From assembly GCA_904420435.1 (NCBI GenBank), contig CAJFVK010000018.1, positions 1 through 40,503 of the forward strand: a DNA stretch of 40,503 nt, written 5' to 3'. Below, one piece after another: positions 1 to 40,503 of the stretch (its first letter is position 1; every line of letters starts with the position of its first letter). A program made the position numbers and the translations under genes. This DNA comes from an uncultured Oscillospiraceae bacterium (GTDB lineage Bacteria > Bacillota > Clostridia > Oscillospirales > Oscillospiraceae). Below the pieces are notes generated by a model. The model did no database searches, was not told where the DNA came from, and was given only the letters and a program-made list of their open reading frames with translations.

Positions 1-3
1 GGG

Positions 4-702
4 ATGCCTTGCCCCAATGCCCGGGCCATGTATAAGGCGTTTGTACGGCATGGCACCTGGGAAGGTTGTTGCGGTTGCTGCTCCTGTTGCCTGCGGCGGC
101 ATACCTGCTCCGTCTGCTGCCAGTATGTGACGCGGCAGGAGCCGGCGGCGGAGGCGCAGGACGGGGACGATGAAGATCTGGACGCCCGGATCGACCGGAT
201 CCGGGCGGTGGCGGAGTCTGCCGCCGCAGACTGGAAGGCCGAGCGGGAGGCCTTCGGCGAGCGTTTGCGGAAGGCGCGGGAGAAAACAGGACTGGACCGG
301 GCGGCGTTTGCGGAAAAGCTGGGACTCTATAAGTCCACCTATTCCGCCTGGGAAAACGGGAGCCTGCCGGGAAGCGGGCAATTCCCGGAGCTGGCAAAGG
401 GCCTGGGCGTCAGCACAGACTATCTGTACGGCCTGACGGACGATCCTACGCCGCCGGGACAGCGGCAGGCGGAGCCGGAGGGGCAGCTGGTGATCGCCGG
501 CTGGATGCCCGGCGGCTGCACACCGGCAGAGCCGGGGGAGTTTGTGGTATTGGTGGACCTGGGGGCAGATGGATATTATCGGGCCTTTATGGCCTGGACC
601 GGCACCGGGTGGGAGATGCTGCCGTCCCGGCAAACGCCGGAGCTGCCCATCGGCTGGTGGCTGCGGCTGCCGCCGGAGCCGGAGAAAGGATCGCAGGAAT
701 GA
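4..702 (+). CDS. XRE-family helix-turn-helix regulator with Cys-rich N-terminus (start may lie upstream of the window)
   Basis: ORF with FGERLRKAREKTGLDRAAFAEKLGLYKSTYSAWENGSLPGSGQFPELAKGLGVSTDYLYGLTDD (typical XRE HTH); N-terminus CCGCCSCCLRRHTCSVCC. Confidence 0.75.
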   Translation: MPCPNARAMYKAFVRHGTWEGCCGCCSCCLRRHTCSVCCQYVTRQEPAAEAQDGDDEDLDARIDRIRAVAESAAADWKAEREAFGERLRKAREKTGLDRAAFAEKLGLYKSTYSAWENGSLPGSGQFPELAKGLGVSTDYLYGLTDDPTPPGQRQAEPEGQLVIAGWMPGGCTPAEPGEFVVLVDLGADGYYRAFMAWTGTGWEMLPSRQTPELPIGWWLRLPPEPEKGSQE

Positions 703-974
703 TCCGATATATTTATGACCCGGAGTCGGGAGCGATGGAAACCACAGCCAGCGGGACGGCGACAGATATCGCCGCGGAGCTTGGTCTTCTGATCGGGACG
801 TCGTACAACCTGATCCGGTCGCGGAATCCCCAGGATGCGGAAAACTTCCGCATGCGGCTGATGACCGTCATGCTGCCGGGCAGTCCGATCTGGGACAGGA
901 AGGACGTTCCAGACCCATCTGTGGGCATCAAGATTGTGCAGGTAACGCGCAGGAAGGAGCAGAATCATGAGTGA
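699..974 (+). CDS. small phage protein, possible DNA-binding
   Basis: MIRYIYDPESGAMETTASGTATDIAAELGLLIG...; overlaps the upstream stop and next start, operon-like. Confidence 0.55.
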   Translation: MIRYIYDPESGAMETTASGTATDIAAELGLLIGTSYNLIRSRNPQDAENFRMRLMTVMLPGSPIWDRKDVPDPSVGIKIVQVTRRKEQNHE

Positions 975-1209
975 GCAGGCATTTGAGCGAAAAAAGGACT
1001 TTATCAACCATGCCCTGAGCCGCTGTGTGGCGGCCATGTATCCCAATGTGTGCCGGGTGGCTTACCACATCCGGGAAACCGACGAGGGCCTCCTGGAAAC
1101 CGCCCTGATCCACCTGGCCGGGGGCTACTCCCGGCGGGTGGACGTGACCGGCCTGGATCTGCCCGCCACACTGGACACCGTGCTTGCGGTATTCCGGGAG
1201 GCGGCGTGA
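967..1209 (+). CDS. small hypothetical phage protein
   Basis: 80-aa ORF with ATGA-type overlaps to neighbours. Confidence 0.55.
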   Translation: MSEQAFERKKDFINHALSRCVAAMYPNVCRVAYHIRETDEGLLETALIHLAGGYSRRVDVTGLDLPATLDTVLAVFREAA

Positions 1210-1433
1210 TGGAACGGTATACGGGCCGGGAACAGGTGGAGAAGGTGTGGAGGGGTAAGTGGAAGCCCACAGAATCCCCGTATATGAACGAATGCGAGGA
1301 CTGCTCCGTGTGCGGGTACAGAACCCCGTGGGGGCACGGGTTTAGATTCTGCCCTGCCTGCGGTGCCGCCATGATGGACGAGGCCGTGGAGATCACCCTG
1401 CGGAGATTGGAGGCGGTGCACAGTGACTTGTAA
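1209..1433 (+). CDS. small zinc-ribbon protein
   Basis: MERYTGREQVEKVWRGKW...CEDCSVCGYRTPWGHGFRFCPACGAAMMDEAVEITLRRLEAVHSDL; CxxC pairs; paralog of 40015..40341(-). Confidence 0.65.
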   Translation: MERYTGREQVEKVWRGKWKPTESPYMNECEDCSVCGYRTPWGHGFRFCPACGAAMMDEAVEITLRRLEAVHSDL

Positions 1434-1698
1434 GCATTGTATCTTCTGGGAGCTGGCCAACGATGAGGGCACGGACTACCACCGCTGCGCCTGCGACCCG
1501 TCGCCCAGGCTGGACGATGTGACGGAGGCGGAGGATGGCTGCGAGTACGGCACCGACTGGCCCCCGCTGGAGCGCACCATCGGCTGGGCGGAGGCCCGCT
1601 TGCGGGGCGCTCTGCTCCCTGGAGCGAGTCGGATGTACCGGGCCATATTGGGATACTTACGGGAATTGGAGGTGCTGAAAGATGAAACGCCCGATTGA
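1423..1698 (+). CDS. Cys-rich small phage protein (paralog of 39759..40025 -)
   Basis: MTCKHCIFWELANDEGTDYHRCACDPSPRLDDVTEAEDGCEYGTDWPPLERTIGW... Confidence 0.7.
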   Translation: MTCKHCIFWELANDEGTDYHRCACDPSPRLDDVTEAEDGCEYGTDWPPLERTIGWAEARLRGALLPGASRMYRAILGYLRELEVLKDETPD

Positions 1699-2065
1699 TG
1701 GAGAGGCATACATGGAACTGCTCAAGGAGCAGTATTTACACCATAAGTCTATGGGGAGCAACCAGATGGCCCAGGCATGGCAAGGCGCAATGCAGTTGCT
1801 CTACGATATGCCCACCCTCACCCCGCCGAATGAGTGGATAAGTGTGGAGGACAGGCTGCCAACGGACGAGCGGCCGGTTTTGGTATTCGTCGGTTATGCA
1901 GACACCATGACGGGATTTATTACCACTTCGTCCTATTTTTGCTTTGACGCAAATCCGCATTGGCAGTGGGATGGATTGGTCCGGGACGAGCAGCGGACTC
2001 TTTTCTGGATGCCCCTGCCCGCACCGCCTGACCGCCGCCCGCCGGAGGGAGAGGAGGAAACCTGA
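1682..2065 (+). CDS. DUF551-like protein
   Basis: LTPPNEWISVEDRLPTDERPVLVF...FWMPLPAPPDRRPPEGEEET, characteristic of DUF551. Confidence 0.75.
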   Translation: MKRPIDGEAYMELLKEQYLHHKSMGSNQMAQAWQGAMQLLYDMPTLTPPNEWISVEDRLPTDERPVLVFVGYADTMTGFITTSSYFCFDANPHWQWDGLVRDEQRTLFWMPLPAPPDRRPPEGEEET

Positions 2066-2580
2066 TGAATACCGCAAAGGTACTGGAGCAATCCCCTGGG
2101 CCGGGGAGGCTTGAACCGGTGCTGGTGGTCACGGCGCCGAAGCTACCGGCGGAGCGGCTGGACCAACTCCGCCGGTCCATTGCAAGGCAGCTCCGGGAGC
2201 GGCTCTGGGTCGTGCCGGACGGCGTCCGGTGGAGCGTGGAGCTGCTGCCGGTGGGCGCCGAGGCCGTCCTCCTGCGGGCGGCTGATCCGCCGCCGGAGGT
2301 GTCCGGCCAGGAGCAGGAGGACGTGCCCCGGAAAGAGGCCGCCGAGAAGCGGAGGATCCTGGAGCGGCTGCAGGCATACCGCAGGGACAAGGGCCTGGGC
2401 TGCTTCGGCCCGGTCGCCGCCAAGTGCCGGCGGTGGAAGGTAACGCCGGAGCTCCTGCGCTCCGCCCTCTTTGAGGGCGGGGCGATCTCCATGGAGCAGC
2501 TCCGGGCCGTGGACCGGGCTCTGGACAAGATCAGATCGGAGGAGGGGCAGCTGCATGAGGCTGACATGGAAAAGGCCTGA
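2065..2580 (+). CDS. hypothetical phage protein
   Basis: 171-aa ORF, good start/stop overlaps with both neighbours. Confidence 0.6.
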   Translation: MNTAKVLEQSPGPGRLEPVLVVTAPKLPAERLDQLRRSIARQLRERLWVVPDGVRWSVELLPVGAEAVLLRAADPPPEVSGQEQEDVPRKEAAEKRRILERLQAYRRDKGLGCFGPVAAKCRRWKVTPELLRSALFEGGAISMEQLRAVDRALDKIRSEEGQLHEADMEKA

Positions 2581-2797
2581 CGGCAGCTGGGGGCTCCGCG
2601 GGGTGGAGCTGGCCGCCCTGCCGCCCCTGGCCTACGCCGCGGCGTATAAGCTCATGGAGATGGAGGAGCTGGTGGATATTCTGGCAGACAGCCGCTCCCC
2701 CGGCTGGCTGGTGGACAGCGCGCTGGAGGATCTGCTGGGTATGGGCGGCAAGCCGGCAGGCCGGGAGGGGACTGAGGGTGCTCCTGAGCGGGAATGA
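2555..2797 (+). CDS. small hypothetical protein
   Basis: ATG at 2555 in the ORF track frame 2471..2797; MRLTWKRPDGSWGLRGVELAALPPLAYAAAYKLMEMEELVDIL. Confidence 0.5.
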   Translation: MRLTWKRPDGSWGLRGVELAALPPLAYAAAYKLMEMEELVDILADSRSPGWLVDSALEDLLGMGGKPAGREGTEGAPERE

Positions 2798-3008
2798 TCT
2801 GAAGGCGATCCAGGCCGCCCTGGACGGCGGGCGGCAGCTGGAGCTGGAGCGCTCGCTGGGGGCCCTGCGGATCCGGGTCACCACCGGCCGGGCTTCGCCG
2901 GTGTGGCTGCCCCACACCACGCTGGCGCGCCTGGAGATCTGGGAGGGCAGCGTTTACAGCACCAAGTGGTGCGTATCAGCGGAGGAGGTGCGGCGGTTTG
3001 GACGATAG
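2778..3008 (+). CDS. small hypothetical protein
   Basis: GTG-start ORF overlapping neighbours. Confidence 0.45.
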   Translation: MLLSGNDLKAIQAALDGGRQLELERSLGALRIRVTTGRASPVWLPHTTLARLEIWEGSVYSTKWCVSAEEVRRFGR

Positions 3009-3789
3009 GGCGGCTGGCAGGCCGTGGATCTGTGTGCGCCAGCAGGCGGGGCCGCTGGTGAAGGAGTGCCGGGCATTGCGGCCCAACTACAGCAGGTATG
3101 ACACCCTGGACGTCCGGCGGGAGAAGGCGGAGATCAAGCGCAGCTCCGGCGTCACAAGCGTCTGCCGGACCAGGCGGGACCGGCTGGAGCTGCGGCTGGC
3201 CCTCTTCGGCCGGGACGGCATCTTTTATACTCTGACCTTTGACCGGGAGCACGAGTGCTATAGCCTGGATGAGGTCCGGCGGCGGTGGAAGGCCTTCCTC
3301 TACCGGCTGCGGAAGTGGAGCGGCAGGCAGGAGATCGACTACATCTACCTGATCGAGGGCCGGCACGGGGACCGGCGGTACCACATCCACGCGGTGCTGC
3401 GGGACAGCGAGTTCCCGCCGGCGGTTGTCCGGTATCTCTGGCCCTTCGGCGTGGACGTGGACGATCAGCCGCTGCTGAAGGGCGAGAAGGACAGCTACGC
3501 CCGGCTGGCGGAGTACATGAACAAGGAGCGGTCCGACGGCGTGGTCCTGCCGCTGGACAGGAAGCTATGGGTGTCCAGCCGCTCTCTGTGCCGGCAGCTG
3601 CCGGCTGTGGAAACCTGGAGAGATTCCAGCGGCGTCATCGAGATCCCGGCGGATGCCGTGGTGCTCCAGCACCAGCCGCTCTACCGGAACCGCTTCGGGT
3701 GCTACACCTACGCCAAGTGGCTCTTGCCGCCTTTAGATGTACCCGCGCGTGCGCGCGCGAACAATCTTGGAATAGAGTGTAATAAATGA
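2998..3789 (+). CDS. HUH/rolling-circle Rep-like protein
   Basis: FYTLTFDREHECYSLDEVRRRWKAFLYRLRK; RRYHIHAVL (HUH-type motif); SYARLAEYMNKE (candidate catalytic Tyr motif). Confidence 0.65.
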   Translation: MDDRAAGRPWICVRQQAGPLVKECRALRPNYSRYDTLDVRREKAEIKRSSGVTSVCRTRRDRLELRLALFGRDGIFYTLTFDREHECYSLDEVRRRWKAFLYRLRKWSGRQEIDYIYLIEGRHGDRRYHIHAVLRDSEFPPAVVRYLWPFGVDVDDQPLLKGEKDSYARLAEYMNKERSDGVVLPLDRKLWVSSRSLCRQLPAVETWRDSSGVIEIPADAVVLQHQPLYRNRFGCYTYAKWLLPPLDVPARARANNLGIECNK

Positions 3790-3807
3790 AGAAAGGACGG
3801 GAAGCTC

Positions 3808-4008
3808 TTGCAATCTGCTGTGAAACCTGCTAAACTGATCATAAGGAACGGACGGTATGTCTGTCCCAACTGCAAGCAGACCACGAACCAGAAGGCCAGC
3901 CCGGACACCAACGCCGACCGGCTGATCCTCTGGTGCCGAAACTGCAAGGCAGAGTTCGTCGTGAATATCGACCATGGCCAGTGCTCGATTGTTAGCCGGT
4001 GCCGATGA
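3808..4008 (+). CDS. small zinc-ribbon, Cys-rich KTR-like protein
   Basis: YVCPNCKQTTNQKASPDTNADRLILWCRNCKAEFVVNI; two CxxC. Confidence 0.65.
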   Translation: MQSAVKPAKLIIRNGRYVCPNCKQTTNQKASPDTNADRLILWCRNCKAEFVVNIDHGQCSIVSRCR

Positions 4009-4045
4009 TCTCCCAGAGCGGGAGAACGTCGGTGCCGGCTTTTTG
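3994..4045 (+). terminator. intrinsic terminator after the KTR-like gene
   Basis: AGCCGGtgCCGA...CTCCCagagcGGGAG...TCGGtgCCGGCTTTTTGTTTT; long stem with internal loop then T-tract. Confidence 0.7.
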
Positions 4046-4047
4046 TT

Positions 4048-4437
4048 TTGCCCGGAGGTGATAGCCCGATGGCCTTAAAGCCGCTCCGACCATGCCGGCA
4101 TCCCGGCTGCTCCGTCCTCACCCGGGAGGGCTACTGCCCCAGACACAAGCCTCAGAAGGCGCCTCGCCGGGCCTCGGCGGAGTACCACGGCTGGTACAGC
4201 CTGCCCATCTGGACGGACGGCCTGCGTCCGGCGCAGCTTCTGCGGGAGCCCTTCTGCCGGGAGTGCGCCCGGCGGGGGATCCGTACCCGGGCCACGGTGG
4301 CAGACCACATCGCGCCCCACCGGGGGGACTGGGGGAAGTTCACCGACCCGGCCAATCTCCAGAGCCTGTGCAAGTCCTGCCACGACCGCAAGACCGCCCG
4401 GGAAACGGCGGAGGATCGGAAGAAAAACAGGCGCTGA
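4048..4437 (+). CDS. HNH endonuclease
   Basis: LLREPFCRECARRGIRTRATVADHIAPHRGDWGKFTDPANLQSLCKSCHDRKTARE (HNH). Confidence 0.9.
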   Translation: MPGGDSPMALKPLRPCRHPGCSVLTREGYCPRHKPQKAPRRASAEYHGWYSLPIWTDGLRPAQLLREPFCRECARRGIRTRATVADHIAPHRGDWGKFTDPANLQSLCKSCHDRKTARETAEDRKKNRR

Positions 4438-4618
4438 TTACGCCCCAGACGGTGGGGCTTGCGGCGGAACGCTTGGGCGCACGTGCCTGACGGGCGCGCG
4501 CCGGCAGGAATTCCTTTCCGCCCGCCCCCCGTCAAGAAGATTTGCGGCAAAAGTGCGCAAGACCGCAGGCAGCCCTCCGTGAGAAAAATTTTCCCCACGG
4601 AGATTTTCCGAAAAGAGC

Positions 4619-4753
4619 ATGGAGGATAGCCGGAACCGGCGGAAGGCGCAGAAGCCAAGGTCACCGAGAGCCGGGGCTGCCGGGATGCAAGCGATAAGAG
4701 ATGGTGGACAAGAGGTGGAAAACAATAGGCAATCTGGAAAAGACAGAGTTTGA
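4619..4753 (+). CDS. possible 44-aa basic ORF overlapping the methyltransferase start
   Basis: MEDSRNRRKAQKPRSPRAGAAGMQAIRDGGQEVENNRQSGKDRV; not in ORF track, weak evidence. Confidence 0.25.
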   Translation: MEDSRNRRKAQKPRSPRAGAAGMQAIRDGGQEVENNRQSGKDRV

Positions 4754-5486
4754 GCGGCGGATCCGACTGCATTGCTGTGACTGCCTGGTGGGTATGAGCC
4801 GTGTAGGTACCGGCAGTGTGGACCTAATCCTCTGCGACCTGCCCTATGGAACGACAAACTGCTCCTGGGATGCGGTGATCCCTTTCGAGCCCCTTTGGGA
4901 GCAGTACCGCCGGGTATTGAAGCCCAGGGGCGCTGTGGTACTGACGGCTACACAGCCCTTCGCCACGGATCTCATCAACAGCGCCAGGAAACTGTTTCGC
5001 TACGACCTGATCTGGGAAAAGACGGCGCCCGTGGGCTTTGCCAACTGCCGCCGGCAGCCCCTGCGCTCCCATGAGCTGATTCTGGTGTTCTATCAGCGTC
5101 AGCCGACCTACAACCCACAGGGGCTGATCCGGCTGGAGCGGCCCGTCCGCCGGGCGGCAGGGCGCCGGGGCGGGAACGTATACGGCGGCCTGGACAAGGA
5201 GCATGTGCAGGAATTTACCAATTACCCGCGCTCAGTGCTGCGCTTCCCTTTCCGCGGGCGGCGGCATCATCCCACCCAGAAGCCTCTGGAGCTGATGGAG
5301 TATCTGATTTTAACCTACAGCAATCCAGGGGATCTGGTGATGGACAACTGCATGGGCAGCGGCACCACTGCTGAGGCCGCCCTCAACACCGGGCGGCGGT
5401 TCGTGGGGTTCGAGCGGGAGAGGTCCTATTTTGAGATTGCTGTGGACGGTGCGCAGGCGCGGATAGCGGAAATGATTTCAGTCTAA
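4701..5486 (+). CDS. site-specific DNA methyltransferase (N4/N6, beta-type motif order)
   Basis: DLILCDLPYGTTNCSWD (DPPY-type motif) followed by C-terminal DNCMGSGTTAEAALNTGRRFVGFE (SAM-binding). Confidence 0.9.
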   Translation: MVDKRWKTIGNLEKTEFERRIRLHCCDCLVGMSRVGTGSVDLILCDLPYGTTNCSWDAVIPFEPLWEQYRRVLKPRGAVVLTATQPFATDLINSARKLFRYDLIWEKTAPVGFANCRRQPLRSHELILVFYQRQPTYNPQGLIRLERPVRRAAGRRGGNVYGGLDKEHVQEFTNYPRSVLRFPFRGRRHHPTQKPLELMEYLILTYSNPGDLVMDNCMGSGTTAEAALNTGRRFVGFERERSYFEIAVDGAQARIAEMISV

Positions 5487-5505
5487 GTGAGAGGGGGTGC
5501 CGGCA

Positions 5506-6012
5506 ATGCCGGGTCCAAGGCAGCCAACTGACGTGATAAAGGCCCGGGGGCAAAAGCACCTCAGCCAGGCAGAGGAGGACAGACGGCGGGATCAGGAGGT
5601 CCACGTCCCTCCTCCCGACCAGGTAACACCTCCGGTGTGGCTGGGAAAGAAATTCCACAGGGAGTTCCGGGAGATCGGGGAGATCCTGCGGCAGGCAGGC
5701 CTGTACACGGAGCTGGACCGGGACGTGCTGGCCCAATTCCTGGTTGCCAGGGAGCGATGGCAGCGGGCGGATAAACTGGCGTCCGCTGCCATCCGGCAGA
5801 AGGATGAGCGGACAGCCAGGGAGTGGACCGGCGTGCAGAGCACCTATTTTCGCCAGTGCCGGCAGTGCGCCGAGGTGATGGGGCTCTCCATCTCCTCCCG
5901 GTGCCGGCTGGTGGTGCCGGAGTTCCTGGCCAATGCGGCCAGGGATGAGGGCGAGGAGGACGAATTTACCCGGAAACTCCGCTCCCGGCAGGCTCGGGCG
6001 GCGGGGGGATAA
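5506..6012 (+). CDS. terS: terminase small subunit (P27-like)
   Basis: MPGPRQPTDVIKARGQKHLSQAEEDRR...VWLGKKFHREFREIGEILRQAGLYTELDRDVLAQFL; directly upstream of TerL. Confidence 0.8.
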   Translation: MPGPRQPTDVIKARGQKHLSQAEEDRRRDQEVHVPPPDQVTPPVWLGKKFHREFREIGEILRQAGLYTELDRDVLAQFLVARERWQRADKLASAAIRQKDERTAREWTGVQSTYFRQCRQCAEVMGLSISSRCRLVVPEFLANAARDEGEEDEFTRKLRSRQARAAGG

Positions 6013-6015
6013 CCT

Positions 6016-7833
6016 GTGGCGGAGCGGGACTGGGAGTGCGGGCAGTTTGTCTGCGACTTTGTGGAGCGGCTGCCCACCACCGCCACAGGCAGGCCTTTCC
6101 GCCTGTACCCCTGGCAGAGGGAAAACCTGATGGAATTCTACTCCACCCTGGAACGGGATGAGGCGTCCGGCCGGCTGCTGCGGCAGTACCAATACCTCTA
6201 CCTGGAGATCCCCAAGAAAAACGGAAAGAGTGAGCTGGCGGCGGCCCTGGGGCTTTACCATCTCTTCGGGGATGGGGAGCTGAACGCCGAGGTCTATCTC
6301 TGCGCCGCGGATAAGGACAACGCCAGTATTGTGTTCCGGGCGGCGGTGTTCATGCTGGAGTCGGCACCCTGGACAGCAAAGATGATTGCCCGTGGGGAGC
6401 TGAAGATCACTAAGTCCCGGAAGATGGTGGAGTACCGCCGGAGGGTCAAATCGGAAAACGGGGGCCTACGGTGGGTTACAGTGGGCCTAATGCAGGTCAT
6501 GTCCGCCGAGGCCTTCTCCAAGCACGGATATAAGCCCAGCTGCGTGATCTTCGACGAGCTCCACGCCCAGCCCAACCGGGACATGTGGGACGTGATGACC
6601 GGCGCCGCAGGCGCTGCCCACAGCCAGCCGGTGTGGATCGTGCTGACCACGGCGGGCGACGATCCGGACCGGAAGAGCATCGGCTGGGAGATCCACGAAA
6701 AGGCGGTGGCCATCCGGGATGCCCGGCAGCTCCGGCGCATCCTGGCGGAGGGCGGGGACCCGCGGCAGGTCCTGTCCCTGCGTAACACCGCAGAGGAGGA
6801 TCTCCCCACAGCCCAGGCGGCCCTGCTGGAGCGGGACGAGAGCAACTGGCTTCCGGTGCTCTACGGCCTGACTGCCTTGGTCGGGGATGATCCGGACGAC
6901 CTGGCGGCGGTGGATATCTGGGATGAGAAGCTATGGTACCAGTGCAATCCGTCCCTGGGATACAATCTGACGCTGCGCGCCCTGCGGCTGGAGGCCCAGG
7001 CGGCGAAGCGGAGCCCGGCGGCGGAGAAACTGTTCCGCTGGCTGAGGCTGAACCAGTGGATCAGCGTAAAAGCGGTCAGCTGGATTCCCTTACCCCTGTA
7101 CGACAAGACCCAGTGGAACCGGCCGGAGTGGAAGGAACTGAACGTTCTGGAGCGGCGGCAGGCGGCCCGGGACTGCCTGGCGGGGAAAAAGTGCTACGGC
7201 GGCCTGGATCTGTCCAAAAGTACGGACCTGACGGCCTTTGTGCTGGTATTCCCGCCCCAGGAGGGGCTGGAAACCTGGGTGACCTTGTTCTGGGCCTGGC
7301 GGCCGGAGGAAGGCGTGGAAGAAGCGGAGCAGCGGGACCACGTTCCCTATCGGGACTGGGCCCGGGCGGGCTTCCTGGAGCTGTGTGAGGGCGACATTGT
7401 GGACTACAGCCGGGTAGAGGACACGATCTGGGCGGCGGCGGACAGGTTTGATCTGCTGACCCTGGGGCTGGACCCGGCTATGAGCTGGACGCTGAGCCAG
7501 CGGCTGATGAGGGGAAGCGAGGAGCGCCAAGGGCTGGAGGTTATTGAGATCTCCCAGACCATGCTGGGCATGTCGCCGGCGACCAAGCAGCTGGAGCTGC
7601 TGATCCGAAAGCATGCGATGCTCCACGAGCACAACACCTGTGCCCGCTGGAATTTTGGAAATGTGCGCTGCGCGGTGGACGGCAACGAGAACATGAAGCC
7701 CATGAAAAACCGCAGCACCGGGCGGATCGACATTGCAGTGGCCTGGATCATCGCGCTGGCGACGGCCATGGCGAAAATGCCCCAGGGCCCGGATATCAAC
7801 GAGCATGTGCTGGCGGAATCCTGGCACCTGTAG
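6016..7833 (+). CDS. terL: terminase large subunit
   Basis: LEIPKKNGKSELAAAL (Walker A variant), CVIFDELHAQP (Walker B); nuclease-domain Asp motifs GGLDLSKSTDLTAF, LGLDPA. Confidence 0.95.
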   Translation: MAERDWECGQFVCDFVERLPTTATGRPFRLYPWQRENLMEFYSTLERDEASGRLLRQYQYLYLEIPKKNGKSELAAALGLYHLFGDGELNAEVYLCAADKDNASIVFRAAVFMLESAPWTAKMIARGELKITKSRKMVEYRRRVKSENGGLRWVTVGLMQVMSAEAFSKHGYKPSCVIFDELHAQPNRDMWDVMTGAAGAAHSQPVWIVLTTAGDDPDRKSIGWEIHEKAVAIRDARQLRRILAEGGDPRQVLSLRNTAEEDLPTAQAALLERDESNWLPVLYGLTALVGDDPDDLAAVDIWDEKLWYQCNPSLGYNLTLRALRLEAQAAKRSPAAEKLFRWLRLNQWISVKAVSWIPLPLYDKTQWNRPEWKELNVLERRQAARDCLAGKKCYGGLDLSKSTDLTAFVLVFPPQEGLETWVTLFWAWRPEEGVEEAEQRDHVPYRDWARAGFLELCEGDIVDYSRVEDTIWAAADRFDLLTLGLDPAMSWTLSQRLMRGSEERQGLEVIEISQTMLGMSPATKQLELLIRKHAMLHEHNTCARWNFGNVRCAVDGNENMKPMKNRSTGRIDIAVAWIIALATAMAKMPQGPDINEHVLAESWHL

Positions 7834-7846
7834 GAAGGAGGAGCGT

Positions 7847-8092
7847 GTGAAAGAAAAATGGAGAGCCCTTTGGGGCAGAGCGGCTCCCGTCCTAGGGCAG
7901 GGGTTGCGGGCTCTGGGCCGCGGCCTGGCCCTATATCTGGATGATCTGTGCCTGCTGGGGGCTGGCTGCTGCTGCACAGCGGCGGCCGCTGAGCTGGCGG
8001 GAAAGCCAGGGGCGCTGATCTGCGCGGGCGTCTGGCTCACAGCCTACGCCGTGGTAATCGCCCGGTCCAGGAGAGGGGGCGGCGGCAAATGA
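7847..8092 (+). CDS. small membrane protein
   Basis: GTG start with upstream AGGAGG; hydrophobic LDDLCLLGAGCCCTAAAAELAGKPGALICAGVWLTAYAVVIA. Confidence 0.5.
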   Translation: MKEKWRALWGRAAPVLGQGLRALGRGLALYLDDLCLLGAGCCCTAAAAELAGKPGALICAGVWLTAYAVVIARSRRGGGGK

Positions 8093-9309
8093 TTCTGAGC
8101 CAGGCCATGGCGGCGCCCGGGGCCGGTCAGGAGAGTCGGGACGCCCAGAGAGAGTTTGAGAAAATTCTCCGGGATATCTTCTTTTCCGGGGAGGAGTCGC
8201 CCACTGGCCAGGAGGCCGCCGAGCAGCTCTCCCCGGTGGCGGCGGCCCACCGGATCCTGTCCAACGCCTTCGGGGTAATCCCTTTTGGCGTGTTTCAGAA
8301 GGTGGACGGGGCCCGGCAGCCAGCGGAGGATGAACTTCTCCAGCGCCTGTTGAGTCGGCGGCCCAGCGCCTACATGACGCCGTTTCTCCTGAACAAGGTG
8401 GTGATGTCCAATGCCTTCTGGCACGGCTTTGGCGCCGTGTGGAACCGGAGGGACAGCGCCGGGCGGCTGGTGGAGCGGATCGCCCTGCCCACAGACTGCT
8501 GCAGCGTCTACAAGGATCCGGAGGGGCCGCTTTACTGGTACAGCTACAACGTGGACGGAGTCCAGAAGGTCTTTGCTCCCCGGGAGCTGAGCATCCTGTT
8601 TTTCGAAACCTACAACGGGATCTGGGGGCGCGGGGTTTTGGACCTGGCCCGGGAGGCGGTGGCCTCCGACGCCCTGGCCCAGCGATATGGCAGGAAGTTT
8701 TACCAGAACGGGGCGCGCATCTCCGGGATCGTGGAGGTGGACACGGACGCCTCCCCCGTCACCAAGGACAAAGTCAAGCGGGAATTCGCCCGGTATGCCT
8801 CAGACGACGCCTTCAAAATCGCGGTGCTGGATCACGGCATGAAGTACACGCCCCTGGGGCTGAGCCAGAGCGACGCACAGTTTATCGAGAGCCGGACCTT
8901 TACCGTGGAGGAGATCGCCCGGTTTACCGGGGTGCCGAAGCACATGCTTCAGACCGGCAAGGAGAGCTACGACTCCAACCAGCAGCAGCGGGTGAACTAT
9001 GTGACGGACACCCTGGTGCCTTTTGTGACCCAGTGGGAGCAGCAGAACACCCAAAAGCTCCTGAGCCGTCAGCAGCGGGGGCTGGGGTGGTACGTCCACG
9101 GCAATGTGTCGGTTCTGCTGCGGGGGGACGACCTGACCCGCTCCAATTTCTACGAGCGGATGATCCGCAACAGCATCTACAACCCGGACGAGTGCCGGGC
9201 TCTGGAGGAGAAGCCGCCGATTCCCGGCGGCTTAGGGCAGGAGTTCCTGCTGAGTAAAAATTTCGGATCCCTGCGATCCATTGTGAGAGGAGGAGGCGAA
9301 GGTGGTTGA
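8089..9309 (+). CDS. phage portal protein (HK97 type)
   Basis: RFTGVPKHMLQTGKESYDSNQQQRVNYVTDTLVPFVTQWEQ and position between TerL and protease. Confidence 0.92.
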   Translation: MILSQAMAAPGAGQESRDAQREFEKILRDIFFSGEESPTGQEAAEQLSPVAAAHRILSNAFGVIPFGVFQKVDGARQPAEDELLQRLLSRRPSAYMTPFLLNKVVMSNAFWHGFGAVWNRRDSAGRLVERIALPTDCCSVYKDPEGPLYWYSYNVDGVQKVFAPRELSILFFETYNGIWGRGVLDLAREAVASDALAQRYGRKFYQNGARISGIVEVDTDASPVTKDKVKREFARYASDDAFKIAVLDHGMKYTPLGLSQSDAQFIESRTFTVEEIARFTGVPKHMLQTGKESYDSNQQQRVNYVTDTLVPFVTQWEQQNTQKLLSRQQRGLGWYVHGNVSVLLRGDDLTRSNFYERMIRNSIYNPDECRALEEKPPIPGGLGQEFLLSKNFGSLRSIVRGGGEGG

Positions 9310-10003
9310 TATTCAGCTCCGGGGCGAGCTCTGGGACAACGACAGCGCGGACGTTCTGAGGTGGTGGGGGTGGCGGGACATCACGGCCCCCATGGACATC
9401 CAGGCGGCCCTGGATGCCGCCGGCGGGGATGAGGTGACGCTGCTCATCAACTCCCCGGGCGGCAGCATGGCGGTGGGCAGTGAGATCCGCTCCATGCTGC
9501 GGCGGTATCAGGGAAAGACCACGGCCCTGTTCCAGGGCTATGGAGCCAGCGCGGCCACCCTGGCGGCAGCGGGCTGCCAGGTGATCCAGTCGGAGCCTGG
9601 GGCTCTGCTGTGTTATCACAACCCGCTGGGACAGGCGGATGGGGACTACCGGGAGATGCGGCGCAGCGCCCAGGGACTGGAAAATGCCAGGGACTGCGTA
9701 CTGGAGATCTACCTAGCCCGGCCGGGAGCGGCGGACCGGGAAGCCCTGGCGGAACTGATGGCGCAGGACACCTGGATTACCCCTACCCAGGCCAAGGGCT
9801 ACGGCCTGATCGACGAGATCGTCGGCAGCGGCGGAGAGAACGCGGATCCGGCGGCCTTTGTGGCCGCGGGGCGGCGCATCCGGCTGACAGCGGCCATGCG
9901 GGAGCGGTATCAGGTCCATGTGGCGGAGGAGCGGGCGCTGGCCGCCAAGATGGAGGAAGCAAAGCGCACCCTGGCAAAGCTCAGGGCGCTTGCACAGTAT
10001 TAA
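9302..10003 (+). CDS. ClpP-like head maturation protease
   Basis: LLINSPGGSMAVGSEIRSML, GYGASAATLAAAG (Ser), LLCYHNPLG (His). Confidence 0.92.
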   Translation: MVDIQLRGELWDNDSADVLRWWGWRDITAPMDIQAALDAAGGDEVTLLINSPGGSMAVGSEIRSMLRRYQGKTTALFQGYGASAATLAAAGCQVIQSEPGALLCYHNPLGQADGDYREMRRSAQGLENARDCVLEIYLARPGAADREALAELMAQDTWITPTQAKGYGLIDEIVGSGGENADPAAFVAAGRRIRLTAAMRERYQVHVAEERALAAKMEEAKRTLAKLRALAQY

Positions 10004-10029
10004 ACAGACAGAAAGGAGATTTTGACAAC

Positions 10030-11328
10030 ATGGACTTCAAGGCGAAAATTGAGGAGCTCCGGGCGAAGAAGAAGGAGCTGATGGCCAGCGCGCAGTCCCT
10101 GGCGGACGAGGGCAAGGTGGATGAGCTCAACGAGATTACCGATCAGATGGAGGGGATCAACAACTCCATCAAGAGCCTGGAGCGGCTGGCCCAGGCCAGC
10201 GGGCAGGAGGCCGACCCGGTCTATGACGGCGCCCTGCGCCAGGACGGCGAGTCCCCCAAATCTCAGAAGCAGGACGATACCCGGCCCTTTGCCAGCCTGG
10301 GCGAGCAGCTGAAGGCCGTGTACAACCTGCGCCGCCACGGGATCCAGGACAGACGCCTCCAGCAGGTGAACAACGCGGTGCTGGGGAACAACGAGGGCAC
10401 CGGCGCGGAGGGAGGCTTTGCCATCCAGACCGACTTTGCCGGCCGGATCCTGGAGAGCGCCCTGGAGCGCAACAGCCTGCTCCAGCGCCTGGACCGCTAC
10501 ACCTGCAGCTCCGGCGCCAACGCCATGCGCTGGGTGGCGGTGGATGAAACCGACATCTCCTCCAGCGTGTTCGGCGGCGTACGGATGTTCTGGGCCAGCG
10601 AGGGCGGCACGGTGCCCGCCACCCATCCCAAGCTCCGGGAGATCAAACTGGATCTGGAGAAGATGATGGGCTTCGCCTATGCCACCGACGAGATGCTGGA
10701 GGACGCGGTCTTCATGAGCGGTTTTTACTCCACGGCCTTCTCCCTGGCGGCGGACGAGCTGCTCACCGGCGCGGTTATCGCCGGCGACGGCGTGGGCAAG
10801 CCCCTGGGCTGGCTGAACAGCTCCGCCCTGATTGCCGTACCCAAGGAGTCCGGCCAGGCAGCCGGCACGCTGGTGGGCAACAACGTCATCAAGATGCAGG
10901 CCCGCTCCATGCCCAAGGGACGGGAGCGGCTGGTGTGGGTGATGCACCCGGATCTGGAGGAGCAGCTGCCCACCCTCTCCATCTCCAGCGGCGACGGGAG
11001 CGCCTCCAAATTCCTCTGGGACCCCGAGGGCGGCATCCGGAACTTTGACACCCAGCGGGTGCTGGGCAAGCCGGTGATCTTTGACCAGAACTGCGCCTCC
11101 CCCGGCGTGGTGGGCGATGTGATGCTGGTGGATCCCTTCCAGTACATCCTGCTGAGCAAGGGCTCCGTCAAGCAGGACTGGAGCATGCACGTGGAATTCC
11201 TGACGGATCAGATGTGCTTCCGGGTGGTGTTCCGCTGCAACGGAACGCCCAAGGTGAAAAGCCCCCTGACCATCAAGAACAGCACCAAGACCCGCAGCCC
11301 CTTCGTGGCGCTGGCGGACCGGAGATAA
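10030..11328 (+). CDS. major capsid protein (HK97 fold)
   Basis: ATG at 10030 after AAAGGAG; coiled-coil N-terminus MDFKAKIEELRAKKKELMASAQSL then EGGFAIQTDFAGRILESALERNSLLQ... Confidence 0.92.
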   Translation: MDFKAKIEELRAKKKELMASAQSLADEGKVDELNEITDQMEGINNSIKSLERLAQASGQEADPVYDGALRQDGESPKSQKQDDTRPFASLGEQLKAVYNLRRHGIQDRRLQQVNNAVLGNNEGTGAEGGFAIQTDFAGRILESALERNSLLQRLDRYTCSSGANAMRWVAVDETDISSSVFGGVRMFWASEGGTVPATHPKLREIKLDLEKMMGFAYATDEMLEDAVFMSGFYSTAFSLAADELLTGAVIAGDGVGKPLGWLNSSALIAVPKESGQAAGTLVGNNVIKMQARSMPKGRERLVWVMHPDLEEQLPTLSISSGDGSASKFLWDPEGGIRNFDTQRVLGKPVIFDQNCASPGVVGDVMLVDPFQYILLSKGSVKQDWSMHVEFLTDQMCFRVVFRCNGTPKVKSPLTIKNSTKTRSPFVALADRR

Positions 11329-11341
11329 GGAGGACAGGAGC

Positions 11342-11752
11342 ATGAAACGTATTTGTGAGGATTTGGCCTTTCAGGCCGTACTGGCCCCGGCCAGCGTGAG
11401 CGCGTCCACGGGAACCACCAGCGGCTATGTAGATGCCTCCGGAGCGGACGAGGTGGAGTTTGTGGTGTCTACGGCCCCTCTGGGCGCGGGCAAAAGCCTG
11501 ACCGTGACGCTGCTGGCTGCCAGCGACAGCGGCGGCAGCGACGCGGAGGAGCTTGGAGAGGCCACCTTTACCGACGCCGAAGGCACGGCGGCCCAGGCGG
11601 CGGTGGTGAGCTACAAGGTGTCGCCGGAGTACGGCCGGTATGTGGCGGTAAAGTTCCAGCACGATGCGGATGCCGCTGTGACCTGCTCGGCGGTGGCGGC
11701 CGCCCGGCAGATCTATCGGCCCGCGGAAAACGGCTGGACCCTGGCGGTGTAG
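11342..11752 (+). CDS. probable capsid decoration/accessory head protein
   Basis: beta-rich 136 aa directly downstream of the capsid gene. Confidence 0.5.
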   Translation: MKRICEDLAFQAVLAPASVSASTGTTSGYVDASGADEVEFVVSTAPLGAGKSLTVTLLAASDSGGSDAEELGEATFTDAEGTAAQAAVVSYKVSPEYGRYVAVKFQHDADAAVTCSAVAAARQIYRPAENGWTLAV

Positions 11753-11755
11753 GCC

Positions 11756-12070
11756 GTGGGGATCCCGGAGGACCTGCTGTCCCAGGTGAAGGCCTACTGC
11801 GCGGCTCAAAACGCCGACGACGCCGATATGCTGAATCTGAATGACGCCTGGGACTCCGCTCAGAGCTATCTGGCCGGGGCGGGGGTCACAGAGCCGGAGC
11901 GGTCATCGGGCACCTGGCCGCTGTGGTTTCAGGTGATGAAGGCCCTGACCCTGGACGGCTTTGACCAGCGGGGCGCCCAGTTTGACCAGGGAAAGCTGCA
12001 GGACAACTCAGCCTTCCGCCGGCAGCTCAATCAGCTGAAGCTGTCGGCGCTGCCGGAAGCGGAGGAATAG
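11756..12070 (+). CDS. head-tail connector (DNA packaging, gp6-like)
   Basis: LLSQVKAYCAAQNADDADMLNLNDAWDSAQSYLAGAGV; position. Confidence 0.75.
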   Translation: MGIPEDLLSQVKAYCAAQNADDADMLNLNDAWDSAQSYLAGAGVTEPERSSGTWPLWFQVMKALTLDGFDQRGAQFDQGKLQDNSAFRRQLNQLKLSALPEAEE

Positions 12071-12072
12071 AG

Positions 12073-12099
12073 GCCGGGTGTCCGACTCGGACACCCGGC
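12073..12099. repeat. perfect inverted repeat (13-bp arms, 1-nt centre) in a gene gap
   Basis: GCCGGGTGTCCGA-c-TCGGACACCCGGC; no T-tract downstream. Confidence 0.9.
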
Positions 12100-12115
12100 G
12101 GGGAGGAGCGATAAC

Positions 12116-12754
12116 ATGAGCAGGACCAGCATTGACGCGGGGAAACTGACGGAAGACCTGCAGGTTCTTGCCCTGCAGGAGGTCAGCCCCAATACATGGG
12201 ACTGGACGAGTATGGCGTCCACCAAGGGGCAGGTAGAGCTGAGCACCGCCAAAAAGAACCTGTTCTCCTCTGTGGGGATCGGAGCCAGGGCCGCTCAGGT
12301 CCTGATCCGCCGGCAGGCCATCACCCTCCACAACGCGCTGCTGTGGACGGATTTTCTCAGCGGGGCAAGGCGGCACCTGTTTTTGACCTCCATTGTTCCG
12401 GAGGGGCGGCTCCACCTGCGGCTGGAGGCGGCGTTGGTGGAAATGGTACAGTGCCTGGCTTCTAGAACAGCGGATACGGTAGGTACCGCCGGACGACCGG
12501 TTTCCACGGAAACGATGCGCCTGGCCTTCCCGGGCGTCCTGACAGAAAAATATGCTCGATACGAGAGAGAGGAAACCCATGCCGAGCAGGAGACTGGTTA
12601 CGTTTTGGTAGTACCCAAGCCGATAGTTCTTCGTCCTGGCGATCTGATTACCGTCCAGGATGGGCCAGCCAGGGCGGTGTACAACGTAGCGGCCTGCCAT
12701 GTGCTGGATCCATACAAAAATGAGTATGAGATTGTCTGGAGGCGGGATGTGTAA
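12116..12754 (+). CDS. phage head closure / head-tail adaptor protein
   Basis: position and LRPGDLITVQDGPARAVYNVAACHVLDPYKNEYEIVWRR, typical small adaptor C-terminus. Confidence 0.55.
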   Translation: MSRTSIDAGKLTEDLQVLALQEVSPNTWDWTSMASTKGQVELSTAKKNLFSSVGIGARAAQVLIRRQAITLHNALLWTDFLSGARRHLFLTSIVPEGRLHLRLEAALVEMVQCLASRTADTVGTAGRPVSTETMRLAFPGVLTEKYARYEREETHAEQETGYVLVVPKPIVLRPGDLITVQDGPARAVYNVAACHVLDPYKNEYEIVWRRDV

Positions 12755-13221
12755 TGGCACAGGCAGTAGACGCCAGAGGAATGGACCAGCTGATGTCCGC
12801 CTGGGACAGACTGCTCCAACGCTTTCCCCAAGAAAAACAGCTGCTGCTGCGGCAGGTTGGCGGCACTATCCTGGAGCAGGTCAGGCTGAGAATCGGCGGC
12901 ACAGGTAAGGTCGCCGGCTGGCAGGAACCCCATATGGGCAGCAAGGGGGGGTATGTGGCCGTCCGGCCTGCATCAGATGTGTTTCAGATGACACAAAGCG
13001 GCACCCGCTACCCGGTAGGCTATATCACCAACGCCATTGAAGGCGGTCACAGGATCTCAGAGCCCAGAGGTGGCAAGGGGTACCGCCCCAGAATCCATGT
13101 TCCGGCAGTGTCCGGCCGGTGGTTCTACGATGCGGTACGTCGGCAGCTGCCCGGAATTGCAGAAGAAGCAGCCCGACAACTGGCGAACCTGATCTGTGAT
13201 GGATTGGAGGGAATGTTGTGA
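12754..13221 (+). CDS. HK97 gp10-like / neck protein
   Basis: position; QVRLRIGGTGKVAGWQEPHMGSKGGYVAVRP. Confidence 0.55.
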   Translation: MAQAVDARGMDQLMSAWDRLLQRFPQEKQLLLRQVGGTILEQVRLRIGGTGKVAGWQEPHMGSKGGYVAVRPASDVFQMTQSGTRYPVGYITNAIEGGHRISEPRGGKGYRPRIHVPAVSGRWFYDAVRRQLPGIAEEAARQLANLICDGLEGML

Positions 13222-13697
13222 CCTATCAGGAATTGACAGAAGCCATTGCGGAGAAGATTTCTGCCCTTTGGCCAGGCCGGATGATCTACCGGGACTTTTG
13301 CCCGGTAGATCATAAACGTCCCTCTGGTTTCCTCTATGTGACACAGGCGGACTGGAGCGACGCAAACCTGGGGCTGGTACGGTGGGATTTTACGGCGGAG
13401 CTGACGCTGTTCGCCGCCACTGACAGCTACGCACTGGAAAGCACTGAATCGCTGCGCCTCGACCAGCTGGCGGTCCTTCAGGCCTTCAGCGGGCCGTCCA
13501 TCCAGGTAGGAGATCGGCACATTGTGCTGACATTGGGGGCTCCATCTCCCGGCCCGGGAGAGGCCTATGTTCAGTTTACAGCCTCTTGGCTGGACAGCCG
13601 GCCGGGGTATGTGGACCAGGACACGGAGCCGGAGAGCGTCAGCGGCGTGCCGCTGATGGAAGAATTTACAATGGACGTATCGACAAAGAAGGAGTGA
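13218..13697 (+). CDS. tail terminator-like protein
   Basis: LTEAIAEKISALWPGRMIYRDFCPVDHKRPSGFLYV; position before the sheath gene. Confidence 0.7.
   Translation: MTYQELTEAIAEKISALWPGRMIYRDFCPVDHKRPSGFLYVTQADWSDANLGLVRWDFTAELTLFAATDSYALESTESLRLDQLAVLQAFSGPSIQVGDRHIVLTLGAPSPGPGEAYVQFTASWLDSRPGYVDQDTEPESVSGVPLMEEFTMDVSTKKE
13281..13313. repeat. perfect 13-bp inverted repeat with 7-nt loop inside CDS
   Basis: ATGATCTACCGGG acttttg CCCGGTAGATCAT. Confidence 0.95.
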
Positions 13698-13701
13698 TTG
13701 T

Positions 13702-14820
13702 ATGGCGACCAATATCGGGCTGCCCAGCCTGACGATTTCCTTTCAGAGCGCGGCCAGGGCGGCGGCAAACCGGAGCAAGCGGGGCTATGTAGGGGTGTTT
13801 GTGCGGGACGCCCAGGCCCAGGGAGTGCACCAGCTGAGCAGCGCGGCGCTGATCCCCGCCACCCTGGGGGCGGACAACCAGGCGTATCTGCGGCGGGCCT
13901 TTACCGGCAGCGACCGGGGGACGCCCAGCCGGGTGACGGCGGTGGTCATCGCCCCGGGCACGGAGGACACCACCGCCCTGGAGGCGGGGCTGAAACTCAT
14001 CGAGGGGATGAGCCTGGACTACATCGCGCCGCCCCCCGACGTGACGGCGGCGGAGAAGACCCTGCTGGAAACTTGGGTGAAGGGGCGGCGGGCGGCCTAC
14101 TACACCGAGAAACTGGTGGAGCCTAACCCCGCCACGGCCCCCGACAACATGGGGATTATCGCCTTTACGGAGACGGACGACGCCCTGGCGGAGGGGGAGA
14201 CCACCTACACCGCCGGGGAGTATGCCAGCCGGATGGCCGGTATCCTGGCGGGCATCCCCTCCGGCATGTCCGCCACCTATGCCCAGCTGCCCGAGCTGAC
14301 GGCCGTGACGCCCCGGGACACCGAGGAGCTGGAGGAGGCGGTCAACGACGGGGAGCTGGTGCTGATGCACGACGGGCTGGTGGCCAAGATTGCCCGGGGT
14401 GTGAACAGCCTGACCACCGTTCCGGAGGGCGGCAGCGCGGACTGGAGCAAGATTAAGATTGTGGAGGGCATGGATCTGGTCACCTACTTCCTGCGCACCA
14501 CCATCCAGAACGAGTATGTGGGCCGGTACCCCAACACCTATGACAACAAGTGCGTGCTGGTGACGGCCATCTCCGCCTTTCTCCAGGAGCTGGAGGCCCA
14601 GGGGGTGCTGAATCCCGGGGAGAGCTGGTGCGAAATTGATGCGGAGGCCCAGCAGAAGTGGATGCAGAGCCAGGGCGTGGACACCGCCTCCATGACGGAG
14701 CAGGAGATCCGGGAGTACCAGACGGGCAGCTGGGTATTCATCAAGGCCGGCGGGCGGCTGGTGGACGCCATGGAGGACTTCCAGGTGTCCTTTGACGCCC
14801 TGTCCGACCTGGCGGCGTAA
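13702..14820 (+). CDS. tail sheath protein (XkdK-like)
   Basis: 372 aa; VTAVVIAPGTEDTTALEAGLKLIE..., NTYDNKCVLVTAISAFLQELEAQGVL, FIKAGGRLVDAMEDFQVSF. Confidence 0.9.
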   Translation: MATNIGLPSLTISFQSAARAAANRSKRGYVGVFVRDAQAQGVHQLSSAALIPATLGADNQAYLRRAFTGSDRGTPSRVTAVVIAPGTEDTTALEAGLKLIEGMSLDYIAPPPDVTAAEKTLLETWVKGRRAAYYTEKLVEPNPATAPDNMGIIAFTETDDALAEGETTYTAGEYASRMAGILAGIPSGMSATYAQLPELTAVTPRDTEELEEAVNDGELVLMHDGLVAKIARGVNSLTTVPEGGSADWSKIKIVEGMDLVTYFLRTTIQNEYVGRYPNTYDNKCVLVTAISAFLQELEAQGVLNPGESWCEIDAEAQQKWMQSQGVDTASMTEQEIREYQTGSWVFIKAGGRLVDAMEDFQVSFDALSDLAA

Positions 14821-14833
14821 GGGAGGATGACAT

Positions 14834-15274
14834 ATGGCAAGACGACTTGACAGCGCCAAGCGCGTGATCAACGGCACCTATGGCGAGTTGTGGGTGGATG
14901 GCGAGAAGATCGCCGAGTGCACCGCCTGCCAACTGAAGGTGGCCAAGAACAAGCAGACGGTGAACCTGTGCGGCCAGTTCATGGACGACAGCAAGGCCAC
15001 CAGCGGCAGCGGCACCGGGAGCCTGACGCTCTACAAGGTGGACAGCGGCTTTATCCGGCGGCAGCAGGGCTTGCAGGACGGGGAGGACGTGCGGTGCACG
15101 GTGATCTCCAAGCTGCGGGACCCGGACAGCTACGGCGCGGAGCGGGTGGCCGCCTACAACGTGAGCTTTGACGATCTGACCCTGGCGGACTGGCAGGCGG
15201 CCACGGTGGGCACGGTGACGGCCCCCTTCACCTTCAGCCTGTATGAGCTGCTGGACGAGATTGAGGTGCAGTGA
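14834..15274 (+). CDS. tail tube protein (XkdM-like)
   Basis: INGTYGELWVDGEKIAECTACQLKVAKNKQTVNLCG...FTFSLYELLDEI. Confidence 0.9.
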   Translation: MARRLDSAKRVINGTYGELWVDGEKIAECTACQLKVAKNKQTVNLCGQFMDDSKATSGSGTGSLTLYKVDSGFIRRQQGLQDGEDVRCTVISKLRDPDSYGAERVAAYNVSFDDLTLADWQAATVGTVTAPFTFSLYELLDEIEVQ

Positions 15275-15687
15275 TGGGAACGAAAGTTCGGAATATAGCG
15301 GCATCTCTGCTGGACTTGCCGGAGTTTGAGCCGGAGCGGGCGCGCGTGCGCCTGCCCCGGCTTGGGTTGGAGCTGGAATTGCAGGAGCTCCCATATGACA
15401 GGCTGGTGCGTGTGCGCAGGGAGGCTGATCCGCAGATCCACCTGCTGCTGGCATCTATCACCAACCACCCGGAGCTCAAGCAGGAATCATGGTACCACGA
15501 CCAGATGGGCTGTGCCACTCCGGCGGACGCTCTGAAAAAACTTCTTCGGATGGGAGAGGTGGAGAAGCTGTGCCGGGTGATTGACCGGCTCAACGGCTAC
15601 GCAGCAAACAGCGTAGTCCCACTGAACAATCAGGAGCTAGAGGAGGCGGCACTGGTTTCCGCAGTGGAGGATCTGGAAAAAAACTGA
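15271..15687 (+). CDS. tail assembly chaperone, zero-frame product (XkdN-like)
   Basis: LPRLGLELELQELPYDRLVRVRREADPQIHLLLASITNHPELK...; upstream of tape measure. Confidence 0.85.
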   Translation: MMGTKVRNIAASLLDLPEFEPERARVRLPRLGLELELQELPYDRLVRVRREADPQIHLLLASITNHPELKQESWYHDQMGCATPADALKKLLRMGEVEKLCRVIDRLNGYAANSVVPLNNQELEEAALVSAVEDLEKN

Positions 15688-15836
15688 CACAGCGCCCAGA
15701 TCTGATCACAGCCCAGCGGCTGCTGGTCAGTCACGGGATCTTTCCCGGGGATTACCTGAGGCGGCCTCCTGGGGAGCGGATCCTGATCCGGGCGCTGCTG
15801 ATCGACTACAGGCGGCGAAAGGACGGTGAGATCTAA
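15271..15836 (+). CDS. predicted -1 frameshifted tail assembly chaperone (gpGT-like, about 188 aa)
   Basis: slippery A_AAA_AAC at 15678-15684 just before TGA; -1 frame continues LTQRPDLITAQRLLVSHGIFPGDYLRRPPGERILIRALLIDYRRRKDGEI* to 15836, overlapping the tape measure ATG. Confidence 0.85.
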
Positions 15837-18016
15837 TGCCAGGAACCCGTACGGACGCCAGTATTGCCCTCAGCGTCAAGGACAATTTATCCCAGTCCAT
15901 TGTTGGGATGAAAAACTCCCTGAACAGCTTCAAAAACGATGCCGAAGGGCTCCAACAGCAACTGGATACCCTGACCGCCACCAAATTTCAGCTGAAGAAT
16001 TTCGACCTGAAAGCAGCAAAAGCCCAGGTGGATCAGATGCGGCAGGCTTTGGAGAGCCTGGGGGATTCCGCCACCGACGCAGAGCGGGCGGCAGCCCGGG
16101 CAGACTTTGACGAGGCCCTGCAGAACTACAGCCATGTGGAGCAGCAGCTGAATTTGGTGAGCAAACAGGCCCGGCAAACTGAAAAGGACCTGCTCAACGC
16201 AACGGATGCCATTTCGAAAACGGAAAATCGGGCAGGCCGGTCAGGCGGCGCAGGGATCCTGTCCTCCCTTGGTCAAGCGGGTGCCCTGTCCCAGGTGGGC
16301 GAGGTGGTCAGCCAGTGGGCACAGGTCCTGGTGTCCTCCGCCTATGGTTCGGAGGCAGCTTCCCTATTTTCCGGCGCCCTGAGCGGTGCTGGAAGCGGTG
16401 CGGCTATCGGCTCTATGGTGGCTCCCGGCATAGGAACAATACTCGGCGCTCTGGCTGGGGGCGCCCTAGGCGCAGTCCAGGGCGCCTCCCAGACTTACCA
16501 AGCCCAGGACGAGGCATTCAAGGCCTACTACCAGCAGCTCTATGAGTCCGGCACAGCTCAGGCGGAGGAGAGCCTGACCAGCGGCAGCGCCACAGCAGCC
16601 CAGCGAGAACTGGACGCTATCGCTTTTGCGCAGCTCCTGGGTAAGGACAGCGGGTCGTCTTACCTGAGAGATCTCCGGACCTTAGCGGCGGATACGCCCC
16701 TGGAGTATGCGGATTTGACCCAGATGTCCCGCGCCCTGGCCACCGGTTTTGGGGACAGCCCGGAGCGGATGCTAGAGCTGCTGGAGGCTATCGGCAACGC
16801 CGGCAGCGCCGTAGGCGTTACAGCCTCGGATATGTCTATGATGGCCCAGGCTATGAGCCGGATGAACAGCTCCGGCAAGGCAACCCTGGAGTATCTCAAC
16901 ATCCTCCAGGAGCGGGGCGTGGATGTGATCGGCATGCTAGCCGAGGAGTATGGCAAGACCCAGGGCGAGATATACGACATGATCTCTGCCGGTGATATCA
17001 ACGGCCAGGAGGCTGTGGATGTTATCCAGCGGGGTATGGAGGCGCGGTACGGCGGGGCGATGGAAACCATGGCGCAGACCTTTTCCGGCTTGACCTCCAC
17101 CCTGGAGGACACCATGGCGGAGCTCGACAACGCCCGTGGCGAAGGTTACAACACCGAACGCAGCCAGGGCCTCCAAGCGGAAATTGACGCCTACGGCGGG
17201 GCGTTGGGTCAAGCGGTAGAAAGCATCAATACCATTGCCGGACAGAATCAGGCTTACCTGGAAAATCTGCAGGAGCAGTACACCAGGGAAGCCCTCTCCG
17301 CAGTACTTCTGGGGGAGGACACCACGCTGTTTGACTCCAGGCAGCAGGCGGAACTGGAGAAGATGCGGGAGAGCTTCCTCCAGGCCAGCGCGGAATACGA
17401 CGCCGGGAGTCAGGAGGCCGGCCTGCAGATGGACAGCCTCAGACGGCAGGCGGAATCCCTGGCCACAGCAGCCTACGAGAGCAGCGAGCAATATCAGCTG
17501 GTGCAGGATACGGAGCTGACCCTGATCGACGCCATCCGGCAAAATACGGCGGCCCTGCAGGGATGGAAGAACGAATACACCCGCGCTCAGGCGCTGAGCC
17601 TGGGCCAGCCCACCCAGAGCGCCTGGTCCCCGGAGAGCGACCTGATGGACGCGCTGATAGAGAGCCGGGACGAGGGGGATCCGGAGGGCGTGCTGTCCTA
17701 CCCCGAGTGGGTGGCGGCGAACCCTCTGGCAGACCCCAGCGCCTACGCCCTCTACCGTGCCAGCGCCACGGCAGACAGCCACGCGGCGGGTCTGGGGCGG
17801 GTGCCCTATGACAACTATGCGGCGCTGCTCCACGAGGGGGAGCGGGTGCTGACGGCGTCCCAGGCCCGGGAGCTGGACCGGGGCGGCAGCGGCGGCGGCG
17901 TCACGGTGAACCTGAGCGGCAGCTGGACGGTGCGCTCGGAGGAGGACGCGGAGGAGCTGGCGGAAATCCTGGTCCGCAAAATCGAACTGGCCCAGAAGGC
18001 GGGGGTGATAGGGTGA
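15836..18016 (+). CDS. tape measure protein
   Basis: 726 aa; coiled-coil N-terminus, hydrophobic Gly-rich centre (GALSGAGSGAAIGSMVAPGIGTILGALAGGALGAVQG), position. Confidence 0.9.
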   Translation: MPGTRTDASIALSVKDNLSQSIVGMKNSLNSFKNDAEGLQQQLDTLTATKFQLKNFDLKAAKAQVDQMRQALESLGDSATDAERAAARADFDEALQNYSHVEQQLNLVSKQARQTEKDLLNATDAISKTENRAGRSGGAGILSSLGQAGALSQVGEVVSQWAQVLVSSAYGSEAASLFSGALSGAGSGAAIGSMVAPGIGTILGALAGGALGAVQGASQTYQAQDEAFKAYYQQLYESGTAQAEESLTSGSATAAQRELDAIAFAQLLGKDSGSSYLRDLRTLAADTPLEYADLTQMSRALATGFGDSPERMLELLEAIGNAGSAVGVTASDMSMMAQAMSRMNSSGKATLEYLNILQERGVDVIGMLAEEYGKTQGEIYDMISAGDINGQEAVDVIQRGMEARYGGAMETMAQTFSGLTSTLEDTMAELDNARGEGYNTERSQGLQAEIDAYGGALGQAVESINTIAGQNQAYLENLQEQYTREALSAVLLGEDTTLFDSRQQAELEKMRESFLQASAEYDAGSQEAGLQMDSLRRQAESLATAAYESSEQYQLVQDTELTLIDAIRQNTAALQGWKNEYTRAQALSLGQPTQSAWSPESDLMDALIESRDEGDPEGVLSYPEWVAANPLADPSAYALYRASATADSHAAGLGRVPYDNYAALLHEGERVLTASQARELDRGGSGGGVTVNLSGSWTVRSEEDAEELAEILVRKIELAQKAGVIG

Positions 18017-18762
18017 AGCGGCTGATTACCTTTCTGGACGAGGGGAGCGGCACCCAGCTGGTGCTGCCGGTGACGCCGGCGGGCTATGAGTGGGCGCGGC
18101 AGGCGGCCATTCAGGTGGTGACGGTGGACCAGCTGGGGGACCTGAACTTTTTCGGGGGACGGCGGATGGCCTCCGCCACGCTGGCGGAGTGCATCCTGCC
18201 CGCCCACGCCTATCCCTTCCTGTCCCCCGGGGCGTCCACAGACCCGTGGAGCTATGTGGCGCAGCTGGAGCGGTGGATTGAGGCGGGGACGGTGCTCCGC
18301 TTTCTGGTGAGCGGCACGCCGGTGAACGAGGCGGTGCTGCTGGAGTCGGCGGTATACCGGGAGCAGGACGGCACCAACGACCTGTACGCGGACCTGACCA
18401 TCCGGCAGTATCTCAAGCCGGAGACGCCGGTGCTGCCCGCCCAGGAGCAGGCGCAGCCCGCGGCCAGCCGGGACAGCGCCACGGGGGCCTCCCAGGCGCG
18501 CACCTATGAGGTGGTGCGGGGGGACACCCTGTGGGACATCTGCCGGCGGTTTTATGGGGACGGGAGCTTGTGCTGGGACTTGGCGGCCTATAACCAGGTG
18601 GCCAACGCCAACCTGATTTACCCCGGACAGGTGTTCCAAATCCCGCCCCGGGACCAGCTGCCGGGGGCGGAGGAGAAGCCGGAGAGCGCCCGGGCGGCGG
18701 AAGCGACCACGGCCCGCTATGGGGACGGGGGCTGGACCCTCTCCCTGCCGGAGGGGGGCTGA
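18013..18762 (+). CDS. LysM-containing baseplate hub/tail protein (XkdP-like)
   Basis: YEVVRGDTLWDICRRFYGDGSLCWDLAAYNQVANANLIYPGQVFQIP (LysM). Confidence 0.88.
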   Translation: MKRLITFLDEGSGTQLVLPVTPAGYEWARQAAIQVVTVDQLGDLNFFGGRRMASATLAECILPAHAYPFLSPGASTDPWSYVAQLERWIEAGTVLRFLVSGTPVNEAVLLESAVYREQDGTNDLYADLTIRQYLKPETPVLPAQEQAQPAASRDSATGASQARTYEVVRGDTLWDICRRFYGDGSLCWDLAAYNQVANANLIYPGQVFQIPPRDQLPGAEEKPESARAAEATTARYGDGGWTLSLPEGG

Positions 18763-18765
18763 GCC

Positions 18766-19752
18766 GTGGGGGAATATCAGCTGATTCTGACGGGCCGGGA
18801 CGGCACGGCCTATGACGCCACGCAGCGAGTGAGCAGTCTGAGTTGGAGCGGCAGCATCCGGCAGACCGCCCGGCAGGTGGAGACGGTGCTGGCCACGCCC
18901 ACGGACGGGAGCCTGCGGCAGCTACCCACGGAGAACGGCACCGGGGTGCAGCTGCTGCTGGGGGGCGCGCCGGTGTTCACCGGCGTGGCAGTGACCCGGA
19001 GCCGGAGCACCCAGGGCCAGACCACGGACCTGTCCGCCCTGGACCGGGGGTTTTACCTGGCGGGGAACGAGGGGTGGTACAGCTACGCGGACGCCGCGCC
19101 GGAGCAGGCGGTGGCCGCCCTGTGCGCCGACTTCGGCATCCCGGTGGGGGCGCTGGCGGCCACAGGGGTGCGGGTGGCGCGGAAGTTCCCGGGGGTGGCC
19201 CTGGACAAAATTGCCGCCACCCTCTACACCCTGGCGGGGGAGCAGAACGGGCGGCGGTACCTGCTGCGCTTTAACGGCGCGGGGGCGCTGGAGGCGGTGG
19301 AGAAGCCCCGGAGCGCGGCGCTGGAGATTATGCCCCGGAAGAACCTGCAGAGCCTGCAGGTGACGGAGGACATCTCCGGTCTGTGCAACGGGGTGGCCAT
19401 CTACACGGACACCGGGCAGCTGGTGCGGACGGTGGAGGACGGCGAGAGCATCGCCGCCTTCGGGCGGCTGCAGCGGATTTTGCAGCAGCGCAGCGGCCAG
19501 GACGCGGGAGCGGAGGCAAGGGCCATCCTGGAGGACAGCGGGCAGCAGCAGACCATGACGGTGCAGTGCCTGGGCAACCCGGCGCTGATTACGGGAAACG
19601 CGGTAATTCTGCGGGACAACGTCACGGGGGCGTCCGGGCTGTGCTGGATTGACAGCGACACCCACACCTTCAAAAACGGGCTGTACTTCTGCAAGCTGGG
19701 GCTGAACTTCCGGAACCTGATGAACGAAACCAGCGCCGGACAGGCGGACTGA
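18766..19752 (+). CDS. XkdQ-like baseplate hub protein
   Basis: GTG start, position, GCAIYTDTGQ-type region and C-terminal SDTHTFKNGLYFCKLGLNF. Confidence 0.8.
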   Translation: MGEYQLILTGRDGTAYDATQRVSSLSWSGSIRQTARQVETVLATPTDGSLRQLPTENGTGVQLLLGGAPVFTGVAVTRSRSTQGQTTDLSALDRGFYLAGNEGWYSYADAAPEQAVAALCADFGIPVGALAATGVRVARKFPGVALDKIAATLYTLAGEQNGRRYLLRFNGAGALEAVEKPRSAALEIMPRKNLQSLQVTEDISGLCNGVAIYTDTGQLVRTVEDGESIAAFGRLQRILQQRSGQDAGAEARAILEDSGQQQTMTVQCLGNPALITGNAVILRDNVTGASGLCWIDSDTHTFKNGLYFCKLGLNFRNLMNETSAGQAD

Positions 19753-19764
19753 GGAGGCGAGGCA

Positions 19765-20067
19765 ATGAGCGATATATATGCAAGGCTGGCCGCCATGCTG
19801 GACGGCGGGACAGGCCGGCAGGGGGCCTTTGCGCCCGGGGGGTGGCTGTTCGGGGACGTGCTGGAGGCCGGGCAGGGGGAGCTGCGGCTGGCCTGCGGCG
19901 GGCTGTCCTTGACCCAGGGGGACGTGAAGGTGGACCGGGGCCTGAGCTATACCTGGACGGAGGATGAGGGCCAGGAACACTATCTGCGCGCGGGGGACCG
20001 GGTGCTGGTGCTGGTGACGGCGGACGGCCAGGAATACTATGTGCTGAAAAAGGCGGTGTTTGTATGA
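19765..20067 (+). CDS. DUF2577-like baseplate protein (XkdR-like)
   Basis: 100 aa; position; LKVDRGLSYTWTEDEGQEHYLRAGDRVLVLVTADGQEYYVL. Confidence 0.75.
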   Translation: MSDIYARLAAMLDGGTGRQGAFAPGGWLFGDVLEAGQGELRLACGGLSLTQGDVKVDRGLSYTWTEDEGQEHYLRAGDRVLVLVTADGQEYYVLKKAVFV

Positions 20068-20483
20068 GGGAGCTGTTCCCCCTGTTTCAGACGGCGCCCC
20101 AGAGCGCTGCGGCGGCGCTGCCCCTGCTGCGGGACGTGGCCATGGACTATGAGAAGGGGGCGCCCCTGTTCGCCGGGGGCAATCCGGTGGTGGTTAGCGG
20201 CCTGGAGGCGGTGAAGAGCTGGGCGTGGCGGGCCATTCAGACGGCCCGGTACCGGTACAGCAGCTTTTCCTGGGACTACGGGTGCGAGCTGGAGAACCTG
20301 GTGGGCCAGCCCTACGGCCAGGACACCCGGCGCAGCGAGGCGGTGCGGTATGTGCGGGAGGCCCTGGAGGTGTGCCCCTATATCACCTCCGCCCAGGCAG
20401 TGGTGGAGGGGCTGGAGGGGTCCAGCCTGCACATCCGGGTGGTGATGCGGACGGTATACGGGGACGGAACGCTGGAGGTATAG
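20064..20483 (+). CDS. DUF2634-like baseplate protein (XkdS-like, gp25-type)
   Basis: RYRYSSFSWDYGCELENLVGQPYGQDTRRSEAVRYVREALEVCPYI. Confidence 0.82.
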   Translation: MRELFPLFQTAPQSAAAALPLLRDVAMDYEKGAPLFAGGNPVVVSGLEAVKSWAWRAIQTARYRYSSFSWDYGCELENLVGQPYGQDTRRSEAVRYVREALEVCPYITSAQAVVEGLEGSSLHIRVVMRTVYGDGTLEV

Positions 20484-20511
20484 CCGAAAAAGCGGCGCGG
20501 CACTGTGCGGC

Positions 20512-20566
20512 GGCGGGGGCGAGCCCCCGCCCTGCGAAAAAGGGACGGCGGGGGCAAGCCCCCGCC
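20512..20566. repeat. REP-like tandem GC-rich palindromes
   Basis: GGCGGGGGC-ga-GCCCCCGCC (20512-20531) and GGCGGGGGC-aa-GCCCCCGCC (20547-20566), period 35 nt. Confidence 0.85.
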
Positions 20567-20586
20567 CTACAGAAGGAGCGGAGCGA

Positions 20587-21681
20587 ATGTTTGAGAGCAT
20601 GACGCCGGAGGCCATCAAGGCGGCGATTTTGGGGAGCATCCGGCAGGGACAGGGGATCTCCTCCATGGCGGGGAGCTTTGCCGACGCCGTGGCCGGGCCG
20701 GTGAGCGAGGAGATCAGCAAGGCGTACATGGCCCTGGACGCGGTGCCGTCCATGGTGTTTCCGGACGAGAGCAGCGGGGGCTATATCGACCTGGTGGGGA
20801 AGCAGTATTACAACATCACGCGGCGAGGGGGCACACGGGCCTACTGCGACATCTCCTTCACCGGCGCGGCGGGGCTGGTCATCCCCCAGGGGACGGCTTT
20901 CCTGACCGCCGGGGGCCTGTCCTTCTCCCTGATGGCCCAGGTGACCCTGGGGTCCGGCGGGACGGGCACGGGCCGGCTGGAGGCGGCGGAGGTGGGCGCG
21001 GTGTACAACGTGGAGGCCGGGGCCATCGACCGGATGTATGTGAACCTGGCGGGGCTCACCGCCTATCAGAACCAGGAGGCCAGCGGCGGCACGGACCCGG
21101 AGAGTGACGCGGCCCTGCTCGCCCGAATCCAGGAGCGGGTGCAGCGGCCGCCCACCAGCGGCAACGGCTATCAGTTCCGGCAGTGGGCGCTGGCGGTGCC
21201 CGGGGTGGGGCAGGCCAAGGTGGTGGAGCTCTTCCAGGGGGCCGGCACGGTGGGGCTGACTATTGCGGACAGCAACTATGAGGCCCCCGGCGAGGAGATT
21301 GTGGAGGCCGTGGAGGCGGCCATCCAGACGGAGCGGCCCGTCGGGGCGGCGGTGACGGTGGAGGCGGCCGCGGAGCTGACGGTGGCGGTGTCGGCGGCGG
21401 TGACCGTGACCCAGGGGGTGAGCAAGGGGACGGTGCAGACAGCCCTGGAGGAGGGGCTGCGGCGCTATTTCCGGGACCTGATCGACGCCAAGTACACCCC
21501 CATCTACTACAAGCCGGCGGAGGACGTGAGCTATACCCTGATTTACAACCGGGTGGTGGCCATTCTGCTGAACATCCCGGGGGTGGAGAACTTCACCAGC
21601 CTGACGGTGAACGGGGGCACGGCGGATGTAACCATCCAGGCCGGACAGATTCCGGTAGCCGGGGAGGTGAGCGTCACGTGA
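20587..21681 (+). CDS. baseplate J family protein (XkdT-like)
   Basis: YIDLVGKQYYNITRRGGTRAYCDISFTGAAGLVIPQGTAFLTAGGLSF... ASGGTDPESDAALLARIQERVQRPPTSGNGYQFRQWALAVPGVGQAKV. Confidence 0.93.
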   Translation: MFESMTPEAIKAAILGSIRQGQGISSMAGSFADAVAGPVSEEISKAYMALDAVPSMVFPDESSGGYIDLVGKQYYNITRRGGTRAYCDISFTGAAGLVIPQGTAFLTAGGLSFSLMAQVTLGSGGTGTGRLEAAEVGAVYNVEAGAIDRMYVNLAGLTAYQNQEASGGTDPESDAALLARIQERVQRPPTSGNGYQFRQWALAVPGVGQAKVVELFQGAGTVGLTIADSNYEAPGEEIVEAVEAAIQTERPVGAAVTVEAAAELTVAVSAAVTVTQGVSKGTVQTALEEGLRRYFRDLIDAKYTPIYYKPAEDVSYTLIYNRVVAILLNIPGVENFTSLTVNGGTADVTIQAGQIPVAGEVSVT

Positions 21682-22223
21682 GCGGCAATCTGGTGTTCCG
21701 GCTGCCCCGGTACTACCAGGACAGCCCGCCGGTGAGCGAACTGGAGCGGGTGCTGGGGGAGCAGGCGGAGGCCCTGACCCAGGCCGGGGAGGACACCCGG
21801 GCGCAGCTGTTTGTGGAAACGGCCACCTGGGGGCTGAATCTGTGGGAGCAGTGGTGCGGCCTGCCCACGGACCCCTCCCGGCCGACCAGCTGGCGGCGGC
21901 AGCGCATCCTGGCCAAGCTGCGGGGCCAGGGGACCACCACGGCGGAGCTGATTGCCAGCGTGGTGGCTTCCTTCGGCTATCACCCGGAGCAGGTGAGCGT
22001 GGTGGAGCACCCGGAGGCGTACGCCTTTGAGGTGGTGCTCTCCGACCTGGCCGGTCAACCTGCGGATGTGTCGGGCATCACAGACGCGGTCAACGAGATC
22101 AAGCCGGCCCATTTGGACTGGTGGTTCACCTATCAGCTCTCCCAGCTGCTCGCCCAGGCGCGGACGGGCGGGGGCTTCTGGCGGATCCGGGAAGTTGCGC
22201 TGCCGGCGATGGAGGAAGCATAA
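21678..22223 (+). CDS. XkdU/YmfQ-like (DUF2313) baseplate protein
   Basis: LPRYYQDSPPVSELERVLGEQAEALTQAGEDTRAQLFVETATWGLNLWEQWCGL. Confidence 0.85.
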   Translation: MSGNLVFRLPRYYQDSPPVSELERVLGEQAEALTQAGEDTRAQLFVETATWGLNLWEQWCGLPTDPSRPTSWRRQRILAKLRGQGTTTAELIASVVASFGYHPEQVSVVEHPEAYAFEVVLSDLAGQPADVSGITDAVNEIKPAHLDWWFTYQLSQLLAQARTGGGFWRIREVALPAMEEA

Positions 22224-22241
22224 GGAGGTTGTGAGGACGGT

Positions 22242-23027
22242 ATGTATGGATTTGTTGTGACCACGGCGGGACAGGGGATGCTGGCCCGGGCTTCAGCAGG
22301 GGAAACTCTGACACTCACCGGGGTACAGGTGGGCAAGGGCGTCGCGGCCAGCCGGGAGGCAGCCCTGGCTCTGACCGCCCTGATTGACCCGGTGGCCAAT
22401 GGCACCAGCACGGAGCCGGCGGTGTCCGGAAATCAGCTGAGCATGATTGTGGAGTACCGCAACGACATGAACGGCGGGCTGGAGGAGGGCTTTGACCTGT
22501 CGGAGTTCGGCGTCCTGGCCAGGGTGGGGGACGACGCCCCCGCGCTGCTCTACTACGCCAGCCTGGGGGACAGCCCCCAGCCGGTGCAGCCGGAGAGCGC
22601 GGGACTGGACGTGCACCGCTTCCCAGTGGCCGTGGCGGTGACGGACGAGGTGACGGTGACCCTTGGGTACCCGGCGGAGGCCTTTGTTACGGCCGATGCC
22701 CTGGAGGGGTACGTCCCCCTGGGGGAGGACGGAAAGGTGCCGGGGGAGTATCTGCCGGAGATGGACTACATCCCCACCAGCCAGAAGGGCGCCGCGGGCG
22801 GTGTGGCCAGCCTGGACGACGAGGGAAAGCTGGTCCAGGACATCGACTGCGGCGTCTGGGACGCGGACCCGGTGGCGGAGCACAACGCCACGGCCACCGC
22901 CCACGCCAACCTACTGGTGGACGGGAACAACGTGGAGGCTGTTGACGCCTCCGAGAGCCTGGAGGAGCACATGGCGAACCCTCTGGCCCACCAGAACCTT
23001 GTGATTGACGGCAACGCCGGGCAATAA
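22242..23027 (+). CDS. tail fibre/collar protein
   Basis: YGFVVTTAGQGMLARASAGETLTLTGVQVGKG; DGKVPGEYLPEMDY linker motifs. Confidence 0.82.
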   Translation: MYGFVVTTAGQGMLARASAGETLTLTGVQVGKGVAASREAALALTALIDPVANGTSTEPAVSGNQLSMIVEYRNDMNGGLEEGFDLSEFGVLARVGDDAPALLYYASLGDSPQPVQPESAGLDVHRFPVAVAVTDEVTVTLGYPAEAFVTADALEGYVPLGEDGKVPGEYLPEMDYIPTSQKGAAGGVASLDDEGKLVQDIDCGVWDADPVAEHNATATAHANLLVDGNNVEAVDASESLEEHMANPLAHQNLVIDGNAGQ

Positions 23028-23053
23028 AGAAAAAAGAAAAGGAGAGCATGACA

Positions 23054-24103
23054 ATGGCAGTTATCCAGATCAAGAGAGGTTTACAGTCTGCGGTTTCCAA
23101 CCTGGTGCTGGCCCCGGGCGAGCTGGCGGTGGCGCTGGACACCGGCAACGTGTACGTGGGCACCACAACCGGGAACGTCCACATCAACCCAACCGGCGGA
23201 ACAGCCGACCAGGCGTCCAAGCTGTCCACGCCCCGGCAGTTCTCCGCCTCCGGCGATGCCAGCGCCCCTGCGGTGCAGTTCGACGGCACCCAGAACGTGG
23301 AGCTGGTGCTGACCCTTGCCAACATCGCGGCCCTGACCCCCGGCACCTATACCAAGGTAACCGTGGACCAGAAGGGCCGGGTGACCGCAGGGCAGACCAT
23401 TGAGGTGTCCGACCTGCCGAGCATCCCGAGCACCAAGATCACGGGCCTGGGCACGGCGGCCACGGCCAACACCGGCACCCAGCAGGGCAACGTGCCCGTG
23501 GTGCAGGCGGACGGCAAGCTGCTGGCGTCCCTGCTGCCGGATCTCTCCGGCACCTATGTGCCTATCACCACCACCATTAACGGCAAGCCCCTGTCCGCTG
23601 CGGTTACTCTGACGGCGGACGACGTGGGGGCCATCCCGGCCACGCAGAAAGGCCAGGCGGGCGGCGTAGCGGAGCTGGATTCCACCGGCAAGGTGCCGGC
23701 GGCCCAGCTGCCCAGCTATGTGGACGACGTGGTGGAGTATGACAGCCAGAGCGATTTCCCGGAAACCGGCGAGGACGGCAAGATCTACATCGCCAAGGAC
23801 ACCAACCTGACCTACCGCTGGAGCGGCACGCAGTATGTGGAGATCTCCGCCTCCCTGGCGCTGGGCGAAACGGAGAGTACGGCCTATCGGGGCGACCGGG
23901 GCAAGATCGCCTATGACCACAGCCAGATCACCAATGGCAACCCCCACGGCACCACCTATGACGAGGTAGGTGCCGCGCCGGAGAGCCATGTGACTGTACA
24001 GGCATCTTCCTCTGTGCTGGGCCACATCAAGGCTGGCACCGGCTTCTCTGTAAGCGGGGACGGCACCCTGAGCCTGGACACCGTGGACGGAGGCACATTC
24101 TAA
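23054..24103 (+). CDS. tail fibre with Mtd-N-like (hyaluronidase-type) attachment domain
   Basis: MAVIQIKRGLQSAVSNLVLAPGELAVALDTGNVYVGTTTGNVHI; fibre-type low-complexity body. Confidence 0.8.
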   Translation: MAVIQIKRGLQSAVSNLVLAPGELAVALDTGNVYVGTTTGNVHINPTGGTADQASKLSTPRQFSASGDASAPAVQFDGTQNVELVLTLANIAALTPGTYTKVTVDQKGRVTAGQTIEVSDLPSIPSTKITGLGTAATANTGTQQGNVPVVQADGKLLASLLPDLSGTYVPITTTINGKPLSAAVTLTADDVGAIPATQKGQAGGVAELDSTGKVPAAQLPSYVDDVVEYDSQSDFPETGEDGKIYIAKDTNLTYRWSGTQYVEISASLALGETESTAYRGDRGKIAYDHSQITNGNPHGTTYDEVGAAPESHVTVQASSSVLGHIKAGTGFSVSGDGTLSLDTVDGGTF

Positions 24104-24121
24104 CCAAAGGAGGGCTTTACC

Positions 24122-24613
24122 ATGGCGGTAACAATCCAGATCAAGCGGGGGACGAAGGCGGGGCTTCCCGCCCTTGCCCCCGGAGAATACGGGCTCGCCA
24201 CCGACACCGGGGAGCTGTTTGTCGGCGGCAACAGTGGAAACATCCAGGTGGCGACCCTGAGCAGCGACGGGAAGATCCCGGAGGGCCTGCTGCCGGAGAT
24301 GGACTATGACCCGGCGGGGAGTGCTGCGGCGGTGCAGACCAACCTGACCAGCCACGTCAACAACAAGAACAACCCGCACGGCGTCACGGCGGCCCAGGTG
24401 GGGGCCTATACCAAGGAGGAGAGCCTGGCGGCGGCCACCGCGGGGCTATACGGCTTGGGGAGCGACGCCGTGCCGGATGATGTGTTCAACGACATATACA
24501 GCCGGCTTATTATGATCGCCCAGGACAAGGCGCGGCTGATTGTCACGGTGAAAGACGCCTCCGGCGCTCGCACTGACCAACGAGAACGGCGTCGCAACCG
24601 GATACGCGGATGA
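24122..24613 (+). CDS. tail fibre, N-terminal fragment of a frame-disrupted gene
   Basis: MAVTIQIKRGTKAGLPALAPGEYGLATDTGELFVGGNSGNIQV...VTVKDASG then frame loss near 24561-24572. Confidence 0.75.
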   Translation: MAVTIQIKRGTKAGLPALAPGEYGLATDTGELFVGGNSGNIQVATLSSDGKIPEGLLPEMDYDPAGSAAAVQTNLTSHVNNKNNPHGVTAAQVGAYTKEESLAAATAGLYGLGSDAVPDDVFNDIYSRLIMIAQDKARLIVTVKDASGARTDQRERRRNRIRG

Positions 24614-25406
24614 AGGGACCGCAAATATCAGCGTTTCCGGGTTCGCCGACCTGGTGGATAAAACCGTCAGCCAGGCCGTGCAGAAGGGAATCACGTACAA
24701 CATTGACCTATCAGTCGAAACACGAAATTTCCTCAAGATTACATCGTCTGGAAACTACAAATTCTCCGGACGGATCACGCGGGTTGACGTTACCGTCGTA
24801 GGCGGTGGCGGTGGTGGCAATGGAGGTTATTGCCGTTCTGGATCTTCCCGCGGAGATCGAGCAAGTGTCGGTGGTGGCGGTGGATACTGTGTGGTGCAAG
24901 AAAATGTGGACTTTTCACCTAACACACTATATGGAGCTGTTATTGGCGCTGGTGGTCGAGGTGGAACCGGTAATGCTTATGACAAGTTCGACTCGGAATT
25001 CTATGGCGAAAATGGTGGAAGTTCATCCTTCCTTGGAGTTACAGCAAACGGCGGTAGTCATGGTACACAAACTTCTGGTGGAGCAGGTAATGGTCGAGGC
25101 GGTAATGTTACCGGGTCAGCTCATGATACTGGAGGAAACGGTGTAGCCGGCTCCGTATATGGATATAGCAGTTTTACTGAAACCGTTCTTTATGGAGGCG
25201 GAGGCGGTGCTGGATACGGCGGTAAGGGTGGAGCAGACTTTGGAGGAGATGGAGCAACTTCTTGGAATTCACCCCCTACAACCGTGCAAGCTAACACTGG
25301 CGGTGGCGGTGGCGGCGGATTAGGTGATGGAGGTAGAGATGACGCTACTAACGGTGGGGATGGCGGCAGCGGCGTCATCGCACTCCGTATGCACACCGCA
25401 GCCTAG
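24564..25406 (+). CDS. tail fibre tip, glycine-rich C-terminal part (continuation in another frame)
   Basis: frame continues LALTNENGVATGYADEGTANISVSGFADLVDKTVSQ...SGNYKFSGRITRVDVTVVGGGGGGNGG...; ORF track lists 24654..25406. Confidence 0.75.
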   Translation, partial: ALALTNENGVATGYADEGTANISVSGFADLVDKTVSQAVQKGITYNIDLSVETRNFLKITSSGNYKFSGRITRVDVTVVGGGGGGNGGYCRSGSSRGDRASVGGGGGYCVVQENVDFSPNTLYGAVIGAGGRGGTGNAYDKFDSEFYGENGGSSSFLGVTANGGSHGTQTSGGAGNGRGGNVTGSAHDTGGNGVAGSVYGYSSFTETVLYGGGGGAGYGGKGGADFGGDGATSWNSPPTTVQANTGGGGGGGLGDGGRDDATNGGDGGSGVIALRMHTAA

Positions 25407-25423
25407 CTCTTGGAGGTGATGGA

Positions 25424-25600
25424 ATGGACTACTATATCTACGAAAACGGCCAGCTCATCAACACCATCGTTGCCGATGAAGCCTTTGTAACTTCTTACTG
25501 CAAGGACAACGGCTACACCTATGAGGCTGTAGAACCGACGCCGGAACCCGAACCGGAGCCGACCGATACCGAAGTATTGAACGCTTTGTTAGGAGTGTGA
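25424..25600 (+). CDS. 58-aa acidic/proline-rich small tail-region protein
   Basis: MDYYIYENGQLINTIVADEAFVTSYCKDNGYTYEAVEPTPEPEPEPTDTEVLNALLGV; GGAGG upstream; below the ORF-track size cutoff. Confidence 0.65.
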   Translation: MDYYIYENGQLINTIVADEAFVTSYCKDNGYTYEAVEPTPEPEPEPTDTEVLNALLGV

Positions 25601-25603
25601 ACC

Positions 25604-26029
25604 ATGAACAGACTGCAAGCTGCTGAACAGCTTAGAAAAGCCCTGCAAATGTTCGTTACCACGCTGTCAGAGGAACAAGCGCTAGAGGTGGCCACCGTCT
25701 ATCCCATTTGGGAGGCGGGCCGGGCCTACGCCGTGGGGGACATCCTCTCCTACGGCACCAACAGCGTGGGGGACCCGCAGCTCTACAAGGTGGTGCAGGC
25801 CCACACATCTCAGGCGGACTGGACGCCGGACGCCACCGCGTCCCTGTACGACGCCTTTGGGCTGGACGAGGGCGGCTACCCGGTCTGGAGCCAGCCCAGC
25901 GGGGCCCACGACGCCTACAACACCGGGGATATCGTCAACTACAACGGGACGCTGTACCAGTCCCTGATCGACGGGAATACCTGGGCACCGGACGCCTATC
26001 CCGCCGGGTGGGAGGTCTACAGCGCATAA
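25604..26029 (+). CDS. carbohydrate-binding module (CBM5/12-like) protein
   Basis: WEAGRAYAVGDILSYGTNSVGDPQLYKVVQAHTSQADWTP and AYNTGDIVNYNGTLYQSLIDGNTWAPDAYPAGWEVY. Confidence 0.75.
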   Translation: MNRLQAAEQLRKALQMFVTTLSEEQALEVATVYPIWEAGRAYAVGDILSYGTNSVGDPQLYKVVQAHTSQADWTPDATASLYDAFGLDEGGYPVWSQPSGAHDAYNTGDIVNYNGTLYQSLIDGNTWAPDAYPAGWEVYSA

Positions 26030-26065
26030 AAAAGCCGCCCCCGCGAGAGAGAGCACGGGAGCGGC
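26028..26065 (-). terminator. putative intrinsic terminator for leftward transcription
   Basis: on - strand: GCCGCTCCCG...CGGGGGCGGC followed by TTTTTT; on + strand an A-tract precedes the hairpin. Confidence 0.5.
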
Positions 26066-26146
26066 AGGGCCACATCTTACAAAATATGAACATCCAACAA
26101 AAAAGGAAGATCGGCCCAAATACAAACTACCACAAATCGTCAAATC

Positions 26147-26166
26147 TTGCAAGGATTCCCTTGCAA
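26147..26166. repeat. inverted repeat just upstream of RBS
   Basis: TTGCAAGG-attc-CCTTGCAA, then GAAAGGAG and ATG at 26187. Confidence 0.8.
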
Positions 26167-26186
26167 AAATAGAAAGGAGCACCACT

Positions 26187-26537
26187 ATGTTTCTGAAGTA
26201 CACCAAGGAGATCTACACCATTGCCAAGGCCAAGAACGTGGACGTGGGCGTGGCATTTGCCATGTTCAATGCGGACGTGAAGGCCGGGAAGGCCCAGGAT
26301 GGCAACACCGACGGCCTGCTGCCCGGCTTCGACTACGCCAAGGCTCAGGCGGAGCTGGCGGCGATGAACAGCGACCAGCAGGACGCGGCCTACGCGGAGA
26401 TCCACAGCCTGCTGAAGGACCCGGACGTCCTGAAAGCCCTCCACGCCGCCTACCCCAGCCGGGAGAAAATGGACGCCGTAGTGGGCGACTGGATCGTGGC
26501 GGAGCATCAGAAGGAAGAGCAGAAGGATGCTGAATAG
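26187..26537 (+). CDS. small phage protein
   Basis: 116 aa MFLKYTKEIYTIAKAKNVDVGVAFAMFNADVKAGK...; good RBS. Confidence 0.65.
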   Translation: MFLKYTKEIYTIAKAKNVDVGVAFAMFNADVKAGKAQDGNTDGLLPGFDYAKAQAELAAMNSDQQDAAYAEIHSLLKDPDVLKALHAAYPSREKMDAVVGDWIVAEHQKEEQKDAE

Positions 26538-27177
26538 TCGGGACATCGACCTGCTACGACCGGATGTGGCGGCCAACTGCCATTTGTGGGTGGAGCGGTG
26601 CAGGGCCGCCGGCCTCAACGTCCTGGTGACCAACACCGTCCGGGACCGGGAATACCAGGCCTACCTCTACGAGCAGGGCCGCACCGGCCGGGAGGGATCG
26701 TCACCAACAGCCCGGTGCCCACCTTCCACGCGGACACCTCCGGCCTGGCCTTCGACTTCTGCAAAAACGTCAAGGGCCACGAGTACGACGACAAGGACTT
26801 CTTCCGGGAGGCGGCGGCCATCGCCAAGGAGATGGGCTTCTCCTGGGGCGGGGACTGGAGGAGTTTTGTGGATCTGCCCCACATCCAGTGGGACGACGGT
26901 AAGCGGTATACAGACAGCGATATCAAGGCCGGGCGGTATCCGCCCGAGATGCCCCTTTGGGGAGGCAGAGGAAGTGGCCACTACTTATCACACCATCAAT
27001 GACGTGCCGGAGAGCTACCAGCCCACCATCCGCAAGCTGATGGAGGCGGGCGTGCTCCAGGGCCACAGCGACCCGGATCCTGAGAGCCTTACGGACAACG
27101 TGCTGGACATCGACGAAACCTACTGCCGGGTGATGACCACCCTGGACAGGATGGGGATTCTGGGAGAGGAGGCGTAG
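26527..27177 (+). CDS. endolysin, M15-type peptidase (frame-disrupted; catalytic middle part lies in the frame of 26586..27002)
   Basis: LNVLVTNTVRDREYQAYLYEQGRT | GGIVTNSPVPTFHADTSGLAFDFCKNVKGHEYDDKDFFREAAAIAKEMGFSWGGDWRSFVDLPHIQW | EAEEVATTYHTINDVPESYQPTIRKLMEAGVLQGHSD. Confidence 0.7.
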   Translation: MLNSRDIDLLRPDVAANCHLWVERCRAAGLNVLVTNTVRDREYQAYLYEQGRTGREGSSPTARCPPSTRTPPAWPSTSAKTSRATSTTTRTSSGRRRPSPRRWASPGAGTGGVLWICPTSSGTTVSGIQTAISRPGGIRPRCPFGEAEEVATTYHTINDVPESYQPTIRKLMEAGVLQGHSDPDPESLTDNVLDIDETYCRVMTTLDRMGILGEEA

Positions 27178-27180
27178 CCT

Positions 27181-27450
27181 GTGGACTTTGGCATTGCAAG
27201 CGTAGCGGCCATCACGGTGATCTGCTACCTGATTGGACTTGTCATCAAGGCGTCGGGCCTGGACAACAAGTGGATACCGGTGACCATGGGCCTGTGCGGC
27301 GCGGTTTTGGGCGCGGCGGGGTTATACCTGGGCCTGCCGGACTTCCCGGCCGCGGATCCGCTGACGGCGGTGGCGGTGGGGATTGTTTCGGGCCTCGCCG
27401 CCACAGGGGTCAACCAGGCCGTCAAGCAGCTTTCCAGTAAGGGGGAATAA
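27181..27450 (+). CDS. phage holin
   Basis: two-three hydrophobic segments, 89 aa, after endolysin: MDFGIASVAAITVICYLIGLVIKASGLDNKWIPVTMGLCGAVLGAAGLYLG... Confidence 0.8.
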   Translation: MDFGIASVAAITVICYLIGLVIKASGLDNKWIPVTMGLCGAVLGAAGLYLGLPDFPAADPLTAVAVGIVSGLAATGVNQAVKQLSSKGE

Positions 27451-27453
27451 ACC

Positions 27454-27801
27454 ATGGAGCTTGCCGTTTCCCTGCTGTCCACCCTGGGGATCAACAGCAT
27501 CGTGCTCTTTTTCATCAAGCGCTACTTTGACCGGCGGGACAGCAGGGAGCGGGAGGCGCTGGAGCAGAAGAAAGACCTGTTCCACCGGATCGACACGGCC
27601 CTGGAGACCCTGCGGCTTTTGAGCTACCACCGGATGAGCCAGGAGATCGAGCGGCTTCTGGACCAGGGCTACGCCTCCCCGGCGGAGCGCCGGGTCCTGG
27701 ACGAGATGTACGCCAACTACAAGGACCACGGCTGGAATGGCGACATGGACGCCCGCCTGGAGAAGGTCTACCAGCTCCGGACGGACCACGCACCGGAGTA
27801 A
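27454..27801 (+). CDS. N-terminally membrane-anchored coiled-coil protein in lysis cassette
   Basis: MELAVSLLSTLGINSIVLFFIKRYFDRRDSREREALEQKKDLFHRIDTALETL. Confidence 0.6.
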   Translation: MELAVSLLSTLGINSIVLFFIKRYFDRRDSREREALEQKKDLFHRIDTALETLRLLSYHRMSQEIERLLDQGYASPAERRVLDEMYANYKDHGWNGDMDARLEKVYQLRTDHAPE

Positions 27802-27823
27802 CGAACAGGAGGAAGGGAACCAA

Positions 27824-29143
27824 ATGGCACTTTCAAAATATGACCAGGTGCATCTGAGCAAGGAGGACCAGGACAAGATTTCCTCTCTGACCAACCAGGC
27901 GGAGAGTGGTTCCATCTCCTGGGACGACGCCCACGCCCAGGCGGAGGCCATCCGCGGGAACGCCGGCTACTCCGGCGGGGACGCCGGGGACGACTACATC
28001 AGCCGGGGCGGCGGCACCGTCATCATCAGCGGCGGCGGGTCCAGTCAGCCCAGCGGCGGCGGGAACAGCTATGAGGCGTCGGACCTGTCGGACTACCTGA
28101 AGGAGCTGTACGCCCAGAACACCGCCGCCCAGCTGGCGGCACTGAAGAGCACCTATGAGCAGAACGCGGCGGACCTGCGGGCCAACGCCGAGCAGATCCC
28201 GGAAACCTACCAGGCGGCCAGAAACGAAACCGCCGCCCAGAACGAGCTGGAGCGGCGGGCCTTTCAGGAGTATGGAATCGCCAACGGGCTGAACACGGGC
28301 ACCTCCGGCCAGGCGGAGCTGGCCCGGTCCTCCGTCCTCCAGGGAAACCTGGCGGAGATCAGCGGAAGGGAGGCGGACGCCCTGGCGGAGAATGCCCTGG
28401 AACAGGAGCGGCTGGCCATTGCCTACCGCAACGCCATCGACCAGGCGGAGGCCAGCGGCAACAGCGCTTTGGCGGAGGCCCTGTACCAGGAGTACGTCCG
28501 GCAGGACCAGGCGGCCCAGGACGCGGCAACGGCGGCCCAGGAGCAGGCCAACTGGCAGGCCCAGTTCGACTTCGCCCAGCAGCAGTACGGGGACAGCTTA
28601 GACAGCCAGGGCCGGGACGCGGCCTACAACCTGGCGATGACCATGCTGAACGCCGGGATCATGCCGGACAGCGCCACCCTGGAGAGCGCCGGCATCTCCG
28701 CCTCCGACGCCCTGGCCATCCGGGAGGCCGTGGCCCAGCAGCAGGCGGGCGGCGGCACGTCCTCTTCCGGCAGCTCCGGCAGCGGGAGCTCCGGCGGCAG
28801 CGGCGGGTATGAGCCCACGCTGACCTACAACCAGGTGATGGACGCCATCGACCGGGGGAATTTGACTCCCACGGTATTGGCTGACTACCGGCACTACATG
28901 GGGGCGGACTATGACGCCGGGGGGACGGGCGATACAAGCGACAGCAACAGCAACGCGCCGACCACGACGACCGACCATTATTACCAGGCCTTTTTGAATT
29001 CCCTTACATCCCAACTCAACCAGGGGAATGAAAACGGTATCATTAACCTGGTGGACTACCAGTGGAATAAACTTTCCGCAAGGCAGAAGCAGGGCGTCCA
29101 GGAGCTTCTTTCGCAGTATGGCGTCGCATATTCCCCGGACTGA
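27824..29143 (+). CDS. probable virion-associated/ejection-type protein
   Basis: ATG 27824 with GGAGG; Ala/Gln-rich helical; adjacent to 1904-aa protein. Confidence 0.55.
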   Translation: MALSKYDQVHLSKEDQDKISSLTNQAESGSISWDDAHAQAEAIRGNAGYSGGDAGDDYISRGGGTVIISGGGSSQPSGGGNSYEASDLSDYLKELYAQNTAAQLAALKSTYEQNAADLRANAEQIPETYQAARNETAAQNELERRAFQEYGIANGLNTGTSGQAELARSSVLQGNLAEISGREADALAENALEQERLAIAYRNAIDQAEASGNSALAEALYQEYVRQDQAAQDAATAAQEQANWQAQFDFAQQQYGDSLDSQGRDAAYNLAMTMLNAGIMPDSATLESAGISASDALAIREAVAQQQAGGGTSSSGSSGSGSSGGSGGYEPTLTYNQVMDAIDRGNLTPTVLADYRHYMGADYDAGGTGDTSDSNSNAPTTTTDHYYQAFLNSLTSQLNQGNENGIINLVDYQWNKLSARQKQGVQELLSQYGVAYSPD

Positions 29144-29171
29144 CCTGATTATTTGCGAGGTGTGAGCAACT

Positions 29172-32100
29172 ATGGGAAAATTGGTTCAGATCGGGGCTCA
29201 GAAGTCTGTCAGCTCCGAGAAAAAGGACACCCAAAGTAAGGGGCGGCTGGTTCCGATTGGCACGTCGTCAGCAAACAACCCCTTCCGGCGTATGAACAAC
29301 TATGCGGAATCTGCCCTGCAAATGAGCCGGGAATCTCAGCCGGAAACCACCCCCTCCCCTTCCCTGCCGGAAACGGAACCGGTGACGCTGGACACGGGGC
29401 GGGGCGGCGGCTTCGGGACCGGGAACACCGGCGGGGCGGCTCTGAGCCAGACGCCGAGGGCGCGGCTAAATCAGGCGGTCCAGGAGGGGCCGGAGAGCGT
29501 GGGGCGGTTTGTCCTGACGGAGATGGCCCGTCCCTTCGTGGACGAGGTGGGAAACGTCCTTCAGCGGCAGGACGAGCTGAACAGCGCCCCGGCAGCCCTG
29601 GCCGGAACGGTGGTCCGGGGCGCAGACCAAGCGGCGGGGGCCATCACCTCCACCCTGGCCGCCGGCGAGGACCTGCTGCTGGGGGCCCTGGGACAGCCGG
29701 ACGCGGAGGGGCCCCTCCAGGCCCTGAACCGGAGGATGCAGGAGGGGGCGCAGCGCAACGAGGCATACTTCGCCCCGGCCTTTGAGGAGGCGGGCTCCAT
29801 CGGGAACGTGCTGGAAACATTCGGCATCCCCACGGTGGCGGCCATCCCCCAGGCGGCCCTGGCCTTTCTGACCGCCGGGTCCAGCCTGGGCGCCCAGGGC
29901 ACCACGGCGGGGCTCCAGGCGGCCTCCACGGCGGCACAGTCCGGGCTGGGGACCTCCATCCTCAACGGCATCCGCACCATGGCGAGGCAGCCCAACTACT
30001 GGCTGAGCTTTGCCCAGGGGGCGGGCAACGACTACTACGAGGCAAAGGAGCGGGGGGAGAGCGACCTGACGGCCCTTGCCTACTCCACCCTCACGAACCT
30101 GCTGAACTCCGCGGTGGAGGTTGGCGGCGGTATCGACGTCCTCCCCCGGCAGCTCCAGAGCGCGGCCCAGGGGGGAAAGGGCGCGGTCCTGGATTGGGTC
30201 AAGAGCATGTTCGACGAGGGCCGTGAGGAGGTCATCCAGGGGGCCATTACCCAGCTGACAGAGAACGTGGTGCTGGGGGCGGAGAACCCCCTGTACTCGG
30301 GAACGGACCAGAACGCGGTGCTGAACCCCTCCCGGGCGGGACAGGAGTTTCTGGGCGGCGCGGTGGCCGGCGGACTGCTGGGCGCGGGGCAGGCGCTCGT
30401 GAACAGCGCCATCAACCGAAATGGCGGCACCAGATCCAGCGCAGGAGCACAGGAGAGCTCCATTCCCGTGTCCCAGGATACCCGGGCGGAAACGGCCCCA
30501 CAGGCCACGGAAATGCCGATTCTGGACGCGGAGGTCCAGCGGCTCTTTGGGCAGCAAAATGCCGCCCCCAAGACGGAGGCGGCGGACGTCCCTCTTCGGG
30601 AGCGGGTGCGCAGCAGCATTCCTGCCCTCCAGGAAATGAGGCCCGTTTCCGTTTTGGACGGGACGGAAATCCCGCGCGGTGGGAGAATGATCGACCGGCT
30701 GGTTTCCTTTGTCAACTCCATTGGGAACCGGGTGAATCGGCCTGGCTTCGGAGATGTGCTGTTCTCCCGTGGGCGGATCAAAAACAGCATGATCGGTCAT
30801 GGTGTTGGGCAAGCAAAGATCGATACCTTTGCCGCCGTCCCGGACGTCATCCGAAACGGGCAGCAGATTGATTATCAGAAGAATTGGAAGGGCAGGAACT
30901 ATGACACCTATACCTTCGCCGCGCCCATCAATTATAAAGGGCAGGAAACATATTTAGGTGTCATTGTTACAAAAGACAGCGCAAGCAACCGTTACTACCT
31001 CCATGAGGTGGTAGATGCGGACGGGAACATTATTTTCACAAATAATGAATCCCCCGTGTCTACATCAGACGGAACTTCTGCCCTTGCGGGTGACCTCGAT
31101 ACCGTAGCAGACACGGGGGATGGTGCGGGAGATTCTTTGGGCACTGTCGACACCGTAACAGACGGGCGGGCCTCCCAAGAAAATTCCGCGTCGGTTGAGG
31201 GTACGCGTCCCCTCAATTCTGATTCTACTATACCACAGAGGGCGGATTCTGTCAACGACGTGATGGGCCGGGAGGCGGCGCGGCTCTTCGGGTCGGCCCC
31301 CTATGAGGGGGGACGGGTGCCCCAGAGCACCATGACGGAGGGGCAGATCGACCGGCTGGCCCAGGAGTGGGAGCAGGGCACGGCGGGTCTGGACGCCGCC
31401 GGCAACGCCTTCCGGGCGGACCCGGCGGAGCACATCGACCGGCGGACGGCGGAGAGCGTGGGGAGCCGGCAGGTGAACGCCTTTCAGTTTGACTGGCCGG
31501 AGCTCCACAGCTACATGCAGCAGGCGGCCCGGGACCTCCTGACGGACGCGGACGTGTCCCTCCAAATGCCCCAGACCAGAAGGATGGAGCGGACCACGGG
31601 CGGGCGGCGGTACACCCAGAACATCACGGAGTCCCAGCAGCTCCGGTCCGCCATGGACATGGGACTGACCCGTGACCAGATCATCACGGCGGCGGAGCGG
31701 CTGATTGCCGACAGCGGCCAGGAGAACTACGCGGCGGCCAAGCGGCTGGAGCTGGTGCTGGACGACATGCTGACGAACGGCTACCGGACCATCTCCGGGG
31801 AAACCGTGGAACCAAACCAGGACTACATCCGGGCCAAGAACCGGATCGCCGGGGCGGAGCCCAGGGTGGAGGCGGCGGAGGAGCTGCCGCTGGGGGATGT
31901 GCCGGACGGGCGGTTTTACGACAGCCTGGGCAGCGCCCGGGAGGGCTTTACCGGGGCCGGGCTGGAGGGCACGGAACGGGTGAGCCGCCTTGCGGACTCC
32001 CTCCCCTACAACCGCTTTCAGGAGGAGGCGACAGGCCTCTCCAAAGAGGACTATGCCCGGCTTTTCCGCTATGAGAGCCAGACGGAGGGGAGGTCCATGC

Positions 32101-34886
32101 AGCTGGCGGAGGAGCTGCTGTACTACATGCAGGACGGGCAGCGGACGTTCCTGCGGGACATTGACGAGGAGGCCTACCGGTCCCTGGTCCAGTCCCTGGA
32201 CGAGTCCACGGCCTGGAACGCGCCCCAGATGGACGCGGCCCGGATGATCCAGAGCGAGCTCCAGCGGCGGTCCGCCAACCTGGAGATTCCGGAAACGGAG
32301 TACATCGACTTCCTCAAAATGATGCGGGAGCACGAAACCGCAACGGGCCAGGGCGTACAGGCCAACGCCAAGTGGAGCCGGACGGACAACGCCGGCGGCC
32401 AGGCAAGCGAGCTGGAGGCCTGGGAGAACCTGGAGAACTCCGACCTGAGCGAGGCGGAAAAGGCCCAGCGCTTCCAGCAGATCGTCCGGTGGGATACCCA
32501 GATCGAGGGGGTGCCGGACGGGGACACCCAGGCGCTGAAGGACATCATCCTGGAGGTGGCCCAGGAGCGCGGGACCCTCTCCGGCCTGTCCGGGCGGCAG
32601 AGTCGGGCGCTCTACAGCATCGCCAGCAACTCCCTGGACGCGCTGACCTTCGACCAGCTCAAACAGTTTGCCTACGCCTCCACCTCCGCGCTGAGCCAGG
32701 ACAGCGCGCCGGTGAGCATCGGGCGGAAGGTGAAGACCGTCCAGATCCTCAACATGCTCTCCAACCCCAAGACGGCGGCAAAGAACATCCTGGGCAACAC
32801 CACCTTCTACGGACTGGACGCGCTGGCCATGCGGGGGGCGGCGGTGCTGGACGCGGCCCTCTCCAGGATCACCGGCACCAGGAGCGTGGCCGCCGGCGGC
32901 ACCAGCCTCACGGATGCGGTGAAGGCCATGCAGATGGCGATTGCGGAGATCACCATGGACGTGAACATGGACAGCGGGGAGTCCCGCTACGGCACCAGCA
33001 GCCGCAGGACCTTCAAGGCCAGCGGGAACCTGGCGGAGCGGGTCCTATCCATGCTGGAGCGCAACCAGGCCTACCTTCTGAACGCAACGGACGAGTTTTA
33101 CAAGGGGGCGGCCCGGAGCACCCAGGAGCGGACCCAGGCCCTGGTGGACCAGGGAAGAATCCGGACGGACAACCCCAACTACGCCCAGGAGCAGGCGGAG
33201 CAGCTGGCCAGATACCGGACCTTCCAGGACGACAGCACTCTTTCTGGATGGCTTCAGGACATTCACGATATGTTCAACGTAATAGGAGTCGGTGACAGCG
33301 GCAGAACGCGCCCCAACGGGAAAACTATACACGATTTCGGACTCGGAGATATTATAGCACCTTTTACAAGGGTGGCAGGAAACTTAGCCTCCCGTGGGCT
33401 GGAATACTCCCCGGTGAACGCGGTGAAGGGAACGGTGGAGATCGTCCGGGAGATGGCCCGGGCGGCCTCCGGCGGCACGGTGGACCCGTCGGTCCAGGCA
33501 AAGGCGGTTTCCAACACGGCCCGGGGCCTCACGGGGACGGCCATTGCCTACGGCTTTATGCTGCTGGCCCAGGCGGGGCTCCTGCGGCAGGCGGACGACG
33601 AGAACGACGAGAACGTGGCCGCGCTGAACCAGGCGGAGGGGATCACCGGGACCCAGCTGAACCTCTCCGCGGCGGAGCGGTGGCTCTCCGGAGGATCGGC
33701 GGCGTGGCAGAACGGGGATACGCTGATCGACCTGTCCTCCATCGAGCCGCTGAATCTCCTCATGAACCTGGGGACGGAAATGGCGAAAGACGAGCAATCC
33801 CCGATTGTTACGGCCTTTAACGCAACAAGCGATGCCTTTATGGACGCCACGGCGGAGCTTCCTGTGATGCAGTTTATCGGCAATGCCGCCACTAATATCA
33901 TAAGGTACGGTCAGAATCCGCGAGAAGTGTTGCTGCAGGAGGGAGCAAACACCATTGCGTCTTCTCTGATTCCGAATATCTTGCGGTCCACGGCCCGGGG
34001 GCTGGACGACCGGCCGAGGAACACCTACTCCGGGGACACCTTCCTGGACGACGTGGTGGCCAACATTCAGAACAGCATCCCCGGTCTGCGGGAAACCCTG
34101 CCGGGGTCCGTGGACACCTTCGGGGAGGACCGGACCTACCAGGGGGACCTGGGAACGCGGCTTATCAACGCCCTGCTGAATCCGGTGGGGGTGAACACCT
34201 ACACCCAGAGCGAGGTAAGCCGGGAGATGGAGCAGGTCCGGGAGGAAACCGGCGACACCTCCTTCTACCCCACAAAGAGCATCCCGTCGGAGCTGAGCTA
34301 CACGGAAGACGGGGTTACACACAAGGTATCTTTGGACTACGAGCAGCGGCAGGACTTCCAGCGGGAGCGGGGGACCACCTCCTTCCTCACCATGTCCGAC
34401 ATGATGGGGACCTCCGCCTACCGGTCCGCCTCCGCCGAGGAGAAATCCGCCCTGCTGGACCTGTGCGGCGACTACGCCTACCAGGTGGCAAAGGAGAGCG
34501 TTCTGGGGAGCGACGCGGTGCCGGAGTGGGTCGGCAACGCCCAGAACGCCAGGCGGGACCTGGGGATCTCCACGGCGGAGTACCTGGCCTACTACAACAA
34601 GTACAGCGACCGGGGCTTCCTCTCCGGCAGCGGGTACGAGAAGCTGAAGGAGGCGGTGGCAAACGGCCTCACCATCGACGAGTACGCCGCATACCGGGAC
34701 GCCACCGCCGGCCTGAGCGCGGACAAGGACGAGGACGGAAAGACCATCAGCGGCTCCAAGAAGGAGAAGGTCCTGTCGGCCATCGACGGCATGGATCTCT
34801 CCGACGAGGAGAAGGACGGGCTCTACTATCTGAACGGATATGCGGAGAGCGGGATTGACGAGGCCCCGTGGCGGCGGAGGAGGTGA
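29172..34886 (+). CDS. large polyvalent-type phage protein with internal nuclease/toxin-like domain
   Basis: 1904-aa uninterrupted ORF; multi-domain, including VLSNPKTAAKNILGN-type LPP region and PBECR-like segment near 30630-31060. Confidence 0.8.
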   Translation: MGKLVQIGAQKSVSSEKKDTQSKGRLVPIGTSSANNPFRRMNNYAESALQMSRESQPETTPSPSLPETEPVTLDTGRGGGFGTGNTGGAALSQTPRARLNQAVQEGPESVGRFVLTEMARPFVDEVGNVLQRQDELNSAPAALAGTVVRGADQAAGAITSTLAAGEDLLLGALGQPDAEGPLQALNRRMQEGAQRNEAYFAPAFEEAGSIGNVLETFGIPTVAAIPQAALAFLTAGSSLGAQGTTAGLQAASTAAQSGLGTSILNGIRTMARQPNYWLSFAQGAGNDYYEAKERGESDLTALAYSTLTNLLNSAVEVGGGIDVLPRQLQSAAQGGKGAVLDWVKSMFDEGREEVIQGAITQLTENVVLGAENPLYSGTDQNAVLNPSRAGQEFLGGAVAGGLLGAGQALVNSAINRNGGTRSSAGAQESSIPVSQDTRAETAPQATEMPILDAEVQRLFGQQNAAPKTEAADVPLRERVRSSIPALQEMRPVSVLDGTEIPRGGRMIDRLVSFVNSIGNRVNRPGFGDVLFSRGRIKNSMIGHGVGQAKIDTFAAVPDVIRNGQQIDYQKNWKGRNYDTYTFAAPINYKGQETYLGVIVTKDSASNRYYLHEVVDADGNIIFTNNESPVSTSDGTSALAGDLDTVADTGDGAGDSLGTVDTVTDGRASQENSASVEGTRPLNSDSTIPQRADSVNDVMGREAARLFGSAPYEGGRVPQSTMTEGQIDRLAQEWEQGTAGLDAAGNAFRADPAEHIDRRTAESVGSRQVNAFQFDWPELHSYMQQAARDLLTDADVSLQMPQTRRMERTTGGRRYTQNITESQQLRSAMDMGLTRDQIITAAERLIADSGQENYAAAKRLELVLDDMLTNGYRTISGETVEPNQDYIRAKNRIAGAEPRVEAAEELPLGDVPDGRFYDSLGSAREGFTGAGLEGTERVSRLADSLPYNRFQEEATGLSKEDYARLFRYESQTEGRSMQLAEELLYYMQDGQRTFLRDIDEEAYRSLVQSLDESTAWNAPQMDAARMIQSELQRRSANLEIPETEYIDFLKMMREHETATGQGVQANAKWSRTDNAGGQASELEAWENLENSDLSEAEKAQRFQQIVRWDTQIEGVPDGDTQALKDIILEVAQERGTLSGLSGRQSRALYSIASNSLDALTFDQLKQFAYASTSALSQDSAPVSIGRKVKTVQILNMLSNPKTAAKNILGNTTFYGLDALAMRGAAVLDAALSRITGTRSVAAGGTSLTDAVKAMQMAIAEITMDVNMDSGESRYGTSSRRTFKASGNLAERVLSMLERNQAYLLNATDEFYKGAARSTQERTQALVDQGRIRTDNPNYAQEQAEQLARYRTFQDDSTLSGWLQDIHDMFNVIGVGDSGRTRPNGKTIHDFGLGDIIAPFTRVAGNLASRGLEYSPVNAVKGTVEIVREMARAASGGTVDPSVQAKAVSNTARGLTGTAIAYGFMLLAQAGLLRQADDENDENVAALNQAEGITGTQLNLSAAERWLSGGSAAWQNGDTLIDLSSIEPLNLLMNLGTEMAKDEQSPIVTAFNATSDAFMDATAELPVMQFIGNAATNIIRYGQNPREVLLQEGANTIASSLIPNILRSTARGLDDRPRNTYSGDTFLDDVVANIQNSIPGLRETLPGSVDTFGEDRTYQGDLGTRLINALLNPVGVNTYTQSEVSREMEQVREETGDTSFYPTKSIPSELSYTEDGVTHKVSLDYEQRQDFQRERGTTSFLTMSDMMGTSAYRSASAEEKSALLDLCGDYAYQVAKESVLGSDAVPEWVGNAQNARRDLGISTAEYLAYYNKYSDRGFLSGSGYEKLKEAVANGLTIDEYAAYRDATAGLSADKDEDGKTISGSKKEKVLSAIDGMDLSDEEKDGLYYLNGYAESGIDEAPWRRRR

Positions 34887-34914
34887 AAAAAGTCTTCCAT
34901 CGGGGCGCAGATTG

Positions 34915-34923
34915 TGGTAGAAT
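34915..34923 (+). promoter_or_regulatory. candidate extended -10 promoter
   Basis: TGgTAGAAT upstream of GTG 34952 ORF; weak -35. Confidence 0.35.
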
Positions 34924-34951
34924 CAAGGCTGACAGGAAAGGAGTGCGAGCT

Positions 34952-35191
34952 GTGGACGAATTGAAGGAAAACTTCCGGGAGTGGGTCAAGGGCGGGCTGG
35001 ATCTGGTCCGGCCCTGGAAAATCGCCCTGATCGTCACCAACATCTGCTGGGCGGTGGTGCTGGCCCTGTTTATCTGGCTGGCCTACATGTCCCCGGACAC
35101 CAGCTACCAGTACCAGGACTTCGACGAGCACATCCAGACACAGGCGGATGGGGAGTATGACCCGTCCATGGCTCCGTATGTGACGGAGTAA
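34952..35191 (+). CDS. small single-pass membrane protein
   Basis: AAAGGAG then GTG; MDELKENFREWVKGGLDLVRPWKIALIVTNICWAVVLALFIWLAYMSPDTSY. Confidence 0.6.
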   Translation: MDELKENFREWVKGGLDLVRPWKIALIVTNICWAVVLALFIWLAYMSPDTSYQYQDFDEHIQTQADGEYDPSMAPYVTE

Positions 35192-35290
35192 ATGGCGCGG
35201 CAGTTACAGATCCGCAAACGAGGCGCAAAGCAGCCCAGAAAGCCACGGAGGCCCCAGCGCCCCGCCGCCCGCCGGGTCCGGCGGAAATAG
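35192..35290 (+). CDS. 32-aa highly basic micropeptide
   Basis: MARQLQIRKRGAKQPRKPRRPQRPAARRVRRK; starts immediately after the preceding stop. Confidence 0.4.
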   Translation: MARQLQIRKRGAKQPRKPRRPQRPAARRVRRK

Positions 35291-35308
35291 GCGGGAGGGC
35301 GAGGAGGC

Positions 35309-35539
35309 TTGCAGGAAAAGACCTTCGCCGTCCGGGCGATGCTGCGGCGCATGGCGCCCTGTAAATCCATCCCCATCATCCAGGCGTATCTCCTGCCGGA
35401 AGAGGAGGAGATGGTGCTGATCGAGCACGAAGCGCGGGGCAAGAGCCTACAGAAGATCGCCCTGGAGCACAACATGTCGATTGAAACCGTCAAGCGCCGG
35501 CGGAGGTCCGCCCTGGAGAAAATCGCAAACAGCATTTGA
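35309..35539 (+). CDS. sigma-70 region 4-like HTH protein
   Basis: MVLIEHEARGKSLQKIALEHNMSIETVKRRRRSALEKIANSI. Confidence 0.6.
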   Translation: MQEKTFAVRAMLRRMAPCKSIPIIQAYLLPEEEEMVLIEHEARGKSLQKIALEHNMSIETVKRRRRSALEKIANSI

Positions 35540-35546
35540 CACTTTT

Positions 35547-35600
35547 TCGGGATAAAAGTGCCCGATGATTGCGGCTTTACCGGCCCTTTCATCGGGCGCT
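35547..35600 (+). promoter_or_regulatory. structured leader with mutually exclusive hairpins (possible attenuator)
   Basis: AAAGTGCCCGATGA...TCATCGGGCGCTTT stem; alternative TCGGG(35547-35551)/CCCGA(35561-35565). Confidence 0.5.
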
Positions 35601-35635
35601 TTCCCGTTATACTAAAGCCATAAGGTGGCCGCCTG

Positions 35636-35649
35636 AAAATCATGATTTT
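35636..35649. promoter_or_regulatory. perfect 14-bp palindrome upstream of RBS, candidate operator
   Basis: AAAATCATGATTTT. Confidence 0.5.
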
Positions 35650-35667
35650 ATGAAGGAGAGAATCACC

Positions 35668-36183
35668 ATGGCTGAATTTGCAAGTAAGGGCGTGGCCGGG
35701 ACCGGCCTGGGCCTGGGCATTGCAGGCACGGCGCTGGGCCTGCTGAACGGGGGTGCCAACGCGCTGCTGGGCGGCGGACTGAGCCGGGTTGCCAACTGCG
35801 GCGGTTGCGCAGGCAGCGACGCCATTGTCAACCGCTATGAAATGAACCTGGTGCAGGAGATCGCCGCCAAGGACGCTCGCATCGGTCTGCTGGAGGCCGA
35901 CAAGTACACTGACCAGAAGATCGTCGAGGTCTACAAAGATCTGGCCGGCCAGATCGGCGCTCTGAACGACAAGATCCAGGCGAACCGGGACGAGCAGAAC
36001 GCCATCAACTGCCAGCAGGCGGTGTACAACGGCACCATGAACTCCACCATCAGCTGCATCCAGGGCCAGATCGCCCAGCTCCAGAGCCTGACCAAGCTGG
36101 TGGTGCCCAACGCCAGCGTGTGCCCGGGCTGGGGCAACGTAACCATCACCCCCGCCGCCAGCACTACTACTCCTACCGCCTGA
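35668..36183 (+). CDS. glycine-zipper/coiled-coil Cys-containing phage protein
   Basis: GAAGGAG RBS; MAEFASKGVAGTGLGLGIAGTALGLLNGGANALLGGG... Confidence 0.75.
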   Translation: MAEFASKGVAGTGLGLGIAGTALGLLNGGANALLGGGLSRVANCGGCAGSDAIVNRYEMNLVQEIAAKDARIGLLEADKYTDQKIVEVYKDLAGQIGALNDKIQANRDEQNAINCQQAVYNGTMNSTISCIQGQIAQLQSLTKLVVPNASVCPGWGNVTITPAASTTTPTA

Positions 36184-36231
36184 AGGGCGGCGGCATTGCT
36201 GGCGGTGAGCCGGAGGACAAGGGCAAGAGCG

Positions 36232-36263
36232 AAAAAGAGGCGGGGGCAGTAAGCTCCCGCCTC
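36232..36263 (-). terminator. putative terminator of the leftward operon
   Basis: GAGGCGGGGGC-agtaa-GCTCCCGCCTC preceded by AAAAA on + strand, i.e. followed by TTTTT on - strand. Confidence 0.55.
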
Positions 36264-36280
36264 CCTCAAAGGAGAATGCT

Positions 36281-36619
36281 ATGGTTACTCTGACGCAGTT
36301 TCAAAACGGCGTGATGCGCTACATCGACAACGACGTGCTGCCCCACCTGACGGGGTTTCGGCGGGTGGGCCTGGGGATCTACGCAGGCCTGGCCGCCAAC
36401 AACGTGGGGGATCTGCTGCTGAAGTACAAGGACCACCCGGCGGTGGAAGTGCTGAACGTGGTGGACAAGGACGGCAGTATCGACGTGGACCGGCTGTACA
36501 GCGTGGCGGCGCCCATGTTCGCCAACGGGGAGCGGTACAGCGTCAACATCCCCATGATCGGGGAGATGACGGTGGACCGGACGGACCTGGAGAAGCTGTA
36601 CCAGTACATCAAAGGATAA
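36281..36619 (+). CDS. conserved-looking 112-aa phage protein
   Basis: AAAGGAG RBS; MVTLTQFQNGVMRYIDNDVLPHLTGFRRVGLGIYAGLAANNVGDLLLKYKDHPAVEVLNVVDKDGSIDVDRLYSVA. Confidence 0.75.
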   Translation: MVTLTQFQNGVMRYIDNDVLPHLTGFRRVGLGIYAGLAANNVGDLLLKYKDHPAVEVLNVVDKDGSIDVDRLYSVAAPMFANGERYSVNIPMIGEMTVDRTDLEKLYQYIKG

Positions 36620-36624
36620 GGGAA

Positions 36625-36657
36625 CCCCGGCCAGGGAGAAACTGGCCGGGGCTTTTT
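36625..36657 (+). terminator. strong intrinsic terminator of the rightward unit
   Basis: CCCCGGCCAG ggagaaa CTGGCCGGGG CTTTTT, perfect 10-bp stem. Confidence 0.92.
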
Positions 36658-36821
36658 CATGCCTTGTACTCCACGTACTTCTTGTGGGGGGAAGAGGTGC
36701 TTTTCCCGGAGCGGACCCTGACGATGCGGACCTCCAGGCCGGCGGCGGCCAGGATGGCGCAGAGGGAGCGGCGGTCCTCCTCTCGGTCGATGGGGACGGG
36801 GATGCGGATGTAGTCAGTCAT
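36657..36821 (-). CDS. 54-aa phage protein
   Basis: MTDYIRIPVPIDREEDRRSLCAILAAAGLEVRIVRVRSGKSTSSPHKKYVEYKA; overlaps the end of the upstream gene; below the ORF-track cutoff. Confidence 0.6.
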   Translation of the reverse strand: MTDYIRIPVPIDREEDRRSLCAILAAAGLEVRIVRVRSGKSTSSPHKKYVEYKA

Positions 36822-37671
36822 GGGCACCTCCGATGATCTCGTCGAGGGTGTAGGACCGGCCTGGATGAATGCTCGGGAACATTTCAGAATTTACCACAAT
36901 CGAAACGCTGTTGTCTGATTTCATAGCAATCAGCCCATTCCCATATATATTTCTTCGCACAGAATCGACTTTCAGGATACGCTTTATGTACTTTGCATCC
37001 TCCACCTCCTGCTGGGTCCAGCGTGTCTTTCTGATGATTTGATCGGGGAGGTTAATCATCATACAAATTTCCGGTAATCCAACGCTTTTATCGTCCTCTT
37101 CTCTTTTTACAATTCCATCTTTGTCAACATAAAACCCCATATCCGCACCTTTGAGTTTGAAGTTTTGGCCCACCTCAACCCCCAGCACCTCGCAAATTCT
37201 TGGCTTGTCCATGTTGGCCTCCTCCTTTGGAATCCAGTTAGACGGCGTGCTTGATCTTCCTCCGTTTATATTGATAGCAGCAATACAACTTCCGCACCTC
37301 TCTTTGTTTTCAAAATGCCTGCAAGTGTGGCAGTCTTTATCCTCCAACTCTCCTGGATTTCTGGATGGTTCGTCCTCCTTGTCCATGCGAGCGCCACACG
37401 CCGGGCAATATCGCATATTGTTTTCTTCCGGTGTTCCTTCGTTTAATATCAATGGCTCTCCGCATTCGGAGCAAATATAGGCTTCGTCTGGTTCTCCGCC
37501 TCCCATATCTGACGGAATCCACCTCCCGTGCCTCACCTCCACCACGTCTGCGGCAGGGAGGTTGGCCAGCATCCTCTTGATGACCGGGAAGTCCGCTCCG
37601 GGGCAGTCTGCTTCGCGCTCCGCTTCGGTAAACGCTTCTATGGTTGTCGCCCTCTCGATGTAGTCACTCAT
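36814..37671 (-). CDS. multi-domain zinc-ribbon early protein (apparent fusion of three small phage gene types)
   Basis: MSDYIERATTIEAFTEAE...CSECGEPL...CPACGARMD + CHTCRHFENKERCGSC + MDKPRICEVLGVEVGQNFKLKG. Confidence 0.7.
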   Translation of the reverse strand: MSDYIERATTIEAFTEAEREADCPGADFPVIKRMLANLPAADVVEVRHGRWIPSDMGGGEPDEAYICSECGEPLILNEGTPEENNMRYCPACGARMDKEDEPSRNPGELEDKDCHTCRHFENKERCGSCIAAININGGRSSTPSNWIPKEEANMDKPRICEVLGVEVGQNFKLKGADMGFYVDKDGIVKREEDDKSVGLPEICMMINLPDQIIRKTRWTQQEVEDAKYIKRILKVDSVRRNIYGNGLIAMKSDNSVSIVVNSEMFPSIHPGRSYTLDEIIGGAHD

Positions 37672-37826
37672 TTATCCACCTCCAGTGGCGTTGTGTGATC
37701 TGTTGTGACGATGATCGGATAATCCCCGCTATCTCTATTCGGACAGACATAGCAGGCGCAGTATGTAGGATTACTGGTGTCGTTCTGCCGGAAGGGGCAG
37801 AATGTGTTGTAGCAGTTGCTATTCAT
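37668..37826 (-). CDS. 52-aa Cys-rich protein
   Basis: MNSNCYNTFCPFRQNDTSNPTYCACYVCPNRDSGDYPIIVTTDHTTPLEVDK. Confidence 0.55.
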   Translation of the reverse strand: MNSNCYNTFCPFRQNDTSNPTYCACYVCPNRDSGDYPIIVTTDHTTPLEVDK

Positions 37827-38268
37827 CCTGCTCCCTCCGCAGTGCGGCCTCGGCCTCTTCTTGCGATTTATAGCAGTCAGAAATGGGGTAGCCAGAAAAA
37901 TCTCCGCTAAAACTGCTAGCTGTTTCCTCCACAAAATCGCCCAGGATGAAGTCAAGGTCACTGCAATTATTGATGGACGAAGAAACTATTGCGACACCGC
38001 TTACTGATACAACAAAAACAAAGCCGCTTACCTCGGTTGCCTCGCCATCTTCGTCCCTCTCCACTATCCACACTTCGCTGCCTGGGGCGAATTTCTGCAC
38101 CACGCACCGCCCCTCCCGGTCCGCCTGGGCCAATTCACGGAGCCTCTCCAGGTCGTACTCGTCGCCCAGGATGTCCTCGATGGCGGCAAGGCGGCGTACA
38201 ATGTCATCAACACTTTCGCACTCGAAAGATATACTGGCTCCATTTGTTCTAATTGTCAACCGTTCCAT
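37819..38268 (-). CDS. phage early protein
   Basis: MERLTIRTNGASISFECESVDDIVRRLAAIEDILGDEYDLERLRELAQADREGRCVV... Confidence 0.75.
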   Translation of the reverse strand: MERLTIRTNGASISFECESVDDIVRRLAAIEDILGDEYDLERLRELAQADREGRCVVQKFAPGSEVWIVERDEDGEATEVSGFVFVVSVSGVAIVSSSINNCSDLDFILGDFVEETASSFSGDFSGYPISDCYKSQEEAEAALRREQDE

Positions 38269-38270
38269 TG

Positions 38271-38591
38271 TCAGCCCTCCTTTTCTGCGCCAAACGGATA
38301 AAACGCTACCTTCTCTTCTTCGTCCAGAAAGCTATCAATTTTCATCTCGGCCTTCTTCAGTTCTGCCCGCAGCTTCTCGTTTTCGGCCTCCCACTGTCCG
38401 CACTCCTCGTAGTATGCGTTCGCGTGCTCCCTCTCATACTCCAATTCTGCCCGCAACCGGGAGTTTTCGGCCTGGAGCGTGGAGAGGGCGGTGGCGGCCT
38501 CCAGGCGCAAGTCTGCGTATCCGTGCACCTTATCTGTCCAGCAATCAGTATTTTCTCCTAGCCGTTCAATCAACTTCTCAACGTCCATCAT
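38271..38591 (-). CDS. coiled-coil phage early protein
   Basis: MMDVEKLIERLGENTD...LQAENSRLRAELEYEREHANAYYEECGQWEAENEKLRAEL; internal ATG preferred over 38621. Confidence 0.6.
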   Translation of the reverse strand: MMDVEKLIERLGENTDCWTDKVHGYADLRLEAATALSTLQAENSRLRAELEYEREHANAYYEECGQWEAENEKLRAELKKAEMKIDSFLDEEEKVAFYPFGAEKEG

Positions 38592-38869
38592 GTGTCCTCC
38601 TTCGCTGGCTGCTGGAGCCATTCGGCAATTCTGTGTTTTGCTATTGACATATCTTTCTCCCGTCCCCAGAAATACCGGTACAAAAATTTCGCCAGCTCCT
38701 CGTCGCTCATGCGCCGAATAATATCAGCGTTTGTGGCTGGCTCAAAACATCTGCATTCCCGTTCAATGTCCATGTCTGGGCTGTCGTTGATCTCATCACA
38801 CCAGCCAAAAAACGGTCGTCCAGGGTATTCCTCTGCCCATCTTGGATGCTTACAGTTTCGGCATTTCAT
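38588..38869 (-). CDS. Cys-containing phage early protein
   Basis: MKCRNCKHPRWAEEYPGRPFFGWCDEINDSPDMDIERECRCFEPATNADIIRRMSDEELAKFL. Confidence 0.7.
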   Translation of the reverse strand: MKCRNCKHPRWAEEYPGRPFFGWCDEINDSPDMDIERECRCFEPATNADIIRRMSDEELAKFLYRYFWGREKDMSIAKHRIAEWLQQPAKEDT

Positions 38870-39083
38870 TTTGGCCCTCCTCTCCCTCCGGCGTCCATTT
38901 AATGCCCAACGTATTTCTTACGGCAGGATCAAGCCTCCCATGTATAACTCTCTTCGCCGCGCGTTTGCCAGTTACCTTACATTCCGGCCAACCGGGCACA
39001 GTGAAACGATATACGGGGTGCTTTCCGTCCGGAAATTGCTCTTGCGTGACTTCGCAGTCAATCCTATATATGCACTCTTTCAT
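38850..39083 (-). CDS. small phage early protein
   Basis: MKECIYRIDCEVTQEQFPDGKHPVYRFTVPGWPECKVTGKRAAKRVIHG... Confidence 0.6.
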   Translation of the reverse strand: MKECIYRIDCEVTQEQFPDGKHPVYRFTVPGWPECKVTGKRAAKRVIHGRLDPAVRNTLGIKWTPEGEEGQNEMPKL

Positions 39084-39766
39084 ACCTCTCCCTCCGGCGG
39101 GCGGCGGTAGACTTTATACCCATGAGGCTCCAATCTCTCGCCGCGCATGTAATCCACAAAGTCAAATCCAGCCCCCTCTAAGGTGTCTATGCTGTAAATA
39201 TAGCCGTTACACACAAGTGCCCATTCTCCGGTGCCATCCTCATAGTCAATCCACACCTTGTCATAGTCCATGCCATCAAGGTCGGCCTGGGTCAGCGGCT
39301 CGTTCGGCGGGGTGAGGGTGCCAATGCGCCGAATCGCCTCATCGGGCGTGTGTCCGTCCCATTTCGGGGCAAACTCAAGCTCCCTGACATGGAACAACCC
39401 CCAATAGGGCTCTATGTCATAGTGATATGTTGCTTGTCCCTCTGGCGTGTCAATACCCACGATGAACATACCATCGTACATAGTACCGTCGTGGTGCCGT
39501 TTGGATTTCCAGGCAATATCAGGCCGCTCATTGCAAATTACACTGAACAATATCGCCCTATGGTGATACAGCTCGTTGAACGTGTGGTATCCATCCGAAG
39601 TATCTCCGGTTATCGGAGGCGGGGTGAGGGTGGGCATATCCTCCAGAATGTCCTGCAACTCAGATAAGCACCATTGCACATCGTTGTTTGCAATCACTCG
39701 ATCTGCAAGGTTGTCATCGTTCAGCGTGTTCAGCTCACGCACCAAATCCAACAGGGAGCTATTCAT
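39080..39766 (-). CDS. phage early protein with TLTPPNE linkers
   Basis: 228 aa; DMPTLTPPPITGD..., GTLTPPNEPLTQADLDGMDYDKVWIDYEDGTGEWALV. Confidence 0.7.
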   Translation of the reverse strand: MNSSLLDLVRELNTLNDDNLADRVIANNDVQWCLSELQDILEDMPTLTPPPITGDTSDGYHTFNELYHHRAILFSVICNERPDIAWKSKRHHDGTMYDGMFIVGIDTPEGQATYHYDIEPYWGLFHVRELEFAPKWDGHTPDEAIRRIGTLTPPNEPLTQADLDGMDYDKVWIDYEDGTGEWALVCNGYIYSIDTLEGAGFDFVDYMRGERLEPHGYKVYRRPPEGEV

Positions 39767-40025
39767 TTTTCATTGCCTCCAATTCCCGCAAATATGCCAA
39801 TATGGCCCGGTACATCCGACACGCACCGGGGAGCAGAGCGCCCCGCAGGCGGGCCTCCGTCCAGCCGATGGTGCGATCCAGCGGCGGCCAGTCGGTTCCG
39901 TACTCGCAGCCGTCCTCCGCCTCCGTCACATCATCCAGCCTGGGGGACGGGTCACAGGCGCAGCGGTGGTAGTCCGTGCCCTCGTCGTTGTCCAGCTCCC
40001 AATAGATGCAGTTTTTACAAATCAT
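39759..40025 (-). CDS. Cys-rich small phage protein (paralog of 1423..1698 +)
   Basis: MICKNCIYWELDNDEGTDYHRCACDPSPRLDDVTEAEDGCEYGTDWPPLDRTIGW... Confidence 0.7.
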   Translation of the reverse strand: MICKNCIYWELDNDEGTDYHRCACDPSPRLDDVTEAEDGCEYGTDWPPLDRTIGWTEARLRGALLPGACRMYRAILAYLRELEAMKNE

Positions 40026-40341
40026 CGCGCAGTTCCTCCAATCTCTCCATCACCATCTGCACGGCCTCGTCAGTAAGTGGCTTCCCGCATACTGGGCAAA
40101 AGTTACTTGGTTTATACTCGGTCACTACGCACTCTGCATTGGGATCGCATTTTTTGCATGGCATATCTTTAAGATTATTTATGCAGAACACACAACTCCG
40201 GCAGCTTTTACATGACCGACACCCAGGAAACACCTTCTCCACCTGCTCCCGGCGCTTATCGCAGTACACCGCCGCCGGGTGGTGCTTATTAAACCAGATA
40301 GACCGCCCTCCGCACGTCACATCAAGGATTTTCTTTTCCAT
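40015..40341 (-). CDS. Cys-rich zinc-ribbon protein (paralog of 1209..1433 +)
   Basis: RREQVEKVFPGCRSCKSCRSCVFC...FCPVCGKPLTDEAVQMVMERLEELRDDL. Confidence 0.65.
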   Translation of the reverse strand: MEKKILDVTCGGRSIWFNKHHPAAVYCDKRREQVEKVFPGCRSCKSCRSCVFCINNLKDMPCKKCDPNAECVVTEYKPSNFCPVCGKPLTDEAVQMVMERLEELRDDL

Positions 40342-40503
40342 ATAGCATCTCCATCTCCTCCGCGCTCAGAATCGGTGCGCGGGTGTTCCAGGCGAGACGG
40401 GTTGCGTAATAGTCATAACTCCAAATAGAAAAGTTAACCCCGCACTCACATTCAATACTTACGGGATCGCCGCCGCTATCAGGGTCATAGAAGGTCGGCT
40501 TCC
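40322..40503 (-). CDS. Lar-like restriction alleviation family protein (partial, runs off window end)
   Basis: KPTFYDPDSGGDPVSIECECGVNFSIWSYDYYATRLAWNTRAPILSAEEMEMLYGKENP*; CxC and AWNTR motif; open to the window edge. Confidence 0.6.
   Translation of the reverse strand, partial: KPTFYDPDSGGDPVSIECECGVNFSIWSYDYYATRLAWNTRAPILSAEEMEMLYGKENP

Follow-up and report, generated by a model that had tools for sequence, protein, structure and literature searches.

Gene content of the locus

The stretch of DNA analysed here (the window, 40,503 nt) is a whole contig (40.5 kb) from a metagenome-assembled genome of 2.4 Mb and carries the gene set of a myovirus, including terminase, portal, Clp-type protease, major head protein and tail sheath, as well as baseplate, tail fibres, endolysin and holin. 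On their 3' side the virion and lysis genes are followed by a gene for a 1904-aa protein, two small ORFs (P4 and P5), a compact cassette of three genes (termed here P1, P2 and P3), and then by genes on the opposite strand. The 1904-aa protein (29172-34886) has a sub-threshold match to LPD3 (polyvalent-protein), P4 (79 aa, 34952-35191) contains a single strong predicted membrane helix with a mean hydropathy of 2.46, and P5 (35192-35290) is an arginine-rich ORF of 32 aa, which overlaps the P4 end by 1-2 bases and directly precedes P1. At the other end of the contig, despite its tailed-phage character, the region 2998-3789 matches REP_ORF2-G2P, i.e. a rolling-circle-type replication protein.

All genes of the cassette are encoded on the plus strand. 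P1 (35309-35539, 76 aa), which has a TTG start with GAGGAGG upstream, is a stand-alone helix-turn-helix protein of the sigma-region-4/LuxR type. The sigma-region-4 character ascribed to it by the first-pass annotation of this DNA is confirmed by the Pfam Sigma70_r4 model (28.2 bits, cut-off 24.1). Region-4 models alone match these 76 residues, and sigma-70 region 2 (core and -10 binding) is absent; judged by its sequence, P1 is a region-4 domain only and not a complete sigma factor.

P2 (35668-36183, 171 aa) combines a conserved N-terminus MAEFASKGVAGTGLGLGIAGTALGLLN, Cys residues, a long coiled coil and a C-terminal VCPGWGNVTITP motif; the glycine zipper, Cys residues and coiled coil noted in the first pass are all present. 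The AlphaFold2 model predicts a long helix (residues 56-142), with low confidence (mean pLDDT 58), and the mean hydropathy of the N-terminus (1.52 over 19 residues) is borderline for a membrane helix. The first 22 residues are identical in a homolog (L027) in which the rest of P2 is very different, hence this segment is under strong constraint. P3 (36281-36619, 112 aa) is predicted to be a small protein with a mixed alpha/beta fold (AlphaFold2 model of moderate confidence, pLDDT 79), for which Foldseek finds only uncharacterised metagenomic phage proteins (TM up to 0.91). Both ORFs are well initiated, as originally described, and possess good Shine-Dalgarno sites; between them a hairpin GAGGCGGG...CCCGCCTC (36237-36263, plus strand) lies in the P3 leader (z = -2.73). 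The cassette is closed by a strong intrinsic terminator (36625-36656, plus strand), as had been predicted, with a 10-bp stem comprising 9 G-C pairs and followed by CTTTTT at 36625-36651.

P2 shows no match reaching the curated cut-off in Pfam or NCBIfam, no significant match in PHROGs or PDB, and its query has no relative in plasmids. P3 has no match in Pfam, PHROGs or NCBIfam, and the PDB fold search returned nothing significant. Neither protein is homologous to any known holin, antiholin or exclusion protein. By the criterion of sequence similarity P2 and P3 are new protein families that belong to no described family. Matches of the P3 profile within ORFs of 700-900 aa (L066-L073) correspond to GH2 beta-galactosidase-like proteins and were taken as chance.

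Conservation of the gene order

Loci of the relatives were collected chiefly by similarity to P2, from searches of viral contigs and bacterial genomes, and most of the contigs are metagenomic. The lineages are not fully independent; the baselines given below are shuffles or control genes, and the p values are uncorrected for multiple looks.

Co-occurrence of the three genes had been named as a check, and the survey of neighbourhoods bears it out: wherever the contig extends far enough, P3 nearly always adjoins P2, with the exceptions of L033-L035, in which no P3 was detected, and of L100; in L099 and L101 a P3-like ORF below the profile threshold was recognised by eye. A search of bacterial genomes with P3 only recovers the order P1-P2-P3 in L074 and L075, the P1-like domain of the latter having been recognised by eye only. 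In L075 (187-723) this domain is apparently fused to a hydrophobic, multi-helix N-terminal part.

With P1 as a single query phmmer reported no relatives, and the gene seemed non-conserved, a view overturned by reading the upstream ORFs and by a leave-one-out profile analysis. Most lineages turned out to encode a small helix-turn-helix protein immediately before P2. For 22 loci (the window included), a profile built from P1 of the other lineages was used to rank all ORFs of the held-out locus, and the ORF directly upstream of P2 came first in 20 of the 22, where the upstream ORFs had been picked by eye beforehand and lineages without such an ORF stood outside the test. P1 of the window itself ranks first of 535 window ORFs (E 3.2e-7) with the profile made from other lineages' upstream proteins only. 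No P1 was found upstream of P2 in L017, L024/L026, L027, L028/L029, L030/L031, L095/L096 and L099-L102. This group includes the closest P2 relatives from bacterial genomes, L028 and L029, the former with the most similar P2 (69% identity).

In most lineages P3 is followed by a fourth gene, which either has a ferritin-like appearance or belongs to the DUF7841 family. The ferritin-like variety (E...EExxH...ExEH), present e.g. in L046 (8865-9170), L007 (4853-5158), L020 (5154-5453) and L029 (7970-8275), obtains only a weak MiaE match in Pfam (E 0.024), and the profile of the group detects no such gene in the window. The DUF7841-type gene occurs in L042 (8855-9271; Pfam E 6e-17) and, as recognised by eye, in L002 (1180-1647), L017 (2149-2562) and L095 (4348-4782).

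The region between P1 and P2

The 128-nt leader between P1 and P2 (35540-35667) folds with -46.6 kcal/mol (z = -4.39), and none of 200 shuffled sequences was as stable, in line with the structured leader with hairpins that had been proposed. Its predicted RNA fold includes a long hairpin after P1 (AAAGUGCCCGAUGA...UCAUCGGGCGCUUU, extended by CGGGA/UCCCG; 35548-35606, plus strand), which is a degenerate terminator at a position occupied in relatives by a clear intrinsic one. Of 27 lineages, 15 have such a terminator in the P1-P2 gap (2.3 expected), the window hairpin, with its short T run, being outside this count. Further downstream on the plus strand we find a possible -10 box TATACT (35608-35613), a 14-bp palindrome AAAATCATGATTTT (35636-35649), and the Shine-Dalgarno sequence of P2, AAGGAG (35653-35658). 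The -10-like box and the palindrome are both present as claimed, the former with no recognisable -35, the latter with no counterpart among the leaders of relatives compared with it.

For the P1-P2 gap, a complete promoter with both -35 and -10 elements finds no support, as the consensus scores, including the whole-promoter score, are at the level of shuffles. Among relatives -10 hexamers are mildly enriched 45-72 nt before P2 (p 0.025, uncorrected). The combination of no -35 above chance with a mild -10 enrichment is what would be expected for an activator-dependent promoter, and hints weakly at one. Perfect sigma-70 promoters occur in L024 and L026, which both lack P1, but this contrast is anecdotal, since other lineages without P1 do not have such promoters.

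The P2 leaders have more structure than 250 control leaders from the same loci, with a mean z of -2.28 versus -0.91 (p 4e-6), and the P2 Shine-Dalgarno site is less accessible than in controls (0.34 versus 0.46, p 0.002). Structure is likewise seen in the P3 leaders, for which the mean z is -2.00, but their ribosome-binding sites are not less accessible.

Orientation, neighbours and probable role of the cassette

The neighbours of the cassette vary between lineages. The window carries, in this order, the 1904-aa gene, P4, P5, P1, P2, P3, and a convergent gene for a 54-aa protein (MTDYIRIPVPID...; 36657-36821, minus strand), which lies outside the cassette and marks an inversion. A homolog of the 54-aa gene is found upstream of P1, and on the strand of P1, in L009, L011 and L012. 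In L012 the order is 54-aa gene, P1, P2, P3, fourth gene, and a convergent homolog of the 1904-aa gene; in this locus and in L011 the cassette is thus inverted relative to the window between homologs of both flanking genes, which L009 also carries, arranged as in L012. L046 has kept the orientation of the window beside its 1904-aa homolog. Late-operon read-through, which the first-pass annotation had named as an observation that would speak against a separate unit, therefore cannot be the general rule.

Taken together, we consider it moderately probable that P1, P2 and P3 form an autonomous accessory cassette of gut bacteriophages, in which P1 most likely controls P2-P3, and P2-P3 most likely serve some purpose other than building the particle. 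P1, as a stand-alone sigma-region-4-like DNA-binding protein, would most likely control transcription of the separate downstream P2-P3 unit, and the P2 leader would add a second, RNA-level control. The action of P1 on the P2-P3 promoter can reasonably be inferred from the layout, i.e. regulator, terminator, leader, two genes, terminator. P2, which has an N-terminal glycine zipper and a long coiled coil, most likely acts jointly with the small alpha/beta protein P3, presumably by interacting with it, and their product would probably be associated with the host membrane and have a function distinct from the assembly of particles. Of the regulator-effector system initially envisaged, the autonomous three-gene module is supported by the co-occurrence, the terminators and the inversion, while the regulation of P2-P3 by P1 is deduced from the arrangement.

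Between a part of the virion and an accessory function associated with the envelope, we prefer the latter. That P2 and P3 are accessory virion proteins (internal, ejected or decorating) with their own promoter and regulator seems rather unlikely, although P2-P3 are found near tail or lysis genes in many lineages, and in L017 and L095/L096 a gene resembling a beta-sandwich protein of virion type (as judged by eye) is located between P2 and P3. A glycine-rich N-terminus together with a coiled coil fits ejected or pilot-type proteins, and P2 would suit such a function. On the other hand, L009, L011, L012 and L020 encode the cassette and the 1904-aa late gene on opposite strands, a DnaB-like helicase gene region precedes the cassette in L012, and neither P2 nor P3 matches a structural family in PHROGs.

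About equally unlikely is that P1 merely closes the preceding gene block as a general phage regulator and is an accidental neighbour of P2-P3. Stand-alone sigma-region-4, ArpU (DUF1492) and PBSX Xpf-type proteins are small helix-turn-helix regulators of phage late regions with similarity to region 4, and P1 resembles them in its size, fold and location; some P1 proteins show a weak match to DUF1492, which we take to be the ArpU-type late-regulator family. A terminator often follows P1, and several lineages have P2-P3 without an adjacent P1. Against a mere neighbour, P1 has stayed adjacent to P2 across highly diverse lineages in which the remaining neighbours differ, and P1 has moved together with P2-P3 in the inversion of L012. 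P1 also differs from the ArpU/Xpf type in that it is linked to P2-P3, its putative target, instead of terminase, and is too divergent for simple pairwise search.

Somewhat less likely still, P2-P3 could act in the membrane, either adjusting lysis in the manner of an antiholin or excluding a superinfecting phage. Holin or lysin genes are close by in many lineages (partly as judged by eye), and P2 has the conserved glycine-zipper segment, but its hydropathy is borderline, its model uncertain, and the resemblance does not extend to homology with proteins of these kinds. Lysogenic conversion is weakened, since the P2-P3 pair is rare in bacterial genomes and integrase, with 8 matches across the genome, has none on the window contig.

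The closest known systems are phage morons and accessory loci of prophages (PMC7067206), which like the cassette are compact, bounded by terminators, located at junctions of gene blocks, and independent of neighbouring operons. The cassette has its own closing terminator, and its inversion between homologous flanks, together with the varied neighbours, indicates that it moves or inverts independently of them. Unlike morons (PMC7067206), it possesses its own regulator gene and a structured leader, and is rare in bacterial genomes. Although its protein families are new, the type of arrangement is familiar, probably that of an autonomous accessory phage cassette; our literature search found no description of the P1-P2-P3 module. 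Sequence by itself seldom reveals which phage genes are accessory, and here the same layout recurs across many unrelated gut phages with a regulator that escapes ordinary pairwise search, providing a defined target for studies of gut-phage effects on hosts beyond particle making, and possibly a conserved RNA element with a testable structure.

A candidate RNA element in the P2 leaders

A hairpin with a GGCC loop and at least 6 bp is present in 8 of 38 P2 leaders (0.17 expected), and GGCC is the commonest of the 256 tetraloops; the motif was noticed and then tested on the same sequences, a bias that is lessened, though not eliminated, by ranking it among all tetraloops. Six relatives have the hairpin in its strict form, in which a single base bulges on the 5' side, always 33-45 nt before P2; the position of the bulge varies between leaders, so that an automatic alignment would misplace the stems. 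The window contains a weak member, AGGU-GGCC-GCCU (35623-35634, plus strand), whose four pairs include one U-G and which would not stand out alone. In the leaders of L042, L043, L045 and of L033, L034 other hairpins, with GAAA or AUGG loops, occupy the same place. A comparison of the P2 leaders from the window and from six relatives with Rfam gave no match.

Both the bulged base and the occurrence of G-U pairs are suggestive of an RNA rather than a DNA operator. The coat-protein operator of MS2 is an RNA hairpin with a bulged A just before the ribosome-binding site. The GGCC hairpin, as a candidate operator, is similar in that a short stem carries a bulged base on its 5' side (usually A), followed by upper pairs and a 4-nt loop, just before the ribosome-binding site, and differs in the GGCC loop and in its occurrence in dsDNA phages. 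That the P2 leader is an RNA operator, i.e. a GGCC-loop hairpin with a 5' bulge and stems that change between leaders, and is recognised by a protein of the cassette itself, so that control would combine a dedicated sigma-4-like activator with an RNA switch, appears to us improbable; if true, the cassette would be a three-gene effector system with dual control, for which phage regulation offers no described precedent.

Other RNA elements were found in some cassette-bearing loci: FuFi-1 RNA matches in L018 (5857-6092), L046 (13224-13453) and L021 (15768-16018), the second of which also carries skipping-rope and 6A RNAs. Just upstream of P2 in L005 and L006 a possible leader peptide (MNLIAVLFFIY and MLAAILFFIY, respectively) with its own Shine-Dalgarno sequence is located between the promoter and P2.
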